Source: a virus
DNA: 44,703 nucleotides
IMG/VR virus record: IMGVR_UViG_3300021075_000323
Span: 1-44,703 of that record
Reading direction: 5' to 3' (one strand)
Under the pieces are notes generated by a model, which ran no database searches, was not told the origin of the DNA, and worked only from the letters and a program-made list of their open reading frames with translations. Positions 1 to 44,703 of this stretch are shown here, piece by piece. Position 1 is the first letter of the stretch, and each line of letters opens with the position of its first letter. The position numbers were made by a program, and so were the translations under genes.

Positions 1-1326
1 ACCAGGCTGACAACCAAAGGTCGGGCACCCACACTCGTCCATTCCAGTGACAACGGCGACGGTTCCCGGAGGACAGGCTGGACCGGGTTTGCACGGCGGG
101 CAATCGGGGCCGCATACGATGACGAAACAGCCATTGGCATCGACAAACTGCTTGATGGGAATCTGGCCCGGTGGGCAGGCAACCGGATCACCGCAAAGCG
201 TCGGCTGACATTCGAAGGTTGGGCAGCCATTGGCATCCACTCCAGTTTGCACGAGATTGAAATTCGGCCCGCAGTCCGGCGGATCGGCGCATGGCTTGTC
301 ATCCGGCCTGCATCCCCAAATCGCGCACCCGGCATTGTCATAGCCCGTGACGATGGTGGTGAATCCAGGTGGGCACGCAATCGGGTCGCCACAAAAGATC
401 GGTTGGCAGACGTAGATGGGGCATCCGTTGGCATCCACTCCGTTAGTAGCAAGTTTGGCATCCGGGCCACAATTCGGCGGCGGTGGACATGGCGGCTTGT
501 CGGGCTTGCACTCGAAGAGGGAGCAACCTTGGTCGTCCGTGCCGACGATAAACGAAATTTGACCGGGAGGACAGTTGGGAGGATCGTCGCAGAACGTGGG
601 TTGGCAAACATAGGTCAGACATCCCCTTGCATCACGTCCACCGATGGCGAGTTTTGTGTTGGGTCCGCAAACTGGCGGATCGCCGCACGGCTGACGGTCA
701 TCCCGGGCGCAATTCCAAATCGCGCATCCAAGATCATTGTAACCGCCGATGCGAAGAGTCATTCCTGGCGGGCACAAGGGAGGGTCTGCACAAAACTTTG
801 GCTGGCAGAGATAGATGCGGCAACCGCACGAATCATACCCTCCGGTCGCGAGCTTGAAGTTCGGGCCGCAGTAGGGTGGTGGTTGGCACGGCCCGCTGCA
901 ATTCGGTGGTGGATCGTCAAGCACAGGGGGCACGTCAGGACATCCTGTGCCTCCCGCACCGGGCACAGTGGGGTCGGTGTATGGCTCGTCGTCCACCGCT
1001 CCCGGATACCAGAGCTTCCCCTGCTGGTCAGGTGCCGGGGTGGCTGAGCAACTAGGAGTAAAAACCGTCCAGTCGTCGGCATAGAACTCATCGACGCCGA
1101 AGTCTGTATTGCGGACGACACGGGTGACCGGGCCAATGAAGTAGTCATCGCCGCGATCGTAGAAGGTGAGATGAAACAGCCCGCTATGGAAGATGATCCA
1201 GCGCATGGAGGTTGCTGGATTGAATGGACGTGTGACGCCATTCGACCAACCCGCACGCCGCACCGCCCAGCCACGGCGGGCATACTCGGCGGCCAAAGGC
1301 CAGATCATGCCGTGTCCGATGCTCAT
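1..1326 (-). CDS. Cys-rich repeat protein with Tad2-like N-terminus (partial)
   Basis: The frame is open from an ATG at 1326 to the left window edge (442 codons), so its C-terminus is missing. The ATG overlaps the stop of the upstream gene as ATGA. Residues 1-90 are about half identical to the neighbouring gene (GWAVRRAGW, then TDF and DDW) and match the Tad2-like/DUF2829 pattern. A Pro-rich linker follows. From about residue 150 there are 66-67-residue repeats, each made of two Cys-rich half-units (CGPN or CPPG, GxDxxGC, CQPxxC, DPP), more than four in view. The spacing of Cys pairs and the DANGCP motif recall small disulfide domains such as antistasin-like repeats, which is resemblance only. 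It ends a tail operon, so a tail-tip or fibre-associated role is inferred. Confidence 0.75.
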   Translation of the reverse strand, partial: MSIGHGMIWPLAAEYARRGWAVRRAGWSNGVTRPFNPATSMRWIIFHSGLFHLTFYDRGDDYFIGPVTRVVRNTDFGVDEFYADDWTVFTPSCSATPAPDQQGKLWYPGAVDDEPYTDPTVPGAGGTGCPDVPPVLDDPPPNCSGPCQPPPYCGPNFKLATGGYDSCGCRIYLCQPKFCADPPLCPPGMTLRIGGYNDLGCAIWNCARDDRQPCGDPPVCGPNTKLAIGGRDARGCLTYVCQPTFCDDPPNCPPGQISFIVGTDDQGCSLFECKPDKPPCPPPPNCGPDAKLATNGVDANGCPIYVCQPIFCGDPIACPPGFTTIVTGYDNAGCAIWGCRPDDKPCADPPDCGPNFNLVQTGVDANGCPTFECQPTLCGDPVACPPGQIPIKQFVDANGCFVIVCGPDCPPCKPGPACPPGTVAVVTGMDECGCPTFGCQPG

Positions 1327-1772
1327 GGTGATTGTGCGGGTGGTGCGACAAATCGGATCGAGTCGTAGAGCGGCACAATCGGGCAGCTGCCATACTTCGA
1401 GTTCGGGTTACGCGCATCGACGAAAGGACTCACGCTAATCGGGCGCGGGTAGCGCTTCTTGCCCTGCTGGAGGAGATCGGAGTCCGTAATGTTCACCCCG
1501 TCGAAACAGGTCGGCGAAAGCACAGTCCAGTCCTCGGCATAGAAGTCCTCGACCATGAAATCCGTGTTACGGATTACGCGGGTGGCTTTGGCTCCGGTGA
1601 CGGGGGTGCGGTAGAGCAGCCAGAAAAGCGCGTTTTGATACACCACCCAGCGCAAGGCACGCCCGGTGTCGCCGAACAGTTCAAGGTCATCCCATCCGGC
1701 ACGTCGCACCGCCCACCCGAGACGGGCGTATTCGGCGGCCAAGGGCCAGATCATGCCGGAGCCGTAGGTCAT
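1323..1772 (-). CDS. Tad2-like (DUF2829-type) domain protein
   Basis: A 149-residue protein. The start at 1772 is chosen because it forms an ATGA overlap with the upstream stop; a longer in-frame start adds only Arg/Pro-rich shadow sequence. Residues 8-88 carry the GxxVxRxGW motif (GWAVRRAGW, 19-27) and a terminal DFYAEDW (76-82), the two hallmarks I associate with the Thoeris anti-defence 2-like domain. Free-standing Tad2 proteins bind the Thoeris signal molecule, but the domain also occurs in tail-region proteins. The 60-residue C-terminal tail is unrecognised. The next gene is a paralogue. Whether this is an anti-defence protein or a structural one cannot be decided here. Confidence 0.6.
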   Translation of the reverse strand: MTYGSGMIWPLAAEYARLGWAVRRAGWDDLELFGDTGRALRWVVYQNALFWLLYRTPVTGAKATRVIRNTDFMVEDFYAEDWTVLSPTCFDGVNITDSDLLQQGKKRYPRPISVSPFVDARNPNSKYGSCPIVPLYDSIRFVAPPAQSP

Positions 1773-2518
1773 GGGTTGGGGACGAGGTCGCGGTCGATAG
1801 CGATGCGGAAGGTCTTGGATGAACGGATCAGCTCGTCGGTGAGGGCACCCGGCTCCAGGTAGTCCACGCGCCATTCGATCTCGGCAATCGCGTCGAAGCT
1901 CGTCTGATAGTCCGCTTGGTAATTGCCCAGCGCGTTGAGCAGTTCAGGGGTGTCCAGATCGACCAAGATCCGGTAGCGCGGTCGGTCGCTGGTGCCGATG
2001 ATTTCCAGCGCGCCATTGCTCTGAAGCAGCACGGTTTCACCATCGAACTCGCGGATGTTCATGATGATGGACGCAAGCGCCATGGATTGAAGTTCCTCCC
2101 CTTTGAGAAATCCGAGATCGAGAAGCACCTTGTCCCCGTATTTGAGATACATGACCGCTTGGCTGGCGTTCTGACCTGACGCAGGCGCAATACCAGGAAC
2201 CGAAACCGCGCCGCTGCGTAGGTCGATGTTCACCTCGATGCCGATACCGTCGTTGAAATTGGTGTCCTCAATCCCCATCGCCACCTCCAAGGGCAATGAT
2301 GGTCCGGTGGCATTGGTGGCAATCACCCGGAAGAGATAGACGCCTGCTGAGGTTGCCGCCCCGCTGACGAGTCCGGACGCACTGATCGTCATGCCGGATG
2401 GTAGTCCGTTGGCAGTCCATGCGGTCGGCGAGTTGGTCGCCTGCATCTGATATTCGAAATACTGCCCCTTGCGGTAGCCGAGGACGGAGGTGGTGGTGGA
2501 AATGACGGGGATGGCCAT
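1769..2518 (-). CDS. Phage tail protein with putative Ig (He_PIG-like) domain
   Basis: A 249-residue protein. Residues about 18-80 fit the putative-Ig pattern seen in cell-surface and tail-fibre proteins: YQMQATNSP, WTANGLPSG, SGLVSG, then FRVIATNATGPS. The remainder is beta-rich and unrecognised. It lies directly downstream of a large fibre-like gene (9 nt gap) and overlaps the next gene by 4 nt, so these genes are probably translated as one tail-tip operon. The role is likely host-surface contact or baseplate decoration, inferred from domain and position. No Shine-Dalgarno site precedes the ATG. Confidence 0.65.
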   Translation of the reverse strand: MAIPVISTTTSVLGYRKGQYFEYQMQATNSPTAWTANGLPSGMTISASGLVSGAATSAGVYLFRVIATNATGPSLPLEVAMGIEDTNFNDGIGIEVNIDLRSGAVSVPGIAPASGQNASQAVMYLKYGDKVLLDLGFLKGEELQSMALASIIMNIREFDGETVLLQSNGALEIIGTSDRPRYRILVDLDTPELLNALGNYQADYQTSFDAIAEIEWRVDYLEPGALTDELIRSSKTFRIAIDRDLVPNP

Positions 2519-2527
2519 GGTGATGTG

Positions 2528-4879
2528 TTATTGGATGGTTGCTTTGCCGAGACTTTCTGGTTCTTCGCCGGTGAGGGTTGCCTTGAGGCCGTTGAACGCG
2601 ACGAGTCCGCGCGGATCGGTCTGGTTGTCGCCGGTGTCGAAGCGGATGAGCCGCCCCCGGACGATGAAGTTGGCGGTGGTCAGCGCGGTGGTGGTGGCTT
2701 CCGTGGCTCCGTAGATCACGCGGTCAACGACGCAGGTATCGACCGCATCGACGATCTTGCGGACCACGCGCAGCCCAAAGCCGTGGGAGGACGGGATGCT
2801 CGTGAGCATGAAGCTGTGATCGAGAGAAGGCGGCAGGAACGTGACATCCGCGATGTTGCTGGGGTTTGCTGGGTTGCCAGACGGCAGGCCGATGTCGATG
2901 GCTACGCCCCAATGCACCAGGGTGTTCGAGTTGAAGACGGCGGCGACGAATGAGAAGTCGAGCGAGAGCCGCTTGCCGAGCCGCAGTTGCTTGCCGTTGA
3001 CGTGGATGCGGAACAGCTCGCGGGAAAAGTCGGATGGATAGAACACCTTTTCGCCCGCGATGACTTGCTCCACCTGGTAGAACCCGCGCCCGTCCCATGC
3101 GAAGAATCCCGGTGCGCTGAGCTTGGTCGAGCGGCGGCCGAGATAGCCGGGAATCACCAGTGGCGCGGTGGTGTTGGTGTAACGATAGATCACGCCGCTT
3201 GCCGGTGAGGTTGGAAGTTGGGTCACTGTGGTAAAGACCAGCGGATCGACATACACGGCTGGCAAGAGTCCACCAACACGAGGGAGGTCGGCGGTTTTGA
3301 TCGAGGGCACGTCCTCCGCTTCTATCTTCTGGCGCGTCGGAAAGACTTCGAAGAGTTCCGGCAGTTCCCACGCGGCGATCACGGTTTGCGTGGATGCACT
3401 TACGGATGGATTCGATGTTGGGATGAAGGTTTCAAGCACTTCAACGCGTTCGCCCAAGTCATCGAGGATCAGTTGCAGCCCTTCGATTTGCGGGATCGTG
3501 TGGCCGTGTGTTTGGAAGACAGAAACCGGACCTGCCGTGGAAATGGTGATGACATAGCCGTTCAGCGCTGGGGAATCCTCGAAGGCAATGCTCAGATCGT
3601 CCTCGCCGTCGAAGGTCACGGCCAGCGGTTCCACGACGGCAAACTGGCCGCCATTTTCCCGCACCGTCACGTGCAAGTCGCGGGTGCCGAGGTTGTGGCT
3701 GATCGTGAAGTCCGAGTTTTCACCGTCACCGATGGGCGCAACGTAGTGCTGCGACCCGGTGATGATCTGGTCGGGCGTGAACGGCACATAGGTTCTGCCG
3801 TAGGGCGGGCGCAACCAGTCGATGTTGGCGGCGGTTTCCAGTCCCTCCCAGTTGAGTTCGCGGATCAACAAGATCGGTGCGCGGAACGGGGTGAGCGTGT
3901 AAGACTTCGTCGGATCGTTTTCGTCGCGGAAAGTGACTTCGATTTCCAACTCTGGCTTTAACTCTGCTGCGCCGCGAAGTGCTGCGGCAATTTCTGCCGT
4001 GTTCAGATCGAGGATGATGGTCGGATCACCGGGCGGCGCGGAAAACACGGCGACTTCGATCAGCTCCTGGTCAATGCCGGCCATCGAGCCGTTGAAGGTG
4101 ATGTGGGCGATGTTGGTCGCTGGGTTGGTGACAGAGAACGATCCTTCATCGTCTGCCAGCGAGGAAAGTGCGTCCTGAATTTCATCCGGTCCATCGTCCG
4201 CCGATAGTTCGCGGGTTTTCTTGTATCCACGGCGCAACTGGTAGGTTCCTTTGAACGTTGGCTGAATCTTGAGCGCCTGGATTTCTGGCCAGATTGTGGT
4301 GGCCGATGATCCGCCTGCTTGCACCTCGCTTACGGTTGGGGCTGGCGGCACGATCAATTCAAAGCTCGCGGTCGATGCCAGTGGTGCCTGCACGAGCCGG
4401 ACCTCGTGGCGGTACTGCCCCGCTATCTCCGTTGATCGCACCCGCACGAAAGAGACGGGTCGCAATTCGGATAACAGACCAACGGCAGAGTGTCCGGACA
4501 GCGAGATTTCCTGCGCGCCAGTGGAAATGATCCAAGAGCCATCCTGCTTGCTCACCACTGCGTCATCCAATCCGATGGCGGCAAGAGCTGCTTGCACAGC
4601 GCCCGCCGTGGCATCGTGGGGAATCGGTGCGGTGTTTTGACCGTCCACTCGCAGCACAAAAAAGCCAGTCGTCGGGCGGGCATCGACAAATCCAATGGAG
4701 GCGCGGATGTGCGTCACAATCCTCTGCACCTCGATGGGCGAACCTTCGATCGATTCCGCGAAGCGCAGTCCGATGCGCACCTTGTCGCCCTGGACGAACG
4801 CAGGGAACGAAATCGCGCTGCCGCCAAGCGTCGTGGTCAGCCTGCGAGTGGTGAGATTAGCGTAAACGGTGGCCTGCAT
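2528..4879 (-). CDS. Large phage tail fibre/tail-tip protein
   Basis: A 783-residue protein rich in short beta-strand-like segments. Around residues 405-425 it has the HNLGT-type stretch found in phage fibre and receptor-binding modules (DFTISHNLGTRDLHVTV), followed by a GHTIPQIEGLQ segment, a short coiled-coil-like helix and a C-terminal domain of unknown type. It is the largest protein of the distal tail operon. The function is inferred from fibre-like composition and position after the tail-tip genes. A TTGACG sits 31 nt upstream of the ATG, farther than at the other motif-bearing starts. The plus-strand cassette immediately upstream breaks the operon here, so this gene may need its own start of transcription. 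Confidence 0.65.
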   Translation of the reverse strand: MQATVYANLTTRRLTTTLGGSAISFPAFVQGDKVRIGLRFAESIEGSPIEVQRIVTHIRASIGFVDARPTTGFFVLRVDGQNTAPIPHDATAGAVQAALAAIGLDDAVVSKQDGSWIISTGAQEISLSGHSAVGLLSELRPVSFVRVRSTEIAGQYRHEVRLVQAPLASTASFELIVPPAPTVSEVQAGGSSATTIWPEIQALKIQPTFKGTYQLRRGYKKTRELSADDGPDEIQDALSSLADDEGSFSVTNPATNIAHITFNGSMAGIDQELIEVAVFSAPPGDPTIILDLNTAEIAAALRGAAELKPELEIEVTFRDENDPTKSYTLTPFRAPILLIRELNWEGLETAANIDWLRPPYGRTYVPFTPDQIITGSQHYVAPIGDGENSDFTISHNLGTRDLHVTVRENGGQFAVVEPLAVTFDGEDDLSIAFEDSPALNGYVITISTAGPVSVFQTHGHTIPQIEGLQLILDDLGERVEVLETFIPTSNPSVSASTQTVIAAWELPELFEVFPTRQKIEAEDVPSIKTADLPRVGGLLPAVYVDPLVFTTVTQLPTSPASGVIYRYTNTTAPLVIPGYLGRRSTKLSAPGFFAWDGRGFYQVEQVIAGEKVFYPSDFSRELFRIHVNGKQLRLGKRLSLDFSFVAAVFNSNTLVHWGVAIDIGLPSGNPANPSNIADVTFLPPSLDHSFMLTSIPSSHGFGLRVVRKIVDAVDTCVVDRVIYGATEATTTALTTANFIVRGRLIRFDTGDNQTDPRGLVAFNGLKATLTGEEPESLGKATIQ

Positions 4880-4954
4880 GGGGATGTTCTGCCCGTGTCC
4901 GCCGCGTCAACTTACCATTTGCTGAACCAAACTTGGCGAGTGCATGGATCTCCA

Positions 4955-5227
4955 ATGAAAAAGCGCGAAATCCTCTCAGTCCCAGATGGCGTAGCAGCTT
5001 GGTTGAAACCGCTCGACATCCCCGCGAATGCGCTTTATGGTTTTAGCATGATTCCGAAAAACAACCGCAAGGTCACTGCGGAAGAAATGCTAGAACAATG
5101 TCGCCGCAACCGCCAGGAAGCCCGGATTCTGGAAAACCGGGATCGCACTTACGAAATCGAACCCCTTCCGTTAGACTTGCGGATTTCCGCTCCCGTCTTG
5201 ATACCCGCCAAGTCGAAGGCGAGCTAG
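4955..5227 (+). CDS. Small protein preceding kinase-like gene
   Basis: A 90-residue protein starting MKKREILSVPDGVAAW, on the opposite strand to the tail genes. It is basic and helical in its middle (AEEMLEQCRRNRQEARILE). I do not recognise a family. Its 3' end overlaps the next plus-strand gene by 130 nt in another frame, so the two form a translationally coupled pair, or one start is mis-set. A GTG at 4940 in the same frame is an alternative start. A TTGGCG, one base off the phage's start-proximal TTGAC motif, lies 22 nt upstream of the ATG. With its partner it looks like an inserted accessory cassette (moron). Confidence 0.5.
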   Translation: MKKREILSVPDGVAAWLKPLDIPANALYGFSMIPKNNRKVTAEEMLEQCRRNRQEARILENRDRTYEIEPLPLDLRISAPVLIPAKSKAS

Positions 5228-5805
5228 ACGCGATCTTCCGGGAAAGTCCGGAGTTCGGACGCAATCTGGCGCACAGGCTCTCGCCGTTTTTAGAAATCTA
5301 CGAATCGGGCGCTCTCACATTGATCGGAGCTGGTGGCGAGGCGGCGGTGTTTGGTGACCCTGCGAACCAACAGGTCATTAAACTTTGTGGCCCGCCCGCA
5401 CGATGCCATTTCGGCTGGGTGATCCGACGCGCTCCGAGCGGGATTCTGACTCTCGCCCCCGGTGACCTCGATGAGATTCTCGACCGACTTTCTCTTTTTG
5501 AGGCTCTTTTTCCTTCAGGAATCTCCATCGACTGCATCGGAGAAAATGACGCGTTTCTTGCCTTCCGTCAGCCCTTCATCGTCGGTCGCCATCCCACCGT
5601 TGCCGAACTCAGTGACTACATGCAATCCCTCGGCTGGATTCCCCATCGGGAACCATGTAGCGGAGAAACCCTCGAACTGCTCACCTGGAAAAAAGACTCC
5701 TTTCTTGCCACTGATGTCCGGCCGGAAAATGCGCTTGTCGCCGAGGCAACAGGAATGATCCATCCCATCGACTTCATCGTCGCCGGCCGCGAGATCGCCC
5801 CATAG
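5098..5805 (+). CDS. Polyvalent-protein-kinase-like domain protein
   Basis: A 235-residue protein. The recognisable part starts near residue 60: a glycine-rich loop-like LIGAGGEAAVFGDP followed by VIKLCG (candidate ATP-binding Lys), and near the C-terminus DVRPENALV (catalytic-loop-like D-x3-EN) and GMIHPIDFIVA (DFG-like Asp). This order matches the compact kinase domains found in phage polyvalent proteins. The target is unknown. No other in-frame ATG, GTG or TTG start is evident between 5098 and the end of the overlapping small gene. As a plus-strand insertion in a minus-strand tail operon it is a good lysogenic-conversion or anti-host candidate. Confidence 0.6.
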   Translation: MSPQPPGSPDSGKPGSHLRNRTPSVRLADFRSRLDTRQVEGELDAIFRESPEFGRNLAHRLSPFLEIYESGALTLIGAGGEAAVFGDPANQQVIKLCGPPARCHFGWVIRRAPSGILTLAPGDLDEILDRLSLFEALFPSGISIDCIGENDAFLAFRQPFIVGRHPTVAELSDYMQSLGWIPHREPCSGETLELLTWKKDSFLATDVRPENALVAEATGMIHPIDFIVAGREIAP

Positions 5806-5828
5806 TTACCACCTCATGGCCCATCGAA

Positions 5829-5846
5829 CGCGATTTTACAATCGCG
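5829..5846. repeat. Perfect 7-bp inverted repeat in intergenic gap
   Basis: CGCGATT, spacer TTAC, AATCGCG. It lies between the convergent kinase-like gene and the minus-strand tail operon, where a terminator would be expected, but neither side has a T-tract, so a rho-independent terminator is not supported. It may be a bidirectional RNA hairpin or a dispersed palindrome. Confidence 0.5.
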
Positions 5847-5897
5847 CCTACGTTCGTGGGCAAAAAGCATGGGAAAGCACCCGCCCGCCGCGTCAAC

Positions 5898-6059
5898 TCA
5901 CAGCTCGAAAAACTCCGCGTCAAACCTCGCCATGACGTAAGGAAACGGCGGCTCCAACCCGGCGGCTTGCTCAGCCTCCTCCTCTTCCTTGCCCAGACGC
6001 TTGGCGAGCAGCCGCTGTGCCTTGTCGAGGCCGAAGCCGTCTTTGGGTTCATCATTCAT
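5898..6059 (-). CDS. Small acidic phage protein
   Basis: A 53-residue ORF whose ATG at 6059 overlaps the stop of the preceding gene as ATGA, the signature of most genes in this operon. It begins MNDEPKDGFGLDKAQRLLAK and has an acidic run of four Glu, then ends FDAEFFEL. The family is not recognised. A longer minus-strand ORF in another frame (start 6055) has the Arg/Ser-rich composition of a shadow and was not used. It probably belongs to the tail operon. Confidence 0.55.
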   Translation of the reverse strand: MNDEPKDGFGLDKAQRLLAKRLGKEEEEAEQAAGLEPPFPYVMARFDAEFFEL

Positions 6060-7108
6060 AGCGACCAGAACCTCCCTGCTAGGTTGCGGTTGCGGAGCAC
6101 TTGGAGCGCGGTGTTGTAGGCGTCGTTTTCGGGGGCGAGAAGGCTGCTGAAAATTGAATCAGCGATGCCACCCACGAGGCCGGTTTGGAGTGTGATGGGC
6201 TCGATGGGTGTGGGGTCTGGTATTTTCTGTGGCGCGTGGCAAAGGTTCCAGAACTGGTCGTGTTTGACGAAGGTGGTCCAGGTGTCGTCCATCGGCAGTT
6301 CGGGCGAGAACTTCGGCGGCGACAGGAAATAGATGGTGGCGACCTTGATCGCGTCGAACTCGGGGTCGGCGGTTCCTTCCAGCAGGTTGCCCATGTCCGC
6401 CTCTACGATGGGTTTGTATTTGGCGGTCACGTCCAGCCAAGGGCGTTTTCGCGCTGGTGTGGATCTGCCGTAGTTGATGACGAGAAGCGCACTGAAGCTA
6501 TCGAGGAAGGGGTTTCCCTGGATGACATCCAGCTTAGCCGCCGCACGATCCACGTATAGCACCACGTCACAGGCGCGTAGTAGTGGCGGATCGTCGGCCG
6601 ATTCGTATTGCACCTCTTGGATGCCGGAATTGAGGTTGCCTTGAAACACCACCTTTTCATCCGTCACACCGAACTGGATGAAGAACTCGGGCACTGACTC
6701 GAACTCCACGGCGATGTTACCCGACGTCGAAATTGACACTGAATCCGGATTCGCTCCCTTACCGATGATTCGGGTTCCAGAGACGGGGATTTGTGGTGAC
6801 TCGGTGATGAGCGCGTCCGCCGATTGATCCTTCTCGGGGCGAGTGCCGGTTTCCTCCTCGATCCGGTCGAGCGTGCGCTCGGTGGCGAGCATGGCCATGG
6901 TGGAGATTTCCGGCTCCAGCCCGTTGACGAAGCCGGGCCGGATGCGGAATACCCACTGTCCGGCGGCATCGCTCCATTCCGGCACGATGGTCCACGGATG
7001 CACCCAGCGGCGTGACGTTCTGACGAACCGAAGCGGTAGCCGCCGCGACACCTCGTCTATCATGGCGTTCCATGTCTGGTGATTGATGATGGGAACCTTG
7101 CGCTTCAT
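6056..7108 (-). CDS. Phage tail-region protein, unrecognised
   Basis: A 350-residue protein that overlaps its upstream neighbour by 4 nt (ATGA) and its downstream neighbour by 4 nt. No catalytic motif or transmembrane segment is seen. The central part has mixed beta strands (for example GNIAVEFESVPEFFIQFG). Its place three genes after the tape measure, in a chain of overlapping genes, suggests a distal-tail, baseplate-hub or tail-completion protein. That is inference from synteny; the sequence itself matches no family I know. Confidence 0.55.
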   Translation of the reverse strand: MKRKVPIINHQTWNAMIDEVSRRLPLRFVRTSRRWVHPWTIVPEWSDAAGQWVFRIRPGFVNGLEPEISTMAMLATERTLDRIEEETGTRPEKDQSADALITESPQIPVSGTRIIGKGANPDSVSISTSGNIAVEFESVPEFFIQFGVTDEKVVFQGNLNSGIQEVQYESADDPPLLRACDVVLYVDRAAAKLDVIQGNPFLDSFSALLVINYGRSTPARKRPWLDVTAKYKPIVEADMGNLLEGTADPEFDAIKVATIYFLSPPKFSPELPMDDTWTTFVKHDQFWNLCHAPQKIPDPTPIEPITLQTGLVGGIADSIFSSLLAPENDAYNTALQVLRNRNLAGRFWSL

Positions 7109-7785
7109 GTCGGGATGAACAGGTGGCGACCTGTGGATTTCGCGTCCGGGTCTTTCTTGAGGTCGGCTTCGCTCGGTCGGCGCTCTTGAAACTCGTAGCG
7201 GATGTTGTGATGGACGATCTGGAACACCTCCTCGATGGAGCCGCCATCTGCCGATGCCCGCAGGAACGCGAGCGGGTAGTAGCCGAAGCCATCGAGCGGT
7301 CCCTTGGCAGAGTCTGTCTGCACGATTTCGACGTTCTCGCTTAACTGTTCACCGGCCTTGTTTTCCTCCACGCCAGAAATCCCGCCGCTCACGGATTGTT
7401 TGATGCGCAGCGAAATGTAGATCTGCCCGTCCTTGGATGCCTTCTTTGGATCCAGCTTGAGCGCCGGATAGTCCTTGCCGGTTTCGCGGTTGCCATCCTT
7501 GTCGCGGTTGTCGATTCGGCGTTTCTGCCCGCTCTCGGTGATGACAGGAATCAGGTCATTCACGGTTCCCGGTGAAACGCGCACCGACGATCCGCTCACC
7601 ATCACACGGAACGGATGCCGGAACATCTGTTGATCGCGAACTCGCACGATGGTCCCGTGGGGCGTGACACGCACATCAATGCCGTCATCCGGAACGATTT
7701 TAAGCGAATCCACCCAGCGCACGAGTCGTTCCCAAGCATCGCGCACTTTCTCGCCTTTCCGCACTTTGAGTTCCCGCGTCGTCAT
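7105..7785 (-). CDS. Phage tail-region protein, unrecognised
   Basis: A 226-residue charged protein with overlapping starts and stops on both sides. It has a Lys-rich middle (DPKKASKDGQIYISLRIKQS) and no recognisable domain. The N-terminal part (KVRDAWERLVRWVDSL, then DGIDVRVTPHGTIVRV) resembles segments of small tail-tip proteins that open with a helical pair and continue as beta strands. The structural role is inferred from position between the tape measure and the fibre genes. Confidence 0.5.
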   Translation of the reverse strand: MTTRELKVRKGEKVRDAWERLVRWVDSLKIVPDDGIDVRVTPHGTIVRVRDQQMFRHPFRVMVSGSSVRVSPGTVNDLIPVITESGQKRRIDNRDKDGNRETGKDYPALKLDPKKASKDGQIYISLRIKQSVSGGISGVEENKAGEQLSENVEIVQTDSAKGPLDGFGYYPLAFLRASADGGSIEEVFQIVHHNIRYEFQERRPSEADLKKDPDAKSTGRHLFIPT

Positions 7786-8513
7786 TGCTTGCTGGCCTTC
7801 TCATAGATCTCCTCAACCCAACCGCTCGGCGGTGAAAGCAGCCATTCGTTTTCGATGCGCCACACATCGCCGTTCTGTGAAATCTTCGGCGGCATCGCCA
7901 TCCAGGTGCGGCTGCCGAAATCAACCTCGGCAATCGCGTCTGGCGCGTCCGGGATGCTGGAATAGACCTTGCCGATGTCGTTGATCGCGTTCTTCGGGAT
8001 CTTCTTCGCCGACCAGATACGGGTGACGCGCGCGGTCATCACTGCATAGGTCGAGGTGCCGAACATCGGGTTTTTCTCGCCGGGTTTGGCTTTGCCCTTG
8101 CCGCCGAGTCCGCCCTTGCCCTTGGCCTCCTTGGGCATGAATTCTGGGAACTTGAGCGGGCCACCCGGTTCCTCGTAATAGCCGCCGTAGGCCGCCTTGA
8201 TGTCCTTGAGGTTCGGATGCGACTCAAGCGGCTCCTCGGAAAAATCAAAGCCGAGGTTCCACTGTTCGGTTTCCGCAGGTTCGGGCTCCTCGTCACCGGC
8301 GTATCCCTTGTAGGTGACGGTGACGATCCATCCGTCGGTGCCGTCGTTGAGCGCCTGCCAGGTCCGGCCCTGTTCGACCAGCCCGTGAAACCGCGCATGT
8401 CCGACCGTCGTGACCTCCGCGATGCTTTTGGCGTGATACGAAACGCCGAATGACGAAATCATGTTTTCGTCCCTGCCGCCGCTCGCGCCTTCGAGAATAG
8501 TGTTCTCAGCCAT
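7782..8513 (-). CDS. Phage tail-region protein, unrecognised
   Basis: A 243-residue protein immediately downstream of the tape-measure gene (3 nt gap). Residues about 125-150 form a Gly/Lys-rich low-complexity linker (KGKGGLGGKGKAKPGEK) between two beta-rich halves. Lambdoid phages place a distal tail protein just after the tape measure, so a distal-tail or hub role is plausible but unproven. No family is recognised. The gene ends with a 4-nt overlap with the next one. Confidence 0.5.
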   Translation of the reverse strand: MAENTILEGASGGRDENMISSFGVSYHAKSIAEVTTVGHARFHGLVEQGRTWQALNDGTDGWIVTVTYKGYAGDEEPEPAETEQWNLGFDFSEEPLESHPNLKDIKAAYGGYYEEPGGPLKFPEFMPKEAKGKGGLGGKGKAKPGEKNPMFGTSTYAVMTARVTRIWSAKKIPKNAINDIGKVYSSIPDAPDAIAEVDFGSRTWMAMPPKISQNGDVWRIENEWLLSPPSGWVEEIYEKASKQ

Positions 8514-8516
8514 GGC

Positions 8517-10208
8517 TTACGCGAAAACCGCCTCCCCCGGTGTCGTGGTGGTGGTGCCTTTGCCTTTGGTATTGTCTTGAATCTTCTTGAGTAGGTCGGT
8601 CTGCCGCTTGTTTTCCTCAAGGAGCCCGGCATTCGCGCTGCGGCCGAAAAGCATGTTCATGGATTGCGCAAAGGAACCGAGCTGACCTGATCCGCCCGCG
8701 ATGACTACCGGAGCCGTCGGCTTTTCTTCCGCTGCCGCCATTCCGATTTGCTTGCCCGCCTTGGCTGGTGGAATGGCCGCTTTGATGCGCTGCACGGTTT
8801 CGCCGAACTCGCGCTTCATGCCGGACGTGTCGATAGCTACCGCCGTGTTGGCGAATGTCTCGCTGAATCGGGTCTTCACGTTCTCCCCGGCCTCGGCCAG
8901 GCGTTGGGCGATCTTCTGGGCGGCAGGCTCCAACAGATCACCCGCCTTCGAGAATCGCGCCGCCGCATCTTCGTCGAGGATCGCCGCGCTTTCTCGGATC
9001 GTTTTCTGGATGCCATCAAGCGCGGCATCCTTGCCGAAGATTTCAAGCAGCGGACGGGCGACCTCGATGATCTCCGCGAAACCCTTCTGCAAGAAGCTGA
9101 TGGCTGATAGAAAAATCCCGATGATGGCATTGCCCATTCCGCTCCAGAACTCGGGCGTGGTTAGGACTTGGAAGAAGGTGACCGCCGTTTTGAAATACTC
9201 GACGATGTATTGGCCGGCGGCGGCGATGGTCGCTCGCAGGGTGGCCCACAGGAAATTCACGCTCTGTGCGAACGCCAGCTTGAGCGATGACCAGACGAGG
9301 TTGAGTGCCTCGCCGCTGCGGAAGATCGCCACGAGAAACTGTCCGGCTTCCGCCAGCTTAGGCTTGGCCATTTCCACAAATTCAAGGAACTGCGGAGTGA
9401 TGGATGCGAGGGCGGAGGCAAGCGGTTTGCCCACTTCCTCGAAGCCCTGATTCAGCGCGGCCTTGATCTGAACTGACGCGTCCGCAGTTGCCGCTGCTGT
9501 GCCGCCGACCTGCTTTTCAATGGCGGCGAGAACCAACGCCTGTGCCTCGTGCATCCGGTTGGATTCGGCCAGAGTCTTGATCTTTGCCTTCTCATCTTCG
9601 GTGAAGGTGATCCCCGAGCGCCGCAACGCCGCGAGCCCATTGACCGGATCGTTGAGTGCCTTGCCGAGCTGGACGGCGTTCTGTTCGGCAGCACCGAAAC
9701 CAGCTGCTGCCATGTCCACGGCCGCTTGGGTGGCCCGATCAAAATTGCCGCCAAGCTCGTCGGCGGTGTTGGCGAGTTCCTTGAAGGTGAGCAGCTTCGC
9801 CTGGGTCATTTGAATCGCATTGCCATCCACTCCGGTTTGCAACTCGATCTTGTCCGCGAGGTTGTTGAGTCGCTCGGCCACCGCGTCGGATTGGTCGCCG
9901 AACAGGCCCATCGACTTTGCGATGTTGCGGACGCGGGCGTCGGCAGAGTTCGCTGCCTCACCCGACAAGATCAGCTTGTAGGTCAACGCGCCAATTGCAG
10001 CGCCTGCGGCGGCCACAGCGGCGGCTACAACCGCAGTTCCCTTTGCCACGAATTTCATGGCGCTGCCCATCGATGTGATACCCTTGGAAGCGCCCGACGA
10101 CATGGTGGACATCGAGTTTTTCAACGCGCCGGTTGATGCCTTCGCTCCCTTCAACGCGGACTGGAATCCAGCCGTGTTGAGTGTCAGCAGTGCGGTGAGC
10201 TTGGCCAT
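8517..10208 (-). CDS. Tail tape measure protein
   Basis: A 563-residue protein with tape-measure features: an N-terminal MAKLTALLTLNTAGFQSALK segment, Ser/Gly/Ala-rich helices, a hydrophobic Ala-rich segment (about residues 52-80), long helical repeats, a second hydrophobic stretch near 310-380, and a helical C-terminus. It sets tail length and is ejected during infection. At 563 residues it is short, predicting a short tail. It follows the chaperone pair, as in lambda order. The start is supported by TTGACA 22 nt upstream of the ATG; the TGA inside that motif is the stop of the preceding gene. Confidence 0.8.
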   Translation of the reverse strand: MAKLTALLTLNTAGFQSALKGAKASTGALKNSMSTMSSGASKGITSMGSAMKFVAKGTAVVAAAVAAAGAAIGALTYKLILSGEAANSADARVRNIAKSMGLFGDQSDAVAERLNNLADKIELQTGVDGNAIQMTQAKLLTFKELANTADELGGNFDRATQAAVDMAAAGFGAAEQNAVQLGKALNDPVNGLAALRRSGITFTEDEKAKIKTLAESNRMHEAQALVLAAIEKQVGGTAAATADASVQIKAALNQGFEEVGKPLASALASITPQFLEFVEMAKPKLAEAGQFLVAIFRSGEALNLVWSSLKLAFAQSVNFLWATLRATIAAAGQYIVEYFKTAVTFFQVLTTPEFWSGMGNAIIGIFLSAISFLQKGFAEIIEVARPLLEIFGKDAALDGIQKTIRESAAILDEDAAARFSKAGDLLEPAAQKIAQRLAEAGENVKTRFSETFANTAVAIDTSGMKREFGETVQRIKAAIPPAKAGKQIGMAAAEEKPTAPVVIAGGSGQLGSFAQSMNMLFGRSANAGLLEENKRQTDLLKKIQDNTKGKGTTTTTPGEAVFA

Positions 10209-10226
10209 CTAGCACTGGGTGACTTG

Positions 10227-10901
10227 TCAATCGAAGCCGGACTTCCCCTTCACGTTGGCGAAGAAATAGAGCAGCCGTTTTTCCATGGAACGGGTCTGCA
10301 CCCGGAGCGCGGCATTCACCCGCGCACGAAGTCCATTGACCTTCGCCGCCCACTCCACCGCGTTGGTGATCGACGCGCTAATTTCACCACCGTTCACCTT
10401 GATGTCGGTGCTACCGGGCGCGGCGTGGCGCGACACCCACGCGGGCACTCGGATTTTCCCAACGCTCTGCGCCGCCGTGGCCCACGCCGATGCCAGATAG
10501 CCGACCCGCGCCTTCTTCGCCTTGATCAGCTCGGCAATCAGCGCCTTCGGTGCCTTGAGCTTGGTGCCGCCTTTGGCCACACGCATGCTGCCGCTCTTCC
10601 GCCGAGACTTGAGAACCGAGCGCATTTGGGCGACCGAATCAACATCCGCCCGCTTCGGGTCAGACACTCCGCGGAACACGGCGCGGATGTCGCCGGTGAT
10701 CGCCTGTTCACCCAGCTTCTTTGCCTTCACACCGCGTGTGCTGCCCCGGCTCGGAGGTGTGAAGTCCAACAGGTGCCGGATGAAGCCACGAACCTGTTCC
10801 TTCATGAAGGTCTCGCCGTCGCGCTTCGAATAATGGGCGAGCCGGTCGGCGGCCCGCTGGAACTCATCGACATGCAGTTTGAATTTCACTTCGTCACCCA
10901 T
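10227..10901 (-). CDS. Basic phage tail protein between chaperone and tape measure
   Basis: A 224-residue Lys/Arg-rich protein. I place the start at ATG 10901 (MGDEVKFKL) rather than the TTG at 10922, because that TTG is itself the first three bases of a TTGACG located 21 nt upstream of the ATG, as at other starts in this phage. The ATG overlaps the end of the chaperone extension by 8 nt. Overall composition resembles HK97 gp10-like minor tail or tail-completion proteins, but the position, after rather than before the tube genes, is atypical. Function uncertain. Confidence 0.55.
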   Translation of the reverse strand: MGDEVKFKLHVDEFQRAADRLAHYSKRDGETFMKEQVRGFIRHLLDFTPPSRGSTRGVKAKKLGEQAITGDIRAVFRGVSDPKRADVDSVAQMRSVLKSRRKSGSMRVAKGGTKLKAPKALIAELIKAKKARVGYLASAWATAAQSVGKIRVPAWVSRHAAPGSTDIKVNGGEISASITNAVEWAAKVNGLRARVNAALRVQTRSMEKRLLYFFANVKGKSGFD

Positions 10902-11142
10902 CGTCACTTTCGGTTTCGTCAATCATGCGGTCGATGAGTCCGATCAACGCGTCCGGTGCGAGTGCCTGCATCGTCTCTTCGGTGGGTGGTTCAAGCGTCC
11001 AGAGATTGGCCGCTTGGAGCGAGCAGTGGTAATACTGGAGGGCACGCGCCATCGGCAGCTGCCAGATGATGAAGTCCTCGCTCCAACCGGTGTCCTTGGC
11101 GATGGTGAACACCGCGCTCGCCAGCCAGCCGGGATTCAGGAC
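10894..11142 (-). CDS. Tail assembly chaperone, -1 frameshift extension (gpT-like)
   Basis: An open frame in the -1 phase relative to the upstream chaperone gene. No ATG precedes it; the first standard start is a GTG at 11112. Reading continues in frame from the GGGAAAG site (11148-11142) through NPGWLASAVFTIAKDTGWSE to a stop at 10894, adding 82 residues. The GT-type fusion would be 220 residues. In lambda the equivalent gpGT joins tail tube and tape measure during assembly. The short helical sequence (DFIIWQLPMARALQYYH) is typical of such extensions, which resemble small tail chaperone domains. Confidence 0.75.
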   Translation of the reverse strand, partial: VLNPGWLASAVFTIAKDTGWSEDFIIWQLPMARALQYYHCSLQAANLWTLEPPTEETMQALAPDALIGLIDRMIDETESDDG

Positions 11143-11555
11143 TTTCCCGGCGCATCGTCATTGCTGGACGGATACTTGCTTTCGACGCGGACGCTGGATG
11201 CGGCAAGCATCGCGTTGATCCGGTTGATTTCCGCCATCAGTCCCGGGAGCATGTCGAAGGTGACGTTGAGAGAGAACTTGAGCACGCAGCGGTCCACGGT
11301 GTCGTCACGGACTGCGTCCGCGATGTCATCTTCATCCGCCGACTGCATCCATGCAAAGGCCATGATCTGCCGCTGCTCTTCCAAATCATCAAGCTCCAAC
11401 GGTGGATCATCCTTGCCACGAGTGAACATGGTGAGCTTGAGCAGATAGGCCAGCTGCATCGACCCCATCGTATAAGGACGCAGCTTGAGGTTGCCGATTC
11501 GGCGTTCCCCGCTGTCGATCATGCCAGTGGCCAGTTGTAGTTCGCGGTCGTTCAT
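11136..11555 (-). CDS. Tail assembly chaperone (gpG-like)
   Basis: A 139-residue protein. The start at ATG 11555 (MNDRELQLATGMIDSG) lies 4 nt after the upstream stop; longer starts read into the previous gene. A helical, acidic protein two genes upstream of the tape measure, with a -1 frameshift heptamer four codons before its end, is the defining layout of the siphophage G/GT locus. It keeps the tape measure soluble and recruits tail-tube subunits. Normal termination gives the 139-residue form; slippage gives the 220-residue form. Confidence 0.75.
   Translation of the reverse strand: MNDRELQLATGMIDSGERRIGNLKLRPYTMGSMQLAYLLKLTMFTRGKDDPPLELDDLEEQRQIMAFAWMQSADEDDIADAVRDDTVDRCVLKFSLNVTFDMLPGLMAEINRINAMLAASSVRVESKYPSSNDDAPGKS
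11142..11148 (-). promoter_or_regulatory. Programmed -1 ribosomal frameshift site GGGAAAG
   Basis: On the minus strand the heptamer reads G GGA AAG in the chaperone frame, a perfect X XXY YYZ slippery site identical to the one known for the lambda G/GT genes. After slippage, reading continues in the only open frame covering the following 249 nt. The zero-frame stop TGA is two codons downstream. Confidence 0.85.
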
Positions 11556-11559
11556 GATG

Positions 11560-12027
11560 TCAGAATTCGGAAAGGATTTGCTCGCGGGTGGCTTTCGAGG
11601 CTTCGTCGGAACCGCTCGGCACGATGGCAATGCGCTTGCCTTTGCGGATCAGCAGCATCGGGCGCATCGTCTTCACCTTGTCGAGCAGCCGGTTGTGCTG
11701 GTCATTCATCGCCCGCAGATAGGCAATCGGGTGGTTGGCGTTGGCTTCGCACCAGTCGAGTGATTCATAGCGCTTGCGGAACTCATCGAAGGTGATGCTT
11801 TCCGCGCCCTCGATGGGTTCAAAGCTGAGTTTGGCCGCGCCGTCCATCAGCCAGGTGACGGTTCGCTTCGCGCCGTTGGGCGTCTGTTCGACCGTGTCGG
11901 AATAGGCGGCTTCAGTGGCGAACATGCCGCCGCTGGAGAGTGCCGCTGCGACCAATCGAGTGTTGCGGCTTTCGGTGGGTTTGGTGTCGTGGTCGCGCAC
12001 GATGCTCAGGGTGGTTCCTTCTTTCAT
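11560..12027 (-). CDS. Phage tail protein upstream of chaperone genes
   Basis: A 155-residue protein with a central WLMDGAAKLSFEPIEG segment, a YESLDWCEANANHPIAYLRA helix, and a basic C-terminal part (LIRKGKRIAIVPSG). The family is not recognised. It sits between the tube-like genes and the chaperone pair, where small tail-assembly proteins are usual, and has no catalytic motifs. No Shine-Dalgarno or TTGAC motif precedes the ATG. The role in tail assembly is inferred from position only. Confidence 0.5.
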   Translation of the reverse strand: MKEGTTLSIVRDHDTKPTESRNTRLVAAALSSGGMFATEAAYSDTVEQTPNGAKRTVTWLMDGAAKLSFEPIEGAESITFDEFRKRYESLDWCEANANHPIAYLRAMNDQHNRLLDKVKTMRPMLLIRKGKRIAIVPSGSDEASKATREQILSEF

Positions 12028-12062
12028 GGAGTGATTTTCAGGTGATCTTGTTCTGCTAATAG

Positions 12063-12401
12063 TTAGGCAGTGCCGTCTGCGGCTGGATGGTTCACTCCCG
12101 ATAGTTCAAACGAGTCGTAGTCCTCGTTGGTCTGGGAGTTTTTGACGGTGGTGATGATGGTGGTTCCACCCGTGATCTGCTCAGGCACATAGGCGGCGGA
12201 GGCTCCACCTAGAAGATCTTCCTCAACGACACCCCGGCCCTTGATGGAGAAACTGAAGGACGGGTCGTAGCGGTTGCCGGTTTCGAACGCACCATCGCTT
12301 TTCTTGATGATCTTGTGTTCGAGCTGCTTCTGCACGTCCACGCTCTCCACTAGGGCGGCGGTGACGCACTTGACTCCGATTTCATTGAATGCTGCGGGCA
12401 T
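12063..12401 (-). CDS. Tail tube-like protein, paralogue A
   Basis: A 112-residue protein. Its C-terminal half (FSIKGRGVVEEDLLGG, TTIITTVKNSQTNEDYDSFEL) aligns with the neighbouring 104-residue protein (ITLSGKGTVNFGDVVAG, VTSVKVTESNDEFPSFEI), and both open MPA-x-F. The short beta-rich length and position just before the chaperone genes suggest tail-tube or tube-adaptor subunits. Tube proteins share this size and beta content, but I see no diagnostic motif. Confidence 0.55.
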   Translation of the reverse strand: MPAAFNEIGVKCVTAALVESVDVQKQLEHKIIKKSDGAFETGNRYDPSFSFSIKGRGVVEEDLLGGASAAYVPEQITGGTTIITTVKNSQTNEDYDSFELSGVNHPAADGTA

Positions 12402-12416
12402 GGAAGTGGGTAGGTA

Positions 12417-12731
12417 TTAGGCGTCGTCGTAGGCGGTTGCTTGGATCTCGAAGGATGGAAATTCATCGTTGCTTTCCGTCACCTTGACCGATGTCACGAA
12501 CGCTGCTCCTTTGGTGATGGCACCGGCGACCACGTCGCCAAAATTCACGGTGCCTTTGCCCGATAGGGTAATGCTGCGGGTGATGAGCTTCTTCGGCACG
12601 GCCACCACCGTCACGCCGAGCGAGTCACGCAGCGTGGCAACCTCGATGGACGCGTCGGCAGACGATTCCTGAGCGTGGCCGGTGGCGGGTGCGAGTCCGT
12701 GCAGGTTGGTGACTCCGAAGGTGGCGGGCAT
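12417..12731 (-). CDS. Tail tube-like protein, paralogue B
   Basis: A 104-residue, beta-rich protein, paralogous to its downstream neighbour (shared GKG, a VVxGA-like turn, a VTSVK strand, and SNDEFPSFEI near the C-terminus). The tandem pair may be a major tube protein plus a capping or minor form. The start carries TTGACA 22 nt upstream; that motif lies within the coding end of the preceding gene (VDN). Confidence 0.55.
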   Translation of the reverse strand: MPATFGVTNLHGLAPATGHAQESSADASIEVATLRDSLGVTVVAVPKKLITRSITLSGKGTVNFGDVVAGAITKGAAFVTSVKVTESNDEFPSFEIQATAYDDA

Positions 12732-12736
12732 GACTC

Positions 12737-13138
12737 TTACGGCGGGTTGTCAACCGGTGTCCAATCCACACCGAGAATCCCCTCGATGGTGGTGAGCCAG
12801 CGGTCGTCGTCACTCACTGCAGTGGCGTGGGATTTGGTGCGGAATCCACCGACCGTGAACTCGCTCGCCGCAGGCAGCACACCTTCCATGATGCCCTTGA
12901 CCGCATGGGCGAGCGCAGCGTGCTGGGTCCGGTTGTCGGTGGGTGACGAGACGAGAATCTTGACCGTCGCTCGATGCAGTGGGCCGACCACGTTTTCAAT
13001 CGAATCTGCTAGAACCAGAACCGCATGGGATTCAGGCGGGCGGATGTTAGAGGAAGTCCCTGTGAAAATCGCAAGCGCGGGAACGAACGGCACGGAGGTG
13101 ATCAGTTCGGCCAGATAGTCTTCGATCGCTTGATTCAT
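12737..13138 (-). CDS. Tail terminator-like / tail completion protein
   Basis: A 133-residue protein with an N-terminal helix (MNQAIEDYLAELI), a beta strand with HAVLVLADSIENVVGP, and a helix (THHAALAHAVKG-like region around residues 72-85). Size, fold pattern and position between the connector protein and the tube genes match lambda gpU-type terminators and DUF3168-like proteins, which cap the tail and join it to the head. This is assignment by synteny rather than by a motif. Confidence 0.5.
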   Translation of the reverse strand: MNQAIEDYLAELITSVPFVPALAIFTGTSSNIRPPESHAVLVLADSIENVVGPLHRATVKILVSSPTDNRTQHAALAHAVKGIMEGVLPAASEFTVGGFRTKSHATAVSDDDRWLTTIEGILGVDWTPVDNPP

Positions 13139-13149
13139 GGTGGTGATGT

Positions 13150-13458
13150 TTAGCGACGAGCCACGCGGTATTCGATGATGCCTGCGCCGGGTTTGCCGTT
13201 GATCTCGTCGATCTTGTAGCGGTCGCCGCCGATCAGGATCGTGTCGTTGTGGGCGGGCTGCGGAACTGGCAGTTGTGCCACGAGCAACCTCACCGTGAGT
13301 GCGCCGTCTTGGGTAAAACCGCCTTCCTCAAGATCGATGGCAAGACCGCTTGGCGAGACCATGACCTGATAGTCCTTGCCACCGATGGTCACTGGCACGC
13401 CTGCGTCACGCAGGATTTCAACGAATGCCTCTGCGGCGGCGACTTGGAGAGAGTTCAC
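13150..13458 (-). CDS. Head-tail connector/neck protein
   Basis: A 102-residue protein: an N-terminal helix (VAAAEAFVEILRDAG), then beta strands with VTIGGKDYQVMVSP, and a C-terminal GGDRYKIDEINGKPGAGII strand pair. The ILIGGDRYKI-type ending is typical of lambda gpFII and Gifsy-2-like stopper proteins. It starts with GTG at 13458, with TTGACA 19 nt upstream. It is the first gene after the capsid terminator. Confidence 0.55.
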   Translation of the reverse strand: MNSLQVAAAEAFVEILRDAGVPVTIGGKDYQVMVSPSGLAIDLEEGGFTQDGALTVRLLVAQLPVPQPAHNDTILIGGDRYKIDEINGKPGAGIIEYRVARR

Positions 13459-13480
13459 TCACTGCGCATGGTGTCAATCA

Positions 13481-13521
13481 CCTCAAACAAAACACCCCCT
13501 CCAGTTTCCCGGAGAGGGCGT
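13481..13521 (-). terminator. Rho-independent terminator after capsid gene
   Basis: On the minus strand an 11-bp GC-rich stem (two G-T wobbles), arms 13521-13511 and 13502-13492, loop of 8 nt, is followed at once by TTTTGTTT. It lies 32 nt after the capsid stop and 34 nt before the next start, so it would set capsid expression above that of the tail genes. Confidence 0.8.
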
Positions 13522-13552
13522 TTCCCATGATCCACATTTGCAGGAGAGTGGC

Positions 13553-14449
13553 TCAGGGTTTGACGATGCGCTTGAGTCCGTCGGTCTTGGCAGCCGCGAA
13601 GCCGTAGAGGCATTCCAGGGTGACAAAGATCTTGTTGGAGCGGGTGTCGGTGAAGCGGAGGTAGCCGAAGGTCATGCCCGTGGTTGGATCGGTGACGGCA
13701 CCGGCTTGTTGGTAATCAGCGACCGGTTGGAGGTAGCGCATGGCCACGGCGACCGCACTGGAGTGGGCGGCGAAACCGATGAGCTTTTCCGGGTGATCCG
13801 ACGGGATGAGGGTCGTTTCGTGGAGGTTGAATCCGGCGATTCGTTTGACCATGCCTTCGGTGACGGCCGGGGCGTTGAGGTTCAGGTTGAAACTCTTGGC
13901 CACCACGTCGTCGGCGAGCATGTTGGTGTAGTAGCCGGAATCGAGCACCAGCGAGCGTGGGTTCGGCGGCATCTTGGCATTGCCGCAGGCTTCCCGCAGG
14001 CCGAGCACCTTCTTGTAATCGAAGGCGGTTGGTGCCAGGGCAGCGATACCAGGAGCACCGAAGTTGGCGGCGGTGATGCAGCTAAAAATGTCCACCAACA
14101 CGTCTTGGGCGAGTTGCTGGGCGGCCGCTTCTACTAGGGTTTCCAGCACGTTCAAGGAGACCTCGGCGGATTCCTTGGCGGTGACGTGGACGGTCTTGTA
14201 TTTGTGACGGCTGAGCGTGACAGGAACCACCGTGACCGTGGCATCTGCATTCGACGAGTAGTCTCCGGTGAAGTCGCTCGACACGCTGGGCGCACCAACG
14301 AGTGGGACGCGGATGGTGTCGAGTTTCTCAGCGGGCAGCGGGCTGAAGTCGGTGGAGAATGCCGTGACCGGCAGGAGGTTCGACATGAAGGGCATGAGCG
14401 CACGTTGCGCCACCTTGATGTCTTTGACGTTGGTGAGTGTGTTTGGCAT
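13553..14449 (-). CDS. Major capsid protein (HK97-fold type)
   Basis: A 298-residue protein. It follows the protease/scaffold gene and precedes a strong terminator, as major capsid genes do. Sequence features include an N-terminal helix and loop, PVTLSRHKYKTVHVTAKESAEV (a beta segment with an extended-loop-like stretch), an Ala-rich spine-like helix (LETLVEAAAQQLAQDVLVDI), and a C-terminal AMRYLQPV / LRFTDTRSNKIFVTLECLYGFAAAK region typical of A-domain strands. Self-assembles into the prohead. The separate protease/scaffold gene supplies assembly functions. Confidence 0.8.
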   Translation of the reverse strand: MPNTLTNVKDIKVAQRALMPFMSNLLPVTAFSTDFSPLPAEKLDTIRVPLVGAPSVSSDFTGDYSSNADATVTVVPVTLSRHKYKTVHVTAKESAEVSLNVLETLVEAAAQQLAQDVLVDIFSCITAANFGAPGIAALAPTAFDYKKVLGLREACGNAKMPPNPRSLVLDSGYYTNMLADDVVAKSFNLNLNAPAVTEGMVKRIAGFNLHETTLIPSDHPEKLIGFAAHSSAVAVAMRYLQPVADYQQAGAVTDPTTGMTFGYLRFTDTRSNKIFVTLECLYGFAAAKTDGLKRIVKP

Positions 14450-14458
14450 GGCGAGTTA

Positions 14459-15772
14459 TTAGGCTTGGTGTTTGAGAATGAGAGATTGTTGGTCGGGGGT
14501 GAGCTTGCGCCAGAAGGCGGTCTGCTCGGTGGGATCGGTGATGGCGGCAAAGCGCGAATGGAGATCGGCGGCTAGGTTGGTGTCACCAGCTGGGGTGACG
14601 CGGGCGGGCATCGTGGTGCCGGTGCTGGCAACGACGCGGGCGACTTCGAGTTGCAGCTTGCGGTCGAAATCCGTTTGGGACGCCTCCAGCTCGGTGCAGC
14701 GGGATTGCAGAGTGGCGACTTGGCCGGTTGCGGAATCTCGTTGCGCGATCAGGTTGGTAGATTCGATTTTCGCCTCGTCGCACTCTGCCTTGAGCGTGTC
14801 GATTTCAGCGGCAAGTAGCTCCACTTCACCGCGCAGCGATTCGACTTGAGTCGATGCTTCGTTGAGCAGTTCGGTTTGGGCTTGGTGGTCCCGTGTGAGG
14901 TCATCGACCTGCGTGCGGGCTTCGAGGAGTTGGTCTTCGAGTGCGGTAGTCATCACCCGTGATTTCGTGTCAACCGAGGTGTGATAAATTTTGAGTCGGC
15001 GCATGGCTTCTGCGCGGTCGGGAACCATGCCTGCGAGGTTGTGGCGCTGGGCCTGCTTGCCGCTAAAAGTCTGGCCTTCCATGGCCTCGGCGGGAATCGC
15101 ACGACCACGGGAAAGCACCGCATCGTGGAACTCGGCGGCGATTTCTGCGAGGTTTGATTGGATGAGTTCACGCTGGTCATCGGTGAGCGGAGTGCCTGGA
15201 GCGCCCATCGCCTTGTATTTGCCGACCGAGAAAACCTCCACCTTGATGCCTGCCGCATTGATGGCTGCCGAACGATCGACCACCGCTTGCACGACACCGA
15301 TGGACCCGACTTGTGCGGAGGGCGTGGCGTAAATCGCACGCGCTTGGCTGGCAATCCAGTAGGCGGCGGACGCCATCAGGCCGGATGAGAAGGCATAGAC
15401 TGGCTTCTTCTTATCGAGGGCGGAAACCGCAGCGGCTAGCTCGGGAGTGCCGGCCACGGTTCCACCTGGAGAATCGATGTCCAAAAACACCGCTTTGATG
15501 TCGGGACGCGAGGCGGCTTCTTGAATCGCAGATCCGATTTCCTCGGAGTCGGTCGCGCCCATCAGCACCCGGGCGAAGATGTCGGGCTTGCGGATGATGG
15601 GGCCGCTGATTGATACCGTGGCCACTCCATCTTCAACGGATAGCAGAGAGCTGGATGCTTGGTCACGGACGACTGGATTGCCGAGCGCACGGAAAGAATC
15701 CGCAGCAGCGATCATCGACCGAAGTGCATCAGGCTGAATCAACCATTCGCGATTTTGAATTACCGGGCTCAC
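14459..15772 (-). CDS. Head maturation protease (S49/SppA-like) fused to scaffold
   Basis: A 437-residue protein. Residues about 50-240 are an S49 serine protease: DIDSPGGTVAG (98-108), catalytic Ser135 in LMASAAYWIAS, and candidate general-base Lys185 or Lys187 in GKYKAMGAPG. Residues about 285-370 are a Glu/Gln-rich coiled coil, and the C-terminus is helical. This is the lambda C/Nu3 arrangement, here as one ORF; a scaffold-only product could come from an internal start (for example MTTALEDQLLEART). The start codon is GTG at 15772 with TTGACA 19 nt upstream, and that GTG lies in the loop of a perfect hairpin. Confidence 0.85.
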   Translation of the reverse strand: MSPVIQNREWLIQPDALRSMIAAADSFRALGNPVVRDQASSSLLSVEDGVATVSISGPIIRKPDIFARVLMGATDSEEIGSAIQEAASRPDIKAVFLDIDSPGGTVAGTPELAAAVSALDKKKPVYAFSSGLMASAAYWIASQARAIYATPSAQVGSIGVVQAVVDRSAAINAAGIKVEVFSVGKYKAMGAPGTPLTDDQRELIQSNLAEIAAEFHDAVLSRGRAIPAEAMEGQTFSGKQAQRHNLAGMVPDRAEAMRRLKIYHTSVDTKSRVMTTALEDQLLEARTQVDDLTRDHQAQTELLNEASTQVESLRGEVELLAAEIDTLKAECDEAKIESTNLIAQRDSATGQVATLQSRCTELEASQTDFDRKLQLEVARVVASTGTTMPARVTPAGDTNLAADLHSRFAAITDPTEQTAFWRKLTPDQQSLILKHQA

Positions 15773-15779
15773 GCCCGGT
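15762..15779 (-). promoter_or_regulatory. Hairpin with the protease GTG start codon in its loop
   Basis: Minus strand ACCGGGC, loop GTGA, GCCCGGT: a perfect 7-bp stem whose 4-nt loop contains the GTG start codon of the protease gene. Such a structure could hinder 30S binding and lower protease synthesis, or present the start codon when unfolded. Confidence 0.6.
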
Positions 15780-15828
15780 CGGTTGTGTCAACGGAGCTGG
15801 GAGAAGACAGCCAGAGTGACGGCTCAAA

Positions 15829-16779
15829 TCAGCCCCCGAATTGAGGAGTGTATTTCTCTGTCGGGTAGTCGAGATCTCCGAAGAGCAGTTCCTTAAGTTT
15901 CCTGTAAGCCGTTGGCGTTTCTTTTTCCGGATCACTCCAACCGTCTTCATCGTAGCCAGACATCTCAGTTCCAGATACGATCAAATACATCTCACCATCC
16001 CCCATTCCCCCAAATTGGTGCACGGTGCCGTAGCGTGTAGACTGAACACCGACATCGCTTGTCCAGCAGTCGTCTTCTTCGACATATTGCTCGCCAGGCT
16101 TAATGAACCAATTGATGAGCATGGCGCAGTAGTCTTCCCTCCATGTGTCCCATTCATTGGAAGTTGGTGAATTCAGAGCCCACTCGATATTCTTTTCGAG
16201 ATCAAGAGTTAGCGCCGGCTCCAAAGTTTCGTGAGATTCTGGGTCAGTTCTAGGATCTCGAAGCAAGTTCCAATTCTCCTTTTTGCTGGCCACGCAGACA
16301 AGACCTTGCAGTTCATAGGGTATTTCAATCAAGCCCATAGGAAGCGTCTCTCCATGCATTTCGACAAGAGGGAGGCCTTTAACGCCAAATAAGTTAAAGG
16401 GGCCCTTTATGTCGGCTTGGAGATTGGGATCTGACTCTTCCTTGACTGCCAGGAGATCACTAACTGCGATCCCGCATGCTCTCAAGATCGTCAGCAGAAG
16501 AAGAACCTTGGGTCCTTCGAAACTAAAGCTGCTCTGCTCTTGAGCTACGGCTGCAGCAATTTTGGAGACTTCAATCGGTCTTCCGTTGATTTCATAATTT
16601 AACGACTTTTGGGTCTCGTGGAGACTTGCCACGAGAGCATCATCGACTCTGAGAAAATTCTTGGTGTTGTCTTCGCTGGTAAAATGAACCAAGGTGCCTG
16701 CCGGATGCTTGCTGAGATTCGCGACAAATTCGCTAAGCGGAACCCCCTTGAAAACATAATTGTTAATATCATAGCTCAT
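15829..16779 (-). CDS. Unrecognised AT-richer inserted gene (moron candidate)
   Basis: A 316-residue acidic, soluble protein placed between portal and protease, a position that is normally uninterrupted in lambdoid heads. Base composition is visibly more AT-rich than its neighbours. Features include a helical middle (LLLLTILRACGIAVSDLLAV), a WDTWREDYCAMLINWF segment and an acidic C-terminal region (GYDEDGWSDPEKETPT). No signal peptide, membrane segment or known domain. A TTGACT lies 38 nt upstream, but no convincing -10 element is seen. The gene has no overlaps with its neighbours, consistent with later acquisition. Confidence 0.6.
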   Translation of the reverse strand: MSYDINNYVFKGVPLSEFVANLSKHPAGTLVHFTSEDNTKNFLRVDDALVASLHETQKSLNYEINGRPIEVSKIAAAVAQEQSSFSFEGPKVLLLLTILRACGIAVSDLLAVKEESDPNLQADIKGPFNLFGVKGLPLVEMHGETLPMGLIEIPYELQGLVCVASKKENWNLLRDPRTDPESHETLEPALTLDLEKNIEWALNSPTSNEWDTWREDYCAMLINWFIKPGEQYVEEDDCWTSDVGVQSTRYGTVHQFGGMGDGEMYLIVSGTEMSGYDEDGWSDPEKETPTAYRKLKELLFGDLDYPTEKYTPQFGG

Positions 16780-16835
16780 TTCCAGTTATCGTGCTATTCG
16801 GCACCTGTTGTAGTCAAGGCTTTTGCAACCCTTTT

Positions 16836-18227
16836 TTAGACTGGCTTCCACAGCATCTCGACCGGCACGCCGTGTTTTGCCGCCGTCTCAAGAATGAGCT
16901 TGGCATCGCTGGCGCGGCGTTCGATTTCCTCGCCAAAGTCGGCACCCTGTTCGTTGAAGTGATCCGATAGTGTTTTCAGGCCCATCTCCACATCAGCGCG
17001 ATTCTGTTGAGCCTCGCGTCCGGCATCGACGGTAACACGCTTTGGTGGCACTGTGCTGATTTTCCACCACCCTGGTATCGGGGGGAGCGATCCACGGGAA
17101 ATCGCGTCGCCGATCACATACGCCCAAACCGGTTTGATGAGGCGGCTTTCGAGGATCATTTGGCGGAACGAGAAGCGACGGTCGGCTTTGGCTACGACCA
17201 ACCTAACGCCCGCGCCGCCCACCTTGCTTGAATCCGCTGCGAACTCGAAGGGGATCATCCCGAGGGCGGAGTCACGTCTTAAGTGTTCAAGGAAGCCGGT
17301 GAAGGTGGGCGATGGGCGATTCGATTGAAAGCTGTCTAGTGACTCGTCGGGTTTGAGGGCGATCAACTTGCCGCCGACGATGCGTTGGAGCGAAACCGGG
17401 TCGCTGTTTTCAGTGCCGATAGCCGCGCCGCCGACCATGAAGTCGCCGCTGTCGTCGATTTCCCCGCGTGCTGTTTTGAGGATGCGAGAGACGTCGGCAT
17501 TGTCTTTGACCGCGTGTTTTTCGAGGGCGAGCAATTCCATTTCATCGAGCACGTGGTTGATCGAGTGTTGGATGGTCGGATGAGAACGCACCCCGCCTGC
17601 CCATTCAGGTTCGTGGATATGCAGGATGGAGGTGGCGGGTAGATCGTTGTGGATGCCATCGTCTTCCAGCATCCGATAGAACATCGGTGCGCCCCAAGAA
17701 TCGAGACCCACTCCGTCGATGGTTTCCTGTGAGCCGAACTTATCGCCGACGCGGTGGGATTCGATCAACTGGATGCGCGGTTCGCCTTGGGAGTCGCGGG
17801 TCTTGTGGATGAAATACTCGCCGTCGATGTCCATGCCCCGGCAGACGAGTGCTTGGCATTCCTCGAAGGAAAAACGGCGTGTCACCTCGCAGCGGGACGA
17901 CCACATCGCGAAGTAGGCTTCGGCGGCGCGGTTCCATGCTTGGTCGGGTGATTGTGCTTGGACACGGATGCCGTCGCCCGTCGAGTAGATCGCCATGTTC
18001 GCGACCAGTTCGCGCACGAAGCCGCTGTTCTTGTGCATGTAGCGGGACTTGCGAACCAGCTCGGCGCGCACTCCCGACGTGAGTTCATTTCGGGCGTCGG
18101 TAGGGGATGCTCCAGGCACGTGCCCCCGACGCGGCGACCAGTTGGCCGATTCGTAAGGTGAGCCCCATGCCTTGGGGACGAGGACAGGAGGCAGGAGCAG
18201 GTGTGCGATGTGCTTGAGGCGGATCAT
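16836..18227 (-). CDS. Portal protein, lambda family
   Basis: A 463-residue protein matching the lambda gpB-type portal: N-terminal RYMHKNSGFVRELV and NMAIYSTGDGIRV, then WSSRCEVTRRFSFEECQ, GEYFIHKTRD, IQLIESHRVGD, a wing/stem part with TSILHIHEPEWAGGVR, and ADRRFSFRQMILESRLIKPVW. It forms the dodecameric DNA gate at the head vertex. The start at 18227 is preferred because it gives an ATGA overlap with the gpW-like gene; longer starts add shadow sequence. The order W-like, portal, protease is that of lambda. Confidence 0.9.
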   Translation of the reverse strand: MIRLKHIAHLLLPPVLVPKAWGSPYESANWSPRRGHVPGASPTDARNELTSGVRAELVRKSRYMHKNSGFVRELVANMAIYSTGDGIRVQAQSPDQAWNRAAEAYFAMWSSRCEVTRRFSFEECQALVCRGMDIDGEYFIHKTRDSQGEPRIQLIESHRVGDKFGSQETIDGVGLDSWGAPMFYRMLEDDGIHNDLPATSILHIHEPEWAGGVRSHPTIQHSINHVLDEMELLALEKHAVKDNADVSRILKTARGEIDDSGDFMVGGAAIGTENSDPVSLQRIVGGKLIALKPDESLDSFQSNRPSPTFTGFLEHLRRDSALGMIPFEFAADSSKVGGAGVRLVVAKADRRFSFRQMILESRLIKPVWAYVIGDAISRGSLPPIPGWWKISTVPPKRVTVDAGREAQQNRADVEMGLKTLSDHFNEQGADFGEEIERRASDAKLILETAAKHGVPVEMLWKPV

Positions 18228-18484
18228 TTCGGGAGGTGGCCGATGATGTGTGAAGTTGCCACGTTGCGGGCTTTGCCGTAGGTGGCAGGGTCGAGAATCC
18301 GCAGGGCGTGGGCACATTCCTCAAGCACCTGATCGATGGGCATGGTGAACTGCTTGGTGGCAGAGCTGCCCGCCTCGTTCCAGGTCATCAGGGTCTTGCC
18401 CTCGATGAGGAATCCCTTCGCCCGCTGCTGGATGGCGAGCACCTCGGAAATCGTGAAGCCGGTGATGAAGAGTCCGCGTGCCAT
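18224..18484 (-). CDS. gpW-like head-tail connector protein
   Basis: An 86-residue protein immediately before the portal gene, as lambda W precedes B. It has helix-strand-strand-helix content: FTISEVLAIQQRAKGFLIEG, KTLMTWNEAGSSATKQFTM, then IDQVLEECAHALRIL. This is close to the gpW plan (helix, hairpin, helix) but somewhat longer than gpW. It would bind the portal after packaging and stabilise DNA in the head. Stops with a 4-nt overlap into the portal start. Confidence 0.7.
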   Translation of the reverse strand: MARGLFITGFTISEVLAIQQRAKGFLIEGKTLMTWNEAGSSATKQFTMPIDQVLEECAHALRILDPATYGKARNVATSHIIGHLPK

Positions 18485-18487
18485 GAC

Positions 18488-18922
18488 TTATTTGCCTTTC
18501 CAGGTGGCGTTGCGGCCCCGCGTGTCGATGTGGACGAAGCCCGATGATGGGTAGATGCCGAGACCTCCGGTGAACTTGCCGGCCTTGCGCCATTCGATCA
18601 GCCGGTCATAGACGCGCTGTGGGCTGATGCCGTCGAATGCGATGTCGAGAGCGGTAAACTCAAGATGCTGACTGGATGATGCTCCACCTACCGCCTTGTT
18701 GTAGTCGGACGATCGGTAGGAACTCAGGATGGTGCATGACTTGCCGAACGAATCGCGGAGTTCGTCCACGATGCGAAGAGCGGGCACGATGTTTTTCCAG
18801 AGCAGCCGCGACGGCAGGCTGTTTTTCACGCCCTTGCGCTCACGGGCAAAGTAGTTGGTGAACTCACCCGCGCCGAAGTTACGAAATCCCTGGGAAGCAA
18901 ACCAATCACTGAACGTGTTCAT
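18488..18922 (-). CDS. Endolysin-like M15 peptidase
   Basis: A 144-residue protein of the peptidase M15 type. Predicted zinc ligands are His86 (SSSQH) and Asp93 (TALDIAF), with His131 in GFVHIDTRG; SYRS (68-71) and the GGLGIYPSS turn are also conserved. It should cleave D-Ala-linked peptide bonds of peptidoglycan. There is no signal peptide, so export would rely on the holin-like neighbour just upstream. Its place between terminase and portal is unusual: lambda keeps lysis genes elsewhere. Confidence 0.8.
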   Translation of the reverse strand: MNTFSDWFASQGFRNFGAGEFTNYFARERKGVKNSLPSRLLWKNIVPALRIVDELRDSFGKSCTILSSYRSSDYNKAVGGASSSQHLEFTALDIAFDGISPQRVYDRLIEWRKAGKFTGGLGIYPSSGFVHIDTRGRNATWKGK

Positions 18923-18925
18923 GGC

Positions 18926-19303
18926 TTACTTGGAGGTGCGGGTTTCGACGACGATTTCAAGGCGACCATCAGGGTAAACCTTGATCACGCCGTCCTTGCT
19001 GATGAACTCGCCGGTGATGGCAGGTGGCGTGGCGCATGAGGCGAGAAACGGGAAGGTCAGAACACCCATTGCCAAACAGAACAGTCCAACCTTGAACGAT
19101 TGGTTTGGCTTGCCGTCGTCAAACAGATCGCCAAGCACGACCACCAGTTCTTTCACGGCGAGCGCGGCGGGACCGGCGGCAAGCAGGTATTTTGCCATCG
19201 TCGGATCGAAGAGCTGGGCGATACCCGCCAGATCCAGTGCGGCGAGCGTGGACATTCCAGAACCAAGGAACGTGAGGAAGCGGAGGATGGTGACGGTCTT
19301 CAT
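18926..19303 (-). CDS. Holin-like membrane protein with internal lipobox
   Basis: A 125-residue protein with hydrophobic segments at about 8-30, 39-60 and 70-90. The last one ends in FPFLASCA, a lipobox-like LASC followed by a soluble, charged C-terminus (GVIKVYPDGRLEIVVETRTSK). Small size, membrane segments and the adjacent M15 endolysin suggest a holin. The lipobox after the final segment suggests the C-terminal domain could be lipid-anchored, a spanin-like feature. The ATG overlaps the terminase stop, and TTGACA is 22 nt upstream inside the terminase coding end. Confidence 0.6.
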   Translation of the reverse strand: MKTVTILRFLTFLGSGMSTLAALDLAGIAQLFDPTMAKYLLAAGPAALAVKELVVVLGDLFDDGKPNQSFKVGLFCLAMGVLTFPFLASCATPPAITGEFISKDGVIKVYPDGRLEIVVETRTSK

Positions 19304-21120
19304 GCTCCCTCGTCCGGAGTGTCAACCGGGGCGGCGGCAATGGATTCCCGACCGACGATCTTGAGCATGGTCGCCGCTGTCGCCTGCATGGACTCACAAT
19401 CAAAAAAGTGATTCGGTCGCGAGCCGATTTGCTTCCACATCCACTGACCTTTTTCCTTGATGCGCTGCTCGCTTTCCAACTGGGCGAGGTAGTCGTCGTC
19501 GATGTCGTCAGGCACTTCCCACGTCGGGCCTTGGGACGCATCTTGGTTGCGACGGAGACGGGCCAGCGTGTCCTTGATGTTGAGGTTGCTCCAGTAGTGG
19601 ACGTGGCAGGACTGGCGATGCGAAAGCACGACCTTGCGCCGGGGTGAGTAAAATCGCTGGACGGTTTTGCCATCGCGACCCTTGTGCGCATAGACTGGGC
19701 GGCGGTCGCCGATGAGTGCGACCCATCCTCGCTTGGCACATTCCCGATAGACGTCGTAGGTCGCATAGCCAGCGTCGAGAAACACGAGGCTTGGGTGAAC
19801 ATCGAAGCGTTCCTGCAACACGTCGATGTCGGTGAATGTTAGAATCCGTTCGTTCCACATCAGACGGCTTGATCCCTCCGCCGACCACGAGCGAACCACC
19901 AAGAACAAGTGATCCATCTGGCAGTCCACCGTGATGAATCGCAGCGGGATCAGGCCGGTGCGCTCGGGTAGCGGGGCGGCGAGAATCTTGCCTGATTTCG
20001 GATCGATCGCGCCTTCTTCTTCCCACGTCTCGCCGCGCTTGTAGCCGGATTTGACGATCTCTAACTTGTAGTCCTCGACGTATTCGCGCCACGGCAGACC
20101 GAGCCTCTTCTGATAGAACTGTTGGAGCAACGACACGTCACCCTTACGCGCCGCCGTCTTCGCCCGCAGGTAGAGTTCCGCCAACTGGCCCCAGCTCATC
20201 GCGCACAGGGCATTCCAATGGAAGCCGACGTTTTCCTTCGACGCCTTCGGATTCTTCGATACGAAAGCACCGGTGGCATTGAGTTCGCGCCGCGTCCGCT
20301 CGCCGTCGTTGAAGTAGTGGTTGCACGACTCGCAGCGCATGGCGGTGGTACGCCGGACTTCGTCGAAATCCCACTCGCCGAATTCATCCCTGGCCGATTT
20401 GCTCCACTCGACGCATTCCCACTTGAACGCTTGGCGGTGGTCGCATTTCGGGCAGGCAAACGTCCACTCGCGCTGGTCGGTGGTGAGAAATTTCCGGTGA
20501 GTGTCGTCATCCTCCTCGCCGCCTTGGCTCATGAAGATGCACTTGCCGAGCCAGCCGAATGCGGTGACGCGTGCTTCGGCTTCCGCCATGTGTCCGGTCG
20601 GCCAGCGCCATGTTTCGTCGCCGACCAACCAGCGGATCGAGCGGCGTTGCAGGTTGGTCTTGTTGTGCGCCCCTAGAATCCACAGCACCATGCCGTTGTT
20701 GAAGTGGATGGCGTTGTTCTTGCGCTTGTGGCGATGGATGCCGGTGGGCATGAGCCGTGCCACTGGCTGGCATTGGTCGAAGAGTTTTTGGAGCCGCGCC
20801 TCGGAATAATCGCGGGCATCCTCGTCGGTTTGGTCGAGCCAGAGCGTCGGCCCGGGAAGATTGGTGATGATGTAGCAAAGCGTTAGCTCCGGAGCCGTGG
20901 TCTTGGACGACTGAACCGATGCGATGATCGAGACAAGACGGATGCGCGGGTCGACCAACGATTCCATGACCTCGCGAATCCACGGCGAGTTTTCCGACCG
21001 GAAGCGTCCCGGGTTCGGCGAATACGGGATGGCATCGATGTGATCCTCACACCATTCCCACGGCGGCCTGCGGTCGGGCGGTTGCCACGCTTCGCGCCAG
21101 ATGTCGTGGAGCACCTTCAT
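19300..21120 (-). CDS. Terminase large subunit (GpA family)
   Basis: A 606-residue packaging ATPase and nuclease of the lambda gpA type. The N-terminal part has WEWCEDHI and FRSENSPWIREVME, a Walker-A-like ASVQSSKTT (67-75, lacking the usual G-x4-GK pattern, as is normal in this family), and a Walker B WLVGDE (164-169). A zinc-finger-like pair CPKC (from 223) and CESC follows, then the nuclease domain with FITVDCQMDHLFLVV and LVFLDAGYAT. It binds the small subunit encoded just upstream (4-nt overlap) and the portal, and translocates DNA into the prohead. Confidence 0.93.
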   Translation of the reverse strand: MKVLHDIWREAWQPPDRRPPWEWCEDHIDAIPYSPNPGRFRSENSPWIREVMESLVDPRIRLVSIIASVQSSKTTAPELTLCYIITNLPGPTLWLDQTDEDARDYSEARLQKLFDQCQPVARLMPTGIHRHKRKNNAIHFNNGMVLWILGAHNKTNLQRRSIRWLVGDETWRWPTGHMAEAEARVTAFGWLGKCIFMSQGGEEDDDTHRKFLTTDQREWTFACPKCDHRQAFKWECVEWSKSARDEFGEWDFDEVRRTTAMRCESCNHYFNDGERTRRELNATGAFVSKNPKASKENVGFHWNALCAMSWGQLAELYLRAKTAARKGDVSLLQQFYQKRLGLPWREYVEDYKLEIVKSGYKRGETWEEEGAIDPKSGKILAAPLPERTGLIPLRFITVDCQMDHLFLVVRSWSAEGSSRLMWNERILTFTDIDVLQERFDVHPSLVFLDAGYATYDVYRECAKRGWVALIGDRRPVYAHKGRDGKTVQRFYSPRRKVVLSHRQSCHVHYWSNLNIKDTLARLRRNQDASQGPTWEVPDDIDDDYLAQLESEQRIKEKGQWMWKQIGSRPNHFFDCESMQATAATMLKIVGRESIAAAPVDTPDEGA

Positions 21121-21722
21121 GATTCGTGGAGGCAGCGAAGCACCTCATCGATTGCCTTGCGGCATTCCCGCTGAATGCCGGTGGCGTCGAGACCTGACAG
21201 AATCGGCGGTAACTCCGACTCGAACTTCGCGCGCAAGATGGACGTCGCTTGGGCGACGAGGCCGATCCATTCACTTTGCACCTGATAGATCGGAACGTAT
21301 TCGCCCTTTTTCACCGCGATGCGGAGTTCGCGCTCCTCGACCTCAGCGAGCAACTTGCGGGCCTTGAGTGCCTCCTCGTTTCCGATCGGAGTTTTGCCTG
21401 CCTTGAGTCCCCGCAGACGGACAAACTCGCGCCAGTCGGCCACCGGCCACAAGCCATTGGACAGCGGCTTCGGAGATCCCTCCATCTTCTGCCAAGTGGT
21501 GAGCGTGCGGCGGGTCACGCCTAACACCGCTGAGAGTTCGACCAAGGTTTTCGCATAAGCGAGCGATTCCTCGCTGCCCGCCGCCCGCGATTCGATACGC
21601 GCCCGCTCAACCACGGTGAGAGGTTTTCCCGCAGCGACCTTGCGGATTACGTTTTGCAGATCTGCCTGAAGGATCTTCTCGGCCGCCTGGGTTGAGATTC
21701 CGTCTGTGGGATTCGATTTCAA
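21117..21722 (-). CDS. Terminase small subunit-like (Nu1-type) DNA-binding protein
   Basis: A 201-residue protein. A helix-turn-helix lies at about residues 62-80 (LSAVLGVTRRTLTTWQKMEG) followed by WPVADWREFVRLRG, the Nu1-type wing. A basic/acidic helical C-terminus (EEALKARKLLAEVEERELRIAVKKGEYVP) is the oligomerisation region typical of these proteins, with the ELRIAVKKGEYVP motif common in Nu1 relatives. Starts with TTG at 21722, overlapping the HNH stop; a later start cannot be excluded. It recognises the packaging site for the large subunit. Confidence 0.8.
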   Translation of the reverse strand: MKSNPTDGISTQAAEKILQADLQNVIRKVAAGKPLTVVERARIESRAAGSEESLAYAKTLVELSAVLGVTRRTLTTWQKMEGSPKPLSNGLWPVADWREFVRLRGLKAGKTPIGNEEALKARKLLAEVEERELRIAVKKGEYVPIYQVQSEWIGLVAQATSILRAKFESELPPILSGLDATGIQRECRKAIDEVLRCLHES

Positions 21723-22396
21723 AGTGGAAGACGCAGTTGTGGCTCAGTGATCTTTCTGTTTTTGCTCAGATTGGCTCGTGCCGACATCGGCCGGAGATTT
21801 GTGAAGTGAAAGCAAATCTTCACCTGCCCCGGCCGCGTCAGATCAAACGCGCAGCAGGGCATGACGTGGTCGATGTGCCATACCCGGCCGTAGTTGTCCC
21901 ACTTCATCCCCCTCTTGAATTTCAACTCGATCCACTCACGGAATTCGGAAAACGAGCAACCGAGAAGTTCCTGGGTCGAGTGTCTGCCCGACGATTTTTT
22001 GACCCACCGGTTGAGTTGCTTTCTTAGCGTCGATGCAATGCGCCTGTTTGGGGTGGACTTTTCCAGAACGAGCTGGCGCCTAATACATCTTTCTCTGTTC
22101 TCTTGATAGTATTTCTGCTCGTAAGCTTTTATCCGAAGGATGTTGCGCTTCCGGTAATTTGCCTGATAGGCGCGAACCTTATCCCGATTTGCCTCTAACC
22201 ACCTCTTGCCTGCCTCAGCGTGAACTTTCTTGTTTTTCTGGTAGTAAAGCCGCCTAGTCGCAAGTCGAGCCTCGCGATTTTCAGCGTAGTTCTCACGGTA
22301 TAGAATCTTGAGTCGCTCGCGGTTCTCTTCGCGATAATTTGCCATGTATTCGGCTTGGCGTTCCTTGGTCCACTTTTTTGCAAATTTTCCGCTCAC
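21719..22396 (-). CDS. HNH-type endonuclease with basic N-terminal repeats
   Basis: A 225-residue protein. Residues 1-110 are Arg/Lys-rich helical repeats built on a Y-x-x-NRE theme (YREENRERLKILYRENY and similar), likely DNA-contacting. The C-terminal 90 residues carry an HNH-like core: GRVWHIDHVMPCCAFDL and CFHFTNLRPMSARANLSKN. HNH proteins beside terminase often nick DNA for packaging, but a free-standing homing-type nuclease is also possible. The start is GTG at 22396 with TTGACG 20 nt upstream. Confidence 0.75.
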   Translation of the reverse strand: MSGKFAKKWTKERQAEYMANYREENRERLKILYRENYAENREARLATRRLYYQKNKKVHAEAGKRWLEANRDKVRAYQANYRKRNILRIKAYEQKYYQENRERCIRRQLVLEKSTPNRRIASTLRKQLNRWVKKSSGRHSTQELLGCSFSEFREWIELKFKRGMKWDNYGRVWHIDHVMPCCAFDLTRPGQVKICFHFTNLRPMSARANLSKNRKITEPQLRLPL

Positions 22397-22417
22397 ACGA
22401 GGTGACTCCCCGTCAAC

Positions 22418-23140
22418 TCATGGCTTCACGGCCACCCACCCGGCGAAGTTTAGATGCCGCCAGAAGCAATCGACCGACGTGAAGCCTTCCTGATAGAGCA
22501 ACTCCTCGTTCCATTTGGCGGTGACGGGGACCAGCACGCCTTCGAGCGACAGCCGCTTGCGGTCGATCTGACTGTCGGAATACCCGTTCTCCCGCTTGAT
22601 GTTGAGGAAGAGATTCACGAATGCCTCGTCGAGCTTCGCCGTGGCACCCAGCACCTTCTCAACGAGAATGAATGCACCGCCCGGAGCCAGTGATTCGAAC
22701 ACGCGGCGGATGATTTGCTGGCGGTATTCGATGGGCGTGAATTGCAGGGTGAGCACCGAGAGCACGAGGCTGGATGTCACACGAGGGAACTCGTGGCGCA
22801 GGTCGGCAGACTGGATGCTGACGCGCTCACCGTGCGGATGGTAGGAAAAGTTCTGACGTGCCGCCTCGATCATCGGCTCGCTGATTTCCATGCCGATGTA
22901 ATCGTTGGCAGTTCCGAAGTTAGAAACGAATGGCAGCAGCGCCTGGCCGCGTGAGCATCCCATGTCGATGATGGCGGTGCCCGGTTGCACGAAGCGCCGC
23001 CCAACCTCGAAGGTGACCATGCGCATCGCGTTGTATTGCGGGATGCTCCGCTGGAGCATGTCGTCGAACACCGCAGTTACTTCCTGATCGAACTGCCAGG
23101 CTCCGCGTGGGATCACCTCGTCACGTTGTGCTTCACTCAT
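22418..23140 (-). CDS. CmoA-like carboxy-S-adenosylmethionine synthase homologue
   Basis: A 240-residue Rossmann methyltransferase-fold protein that aligns along its full length with CmoA: GAWQFDQEVTAVFDDMLQRS (13-32), VQPGTAIIDMGCSRG (51-65), ISEPMIE, LTLQFTPIEYRQQ, LAPGGAFILVEK, IKRENGYSDSQIDRKRLSLE (181-200). In E. coli CmoA this region holds Arg199, which I recall as contacting carboxy-SAM; the equivalent here is Arg196. CmoA makes carboxy-SAM from SAM and prephenate for tRNA U34 modification by CmoB. No CmoB is in view, so the product may feed another transferase, perhaps the adjacent ParB-methyltransferase fusion. Start supported by TTGACA 20 nt upstream. Confidence 0.8.
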   Translation of the reverse strand: MSEAQRDEVIPRGAWQFDQEVTAVFDDMLQRSIPQYNAMRMVTFEVGRRFVQPGTAIIDMGCSRGQALLPFVSNFGTANDYIGMEISEPMIEAARQNFSYHPHGERVSIQSADLRHEFPRVTSSLVLSVLTLQFTPIEYRQQIIRRVFESLAPGGAFILVEKVLGATAKLDEAFVNLFLNIKRENGYSDSQIDRKRLSLEGVLVPVTAKWNEELLYQEGFTSVDCFWRHLNFAGWVAVKP

Positions 23141-23156
23141 GCCCGCGTGACAGATG

Positions 23157-23609
23157 TCAACACGGCAGGCTTTTCACGATCCGTGCGCCATCCGTTAGTC
23201 GGTCACCTTTAGGGGTCACCCATAAGCACGGGATGGAAAATTTCGCGTACATCTCGCGGGTCCTCGGGTTGCTTTCGATCGCGAGATAGCGTGCGTCATC
23301 GCCGTGGGTTGGGAACACGTCCTTCTTGAGTAGATGCTCTTTGATCGTAGGTGGATTCCACCAGCCCTTCGGCGCGAAGCATGCATCCTGCGGCCGCCAT
23401 CCGGTTTGCTCCTCGATACGGTCGAGAGTTCTAACCGTCCAGGTGTCCGGGCGGGCGGTGATGAGGACAACCGTGTGAGGCCGCACCAGTTCCACCAGCC
23501 ACTGGCGGTATTGCTCGTTGGCCAGTCGCTTGTCCATACGGACGGGCGTGGTGCCTCGTGCTGGGTTGTTCGCCACGAGCGTAAAGTTGAGGTCTAGCAG
23601 GATGATCAT
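23157..23609 (-). CDS. HAD-like hydrolase/phosphatase
   Basis: A 150-residue protein with HAD motif I as DLNFTLV (the usual second Asp is Asn), motif II-like VVLITARPDTW, a Lys-containing TPKGDR near the end and GDDARYLAIESNP as a candidate motif IV. The reduced motif I is seen in some HAD proteins of phage kinase/phosphatase type and may alter activity. The start at 23609 gives an ATGA overlap with the ParB-methyltransferase gene, so the two are translationally coupled. The substrate is unknown; nucleotides or modified nucleotides are plausible. Confidence 0.65.
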   Translation of the reverse strand: MIILLDLNFTLVANNPARGTTPVRMDKRLANEQYRQWLVELVRPHTVVLITARPDTWTVRTLDRIEEQTGWRPQDACFAPKGWWNPPTIKEHLLKKDVFPTHGDDARYLAIESNPRTREMYAKFSIPCLWVTPKGDRLTDGARIVKSLPC

Positions 23610-25120
23610 AGGGTAATCTGAAGACGTTGGGAGAAAGAGTCCATGGCGCATTTCACGAGATCCATTCGGGTGCCATCTGGATAGGGCAGGTTGAACTCAA
23701 ACTCGATAGCTGCACGCAGTTTGTTAGGATCAACTGGCAGGGCTGACGCGCAGGCCGCGTTGATGTTGTTGGAAAAGTCATCGACCTTTACCGAGCGGAA
23801 GAATGGGCCGAACAAGTCGCGAAACTCTGACTCGGTGTGATACTTTTGGACCTTGGGCTTGTCCTGAAAATCACCGATGCGGATGCCTGGTTCGTAGTCG
23901 AGGCGGAACGCGATGTTGCCGGCGTTGCTCTCGTTCATGAACGCCTTGCCATTCACTTGCCGCCAGCCGGACTCACCTGCCGATGACGCGCAGGCATAGA
24001 CTTTGGTGAAGGGCTTGCACAATGCGGCGCAGAGGCAGGCGATGTGCTCGCGGTCCTCGCGGAACGGCACTGAATTCAGCACGCTTGCAATGAAGATGCT
24101 CGTCCATTCCTTGTCTGCCGCCACTTCGGCGAGAAACGTGCGTGCCAGTTCCACGCTCTCCGTCTTGTTGATGCCCCCTGATCCAAGGCGATACGGCTCG
24201 AACGGCGTGCAGTCGATCCCGGCCTGACGCAGGAGGAAAGTTTCGGTCAGGTGGCCGGCCCCGAAGTCGAGGATCGTCGTGCCGTGCTCTTTGGTCCAGC
24301 GGGTGCGGTCGGATGCCTTGCCGATGTCGAAATCCTTGCATGGCTTCGCGCCGTGCGTGGCGAAGATGAAGCCGTTACCAAGCTCGCGCCTCACGCGGCG
24401 TGCCCGGCGGAACGAATTGAAGCGCAGCATGTCGGCATAGCGCGTATGGATGTCGAAATCCATCGACAGTAAATTCATCATCGCCCGAGCGAACTCCGCT
24501 TCTTCGTCGGTCACGAACACGACGGGTGCAAACGCGAATCCTTTTTCCGCGAGCATTTCTAACCGACCGATGCCGTTGATGACCGTGAGATCCTCGCGGC
24601 AGACGATTGGCATGAGGATGCCGTGGCGATGCAGAGTGCGGGCGAGGTTGCGGGCATACTGGATCCAGCGGCCTGAGTTCACCCGGCAGAGATCTTTCAC
24701 GCTTACCTCCGCAGGCTTGAGGCAGCGCAGGAATCCATCGCTGCCGACCTCCTTGTCGGGAATCAGAGCGGCGAGTGCCTGAATGTCCAGCGATTGTAAC
24801 TCGCTGGTAACTCTGCCGGGCGTGCTGTTGAAATCGAAATCGTTGGTCGCTCGGTTGAAGACGATGTTGAGTGCCTTGCGCTGTTCAAGTTCGAGTGCCT
24901 TGGTGCGGGACACCGGGACGTGCGTGGCACCCATGCGGCTGGCGACGAGGTGGCGCTGGTGACCAGAAAGAATCTCGCCGTCCGAGTCAGCAAAGATCGG
25001 CGCGATGAAGCCGAGCTTGCGCAGCGACAGTTTGATGAGGTCAAGACGCTCGGCAACCGCCGACCGTGGGTTGTAAGAACTAGGTCTTACGTCGTCGATG
25101 GATTCGAGTACGATGTTCAT
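23606..25120 (-). CDS. ParB-like domain fused to methyltransferase-like domain
   Basis: A 504-residue protein. Residues 1-110 are ParB/Srx-type: SYNPRS, LRKLGFIAPIFADSDGEIL, SGHQRHLVASRMGATHVPV. A middle region has a second ParB-like block (ILMPIVCREDLTVINGIGRLEMLAEKG). The C-terminal half has a Rossmann methyltransferase motif I (ILDFGAGHLTET) followed by an acidic EPYR, with a later FIASVLNSVPF segment. ParB-methyltransferase fusions occur near phage terminases and are thought to modify DNA. The start at 25120 overlaps the preceding ParB gene (ATGA). Confidence 0.7.
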   Translation of the reverse strand: MNIVLESIDDVRPSSYNPRSAVAERLDLIKLSLRKLGFIAPIFADSDGEILSGHQRHLVASRMGATHVPVSRTKALELEQRKALNIVFNRATNDFDFNSTPGRVTSELQSLDIQALAALIPDKEVGSDGFLRCLKPAEVSVKDLCRVNSGRWIQYARNLARTLHRHGILMPIVCREDLTVINGIGRLEMLAEKGFAFAPVVFVTDEEAEFARAMMNLLSMDFDIHTRYADMLRFNSFRRARRVRRELGNGFIFATHGAKPCKDFDIGKASDRTRWTKEHGTTILDFGAGHLTETFLLRQAGIDCTPFEPYRLGSGGINKTESVELARTFLAEVAADKEWTSIFIASVLNSVPFREDREHIACLCAALCKPFTKVYACASSAGESGWRQVNGKAFMNESNAGNIAFRLDYEPGIRIGDFQDKPKVQKYHTESEFRDLFGPFFRSVKVDDFSNNINAACASALPVDPNKLRAAIEFEFNLPYPDGTRMDLVKCAMDSFSQRLQITL

Positions 25121-25773
25121 AGTACGAGGCGGCTGCGGATTTCGTTGAGCACGGATTCCTTGTCGAAACCGGCGTCCTGTTTCACGCGGTCGCACCACGC
25201 GATGAATTCTTCCTGAGTGATGCGGAACCGATAGAGACCGACCGCAACGGTGACATCGCTCTTGTCGAGCTCCTTGTCATGGCGGTCGTCGTCATCCTCG
25301 TCACCGTCGTTGCCACTGGGATTGAGCAGTCCCTCGATGTCGGCAGGCTCGAAACCTGCGAGGATCGTGTCGAAGTCGATGGACTTCCATTCACTGGCAA
25401 TCTTTTCAAGTTCGTTAAGATCGACCGTGGATAGTTCGGCCAAACGGTTGTCTGCCACCAGCACGGCGAGTTCATCGTTCTCGCTGGCAAAGTCCTGATA
25501 GTCCACGGGCACGACTTCAACGCCGAGGTGCTTGGCTGCCATCAGGCGTCCGTGGCCGGAGACGATCAGACCGGTGAGCTTTGAAATCGTGATCGTCTGC
25601 CGCCAGCCGAAATAGCGGATGTTCTTGGCGAGCAGTTCGATCTGCCGCTGCGGGTGGGTGTTAGGATTGCGCGGGTTGGGCTTGAGTTCGCCCACCGGCA
25701 CGAGCTTGTCGAAGCTGCACCAGACTTCGATGCCATTGGCGAGTGTACGAGCTTTGGGAGAATGATCAGTCAT
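25117..25773 (-). CDS. ParB-like nuclease-domain protein
   Basis: A 218-residue protein. Residues about 20-110 carry the ParB N-terminal fold: ELKPNPRNPNTHPQRQIELL, YFGWRQTITIS, LIVSGHGRLMAAKHLGVEVVPVDYQ, then DNRLAELS. Proteins with this exact lead (NPRNPxxHxxxQI...SGHxRxxAA) accompany phage DNA methylases and terminases. The C-terminal part has an acidic linker (DGDEDDDDRHDKELDK) and a helical tail. Start at ATG 25773 with TTGACA 21 nt upstream; longer starts were rejected for this reason. Confidence 0.75.
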   Translation of the reverse strand: MTDHSPKARTLANGIEVWCSFDKLVPVGELKPNPRNPNTHPQRQIELLAKNIRYFGWRQTITISKLTGLIVSGHGRLMAAKHLGVEVVPVDYQDFASENDELAVLVADNRLAELSTVDLNELEKIASEWKSIDFDTILAGFEPADIEGLLNPSGNDGDEDDDDRHDKELDKSDVTVAVGLYRFRITQEEFIAWCDRVKQDAGFDKESVLNEIRSRLVL

Positions 25774-25790
25774 CGCCGTGGATGCGGCTG

Positions 25791-26456
25791 TCAACAGTCG
25801 CTGGCATCTAGCCAGGATTCCAGATCGGCCAGTGCGGCCCGTACGCATCCGCCAGAACCCACCGCGATCCGTAGTGAGGTCGCTTCATCGACCGGCCAGT
25901 GGCAGCGGAGCATGGTGGCGATGTCCTCGGTGGATGGGGCGGCGAGCTTGATCGACTGGAAGCGTGTTTGGAACCGCTCCGTTAGAAGGTCGAGTTGCAG
26001 GTTACTCGTGCCGATAACAGCCCGCCCTGATGGCATTCGGTCGAGGTAGCTCAGGAGCAGGTCCTGAGCATCCCGCGTGCAGCGGTCCATCTCGTTGATG
26101 ATTTTCACTGAGTAGACTCCGAAGAGCGAGCAGGTGCCGAGGCTGGACATCCACTGTTTCACGGTTTCGACCGTGACGAGCTTGCCGTTGAATTCCTCGA
26201 TGGCGAAGCGCGTGCCCGACAGCGTGTCGGCCACCATGTCCGCGATGCTGGTCTTGCCGACACCGGGCGGACCGTAGAGCAGGATCTTTACTGGAACGCT
26301 TGGATCATCGTGAAGCTTTTGCGCCTTGGTGACAAGTCGGCGTGCGACCGTGGCGGCTGGGCCGCAAAGGTCATCGGGTCTGATAGGTCGCCACGCCAGC
26401 GGTGGACTTGTGGGACATGGTGACGGTGTTGGTAGAATCTTGAAGGGTTGTGACAT
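25791..26456 (-). CDS. AAA+ ATPase (clamp-loader/RuvB-like)
   Basis: A 221-residue single AAA+ module: Walker A GPPGVGKT (62-69), Walker B-like VKIINEMDR (117-125, with Asn replacing the usual first acidic residue), sensor-1 VIGTSN, an Arg-finger region ERFQTRFQSI and a short C-terminal helical lid. It resembles a clamp-loader or Lon/RuvB-like ATPase reduced to the core. The start at 26456 lies within the preceding small gene (86-nt overlap); no Shine-Dalgarno site is seen, so the exact start is uncertain. A role in loading or remodelling a DNA or protein complex is inferred. Confidence 0.7.
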   Translation of the reverse strand: MSQPFKILPTPSPCPTSPPLAWRPIRPDDLCGPAATVARRLVTKAQKLHDDPSVPVKILLYGPPGVGKTSIADMVADTLSGTRFAIEEFNGKLVTVETVKQWMSSLGTCSLFGVYSVKIINEMDRCTRDAQDLLLSYLDRMPSGRAVIGTSNLQLDLLTERFQTRFQSIKLAAPSTEDIATMLRCHWPVDEATSLRIAVGSGGCVRAALADLESWLDASDC

Positions 26457-26610
26457 GGGGATCTTGGTTTTGGTTAGTGATGGCTTGAGCGACGGCCTTC
26501 GCGCCCTTGCGGTAGACGGTGACGGCGAGCAGTTCGCCATTCACCGTCACCGACCAGTAGCGCGTGGCGTAGCCATCGAGTTTGCGGTATTTTTCGACTG
26601 CGACTCTCAT
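26371..26610 (-). CDS. Small phage protein, unrecognised
   Basis: A 79-residue protein whose ATG overlaps the upstream stop (TGATG). The first 45 residues look like a compact beta-alpha domain (LDGYATRYWSVTVNGELLAV, then GAKAVAQAITNQ); the remaining part overlaps the AAA+ gene and is low complexity. It belongs to the same operon. Function unknown. Confidence 0.55.
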   Translation of the reverse strand: MRVAVEKYRKLDGYATRYWSVTVNGELLAVTVYRKGAKAVAQAITNQNQDPHVTTLQDSTNTVTMSHKSTAGVATYQTR

Positions 26611-26945
26611 CAGAAGTTGTAGTCGTGGAAGTGGTAACGGCCTGGGATGACCGCCTCGCCGTTGGTGGTGCGGAAGTTGCCGTCCTTGCGCAGGCTGGCG
26701 CGATGAATCACACCTTGCGGATTCGGCTGATAGACATACCGCTGTTCGGCGTTGTTCACGCAGTGGCCGGCGAATCCGCCAGGGATGAACTTGGGTTTCC
26801 AGCCGTCGAGCGTGGCGGTGTCTTCCTGCATCCAGACGGTCTTGCCGCTGGGGCTGACGCGAATCACCGTGCAGGCGGTTCGGTCAGAGTAGTGGCAGAC
26901 GGTCGCGCCATCGACGGTGGTCGGTTTCCAGTCGGAGACACTCAT
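26610..26945 (-). CDS. Small phage protein, unrecognised
   Basis: A 111-residue protein. The start at 26945 (MSVSDWKPTTVDGATV) makes an ATGA overlap with the upstream gene. It is beta-rich with repeated His/Tyr (HYSDRTACTVIRVSPSGKTVW, GRYHFHDYNF). The pattern VIRVSPSGKTVWMQED recalls small phage proteins of unknown role. No catalytic motif is recognised. Confidence 0.55.
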   Translation of the reverse strand: MSVSDWKPTTVDGATVCHYSDRTACTVIRVSPSGKTVWMQEDTATLDGWKPKFIPGGFAGHCVNNAEQRYVYQPNPQGVIHRASLRKDGNFRTTNGEAVIPGRYHFHDYNF

Positions 26946-27439
26946 TTGCCCCACCCCTCTCTCCGACTGCGAGTTTTGAGCGTGTTAGGTGAGAGGTTGA
27001 AATGCTCGGCGGTCTGTTTCACGCTGCGGCATTCGAGCCAGTAGGCTTTCACCTGCGACCAGTGGTCGTCGCCGTGACCGGGATTGCCGACCTTCTTGGC
27101 GGGCTTGGGCGGCGTGGCTTCTGCGGGCGTTGGTTCGGGCTCAACCGCGTCGGCAAACGCGTCGTAACGTCCCGGGCTAGCCTCGGGGTCTGGTCTGATG
27201 AGCGGCACGATATTCACGGCAGGCGTGGCGTTGCTGCCCTCGGCGAGGATTTCCGCGACGATCTCGCGGATCAGTAGCACCGGTATTTCGGTGATGGTGA
27301 AGACCAGTCCGTTGAGCGTCTTGCGCCCGATGGACTGCTTGAGGAACTTCAAGGCTTCGCCGCGTGTGCGACCTTGAAAGCGGCCTTCGAATACGTTGGT
27401 GTCCTTGTCGTCGCAGACGATCCAATACAGTTTGTTCAT
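26942..27439 (-). CDS. Phage protein with C-terminal helix-turn-helix
   Basis: A 165-residue protein. The N-terminal 85 residues are an unrecognised alpha/beta part (KLYWIVCDDKDTNVFEGRF), joined by a Pro/Glu-rich linker to a C-terminal helix-turn-helix (HWSQVKAYWLECRSVKQTAE, then HFNLSPNTLKTRSRREGW). That HTH resembles the DNA-binding part of small terminase and transposase-like proteins. It probably binds phage DNA, for regulation or packaging. No TTGAC motif at the right distance (TTGAAC at 16 nt). Confidence 0.55.
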   Translation of the reverse strand: MNKLYWIVCDDKDTNVFEGRFQGRTRGEALKFLKQSIGRKTLNGLVFTITEIPVLLIREIVAEILAEGSNATPAVNIVPLIRPDPEASPGRYDAFADAVEPEPTPAEATPPKPAKKVGNPGHGDDHWSQVKAYWLECRSVKQTAEHFNLSPNTLKTRSRREGWGK

Positions 27440-27451
27440 CGTGGTGTTAGT

Positions 27452-27754
27452 TCAATGGTTGGGGTTGGTGACGTTGCCGTCGGTGTCGATCCGGACGCTG
27501 AACACCAGCAGTCCGAATTTGGTTGGCTTGGCGAAGTCAGCGCGGAACTCGCGGGCATGAATGCCGGCCATCAAATCGACTGGCAGGATGCGCCGGACGG
27601 TGAAGCCGTTATTCTCAAATCCACGAATGCCTTGTTGCATCGCATTGGTCAGGTAGTTGTTAGGAATGGATACTGTTGTCATAGCATCCCTCATCTGCCC
27701 GTCTGATCGGGCACGTCCATGTCTTTTTTCGTCTTTCTGTTGGAGAACTTTCAT
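27452..27754 (-). CDS. Small phage protein, unrecognised
   Basis: Up to 100 residues. ATG 27754 overlaps the upstream stop (ATGA), but an internal ATG at 27682 (MTTVSIPNNYLTNAMQQG) is preceded by GAGGG at Shine-Dalgarno distance and gives 76 residues. The sequence between the two candidate starts is one copy of a 54-bp direct repeat, so the shorter form with a regulatory leader is possible. The core has a beta-rich middle (FTVRRILPVDLMAGIHAREF) and no known domain. Confidence 0.5.
   Translation of the reverse strand: MKVLQQKDEKRHGRARSDGQMRDAMTTVSIPNNYLTNAMQQGIRGFENNGFTVRRILPVDLMAGIHAREFRADFAKPTKFGLLVFSVRIDTDGNVTNPNH
27685..27738. repeat. 54-bp direct repeat, copy 1
   Basis: Shares 44 of 54 positions with 28801-28854, in blocks of 15, 6, 9 and 14 identical bases around an 8-base divergent core. 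In this copy the core region forms a 6-bp hairpin on the minus strand (TGCCCG, loop ATCAGA, CGGGCA). It ends a few bases upstream of the ATG at 27682. Confidence 0.75.
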
Positions 27755-28452
27755 GACGGAAGTGGGCGGTTGATTTGGATGGTGCGGCCTTTGGTTTCAC
27801 CGGCGGTGTAGCTGCCCGAATGCAGGCGGCGTGATCGGGTATTGCGGTTGAGGAGCTTGCCGTAATTGTCCTCGACGTAGCGGGTGATCACCGCCTGCTG
27901 GTCCACGACGACGAGTCCGTATGCTTGCCGTTGTTCGGTGGCGTAGGATTGCTCGGCCCGTTGCTTGGCCGCTTTGAGTTCGGCATTGAGCCCGTCACGC
28001 AGCCCCCGGTAGTAGGATGCCTTGTCCGGATTGGCATGCATCCGCTTGAACTCGTTCCAACAGCGGAAGAAGGTCTGCCGCAGGTAGTTGAAGGCAAAGA
28101 TGGCGAAGTCGATGTCGGCGGCGGCACCGATGATGTCCACCGGAGTCCCCTTCCCGCTCGGCATCAAGATGGTCTTCACGTTGAAGTGCGACTGCAGGAT
28201 CGAGAGGATCATCAGGTCTGCCGGGTTAAGCGTCTTCGGCAGATCGACCTTGCCCTTGTTGACGGTGAACGATCCGCCGCCCGACTCGCCGCGTTCCATG
28301 CGGAGCAGCGCCGAGTCGATGTTATGGCGAGTCATTAGTTCCTGCGCCTTGGCCAGCGCCACTTTCGCTTCGTTCTCGGTGGAGCCACGGGAGCGGTCGG
28401 CCAGTCGGAGGAGCTTGCGGATTTTTTCGAGGATTTCGGATTCGGATTTCAT
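27751..28452 (-). CDS. DUF2786 family protein
   Basis: A 233-residue protein with the DUF2786 N-terminal signature: EILEKIRKLLRLADRSRGST, NEAKVALAKAQELMTRHNID. The central region (DIIGAAADIDFAIFAFNYLRQTFFRCW) and the tail of charged helices also fit the family. The function of these proteins is unknown; they are common in phages and mobile elements. It ends with an ATGA overlap into the next gene. Confidence 0.75.
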   Translation of the reverse strand: MKSESEILEKIRKLLRLADRSRGSTENEAKVALAKAQELMTRHNIDSALLRMERGESGGGSFTVNKGKVDLPKTLNPADLMILSILQSHFNVKTILMPSGKGTPVDIIGAAADIDFAIFAFNYLRQTFFRCWNEFKRMHANPDKASYYRGLRDGLNAELKAAKQRAEQSYATEQRQAYGLVVVDQQAVITRYVEDNYGKLLNRNTRSRRLHSGSYTAGETKGRTIQINRPLPS

Positions 28453-28471
28453 GGGATCTCAGGGGTTGGGG

Positions 28472-28762
28472 TTAGGTGTCCTCGTCGGGCAGGCCTGCGG
28501 TGATGACATCCACCGGGACGTGGGTGGAGCCGCGAGTGTCGCAGAGGTCGACGTAGCGGATCTTCGCGGCCTTGAGTTCGCCTCGGGCGGTGTCGAGGTC
28601 GTCCCAGCATTCGAGGAAGACCCGACGCGGACGACCGGCGAGAACCGAGCTGCGTTCGTAGGTCGAGTGACCGTAGAGCGTTGGCATGTTAGATCGATAG
28701 GTTTCACCGCGTCCGTATTCAAGGGTCAGGAGGCGATGCTGTTTGATATATTCAATGTCCAT
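28472..28762 (-). CDS. Small phage protein, unrecognised
   Basis: A 96-residue protein (MDIEYIKQHRLLTLEYGRG). First gene of this leftward block, divergent from the amidoligase cassette. The frame stays open upstream to a TTG at 28825, through the second copy of the 54-bp repeat, so a longer product is conceivable. The C-terminus (AKIRYVDLCDTRGSTHVPVD) suggests a small alpha/beta fold. Function unknown. Confidence 0.5.
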   Translation of the reverse strand: MDIEYIKQHRLLTLEYGRGETYRSNMPTLYGHSTYERSSVLAGRPRRVFLECWDDLDTARGELKAAKIRYVDLCDTRGSTHVPVDVITAGLPDEDT

Positions 28763-28800
28763 GGTGTTGTGTGTTAGAATCAGCGCTATGTCGCTTTCAT

Positions 28801-28854
28801 CATCCCTCATCTGCCAGTCTGACAACTTGAGTCCATGTCATTTTTCGTCTTTCT
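28801..28854. repeat. 54-bp direct repeat, copy 2
   Basis: Second copy of the element at 27685-27738, same orientation, 1,116 bp away. The minus-strand reading frame matching copy 1 is interrupted by TGA here, which favours a DNA or RNA element over a duplicated protein segment. Confidence 0.75.
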
Positions 28855-28942
28855 TTTTGCGGCATGTTAGACTCGCGATTGGCATGCCTCTTGACCCTCA
28901 CGATGCGTGCCAATTCCAGGGCATTCGGAGCGATTCAACTTC

Positions 28943-28960
28943 TGTCTTTTTTCATCTAAC
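28943..28960. repeat. Partial third copy of the 54-bp repeat
   Basis: TGTCTTTTTTCATCTAAC resembles the T-rich end of the two longer copies (TGTCTTTTTTCGTCTTTC in copy 1). It lies 47 bp upstream of the amidoligase start. Confidence 0.4.
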
Positions 28961-29006
28961 TCCACTTAGCCATGGACGTGAGGTGGCACTCTGGCAGATA
29001 TTAACC

Positions 29007-29813
29007 ATGACAACGCAAACTATGTCCCGCCGCTTCGGAGTTGAGATTGAATTCCTCTCCACCATCACCAAAGAGCAAGCCGCCGCGAGTCTGAGAGCCG
29101 CCGGCATCCGAGTTGAATCTTCCTACTACACCCACGACACCACCCCCTATTGGAAGATCGTGGTGGATGGCTCCTGCGGTTTAGAACTCGTCTCGCCGGT
29201 TCTCGAAGGCGAGGCCGGTATCGAGGAAGTTAGAATCGCCGCCGCCGCACTGGAAGCCGCCGGAGCCACGGTGGATAAGCGCTGCGGACTTCACGTCCAT
29301 TTCGATGCCCGCTCGATGAATCTCAAAGCGGTCAAGAACCTCTTCAAACTCTGGCTCAAATTCGAGGACGTGCTCGATACGTTTCAACCGCAGTCACGCC
29401 GGGGCAATAACAACACCTACTGCCGCACCAACCTTGATGACATCATCACCGACGCCGGGAATCATCGAAACCAATGCTCCCAGATGTTCCGTAAGATCGA
29501 CGCCTGCCGAAACATGGATCAGATGAAGCAGCTATACCCCTGCCGCTACCGGAAGCTCAACATCCATTCATACTTCCGCCATCAAACGCTCGAAGTCCGC
29601 CACCATTCAGGGACCACCGATCCCGACAAGATCACCAACTGGGTGCGGTTGATGGCCCGCCTGTTTGACGCCGCCGAATCCGCCGCCACCGTTCGCAACC
29701 GCCCCGAGGACAACGGAGTCGGAATGCCCCGTATGAAGTGGTTCTTCCAAGCAATCGAGGCCAAGGGACTCACGAAATTCTACGCCGCCCGCGCCAAAAA
29801 ACTCGCCGCCTGA
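29007..29813 (+). CDS. Amidoligase family (ATP-grasp-like ligase) protein
   Basis: A 268-residue protein matching the phage-type amidoligase_2 pattern: RRFGVEIEF (9-17), YWKIVVDGSCGLELVSPVLE (48-67), CGLHVHFDAR, then RRGNNNTYCR and RKLNIHSYFRHQTLEVRHHS. These enzymes are predicted to join carboxyl and amino groups using ATP, with targets such as peptides, cell wall or protein tags. Start at ATG 29007 or 29022; neither has a Shine-Dalgarno site. It leads a three-gene rightward cassette divergent from the surrounding minus-strand genes. Confidence 0.8.
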   Translation: MTTQTMSRRFGVEIEFLSTITKEQAAASLRAAGIRVESSYYTHDTTPYWKIVVDGSCGLELVSPVLEGEAGIEEVRIAAAALEAAGATVDKRCGLHVHFDARSMNLKAVKNLFKLWLKFEDVLDTFQPQSRRGNNNTYCRTNLDDIITDAGNHRNQCSQMFRKIDACRNMDQMKQLYPCRYRKLNIHSYFRHQTLEVRHHSGTTDPDKITNWVRLMARLFDAAESAATVRNRPEDNGVGMPRMKWFFQAIEAKGLTKFYAARAKKLAA

Positions 29814-29821
29814 TTTCCACT

Positions 29822-30100
29822 ATGCCAAACGAAACCATGAACACCGAATACCACACCATCGACGGAGCGACGTTCTCCGCCGCCGACCCGACCGACCTGA
29901 TGACCAAGCTTCGTCGGGACAGCTTCAACCCGGAAGCCGACCTGCCATCCTACTGCCGTGCCACTGCACGTGCGTCCAAGATGCAGACCGGAAAACCACA
30001 CCGAGCTTGGCCGCCCAAGGTGCTGGTCGAAGACATGCTTGCCTCTGGACTCATCGCCACTGGCAAGCGCCATCCGGAATGGGGAACCTCTAACGACTGA
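29822..30100 (+). CDS. Small protein of the amidoligase cassette
   Basis: A 92-residue protein (MPNETMNTEYHTIDGATFSA) 8 nt after the amidoligase stop; MNTEYH at 29837 is an alternative start. The motif IDGATFSAADPTDLMTKLRR and a C-terminal VEDMLASGLIATGKRHPEW are typical of small conserved phage and plasmid proteins found beside amidoligases. Role unknown; possibly a substrate or partner of the ligase. Confidence 0.55.
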   Translation: MPNETMNTEYHTIDGATFSAADPTDLMTKLRRDSFNPEADLPSYCRATARASKMQTGKPHRAWPPKVLVEDMLASGLIATGKRHPEWGTSND

Positions 30101-30106
30101 ACGGCC

Positions 30107-30385
30107 ATGGCGTACCGAATCATGCAACCACGCTTCCCACTAGGAAGAACCGTGGCGACTCCCACCGTGATGGCACTCAGCATCGACCTCGCATCCTACA
30201 TGCACCGCCACCACTGCGGCGACTGGGGAGACCTTGGTGACGAGGACAAGCAGGCGAACGAGGAGGCTCTAACCAACAGCGACCGCATCCTGAGCTGCTA
30301 CCAAGTCGGTGGTGGCAGACGCATTTACATCATCACCGAGGCGGATCGCAGTTCGACGTGTGTGATGTTCCCGGAAGAGTATTGA
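30107..30385 (+). CDS. Conserved plasmid/phage-associated small protein
   Basis: A 92-residue protein with a highly characteristic C-terminal half: HHCGDWGDLGDEDKQANEEA, SDRILSCYQV, RRIYIITEADRSST, then the terminal FPEEY. I recognise this GDWGDL...ITEADRS...PEEY pattern from small proteins on plasmids and integrative elements; no function is established that I know of. It is the last gene of the rightward cassette and converges on a leftward secreted-protein gene. Confidence 0.65.
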   Translation: MAYRIMQPRFPLGRTVATPTVMALSIDLASYMHRHHCGDWGDLGDEDKQANEEALTNSDRILSCYQVGGGRRIYIITEADRSSTCVMFPEEY

Positions 30386-30393
30386 TGATCAGT

Positions 30394-31131
30394 TCAGTTA
30401 TTGATGCAGACTACTGTACCATCACTATTGAACCATATGAGCCCATTGCCGAGCATCAACCCTCGATAATTATTCCAGAGATTTCTGGGCGGGTAACCGG
30501 AGACTTCTGTCACAAAATCCCGGAGGAAAACATCCGGATAGGTGGCCAGAAGCTGCCGCTTGTTCTGCAGCGTCTGCATTTTCCCCTTTATCGAAACCCG
30601 AATGGGGAACGAAATGCATGAAGCAACTGCTTCCTTGTCCCCATTTTTCAGGGAATCCCAGAACAATTTCATGCGTTTGTGCGTCTTTTCATCTGCTCCT
30701 TGCCCATAGAGGTTGCCCAATTCTCCGGCGCAGCTCCCGGTATGATCGAGAGTCACCTTGAGGCTGCTGGAACCGTCTATTTTGCTCCAACTGCCTTCGA
30801 TAGGTTCGGTTTTGAAGCTCGGCCCATCGGCATCCTGGTCTTTCCCGATCGGGGAATGGATGCGAAATTTGAATTCGGCCACCACTTTGCCGTCCTCGCC
30901 GTGCTCATGGAGTTCGAGAGTGGATCCTTGATTCTTGATTTCACCCGATAGCCGGATGTCCCTCATGTGTTTGTGATAAAAATACACACCGTCCACCTTG
31001 GTGTTTTCGAATTGAAGGGTCATGTCGAAGGCGTTTTTCCCGCCAAAATGTCCTGTGAATTTATATAGCCAAGCGCGAGCAGCCAGAGGTTGGCACCCCA
31101 TCATCAGAAGAATTATGAAGCAGCGAAGCAT
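30394..31131 (-). CDS. Predicted secreted or lipid-anchored protein
   Basis: A 245-residue protein with an N-terminal signal sequence (MLRCFIILLMMGCQPLAARA); the MMGC could act as a weak lipobox. The mature part has a beta-rich domain with VDGVYFYHKHMRDIRLSGEI, like short domains in secreted bacterial proteins that follow a YYY-x-L-x-G theme, and a C-terminal domain with RNLWNNYRGLMLGNGLIWF. Base composition is AT-richer than the flanking phage genes. It is a lysogenic-conversion candidate. Not a recognised family. Confidence 0.6.
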   Translation of the reverse strand: MLRCFIILLMMGCQPLAARAWLYKFTGHFGGKNAFDMTLQFENTKVDGVYFYHKHMRDIRLSGEIKNQGSTLELHEHGEDGKVVAEFKFRIHSPIGKDQDADGPSFKTEPIEGSWSKIDGSSSLKVTLDHTGSCAGELGNLYGQGADEKTHKRMKLFWDSLKNGDKEAVASCISFPIRVSIKGKMQTLQNKRQLLATYPDVFLRDFVTEVSGYPPRNLWNNYRGLMLGNGLIWFNSDGTVVCINN

Positions 31132-31170
31132 ATGGAATCTGATAGCTGGCAGAATACTTCACGACGAGAC

Positions 31171-31518
31171 CTATTTTTTGGCATGGTCGCGGACGCCACA
31201 CGACGACAAAAAATCCACAATCCGCTCGATGAAATCCACTTCTAGCTGGTGAGCTGTTAGTCGGATCACCGTCCAGCCTGCGAGCACGGCTTCGAGATAC
31301 TTCTCGGCGTCCTTCGCGTATCCCCCGCCCCGGTTGTGTCGGCCACCGCCTGGGATGAAGATTCCACCTTCGATCTCGATCAACGTCCGGCTTTCGATGT
31401 GTGCGAAGTCGGCGCGCCACCGACGGGAAGCATGGAACCTCACTTCCCGCTCCAGAGGCGGACCTTGCGCCACCCTCCAGAGTAGCAGAAACCTTGATTC
31501 TAACATGGATGCAGCCAT
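31171..31518 (-). CDS. PD-(D/E)XK-type small nuclease (DUF559-like)
   Basis: A 115-residue protein. The core reads FHASRRWRADFAHI, TLIEIEGGIFI, GRHNRGGGYAKDAEKYLEAV, GWTVIRLTAHQL. Asp in ADFA, Glu in EIEGG and the later Lys/Glu fit a Vsr/DUF559-like endonuclease fold. These occur in phages as junction-processing or repair enzymes. Start at ATG 31518 is chosen because TTGACT lies 21 nt upstream; an upstream TTG start is part of that motif. Confidence 0.65.
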   Translation of the reverse strand: MAASMLESRFLLLWRVAQGPPLEREVRFHASRRWRADFAHIESRTLIEIEGGIFIPGGGRHNRGGGYAKDAEKYLEAVLAGWTVIRLTAHQLEVDFIERIVDFLSSCGVRDHAKK

Positions 31519-31581
31519 TTCTCTAGCACTTGGAGTCAACGTCCCGACGCCCCGTTATGTGGGAAGTCGCGATGGCACATT

Positions 31582-31797
31582 TCACGGGAAATGGACACCG
31601 GTGCTAGAATCCCTGCGTAAGTCGTTGATCGTTAATAGATTCCTTGATTCCTCATGGGTATTTGAACCCATTTGAACCCCCGCCATCGCGGCGATCACAT
31701 CGGGTGTTAGGTCGATGGAGACTTGTCCGGGGATTTGAACCATGAACCTCGCGCCTTCGTTGAGGAGTCGGGAGATTCGTTGAACTGGAGTGGTCAT
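31582..31797 (-). CDS. Small phage protein, unrecognised
   Basis: A 71-residue protein (MTTPVQRISRLLNEGARFMV) starting 14 bp downstream of the tRNA-like element. Within its coding sequence are three TTTGAACC motifs (plus strand 31661, 31671, 31734), shared with the repeat region at 33.5 kb. Function unknown. Confidence 0.45.
   Translation of the reverse strand: MTTPVQRISRLLNEGARFMVQIPGQVSIDLTPDVIAAMAGVQMGSNTHEESRNLLTINDLRRDSSTGVHFP
31661..31680. repeat. Double TTTGAACCC motif (inverted copy of 33.5-kb repeat)
   Basis: Two 10-bp copies of the TTTGAACCC motif. In reverse complement, 18 of 19 bases match 33500-33518, so the two sites form a distant inverted repeat about 1.8 kb apart, bracketing the tRNA and three regulatory-type genes. 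Confidence 0.6.
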
Positions 31798-31811
31798 GAT
31801 GATTGGATGAG

Positions 31812-31883
31812 TGGTTGCAGGGGCGGGAATTGAACCCACAGAGGCGAGTGTATGAGGCTCGCCTGGGACCGTCCCTCCCTGCG
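31812..31883 (-). tRNA. tRNA-like element, CAU anticodon, initiator-like
   Basis: Minus strand, 72 nt including an encoded CCA. Acceptor CGCAGGG pairs with CCCTGCA apart from a C1-A72 mismatch, a hallmark of bacterial initiator tRNA. The anticodon loop is CTCATAC (CAU) on stem CGAGC/ACTCG, with a mismatch next to the loop, and the T-arm GTGGG-TTCAATT-CCCGC is intact. The D-arm is reduced to GGGA-CGG-TCCC, so the gene may be degenerate or need a non-standard fold. It lies between two minus-strand genes. Confidence 0.5.
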
Positions 31884-31888
31884 ATTGG

Positions 31889-32494
31889 TTAGAGCGCCTC
31901 GTAGATGTCCTTCACGAATTCGAAGTCGTCCTTGAGCGCTTGCCGACGTTCATCGTCCCAGTCATCGACTGGGGCTGTCTCAGTCTGCTCCTGCCACCAA
32001 CGGCGGATCTTGTTCAGAAGCGATAGGTAGGTCGTGTGACGTTTGTCGTGTGGATCGCCCGCAACCTCCTGCTCGGTAGCAAGGCGTCCGAAGTTAATCG
32101 ACTTGCGGAGCCTGCGCTTGCCGAGCTTGTGTTTCACAGCCATATCGAGCCAGTAACGCTGCTCCTCAGAATCCTTGATTTTTGCGACTACGAGGTGGTG
32201 TTCGAATCCGAGTTTTTCTTGCCGGCAAGAAAATTGAACCTTCCGAGCGACATACGAGTATTGAGCCAGCGTCTGGTAGGCGAGTCCGGTTCTCTCTAAG
32301 GCGTCTTTGTATCTCTCACCCCAATGGTTTTCGCCGTAGTTGATCCAATCACCGATGATGAAGCCGATGGATTTCCCGACAGGTGCGAGCTTCTGACCGA
32401 GTGCGTCCCATTCGTCGAAGCTGAGTTCTTCGCTAAATTCGATGCCGGTGGGAGTGATAGCAAACTTCGGGTCGCTGATGGCAAGGGTGTTCAT
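31889..32494 (-). CDS. Conserved phage protein, unrecognised
   Basis: A 201-residue protein. It has the lead GIEFSEELSFDEWDALGQKL followed by IGFIIGDWINYGENHWGERY, then YQTLAQYSYVARKV, a pattern I know from phage and integrative-element proteins of unknown role that look like ParB/KorB-type DNA-binding helices. The C-terminal half is charged and helical. It overlaps the upstream HTH gene by 4 nt. A regulatory or replication role is inferred. Confidence 0.6.
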   Translation of the reverse strand: MNTLAISDPKFAITPTGIEFSEELSFDEWDALGQKLAPVGKSIGFIIGDWINYGENHWGERYKDALERTGLAYQTLAQYSYVARKVQFSCRQEKLGFEHHLVVAKIKDSEEQRYWLDMAVKHKLGKRRLRKSINFGRLATEQEVAGDPHDKRHTTYLSLLNKIRRWWQEQTETAPVDDWDDERRQALKDDFEFVKDIYEAL

Positions 32495-33048
32495 GGATTG
32501 TTTTTGAGGTGCTGTTTGATTTGAGCTTTCTGGTAGATCTTGCGGGCATTTTCGCTGCGCATTGCCCTTGAAGGCAGAACCTTCAACCGTTTGGTGATGT
32601 CAACGCAGCGCTTGCTGACCGCCGCACGGGTGACGCCGCAGCGTTTGGCGATGGAGGTCATGCTGTCGCCGTTGTAGGCGCTGAGCCCCAGAGATGCCGC
32701 CAAGCATTCGATGGTGAGTCGCATGTTTTCCGCGTCGATGAGGTCGGCAACAAGGTGCCTCAGGATTCGATTCGCCTCGGCCATGCCGGCCGCAATGACT
32801 TCCTCCTGCGCCTCATCCTCGTGATCGACCAAGGCCGCGATGTCAGGCGTGTGGCTGGCTCGCGATGACTCGGCCATGTCGTGATCCGCAGCCCCATTGC
32901 CGTGGCGCTGGATGCATGGCTTCAGCAAGCCAAGCTTCTCAGCCTCACGTCGTTCTGCTAGAGTCATCGACTTCACCCATGCCTCGTATTCGCGTTCGTA
33001 GTGAGCGTCTCGCTTCGTCTGCTTTTTTGCGTAGTCGTCGGAGTTCAT
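32491..33048 (-). CDS. Helix-turn-helix DNA-binding protein
   Basis: A 185-residue protein. The C-terminal third has a sigma-factor-like HTH: GDSMTSIAKRCGVTRAAVSK, then RCVDITKRLKVLPSRAM. The N-terminal half is charged and helical. Start at 33048 (MNSDDYAKKQ) overlaps the upstream stop (ATGA). It may regulate or prime phage transcription; the target could be the palindromes just upstream at 33.4 kb, which is inference. Confidence 0.65.
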   Translation of the reverse strand: MNSDDYAKKQTKRDAHYEREYEAWVKSMTLAERREAEKLGLLKPCIQRHGNGAADHDMAESSRASHTPDIAALVDHEDEAQEEVIAAGMAEANRILRHLVADLIDAENMRLTIECLAASLGLSAYNGDSMTSIAKRCGVTRAAVSKRCVDITKRLKVLPSRAMRSENARKIYQKAQIKQHLKNNP

Positions 33049-33329
33049 GGTCGACCTCCTTTGCGTCCGCACCAGAGTCGAGTAACCGGATTAAACTTGA
33101 TCACGCCCTTGGTTGCAGCTGCGTGGAAAATCCTGTCAGCATCTTCCAGGGTTGTCTCAAAGCTCTCAATCAGGAATCGTAGGACCTCGCTGCATTCCGG
33201 CTGATAGATGTCGGGACGATTTGGCCAGTGGTCGAGGTTCGGCATGAATTCCAACTCAGGCCAAAGGTGGATGTATTTTGAGACCCTTGGCTTTTGTATT
33301 TTTTTCAGAGGTCTTTTTCTGAATTTCAT
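33045..33329 (-). CDS. Small protein sharing the C-terminal motif of the primase-helicase
   Basis: A 94-residue basic protein. Its last 31 residues (ADRIFHAAAT to the end, with FNPVTRLWCGRKGG) resemble the C-terminus of the adjacent primase-helicase (AQRVFYCLAN, then FDKATRLWRGRRHG). It has the best Shine-Dalgarno site in the window (AGGAGGTGG) and TTGACG 23 nt upstream. It is the first gene after the palindrome region, so its expression is probably controlled there. Confidence 0.65.
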   Translation of the reverse strand: MKFRKRPLKKIQKPRVSKYIHLWPELEFMPNLDHWPNRPDIYQPECSEVLRFLIESFETTLEDADRIFHAAATKGVIKFNPVTRLWCGRKGGRP

Positions 33330-33390
33330 TTGCCACCTCCTCTCGGCGTCAACTTATGCAGAATGATGGCTGTCGCTTTCCTAAGCGTAA

Positions 33391-33470
33391 CAGCGCACGC
33401 GAATCCTGGTTCACCAGTTCGCGCTGTTATACATAGTATAACTGTCAGATCGACAGTAAGGTGACTTACT
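33391..33470. promoter_or_regulatory. Four consecutive palindromes (operator or origin region)
   Basis: Inverted repeats follow one another almost without gaps: an imperfect 36-bp dyad at 33391-33426 with CTGG-TTCA-CCAG at its centre; GTTATAC-ATA-GTATAAC (33426-33442); ACTGTC-AGATC-GACAGT (33441-33457); AGTAAG-GTGA-CTTACT (33455-33470). A minus-strand TATACT (33440-33435), a candidate -10 box, is inside the second. No good -35 is seen. Four unlike dyads suggest several regulators or a structured replication signal. Confidence 0.75.
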
Positions 33471-33499
33471 ATACATCGCAGCGGACTGTTAGAAAACGC

Positions 33500-33622
33500 G
33501 GGTTTAAATGGGTTCAAACCAATTTGCACCCGAGGTTCAAACCCTGTTGAGATGGCAGGTTCAAACGGGTTCAAACCAATTCGAACCCGAGGTTCAAACC
33601 CACCTAAATTGACGGGTTCAAA
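33500..33622. repeat. 57-bp tandem repeat with seven GGTTCAAA-type boxes
   Basis: Boxes of GGTTCAAA (GGTTTAAA once) start at 33501, 33511, 33534, 33558, 33568, 33591 and 33615, with spacing 10, 23, 24, 10, 23, 24. That is a 57-bp unit repeated just over twice; 33510-33544 and 33568-33602 are nearly identical. The last box overlaps the primase-helicase stop. Phased direct repeats beside a primase gene resemble replication iterons. Confidence 0.8.
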
Positions 33623-35648
33623 TTCCATGACGACGCCCCCTCCACAGGCGAGTTGCTTTGTCGAAAACAAGCGGTGAACCGCTCTTCATGTTAGCAAGGC
33701 AGTAGAAGACGCGCTGGGCTTCCTTGAGCGTGCAGTCGCCATCAATCTCGGCGATCCGGTCGGAGATGTAAGCCAGAACGCCGGACTCTTGAGGGACGCG
33801 ACCATTGGGCATCGGTGGCATGGTTTCGACTGCTTTGCCGAAGCGGTCAGCCGTGCTGCCCATCTTGTAGGTTGTCTTTGCCTTCTCGCTCTTTAAATTG
33901 CCCTGCAGAGCCTTTAGGGCGGCAGGATCGGCGTTGCGGTCGGCGATGAAGATCGACTCACACCAACGGACGACAAACGGCTTCACGGGCGCTAGGGCAC
34001 GCAGTGTGAGGTCGATGACATGGGCGTCGTCTTCCTCGTGTGGCGTCATCGTTAGAATCACGTCGGGGTCACGAGCGAAGACACCCGAGCCGCCGATACG
34101 ATCGATCGATTCCTTGCCCGCTTGATTGCCCTTCGAGAAGTGAGCACCAAAGACGGCGGCCGCACCAGATTTCAATGCCAGTTGCTCGACTTCATTGAGC
34201 AGGCTTGCGATGTCGCCGGCGTCGTTTTCATTGCGTGAACCAAGCCCTTTGTAGATCGGGTCGATCAAGATGAGCGAATACCCGGTGTCGCGGATCCGGC
34301 CGAGGATCTTCGGGATGAGCGCTGAGAAGTCGGTGGCATGGCCGCGCAAGTTCCAGATGTCGAAGCCAGTGAAGTCGGAGATATCCTTGGCCGCCGCAAT
34401 CCGGTTAATGCGGTATTGCAGCGCGAATGGAGGAAGTTCGAAGTTCAGATAGAGGGCACGACCACGACGCGTCGGAAACCCCCACCACGGCGTGCCTGTG
34501 GACACTGAGAGCATCAGGTCGATCAACGACCAGCTTTTGCGCGCCTTCGAAGGGCCACCTAACACCATCTTGGCACCCTGGTGGAGCACTCCATCGACGA
34601 GCTGCGGCGGTTCAGGCTCCGGCTGGCCCATGAATCCGTCACCGGGTAAGATTGGCGGCAGGTCGGAATTTGAGTGCGCCGCCTCCCATGCCGTCCACGA
34701 TTCCGCGCCGAATTCGACGGCCAATAAGCACTGGCGACGGACATTGTCGTCCACCGTGCGCCAGCCGTCAGGACAGCGAGACAGGCGCGAAGCATTCCTG
34801 TTCTGCTTGTCCAGGTTGATGCCGGAAAACCAGCCCCAGATAACTTCGACGCGCCGCTTGTATTCTGCCTCGTCCGGCGCATCGACCCGGATCCACGCGT
34901 GCAGGCTTTTGTTGCCCGAATCGATCAAGGCTGCGACCGGCATGCCGCTGGCGACAACCGCGTGGTATTGTTCTTCTTTCGGGATCTCCTTGCCGGCCTC
35001 GTCGCGGTCGAACTCGACGAGCACATGGCGGAAGGCAGTCACGTCGTCGTTCTTTGCGCCGCCCTTGGTCATCGGGTTGATCCGCAGGAATAGCCCGAGC
35101 TTCGTGCTGAAGACGCGATCAATGCCGCCCTTGGCCGCGACCTTGGATTTCCATTCGGAGGCCGTGAGCGTCACCCCACGGCGCGGCACGATGCCACCTT
35201 CATCGGACTCCGCAGCAGGTGCAATGGAGACGAATTCATCGGGCTGAAAACACGCGTCGAGCAGACGGACGAAGCCGTCGTCAATCGTGTTAGGCAGCGC
35301 CATCGTGGATCGCTTGTGGTGGACTGGAACCGGTGACGGCCGTCGTGGCATCGCGGGCGATGACATTTTCGGAGTCGGGGCCATGCCAGTTCCGAGTGGC
35401 TCCCGTGAGTTGCGGGCATAGACAGACCGGATGGTCGTCCGCGCTTCGGATTCAGTTAGTCCGTCGGCCAGTGCGCGGGCTAACAACTGACTTTCCGTTT
35501 CCTCCAGCGGGTGGCCGGCATCGCGGAACTGACAGGATGCATCAAAGAGTTCGGCATTGCGCATCCCCTCGCTAGCGCCGCGCTGAAGGTATTCCAGCGT
35601 GCGACGCGGCAAGGTCATGGTTAGCCCAGATGATCGGTATCTTGCCAT
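33618..35648 (-). CDS. Primase-helicase (AEP-like plus RepA/AAA_25-like)
   Basis: A 676-residue protein. The N-terminal part has a short helical repeat region. Residues about 125-310 look like an archaeo-eukaryotic-type primase: FRHVLVEFDRDEAGKEI (acidic metal-binding pair), ALIDSGNKSLHAWIRVD, NRNASRLSRCPDGWR. From about residue 340 a RecA-like helicase follows: GGPSKARKSWSLIDLMLS (Walker A), YLNFELPP, YSLILIDPIYKG (Walker B), GAHFSKGN. Such primase-helicase proteins drive replication in phages and plasmids. The C-terminal 45 residues recur in the small gene downstream, across the repeat region. Confidence 0.8.
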   Translation of the reverse strand: MARYRSSGLTMTLPRRTLEYLQRGASEGMRNAELFDASCQFRDAGHPLEETESQLLARALADGLTESEARTTIRSVYARNSREPLGTGMAPTPKMSSPAMPRRPSPVPVHHKRSTMALPNTIDDGFVRLLDACFQPDEFVSIAPAAESDEGGIVPRRGVTLTASEWKSKVAAKGGIDRVFSTKLGLFLRINPMTKGGAKNDDVTAFRHVLVEFDRDEAGKEIPKEEQYHAVVASGMPVAALIDSGNKSLHAWIRVDAPDEAEYKRRVEVIWGWFSGINLDKQNRNASRLSRCPDGWRTVDDNVRRQCLLAVEFGAESWTAWEAAHSNSDLPPILPGDGFMGQPEPEPPQLVDGVLHQGAKMVLGGPSKARKSWSLIDLMLSVSTGTPWWGFPTRRGRALYLNFELPPFALQYRINRIAAAKDISDFTGFDIWNLRGHATDFSALIPKILGRIRDTGYSLILIDPIYKGLGSRNENDAGDIASLLNEVEQLALKSGAAAVFGAHFSKGNQAGKESIDRIGGSGVFARDPDVILTMTPHEEDDAHVIDLTLRALAPVKPFVVRWCESIFIADRNADPAALKALQGNLKSEKAKTTYKMGSTADRFGKAVETMPPMPNGRVPQESGVLAYISDRIAEIDGDCTLKEAQRVFYCLANMKSGSPLVFDKATRLWRGRRHGI

Positions 35649-35653
35649 AAGGG

Positions 35654-37156
35654 TCAGCGTTTAGAGAACTTGGTGTCGAGGAATGCCTTGGCGTCCTCAA
35701 AGGTGGCGATCTCCGGACGTTGATGGCCGTGGAGGCGCATCACGCGGACTTGTTTTGGCGTCGCTAGACCGAGCTTGCGACGAGTGATGAGACGGTTGAG
35801 AATCAACGACGCGTGCCCTTTGGTCTTTATGTTGATGATATCCAGTCCGAACTTCTGCAGCACATCGAGCTGCTTGTACGTGGGCTCGGCGGCCTGCCAT
35901 GCCATGGTCGGAACATAGTCGGCGAGCGCGGCTTCTTTGAGCGAGATGGCAAGCTCAATGGGATCAAGCACACTGCCGCTCCGCATTTGGTTAGCCCGTA
36001 GCCGGTCGGTGAGTGATCGAGTGCGATCCGCATTCACTTCCTCGCGTGCCTCTTCGAGGTCGCCCTCGGCCCCGATCTTTTCCGTGAGTGCCTTCGCGTC
36101 CACATCATCTTCGGCGATCAAGTTGGCCGGCCGCATCAGGCTGTGTTCCTCCGACTGCCAGAGGAAATCGAGCACAAGCAAGTGGTCCTTGCCGCCATGC
36201 ATCCGCGTGCCACGACCGATGATCTGCGAATACAGCGCACGCACCTTGGTTGGGCGCAGGCAGACGATGCAATCAATCGATGGCTCGTCATATCCTTCGG
36301 TGAGCAGCATCGCATTGCAGAGGATGCGCGTCTCGTCCCGCTTGAATCGCTCCAGCGTTGCCTTTCGCTCTTTCGTCTGCCCGTCGACGTGCTCGGCTAA
36401 CAAGCCACGCTCGCGGCAGATTTCTGCGAAGCGTTTCGACACGGCGATGAGCGGCAGGAAGACGAGCGTCTTGCGGTGCCGGTGTTCGACTAACACGTCG
36501 GCGATTTGTTCGAGGTATGGTTCCAGCGCGTGACCGAGATCATCGGCGCTGAAGTCGCCATGGCTCGTCCGAACGCCGCGCAAGTTTATCCCCAGCGGAA
36601 CGGTCTTAACCTTGATCGGTGCGAGCCATCCTTGGTTGATGAGATCCAGCAAAGATACCTCGCAGGCGATGTTCTCGAAGTATTTTCCGAGATTCTTTTT
36701 GTCACCACGGTCTGGCGTAGCACTCACCCCTAACACTTTCGCATGATCGTGGAAATATCCGAGCGTGCTGAGGTAGCTGTCCGCTAGCGCATGATGCGCT
36801 TCATCGACGACCACGAGGCCGAAGTGATCCCGCGGCCACCGCTCACGGCGTTTTTCGCGCATAAGCGTTTGGATGGAGGCGACGACGACCGGTGCGTCGA
36901 GTGACGCTCGCTCACTGCCCATCTCGACCTGCGCCTCGATGCCGGTCGAGACACGGAGCTTGTCCACTGCCTGGGTGATGAGTTCCTCGCGGTGTGCGAG
37001 AATCAACGTGCGCCGAGGTTGGTAATCTTGCGCCAGTCGGCTGAACAAGATGGTCTTACCCGCACCCGTTGGCAGCACGCCGAGCTGGCGGTCGAAATCT
37101 TCAAAGCCTTTGTGGATGTCCATCCGGGCTTTCATTTGGTAGGCACGAAGGCCCAT
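35654..37156 (-). CDS. SF2 DEAD/DEAH-box helicase (RadD-like)
   Basis: A 500-residue helicase: RAYQMKARMDI (Q-motif-like), GVLPTGAGKT (26-35, motif I), LVVVDEAHH (motif II), GVSATPDRGD (III), and QIIGRGTRMHGGKDHLLV (VI). The C-terminal 150 residues are a charged accessory region with RRKLGLATPKQVRVMRLHG, as in RadD-like proteins. Start at 37156 is chosen; the longer frame reads Ser/Pro-rich shadow of the upstream gene. Probable roles are replication restart or recombination in the early operon. Confidence 0.85.
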   Translation of the reverse strand: MGLRAYQMKARMDIHKGFEDFDRQLGVLPTGAGKTILFSRLAQDYQPRRTLILAHREELITQAVDKLRVSTGIEAQVEMGSERASLDAPVVVASIQTLMREKRRERWPRDHFGLVVVDEAHHALADSYLSTLGYFHDHAKVLGVSATPDRGDKKNLGKYFENIACEVSLLDLINQGWLAPIKVKTVPLGINLRGVRTSHGDFSADDLGHALEPYLEQIADVLVEHRHRKTLVFLPLIAVSKRFAEICRERGLLAEHVDGQTKERKATLERFKRDETRILCNAMLLTEGYDEPSIDCIVCLRPTKVRALYSQIIGRGTRMHGGKDHLLVLDFLWQSEEHSLMRPANLIAEDDVDAKALTEKIGAEGDLEEAREEVNADRTRSLTDRLRANQMRSGSVLDPIELAISLKEAALADYVPTMAWQAAEPTYKQLDVLQKFGLDIINIKTKGHASLILNRLITRRKLGLATPKQVRVMRLHGHQRPEIATFEDAKAFLDTKFSKR

Positions 37157-37160
37157 TTTT

Positions 37161-37574
37161 TCAGAAGGGTTCGTTGTCACTACGGCGTGCGGGTTGGGGT
37201 TGAGCGGAGGGCTTCGCGGTGCCGACAATCCAGGCGACGACCTTGTTGCGCTTCTTGCCGTTGTATTCCTCAACGGTGAGGCGAGCGGTGCCGGTGCGAC
37301 CGATGACGTGATCAGCACTGATTTCGACATCCTGATCGGGTTTCACATCCTCGCCAGTGGCGGCGCGGAAGGAATCGATCTTCCAGAATGCGGTCGGGAT
37401 GAAGACGAGGAAGTCGTAAAGATAGCTGCCAGCGGACGTTTTGAGCTTGAGCTCGATCATGTCGTGGCCGCCTTTGCTGATCGTTTCGATCGCGTCGATG
37501 ATTTCGACTTGGTAGTCGCCCGGTTCAACAAATTCAGGGCGTTCGCTTGGAGTGGATGAGGTATAGGATGGCAT
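37161..37574 (-). CDS. DUF669-like, putative single-stranded DNA-binding protein
   Basis: A 137-residue protein with the phage DUF669-type pattern: GDYQVEIIDAIETISKGGHD, MIELKLKTSAGSYLYDFLVF, WKIDSFRAATGE, then GRTGTARLTVEEYNGKKRNK and an acidic, Pro-rich tail ending in DNEPF. An acidic tip like this is common in SSBs. It sits between the helicase and nuclease genes of the recombination module, as SSB-like proteins do. Confidence 0.65.
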   Translation of the reverse strand: MPSYTSSTPSERPEFVEPGDYQVEIIDAIETISKGGHDMIELKLKTSAGSYLYDFLVFIPTAFWKIDSFRAATGEDVKPDQDVEISADHVIGRTGTARLTVEEYNGKKRNKVVAWIVGTAKPSAQPQPARRSDNEPF

Positions 37575-37578
37575 GGTA

Positions 37579-38580
37579 TTAGTTTGGTTTGGTCTTGGTT
37601 TGTTTGAGATAGACGGAGGGCGCGGCGTGCTTCACCGACTCCTCCGGAAATGGCTTTTCGCTGGACATCCGCTCGCTCCACAAATCGCGGAACTTGCTGG
37701 CTGGTAGGTTTCCGTAGGCCGCGAGCACCGGACCAAAGCCCATGCGCTGGATGTGGTGGCCGACGGTTTCGCAATCGACGAATTCGCTGCCCTTGCGGGT
37801 GACGAGCTTCCAGCCGGGGACGTTGCCGCCGGTCTTGATTCGCTCGGTGGCAATCTTCTTGGCTCGGTCGTGCAAGCCCTCGATAAATGCACAAGCTGTC
37901 AGGAATCGTCCGAGCTTTTCCGGGTCGGCGAGCACCACGTCGAAATCGAAGCTCGGATCAGTGACCGTCAGTGTCTCACCGACCATCGCGAGCCGTGCCG
38001 GACAGGTATCCGCCTTGGCGCACCAGCCGCAGTATTCGCAGGGGTTCGGCTTCTTCGCCGGATCGTTGAACGACTTGACGACCTGATCGACGATGTCGTG
38101 CGCCTCCTCGTAGGTGAACTTGATCGTCTCGATTTCCCGCTGGTCGCAGAACAACAGGTGCGCCGTCCACTCGCCGGCAAAGTGCGCACCCATCAGGCCG
38201 AGGGCGTAGGCTGCCATTTGCTCGCGGTAATTGCGCCTCGCCCCGGTCTTTAGGTCGAAGTGGGTGAGCCTGCTCGGCACGATGGCATCCGCCGTGCCGG
38301 TGAGGTTGAGCATCTTCACCCGGCAGTCGTCCTCCCGGGCAAGCACTCGCTCGCGGCCGGAGATTGCCCGGACCATCGAGACTGACCACGCAACAGCGGC
38401 GATCTCGTCGCCCGTCAGCTTGTTGGCGATCACGAGGCGTTCTTCAAGACCGAGCAGCTCGGCGCGGAACGCGGTATCAAGCAGCGTGCCGCGCTCGGCG
38501 GCTGGGCCGGCCACGGGATTGCTCTCGTAGCACGGGCACACCGCCAGCTTCGGCAGGTTGGAAGGGCGAAGTGCGCTCAT
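37579..38580 (-). CDS. RecB/Cas4-like PD-(D/E)XK nuclease (DUF2800-type)
   Basis: A 333-residue protein with the RecB-family nuclease core: GTADAIV (Asp98), HFDLKTG (Asp109, Lys111), and REQMAAYALGL (Q121-x3-Y125). CEYCGWCAKADTC follows near residue 190, Cys residues that with Cys15/Cys17 could bind an iron-sulfur cluster, as in Cas4. As part of the phage recombination operon it probably resects DNA ends for the annealing protein encoded just upstream (ATGA overlap). Confidence 0.8.
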   Translation of the reverse strand: MSALRPSNLPKLAVCPCYESNPVAGPAAERGTLLDTAFRAELLGLEERLVIANKLTGDEIAAVAWSVSMVRAISGRERVLAREDDCRVKMLNLTGTADAIVPSRLTHFDLKTGARRNYREQMAAYALGLMGAHFAGEWTAHLLFCDQREIETIKFTYEEAHDIVDQVVKSFNDPAKKPNPCEYCGWCAKADTCPARLAMVGETLTVTDPSFDFDVVLADPEKLGRFLTACAFIEGLHDRAKKIATERIKTGGNVPGWKLVTRKGSEFVDCETVGHHIQRMGFGPVLAAYGNLPASKFRDLWSERMSSEKPFPEESVKHAAPSVYLKQTKTKPN

Positions 38581-39596
38581 ACCGTTCCCTCCGGGCTGTT
38601 GGCTGCGGCCCATTCTTTGACGGTGGCGACGAATCGATCGGGATCCGCAAGCATCCGGGCGGCGTAGGCAGGATCCAAATTGTCGATGGACTCCAGCGGA
38701 CCTTCCTCGGTGTAGGAAAGCTGGCCGCGGGCGACCAAGAAATCCACCACGTTGGCCATGTCCGCTTTCTGCTGGAACGCGGCGAAGATCCGGTCGGTGA
38801 GTGACGGCTCAGGCTCCGTTCTGGCAGCGACAGCGCCGCCCGGCACCGTCGCTGCAACGCCGAACACGGGAGCCAACGCATCGATAGCGAACGGAAGTTT
38901 GTCGGAAAGTCCATGACGGTTTTTTGCGTCGTAGGCCGCCGTGTGGGTGGCGAAGAGCACACGCTCCTTGCCGCCGATGCCTCGCATCTTGCCGTTGTCC
39001 TTTTCTGCGACCTTGGTGACGTAGTTGGCGAAGAGCACGACGTCCGCCCATTCCTTGACCAGCGGGGCGACCTGCTTGCTCAGCTTCAGCTCAAAGCGGT
39101 CGTAGCTGCCTGCCTGGTCAGGAGCTTCGAATTTCTTCACCGTGGCGTGTGCCAGGAAAACAACGTGGATGCCGCGGGCCAGCAGGGCATCAAGCGAGTT
39201 CAGGAAGCGGGCGAACTCCTCGGTGAGAAGCACCCAGCCTTTGCCGTAGCCAAAGTCCTCGATGGAGTCCTTGTTCGACTTCCGGCACAAGTGCTCGGCC
39301 AGCCGCTTCTCCAGCCAGTCGGCGGTGTCGATCACCAGCGTCTTGAACGGGTGATCCGCCTTGGCGAGCTGGGTGACGGTGGCTGTGATTTCCTCCCAAG
39401 TCGCGGCCGCATCGAGGCGGGCGACGTCGAGGTGGTGAGTGCCACCCTCCGTATCGAGGAAGACGGGTTCGGGTGTCTGGCCGGCGAGCGTCGATTTTCC
39501 GACGCCTTCGGGTCCATAGATGACGACCTTCTGAGGTCGGGTGATTTTGCCCCGGCGAATGGCCAGGGTATTGGTTGATTTGGTATTGGTTTGCAT
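38577..39596 (-). CDS. Sak4-like RecA-fold annealing ATPase (AAA_24)
   Basis: A 339-residue protein: Walker A GPEGVGKS (28-35), Walker B-like KTLVIDTADWLEK, then FGYGKGWVLLTEEFARFLN and VVFLAHATVKKFE, the layout of phage Sak4/AAA_24 single-strand annealing proteins. The C-terminal third is a helical tail. It is the first gene of the leftward early operon, and its start at 39596 has TTGACA 24 nt upstream although no gene precedes it on this strand. It is likely controlled by the TGTGAA operators beyond. Confidence 0.8.
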   Translation of the reverse strand: MQTNTKSTNTLAIRRGKITRPQKVVIYGPEGVGKSTLAGQTPEPVFLDTEGGTHHLDVARLDAAATWEEITATVTQLAKADHPFKTLVIDTADWLEKRLAEHLCRKSNKDSIEDFGYGKGWVLLTEEFARFLNSLDALLARGIHVVFLAHATVKKFEAPDQAGSYDRFELKLSKQVAPLVKEWADVVLFANYVTKVAEKDNGKMRGIGGKERVLFATHTAAYDAKNRHGLSDKLPFAIDALAPVFGVAATVPGGAVAARTEPEPSLTDRIFAAFQQKADMANVVDFLVARGQLSYTEEGPLESIDNLDPAYAARMLADPDRFVATVKEWAAANSPEGTV

Positions 39597-39644
39597 CTGG
39601 CGAATGCGGCGGGGTGTCAATTGACCGCCGTCGCTTCGCTTCTG

Positions 39645-39658
39645 TGTGAACGTTCACA
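39645..39658. promoter_or_regulatory. Operator O1, perfect palindrome
   Basis: TGTGAACGTTCACA, a perfect 14-bp dyad 49 bp upstream of the early-operon start. Likely a binding site of the XRE regulator encoded nearby. Confidence 0.7.
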
Positions 39659-39670
39659 ACGAGACCGAAT

Positions 39671-39680
39671 TTTTTCACAC
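39671..39680. promoter_or_regulatory. Operator half-site
   Basis: TTTTTCACAC, one arm of the TGTGAA/TTCACA operator; the other arm is degenerate. Confidence 0.45.
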
Positions 39681-39701
39681 ATGGCCATCGGCATTCCAAA
39701 T

Positions 39702-39722
39702 AACCATTGATTACCAATGGTT
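39702..39722. promoter_or_regulatory. Second-type palindrome between operators
   Basis: AACCATTG, spacer ATTAC, CAATGGTT: 8-bp arms unlike the TGTGAA sites, so probably bound by another protein. It is midway between the divergent transcription units. Confidence 0.55.
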
Positions 39723-39751
39723 TAGTAATCCTTTGGGGATGACTCGGGGTG

Positions 39752-39768
39752 GTGTGAAATTTTCACAC
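39752..39768. promoter_or_regulatory. Operator O3, perfect palindrome
   Basis: GTGTGAAA-T-TTTCACAC, a perfect 17-bp dyad of the same family as O1, on the XRE-proximal side of the region. Confidence 0.7.
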
Positions 39769-39782
39769 ATGCCAATTTCGAG

Positions 39783-39790
39783 GTGTGAAA
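39783..39790. promoter_or_regulatory. Operator half-site
   Basis: GTGTGAAA, one arm only, 15 bp after O3. Tandem strong and weak sites are usual in lysogeny switches. Confidence 0.45.
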
Positions 39791-39873
39791 TTCCGATAAC
39801 CCCAGCGAAAAAAATGTTATTTCTAGTCATTATTCGAGTTGACGCACCCCTTCAAGTTAGCAAGTCTGCTTAC

Positions 39874-40239
39874 ATGCTTCAAAAATCGCTTGGTGAACGT
39901 CTGGCAGAGCTTCGTCATGGGGCGGGTCTGTCGTTGCGTGAACTGGGCGAAAAGGTCGGTGCATCTGCCCCTCACGTCCGCGATGTGGAGATCGGAAACC
40001 GCCAACCGTCCGAAGCTCTGGTCGAGAAAATGGCCGCCGCACTGGAGACCGATCTCGACGACCTGCTCAAGTATTCCACCCGTCCGCCGTCGAGGCAGAT
40101 GGAGGAACTCATCGAGCAAGACACCCACTACAGCCTCGCCTTCCGCAAATTCGTCGATGCGGTGCGAGAGAAGAACATCCCGCCGTCGGAGATTCTCGAT
40201 CTCTCGGAGAACCTGCCGAACAAAAAAGAAGAACCATGA
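39874..40239 (+). CDS. XRE-family transcriptional regulator (ImmR-like repressor)
   Basis: A 121-residue protein. The helix-turn-helix is at residues 4-60: GERLAELRHGAGLSLRELGE, KVGASAPHVRDVEIGNRQPS. The C-terminal half is helical (DTHYSLAFRKFVDAVREKNI) and may dimerise. It is divergent from the early operon with the TGTGAA dyads between them. The ImmA-type protease gene follows with an ATGA overlap, as in ImmR/ImmA lysogeny modules. The start at 39874 is preferred; upstream frame extends through the operators. Confidence 0.85.
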   Translation: MLQKSLGERLAELRHGAGLSLRELGEKVGASAPHVRDVEIGNRQPSEALVEKMAAALETDLDDLLKYSTRPPSRQMEELIEQDTHYSLAFRKFVDAVREKNIPPSEILDLSENLPNKKEEP

Positions 40240-40949
40240 GCAGCGTTAGGAATGCGGCCGGCCCGTTTTGTCGGCGACTTTATCTCCACGAAAACCGCAT
40301 CGAGGACGTCTGCCGCACGGCACTGTCTGCGGTGGATCTCATGCCTTCATCGCCGGGCCCCATTCGGATCGAACGCTTCATCTTCCTGCATTTCGGCATC
40401 GAGGAGGAATTCGAGTCCCTACCCGAGCAAATCATGGGCTGCGCGAAATTCACGCGGCAGGGACTCAAGCGCATCATCATCAACCGGCAGCTTGCCGAGC
40501 AGGATGACATGGTGAGTAAGTTCCGCGTTCGCTCGACCTTGGCGCACGAGGCCGGCCACGGGCTTTTTCACACCGATCTTTTTGTTGAGAAACTCAACGT
40601 CGAATCCGCCGGGCAGTTGTTCGGCGAGGAAGCTGGCATTTTCGATAGCGTCACCAAGGACGGCTTCCTGTGCCGCGCCGAGGGAGGAATGCAGAGCGTG
40701 CCCAAATTCGAGTGGTGGGAATACCAGGCGAATCTTGCGATGGCCGCGCTGTTGCTTCCAAAGCACCTTTTGATTGAAGCCGCCCGCGCCGAACTGCCGC
40801 GAGTGCTATCCGGTCCCGGATCATCCGAGGATCGAGTGGCAGAAGCAGAGCGTCAACTTTCCACGCTTTTCACCGTCAGTCGCAGGATGGTTTCTATCCG
40901 ACTCGGCCAATGGTGGATTGAACAATCAAACCAACCCTCACTTTTCTAA
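40236..40949 (+). CDS. ImmA/IrrE-family metallopeptidase
   Basis: A 237-residue protein with a zinc-protease motif HEAGH (104-108) in RSTLAHEAGHGLFHTD and a downstream acidic helix (WWEYQANLAMAALLLPKHLL) that supplies a third ligand (Glu) in the family. ImmA proteases cleave their cognate XRE repressor after DNA damage and so induce the prophage. Translationally coupled to the repressor gene. Overlap and neighbourhood make the cognate pair assignment strong. Confidence 0.87.
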   Translation: MSSVRNAAGPFCRRLYLHENRIEDVCRTALSAVDLMPSSPGPIRIERFIFLHFGIEEEFESLPEQIMGCAKFTRQGLKRIIINRQLAEQDDMVSKFRVRSTLAHEAGHGLFHTDLFVEKLNVESAGQLFGEEAGIFDSVTKDGFLCRAEGGMQSVPKFEWWEYQANLAMAALLLPKHLLIEAARAELPRVLSGPGSSEDRVAEAERQLSTLFTVSRRMVSIRLGQWWIEQSNQPSLF

Positions 40950-40966
40950 CTCCCCTACGGTGAACT

Positions 40967-42124
40967 ATGAGCAATCCCGCATTCAGACGATTCGGCAATC
41001 CCGGCTTCCTCCGGAAAATCAAGTCCAAGAACCTCATGAGTCTCTTGCGCAAGTTCGCCGCATTCTTTGAATCCAAGGGAATCAACCTCAGGGCAGACAA
41101 TCTTAGCGAAGTGCAGTTAGATCAACTGTCAGCAATCATCGTCTCGCCGCCGTCCTCATGCCCCGGAGAGTTTCTAGCGGCGGTGGACCTGCTGGAAATG
41201 CTCACATCGGGACCCGGTATCGACGAGCTTCGCGTCGTGGTGCCAGAGCTGGTCCAAAAGGTTCATGAGATGGGCGACACCAATGGAGACATCGTGCTCA
41301 AGGTCTGGTTCCTTGATTCGAAAGCAATCCAGCGGATTTACACCAAATTCAGCCTGAAACGAAATCGGACGATGAAGTCGTTCCGTTCAGCCGAAGGGCA
41401 GAAAGCCGCGGAACTGACACGCGATGTCTGCCAGGCAATCGCCAAGGAGCTTGAATTCGGCTGCTCGGATCTTTTCGATTTGCCGATCTGTGACGTGATG
41501 GCCTTCCCCGAGGCTACTGGCTACGCCCTGCTGATTCGTCACGGCGAAAGAGTGAAGAGGGTAGAGGTTTTTGACGACGATCATCGCCGTGACGTCAAGG
41601 CACTCCGTCCGGTAAAGCATGACGTGGGATTCTTTGATGCCCAAACTGGCGAGCTGCTTGTTTCAGGTCGCAGCAATGAGGTGAAAAAAACTTATTGTCA
41701 TGTGTTTTCAAAGCATCTCTTCGGCGGTAGCGACATCCTCAGGCCATCGAGGCGCTTCACCTTGGAGCCGCTTCGAACCGGCAGGGACTGCCTGATCCGA
41801 CCAGAACTGGGGACGGTTGCCACCACTAGACTGAAAAGGCTGATACTTCGCAGGAAAGGGACGACCAGCGTCACAATGCATCAGTCCCATGACGTGTATC
41901 ACGAGCTCGAAATTCGTGGGCACGAATACATGAAGGACTTCGATTTGGTGAAGGCTTCGTTCGCGATCCACCTCGCCATGGAGCGTCGGGTGCTCGCCCT
42001 CATGATCTCCCCCGAGGACGATACGATCCAAGGCGACATCCATGACCCAAACGTCCGCCAATGGATGGACATCTGCAAATTCAACCGCCATTCCGAGCAT
42101 GATCCAATTTCTACAATGTCTTGA
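40967..42124 (+). CDS. Unrecognised protein X of the XRE-ImmA operon
   Basis: A 385-residue soluble protein, 17 nt after ImmA, with a fair ribosome site (GGTGA). It begins with a basic segment (SNPAFRRFGNPGFLRKIKSK), then a helical region, VVVPELVQKVHEMGDTNGDI, a beta-rich middle (FPEATGYALLIRHGERVKRV) and a C-terminal part with DVYHELEIRGHEYMKDFDLV. No catalytic motif is evident. It overlaps the next gene by 26 nt, so the two are probably made together. Possible roles are superinfection immunity, regulation or defence. Confidence 0.6.
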   Translation: MSNPAFRRFGNPGFLRKIKSKNLMSLLRKFAAFFESKGINLRADNLSEVQLDQLSAIIVSPPSSCPGEFLAAVDLLEMLTSGPGIDELRVVVPELVQKVHEMGDTNGDIVLKVWFLDSKAIQRIYTKFSLKRNRTMKSFRSAEGQKAAELTRDVCQAIAKELEFGCSDLFDLPICDVMAFPEATGYALLIRHGERVKRVEVFDDDHRRDVKALRPVKHDVGFFDAQTGELLVSGRSNEVKKTYCHVFSKHLFGGSDILRPSRRFTLEPLRTGRDCLIRPELGTVATTRLKRLILRRKGTTSVTMHQSHDVYHELEIRGHEYMKDFDLVKASFAIHLAMERRVLALMISPEDDTIQGDIHDPNVRQWMDICKFNRHSEHDPISTMS

Positions 42125-43211
42125 CCGACTCGGCCGGCTCGGGGCGGTCCGAGCGTCATGGCAGAAGCAACTTGGCGATGAGTTTGCCGAGTGCCGGCCG
42201 CTTTTGCGTGCATCGGACATGGCCTTTTCCATCGAAGATCCGGATTGGCCGGGGCAAATCCTTGAACTGGAAGAGCAAGAGGACGGCAGCTTTCTGGGAT
42301 TCAGTCAGGAAATTCCCTCACACCGACCACCACTCGCATTCAATCGTGAAGACTGCGTTAGACTTGTGCCCAATCTGAAGGGAATCGCCGAGTGTCTTGG
42401 CAGAAAATTAGGTTTTACGCCTGCGGAGCACCCGCAATGGAGCCAAAGTGCCGTCCATGAGATTGGGTCATTCGAGATCCGGCCTGGCGAACCATTGGCC
42501 GTTCATTTGTTTGTTCCTAACTTCAATTCCCGTGAAGAATCGATCAAATCGGCTATCCGCGATATTGAGTCATCAATTCTGCTCCTACCGACTCGCGGCG
42601 GATTCACCCAAGACATGAGCACACTCGCCGCCAAGTGTGATGTTCGCATCAACGTTCTAAGCTCTGCCAAGGGACTGGACAAACTGTCTATTGCTCCCGC
42701 CCGAAAAAAAGTCCGGGGGACTGAAAAGAAAACCGTGCCGCCGATGTTCACGCCGAAGGCTGGCTGGAGTTGGACAGACGTCATGCTGTCCATCGAGCTC
42801 GAAGGCCTGCGCTGCCGAATTCACGGCGACGAGCGAATCAGGCCCTGGTCTGACATGAACATTAGACTGCGGAACGGCAGACACCCATCCAAGCTACTCC
42901 AGATTCTCGGGGACCTTGGCATGGGCAAGCGAATGACTCAACGGCGCTGCGACGTAAATGACCGCAAGGCGATTTCCGATGTCCGCATTTTCCTGAAATC
43001 CTACGTGTTGCCTTTGAATGAAGATCCCTTCCACGAGTTCGAAGACGGATGGGGGATCAGATTCACCGTCAACGACAAGATCGGCCGCCGCCAGGTTAAG
43101 ATCATTGAAGATGAGGAAATCGCCGATAGCACCGATGAGAACTCGCCATTCACCTATCAGGACGATATTGATTCGGTCGAAATCGCTGGATTCTCTGTAC
43201 GTCAAACATAA
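42099..43211 (+). CDS. Unrecognised protein Y with C-terminal winged-helix-like domain
   Basis: A 370-residue protein. The start at ATG 42099 is chosen, overlapping gene X by 26 nt. The N-terminal 220 residues are unrecognised (AVHLFVPNFNSREESIKSAI). Residues about 225-340 resemble a winged-helix plan I have seen in bacterial DNA-binding proteins: WTDVMLSIELEGLRCRI, a helix, LLQILGDLGMG, then DVRIFLKSYVLPLNEDPFHE. A basic linker (PARKKVRGTEKKT) precedes it. DNA binding is inferred; there is no enzyme motif. Confidence 0.55.
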   Translation: MIQFLQCLDRLGRLGAVRASWQKQLGDEFAECRPLLRASDMAFSIEDPDWPGQILELEEQEDGSFLGFSQEIPSHRPPLAFNREDCVRLVPNLKGIAECLGRKLGFTPAEHPQWSQSAVHEIGSFEIRPGEPLAVHLFVPNFNSREESIKSAIRDIESSILLLPTRGGFTQDMSTLAAKCDVRINVLSSAKGLDKLSIAPARKKVRGTEKKTVPPMFTPKAGWSWTDVMLSIELEGLRCRIHGDERIRPWSDMNIRLRNGRHPSKLLQILGDLGMGKRMTQRRCDVNDRKAISDVRIFLKSYVLPLNEDPFHEFEDGWGIRFTVNDKIGRRQVKIIEDEEIADSTDENSPFTYQDDIDSVEIAGFSVRQT

Positions 43212-43352
43212 TCAAATTTTGGATCAATCAATCTCAACAAATCACCTGACTCTACTTTCCGATAAAACACATAAAAAAGTGCAGCGTATCCCCCTATTTG
43301 TCCCACACCCCGTGGTAGAAATGGGCAAATTCTGACCTCTAACCTCTTTCAA
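43212..43352. other. Intergenic AT-rich region
   Basis: 141 bp between the phage lysogeny operon and the DUF4236 gene. AT-rich with no convincing promoter hexamers, no stem-loop with a T-tract and no tRNA end. It could hold the promoter for the brxA-proximal genes or the right phage attachment site, but nothing in view proves either. Confidence 0.4.
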
Positions 43353-43601
43353 ATGGGCTTTTTCTATCGAAAATCAGTTAACTTCGGGCCATTCAGGGTC
43401 AACCTGAGCAAGTCCGGCGTCGGCTATTCTGTCGGCGGCAAGGGATTCCGCGTCGGCACAAGTGCCCGTGGTCGTCGCTACTCCGCCTTCAGCCTACCCG
43501 GCACGGGTGTCGGTTACCGAGGTAGCGGCTGCCTTGTTCTGCTCGCCGCCATCCCTGCCTCGCTGGCATTCACTCACTGGATCGTCACCTCTCTATCATG
43601 A
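43353..43601 (+). CDS. DUF4236 family protein
   Basis: An 82-residue protein with the DUF4236 signature: FYRKSVNFGPFRVNLSKSGV, YSVGGKGFRVGTSARGRRYS, LPGTGVGYRG, ending in a hydrophobic C-terminal helix (LVLLAAIPASLAFTHWIVTS). The function of the family is unknown, and it is widespread in bacteria and mobile elements. The C-terminal segment suggests membrane attachment. Confidence 0.85.
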   Translation: MGFFYRKSVNFGPFRVNLSKSGVGYSVGGKGFRVGTSARGRRYSAFSLPGTGVGYRGSGCLVLLAAIPASLAFTHWIVTSLS

Positions 43602-43888
43602 ACCTCACCTGGAAACGCACCCTCCGCACGCCCTCGTCCGAGCGATTTCTCGCCCAGCGCGGCGGGAATGATGTCGCGGCCGTCGACCTCCACTACCTCA
43701 CCAATGGCACGATCGCCGGCACAGTCATCATCCTCAAGGGCTCCGGCCTCGATGAATTGAACGTCCAGCCCCTTCTCTCCGCCCTCGACGACGAGTTCCT
43801 ACCCGATGTAGACCTTGAGCACGGCAACCTCACCTACACCGTCGTCCTCGGCCAAGTGCTGGGAAACTGGGAGGCGCAAGAAAAATAG
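43598..43888 (+). CDS. Small unrecognised protein before brxA
   Basis: A 96-residue acidic protein overlapping the DUF4236 stop (ATGA). Beta-rich with VDLHYLTNGTIAGTVIILKG and an acidic end (DVDLEHGNLTYTVVLGQVLG). No family recognised. With DUF4236 it is probably co-transcribed into brxA, since only 5 nt separate it from the brxA start. Confidence 0.6.
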   Translation: MNLTWKRTLRTPSSERFLAQRGGNDVAAVDLHYLTNGTIAGTVIILKGSGLDELNVQPLLSALDDEFLPDVDLEHGNLTYTVVLGQVLGNWEAQEK

Positions 43889-43893
43889 ATTTC

Positions 43894-44703
43894 ATGTCCA
43901 CTCAGCATTATTCGCTCATCCAGCATTACTTGCCCCAAGATTCTCCAAATTTGGCGGAGTTTGGTTTGAAATTCTTTGCGGGGAATACGCACATTAGCAG
44001 AACGATCATGCTGCAGGAACTAGACGTTCTTTTGCAAGCGATGCCACGGGGTTCCAATGCTGCGGATTATCGCGATGCGATTTGCGAGCGAAATATTCTG
44101 GGGAAGACAACGGTAAGCACACGGCAGAAGTCGCTACGCCACTTGCGGGAACTCTACGTGCTGGACGAAAACGTTCCTATTTTCCAATTACTGCGCAGGC
44201 TATATGAGGTAGACCCGACGAGTCTTCCGCTGCTTGCTCTGCAGTTGGCTTGGGCAAGAGACCCTTTATTCCGTGCCACTGCAGATGCGATTTTAGAGCT
44301 TTCGGATGGAGATTTATTGGAACAAGGGGCTGTCGCTGCTGCTGTGGAGGCCAGTTTCCCGAATCAGTATTCCGACAACAGCAAAGGAAATGTTTCCCGT
44401 AACGCTGGCTCGTCATGGACTCAAACTGGGCATCTCGTCGGACGAGCAAAAAAGACCCGTCACCGGGTTCAGGCAAGCCCAGTTTCAGTAACCCTTGCCT
44501 TGTTTTTGGGCCATCTCACCGGCCATCACGGCCAGATGGCCTTTTCCAGTCCATGGTGTCGTTTGCTGGATCTCACCCCCGAGCGCGCCAAAGCACTGGC
44601 TCTCGAAGCCCACCGCGCCGGCCGACTTAACCTGCGTGTCCTCGGCGAGGTGGTGGATTTGAGTTTTCCATTGTTCTCCGACCTACAAGTTCCACAAGCA
44701 TGA
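43894..44703 (+). CDS. brxA: BREX system protein BrxA (DUF1819)
   Basis: A 269-residue protein of the DUF1819/BrxA family: IMLQELDVLLQAMPRGSNAA, NILGKTTVSTRQKSLRHLRE, LALQLAWARDPLFRATADA, then SDNSKGNVSRNAGSSWTQTG and HLVGRAKKTRHR, typical of the family. BrxA is an accessory protein of BREX phage-defence loci and is normally the first gene, followed by brxB, brxC, pglX and pglZ. Those would lie beyond the right edge. The stop codon TGA is at the last bases of the window. GC content rises towards the 3' end. N-terminal start is well supported by near-contiguous upstream gene. Confidence 0.8.
   Translation: MSTQHYSLIQHYLPQDSPNLAEFGLKFFAGNTHISRTIMLQELDVLLQAMPRGSNAADYRDAICERNILGKTTVSTRQKSLRHLRELYVLDENVPIFQLLRRLYEVDPTSLPLLALQLAWARDPLFRATADAILELSDGDLLEQGAVAAAVEASFPNQYSDNSKGNVSRNAGSSWTQTGHLVGRAKKTRHRVQASPVSVTLALFLGHLTGHHGQMAFSSPWCRLLDLTPERAKALALEAHRAGRLNLRVLGEVVDLSFPLFSDLQVPQA

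Follow-up and report, generated by a model that had tools for sequence, protein, structure and literature searches.

A Tad2-like Domain as the Probable Virion-side Anchor of a Modular Tail Protein in Phages of Verrucomicrobiota

The window analyzed here, a complete IMG/VR record of 44,703 bases, encodes two adjacent tail-region proteins, A and B, which share an N-terminal domain that is very likely a remote relative of Tad2 (Thoeris anti-defence 2, PF11195/DUF2829; SPO1 gp34.65, PDB 8sme/8wje). The best explanation, to which a probability of roughly 0.8 is given, is that a lineage of Verrucomicrobiota phages took over a Tad2-fold domain to anchor a receptor-binding tail protein on the virion. 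A structural role in the tail, which the initial annotation of this DNA had left open beside an anti-defence one, is thus the favored reading, and the Tad2 fold would thereby acquire a second, apparently structural role.

Tail Cassette and Likely Host

The minus strand of the window carries a standard tailed-phage gene set including a GpA-type terminase, a lambda-type portal, an S49 head protease, and a tape measure protein (Table 1). Past the tape measure gene, the order comprises genes for proteins of 243, 226, 350, and 783 aa, followed by the 249-aa He_PIG protein, A, and B. The genes of A and B overlap each other as ATGA, as do those of the He_PIG protein and A, so the three are probably translated together. 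The location in a tail operon that had first been assigned to the two genes is borne out by the tape measure gene in the same row and by the conservation of the cassette in related loci. A 235-aa ORF is embedded among the tail genes on the opposite strand (5098-5805, plus); it gave no match in Pfam or PHROG and might be an addition to the tail region.

Table 1. Positions of the tail-cassette genes and of the domains of A and B in the window
Feature	Position (nt)	Strand	Basis
Tail tape measure protein	8517..10208	-	phrog_27166, E = 3.4e-19; gene row common to A and B
783-aa tail-cassette protein	2528..4879	-	conserved upstream neighbour (synteny); weak PHROG matches to virion proteins
He_PIG (putative Ig domain) tail-cassette protein, 249 aa	1769..2518	-	PF05345, E = 3.7e-8 (Pfam); ATGA overlap with A
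Protein A, 149 aa, ATG at 1772	1323..1772	-	ORF; Tad2-like domain and C-terminal tail
Tad2-like domain of A, residues 1-88	1509-1772	-	alignment with 28 relatives
Protein B, 442 codons, running off the window edge without a stop	1..1326	-	ORF open at the edge; complete homologues exist
Tad2-like N-terminal domain of B, residues 1-90	1057..1326	-	51% identity to the A domain; joint Tad2 alignment
Nine Cys-rich half-repeats of B	1..888, start approximate	-	motif count

Searches by tblastn with the tail proteins of the window showed that 37 of 40 loci have the He_PIG and 783-aa proteins upstream of the domain. Two of the remaining three (L057 and L058) start too near the domain, leaving L062 as the sole real exception. 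In three loci (L080, L082, and L086), the domain is likewise borne by two adjacent genes. Related loci are carried by Akkermansiaceae and other Verrucomicrobiota genomes, which makes these bacteria the likely host group of the window phage. The tail type was found in 16 of 387 genomes of the order Verrucomicrobiales, a count that includes genomes already known as carriers, and canonical Tad2 in 9 of 388 sampled genomes of the phylum. No relative was detected in 50,697 records of described phages searched with A, two of its relatives, and the He_PIG neighbour, and the lineage bearing the tail-type domain is therefore unrepresented among the described phages searched. One 178-kb contig of an Akkermansiaceae MAG (JAGYIT010000014.1) contains two tail cassettes near its opposite ends and on opposite strands (L028 and L029); in the second copy, B is disrupted by frame changes that reflect either decay or an assembly error.

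Both ORFs were confirmed as the adjacent proteins with a common N-terminal domain that had been described initially, sharing 51% identity over their first 90 residues. The similarity continues to about residue 115 (C...QQGK..YP), that is, into the start of the C-terminal tail of A. B is indeed cut by the window edge, and ORF calling lists both A and B once open ends are permitted. The B gene is real, considering that complete homologues are present in 14 related loci. The Cys-rich repeats of about 66 residues reported for one of the proteins were recovered in B as 4.5 units with a period of 32 + 34 residues, corresponding to nine half-repeats of 32-35 residues each with the pattern C-x5-C-x15-GC-x4-C. 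An antistasin-like character of these repeats, suggested by eye, was without Pfam profile support and was set aside. The full-length A and B proteins gave no usable match in Pfam or PHROG scans.

Kinship with Tad2

The match to Tad2/DUF2829 proposed in the initial annotation was upheld as remote homology and a shared predicted fold, but not at the curated cut-off of PF11195, where A reaches 11.5 of the 25 bits required in an alignment covering positions 6-72 of the 73 in the model. PF11195 matches were obtained for 10 of 22 close relatives, with a best E of 0.11. A profile of the domain retrieved more distant relatives from Verrucomicrobiales genomes and from viral contigs, and in these broader sets PF11195 matched 13 of 17 (best E = 7.4e-4) and 5 of 9 sequences (best E = 8.3e-4), respectively. 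Scored with a Tad2 HMM, 24 of 28 domain sequences exceeded the 99% quantile of 5,600 shuffled sequences and nine exceeded their maximum, indicating a resemblance beyond chance; with the reverse model, most Tad2 sequences also scored above shuffles. Comparison with Tad2 by hhalign gave 30% for the close set, with the N-terminal motif alone aligned, and 76%, then 93% with a compact distant set, the aligned region being the N-terminal part; a global alignment to Tad2 spanned the whole domain at 80%. The PF11195 search of the window's own record returned no match, and PDB sequence searches with the domain and with its profile found nothing. Five members also matched PF07221 (GlcNAc 2-epimerase) with E down to 0.03, a candidate that was dropped because it was absent from the matches of the broader sets.

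Structure prediction, named as a check in the initial annotation, pointed in the same direction. An AlphaFold model of the A domain built with 28 diverse aligned sequences reached a pLDDT of 76.5 and a pTM of 0.68, and Foldseek returned SPO1 Tad2 as its best match among 350,542 PDB chains (prob 1.00, E = 0.012, a modest TM of 0.52), followed by a second-best match at E = 0.3. The best BFVD matches include proteins named Tad2-like. An earlier model whose alignment was limited to close relatives reached a pLDDT of 49, yielded meaningless Foldseek matches, and was discarded. In the retained model, β2 (41-46) and β3 (49-55) form a direct hairpin with no helix between them, and by this prediction the α2 helix of the Tad2 dimer is missing from the tail-type domain.

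Taken together, the profile, shuffle, hhalign, and fold results make the remote kinship with Tad2/PF11195 very likely, with no single test overwhelming. A convergent or accidental resemblance, in which a small α-β domain simply carries a GxxVRRxGW motif, would agree with the direct Pfam match of A and B lying far under the cut-off and with the close-relative model finding no Tad2. It is nonetheless improbable, since the distant relatives, the shuffle tests in both directions, the fold search, and the residues that are invariant at either end of the domain all concur. The tail types group in a single clade (support 0.98) apart from Tad2 proteins, free-standing ones of Verrucomicrobiota included; the 36-residue fragment VT_L093, which also lands in this clade, was mis-extracted and is to be disregarded.

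Retained Scaffold and Lost Ligand-loop Motifs

Based on the joint alignment (SPO1 numbering), every one of the 38 tail-type sequences has G17, R22, W25, A82, D84, and W85, and A10 is found in 37. By contrast, N26 occurs in none of the 38 tail types versus 12 of 13 Tad2 proteins, Asn not being among the residues found there, and W73 in none versus 13 of 13. The N26-G27-K28 (WNGK) motif and the PSQ after W73 (WxPSQ) are not kept in the tail types. The gcADPR pocket of Tad2 is lined by the loops β1-β2 and β3-β4, strand β4, the loop β4-α3, and helix α3, and Tad2 dimerizes via α2 and β2 (PMC12043709). Pocket residues were assigned from this review description and from family conservation rather than from coordinates, and by our own mapping N26-K28 falls in the β1-β2 loop and W73-Q77 in the β4-α3 loop; the alignment of the loops is uncertain, and the absence of the motifs is independent of it. 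Because the scaffold residues are invariant and the loop motifs are gone, we infer constraint on the scaffold but none on the known Tad2 pocket.

This pattern bears directly on the anti-Thoeris function, delivered by the tail, that the initial annotation had considered conceivable. In such a scenario, A and B would be working Tad2-type sponges in the virion, released on entry to sequester the signals of Thoeris or CBASS, as the fold and remote homology common with Tad2 and the two copies per phage might suggest. The ligand-pocket residues on which that proposal hung did not turn up, the Tad2-conserved loop motifs being gone from the tail types while the scaffold is invariant; the dimer helix is absent from the model, and B is long, rich in cysteines and linkers, and fibre-like, with exchangeable tips. 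A retained sponge function is therefore highly improbable. Neither the Tad2 fold nor a weak Tad2 profile match is evidence of anti-Thoeris activity, because the scaffold residues can persist after the pocket has gone.

Modular Layout of B and Exchange of Its Tip

The complete B homologues from 14 related loci (L001-L011 and L030-L032) are 515-668 aa long with 5-10 half-repeats. They consist of the Tad2-like domain, the short stretch shared with A, the Cys half-repeats, a poly-Gly/poly-Pro linker (up to 44 and up to 28 residues, respectively), a domain of about 104 residues, and a tip. Overall, the number of half-repeats varies from 0 to 10; at most one was counted in L026, L077, and L028, and the one in L028 may belong to its tip, which makes the repeats an optional element. 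The parts of B past the N-terminal domain have no confident Pfam or PHROG family.

Pairwise identities of the modules differ sharply. L005 and L006 share 96% identity in the N-terminal domain and 95% in the 104-residue domain versus 29% in the tip, and the converse is seen for L008 and L032, with 69%, 74%, and 86%, respectively. Judged by these identities, the tip is swapped between phages as a unit. In L006, L008, L009, and L010, the entire tip is replaced, and many tips among L001-L011 carry a GCTNPYAANYDP...DDGSC motif. The fibre tip of L085 (about residues 337-357) matched the chitin-binding family CBM_14 with E = 7.8e-4, below Pfam's cut-off, a hint that the tips may bind glycans.

A further alternative gives the Tad2-like domain itself a pocket that binds a small molecule or glycan with new specificity and contributes to host recognition on the tail. 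The conserved aromatic/Arg framework and the tail position would suit this idea, but no ligand is known, the invariant residues are those common with the Tad2 scaffold, and diversification sits at the opposite end of the protein, in the tip, so this assignment is improbable. Similarly improbable is the proposal that the tail-borne Tad2 fold still binds, in a remodelled pocket, a ligand resembling a nucleotide or a sugar, or that the sponge arose from such a virion domain. If there were such a pocket, one fold would recognize the host from the particle in these phages and counter immunity in others.

Proposed Role at the Tail Tip

The preferred reading, in which the Tad2-fold domain anchors a receptor-binding protein, starts from what was observed or computed, namely the homology and the predicted fold, the vanished pocket motifs, the synteny with the tail cassette, and the modular exchange of tips; what each part of B does is read from its layout. 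In B, the Tad2-fold module would form the N-terminus of a tail fibre, or of a receptor-binding protein at the tail tip, and would lie toward the virion. Its anchoring role is suggested by analogy with the general layout of tail fibres, the module itself matching no known anchor. The Cys repeats, variable in number and presumably disulphide-bonded, could act as a spacer or binding stalk, behind which the flexible poly-Gly/poly-Pro linker and the conserved 104-residue domain would follow. The swapped C-terminal tip probably contacts the host surface as the receptor-binding part, with its exchange likely driven by selection. A, the shorter paralogue, in which only a short tail follows the domain, is probably a partner or adaptor beside B at the tail tip, and both proteins would be carried in the virion. 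The cysteines of B make sense for a protein working outside the cell.

Relation to Known Systems

Tad2 sponges are small tetramers that act inside the infected cell, and B does not resemble them. The likeness of the tail types to Tad2 lies in remote homology, predicted fold, and scaffold residues; Tad2 is free-standing with about 90 aa, unlike B, and the tail types differ further in the missing ligand-loop motifs and α2, in their place among tail genes, and in their separate clade. AcrIIA7 and other PF11195-type PDB proteins (8kbi and 9kzr) illustrate that the Tad2 family includes proteins named for other functions. These are short, unlike B, and 8kbi retains the WNGK and SQTD motifs.

Modular tail fibres and receptor-binding proteins resemble B in having a conserved N-terminal part, a low-complexity linker, and a swapped C-terminal tip, as well as in being encoded downstream of the tape measure gene, although B has no detectable sequence match to any described fibre family. 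To our knowledge, a Tad2-fold N-terminal domain occurs in no described tail fibre. The B homologues are named here as candidate receptor-binding proteins of Akkermansiaceae phages, and the tail types provide material for asking in which direction recruitment ran, from virion parts to immune sponges or the other way round.

PF11195 domains were also noted elsewhere. In Bacteroides phage BS-TP2 (L045:2794-3291) and in L098, a canonical PF11195 domain is fused behind a YIGTK...SWSPK.VFE..Y domain, and the fusion gene of BS-TP2 sits among head-tail joining genes. In the N4-like Escherichia phage PhAPEC5 (L041:2749-3237), a DUF2829 gene adjoins the virion RNA polymerase gene.
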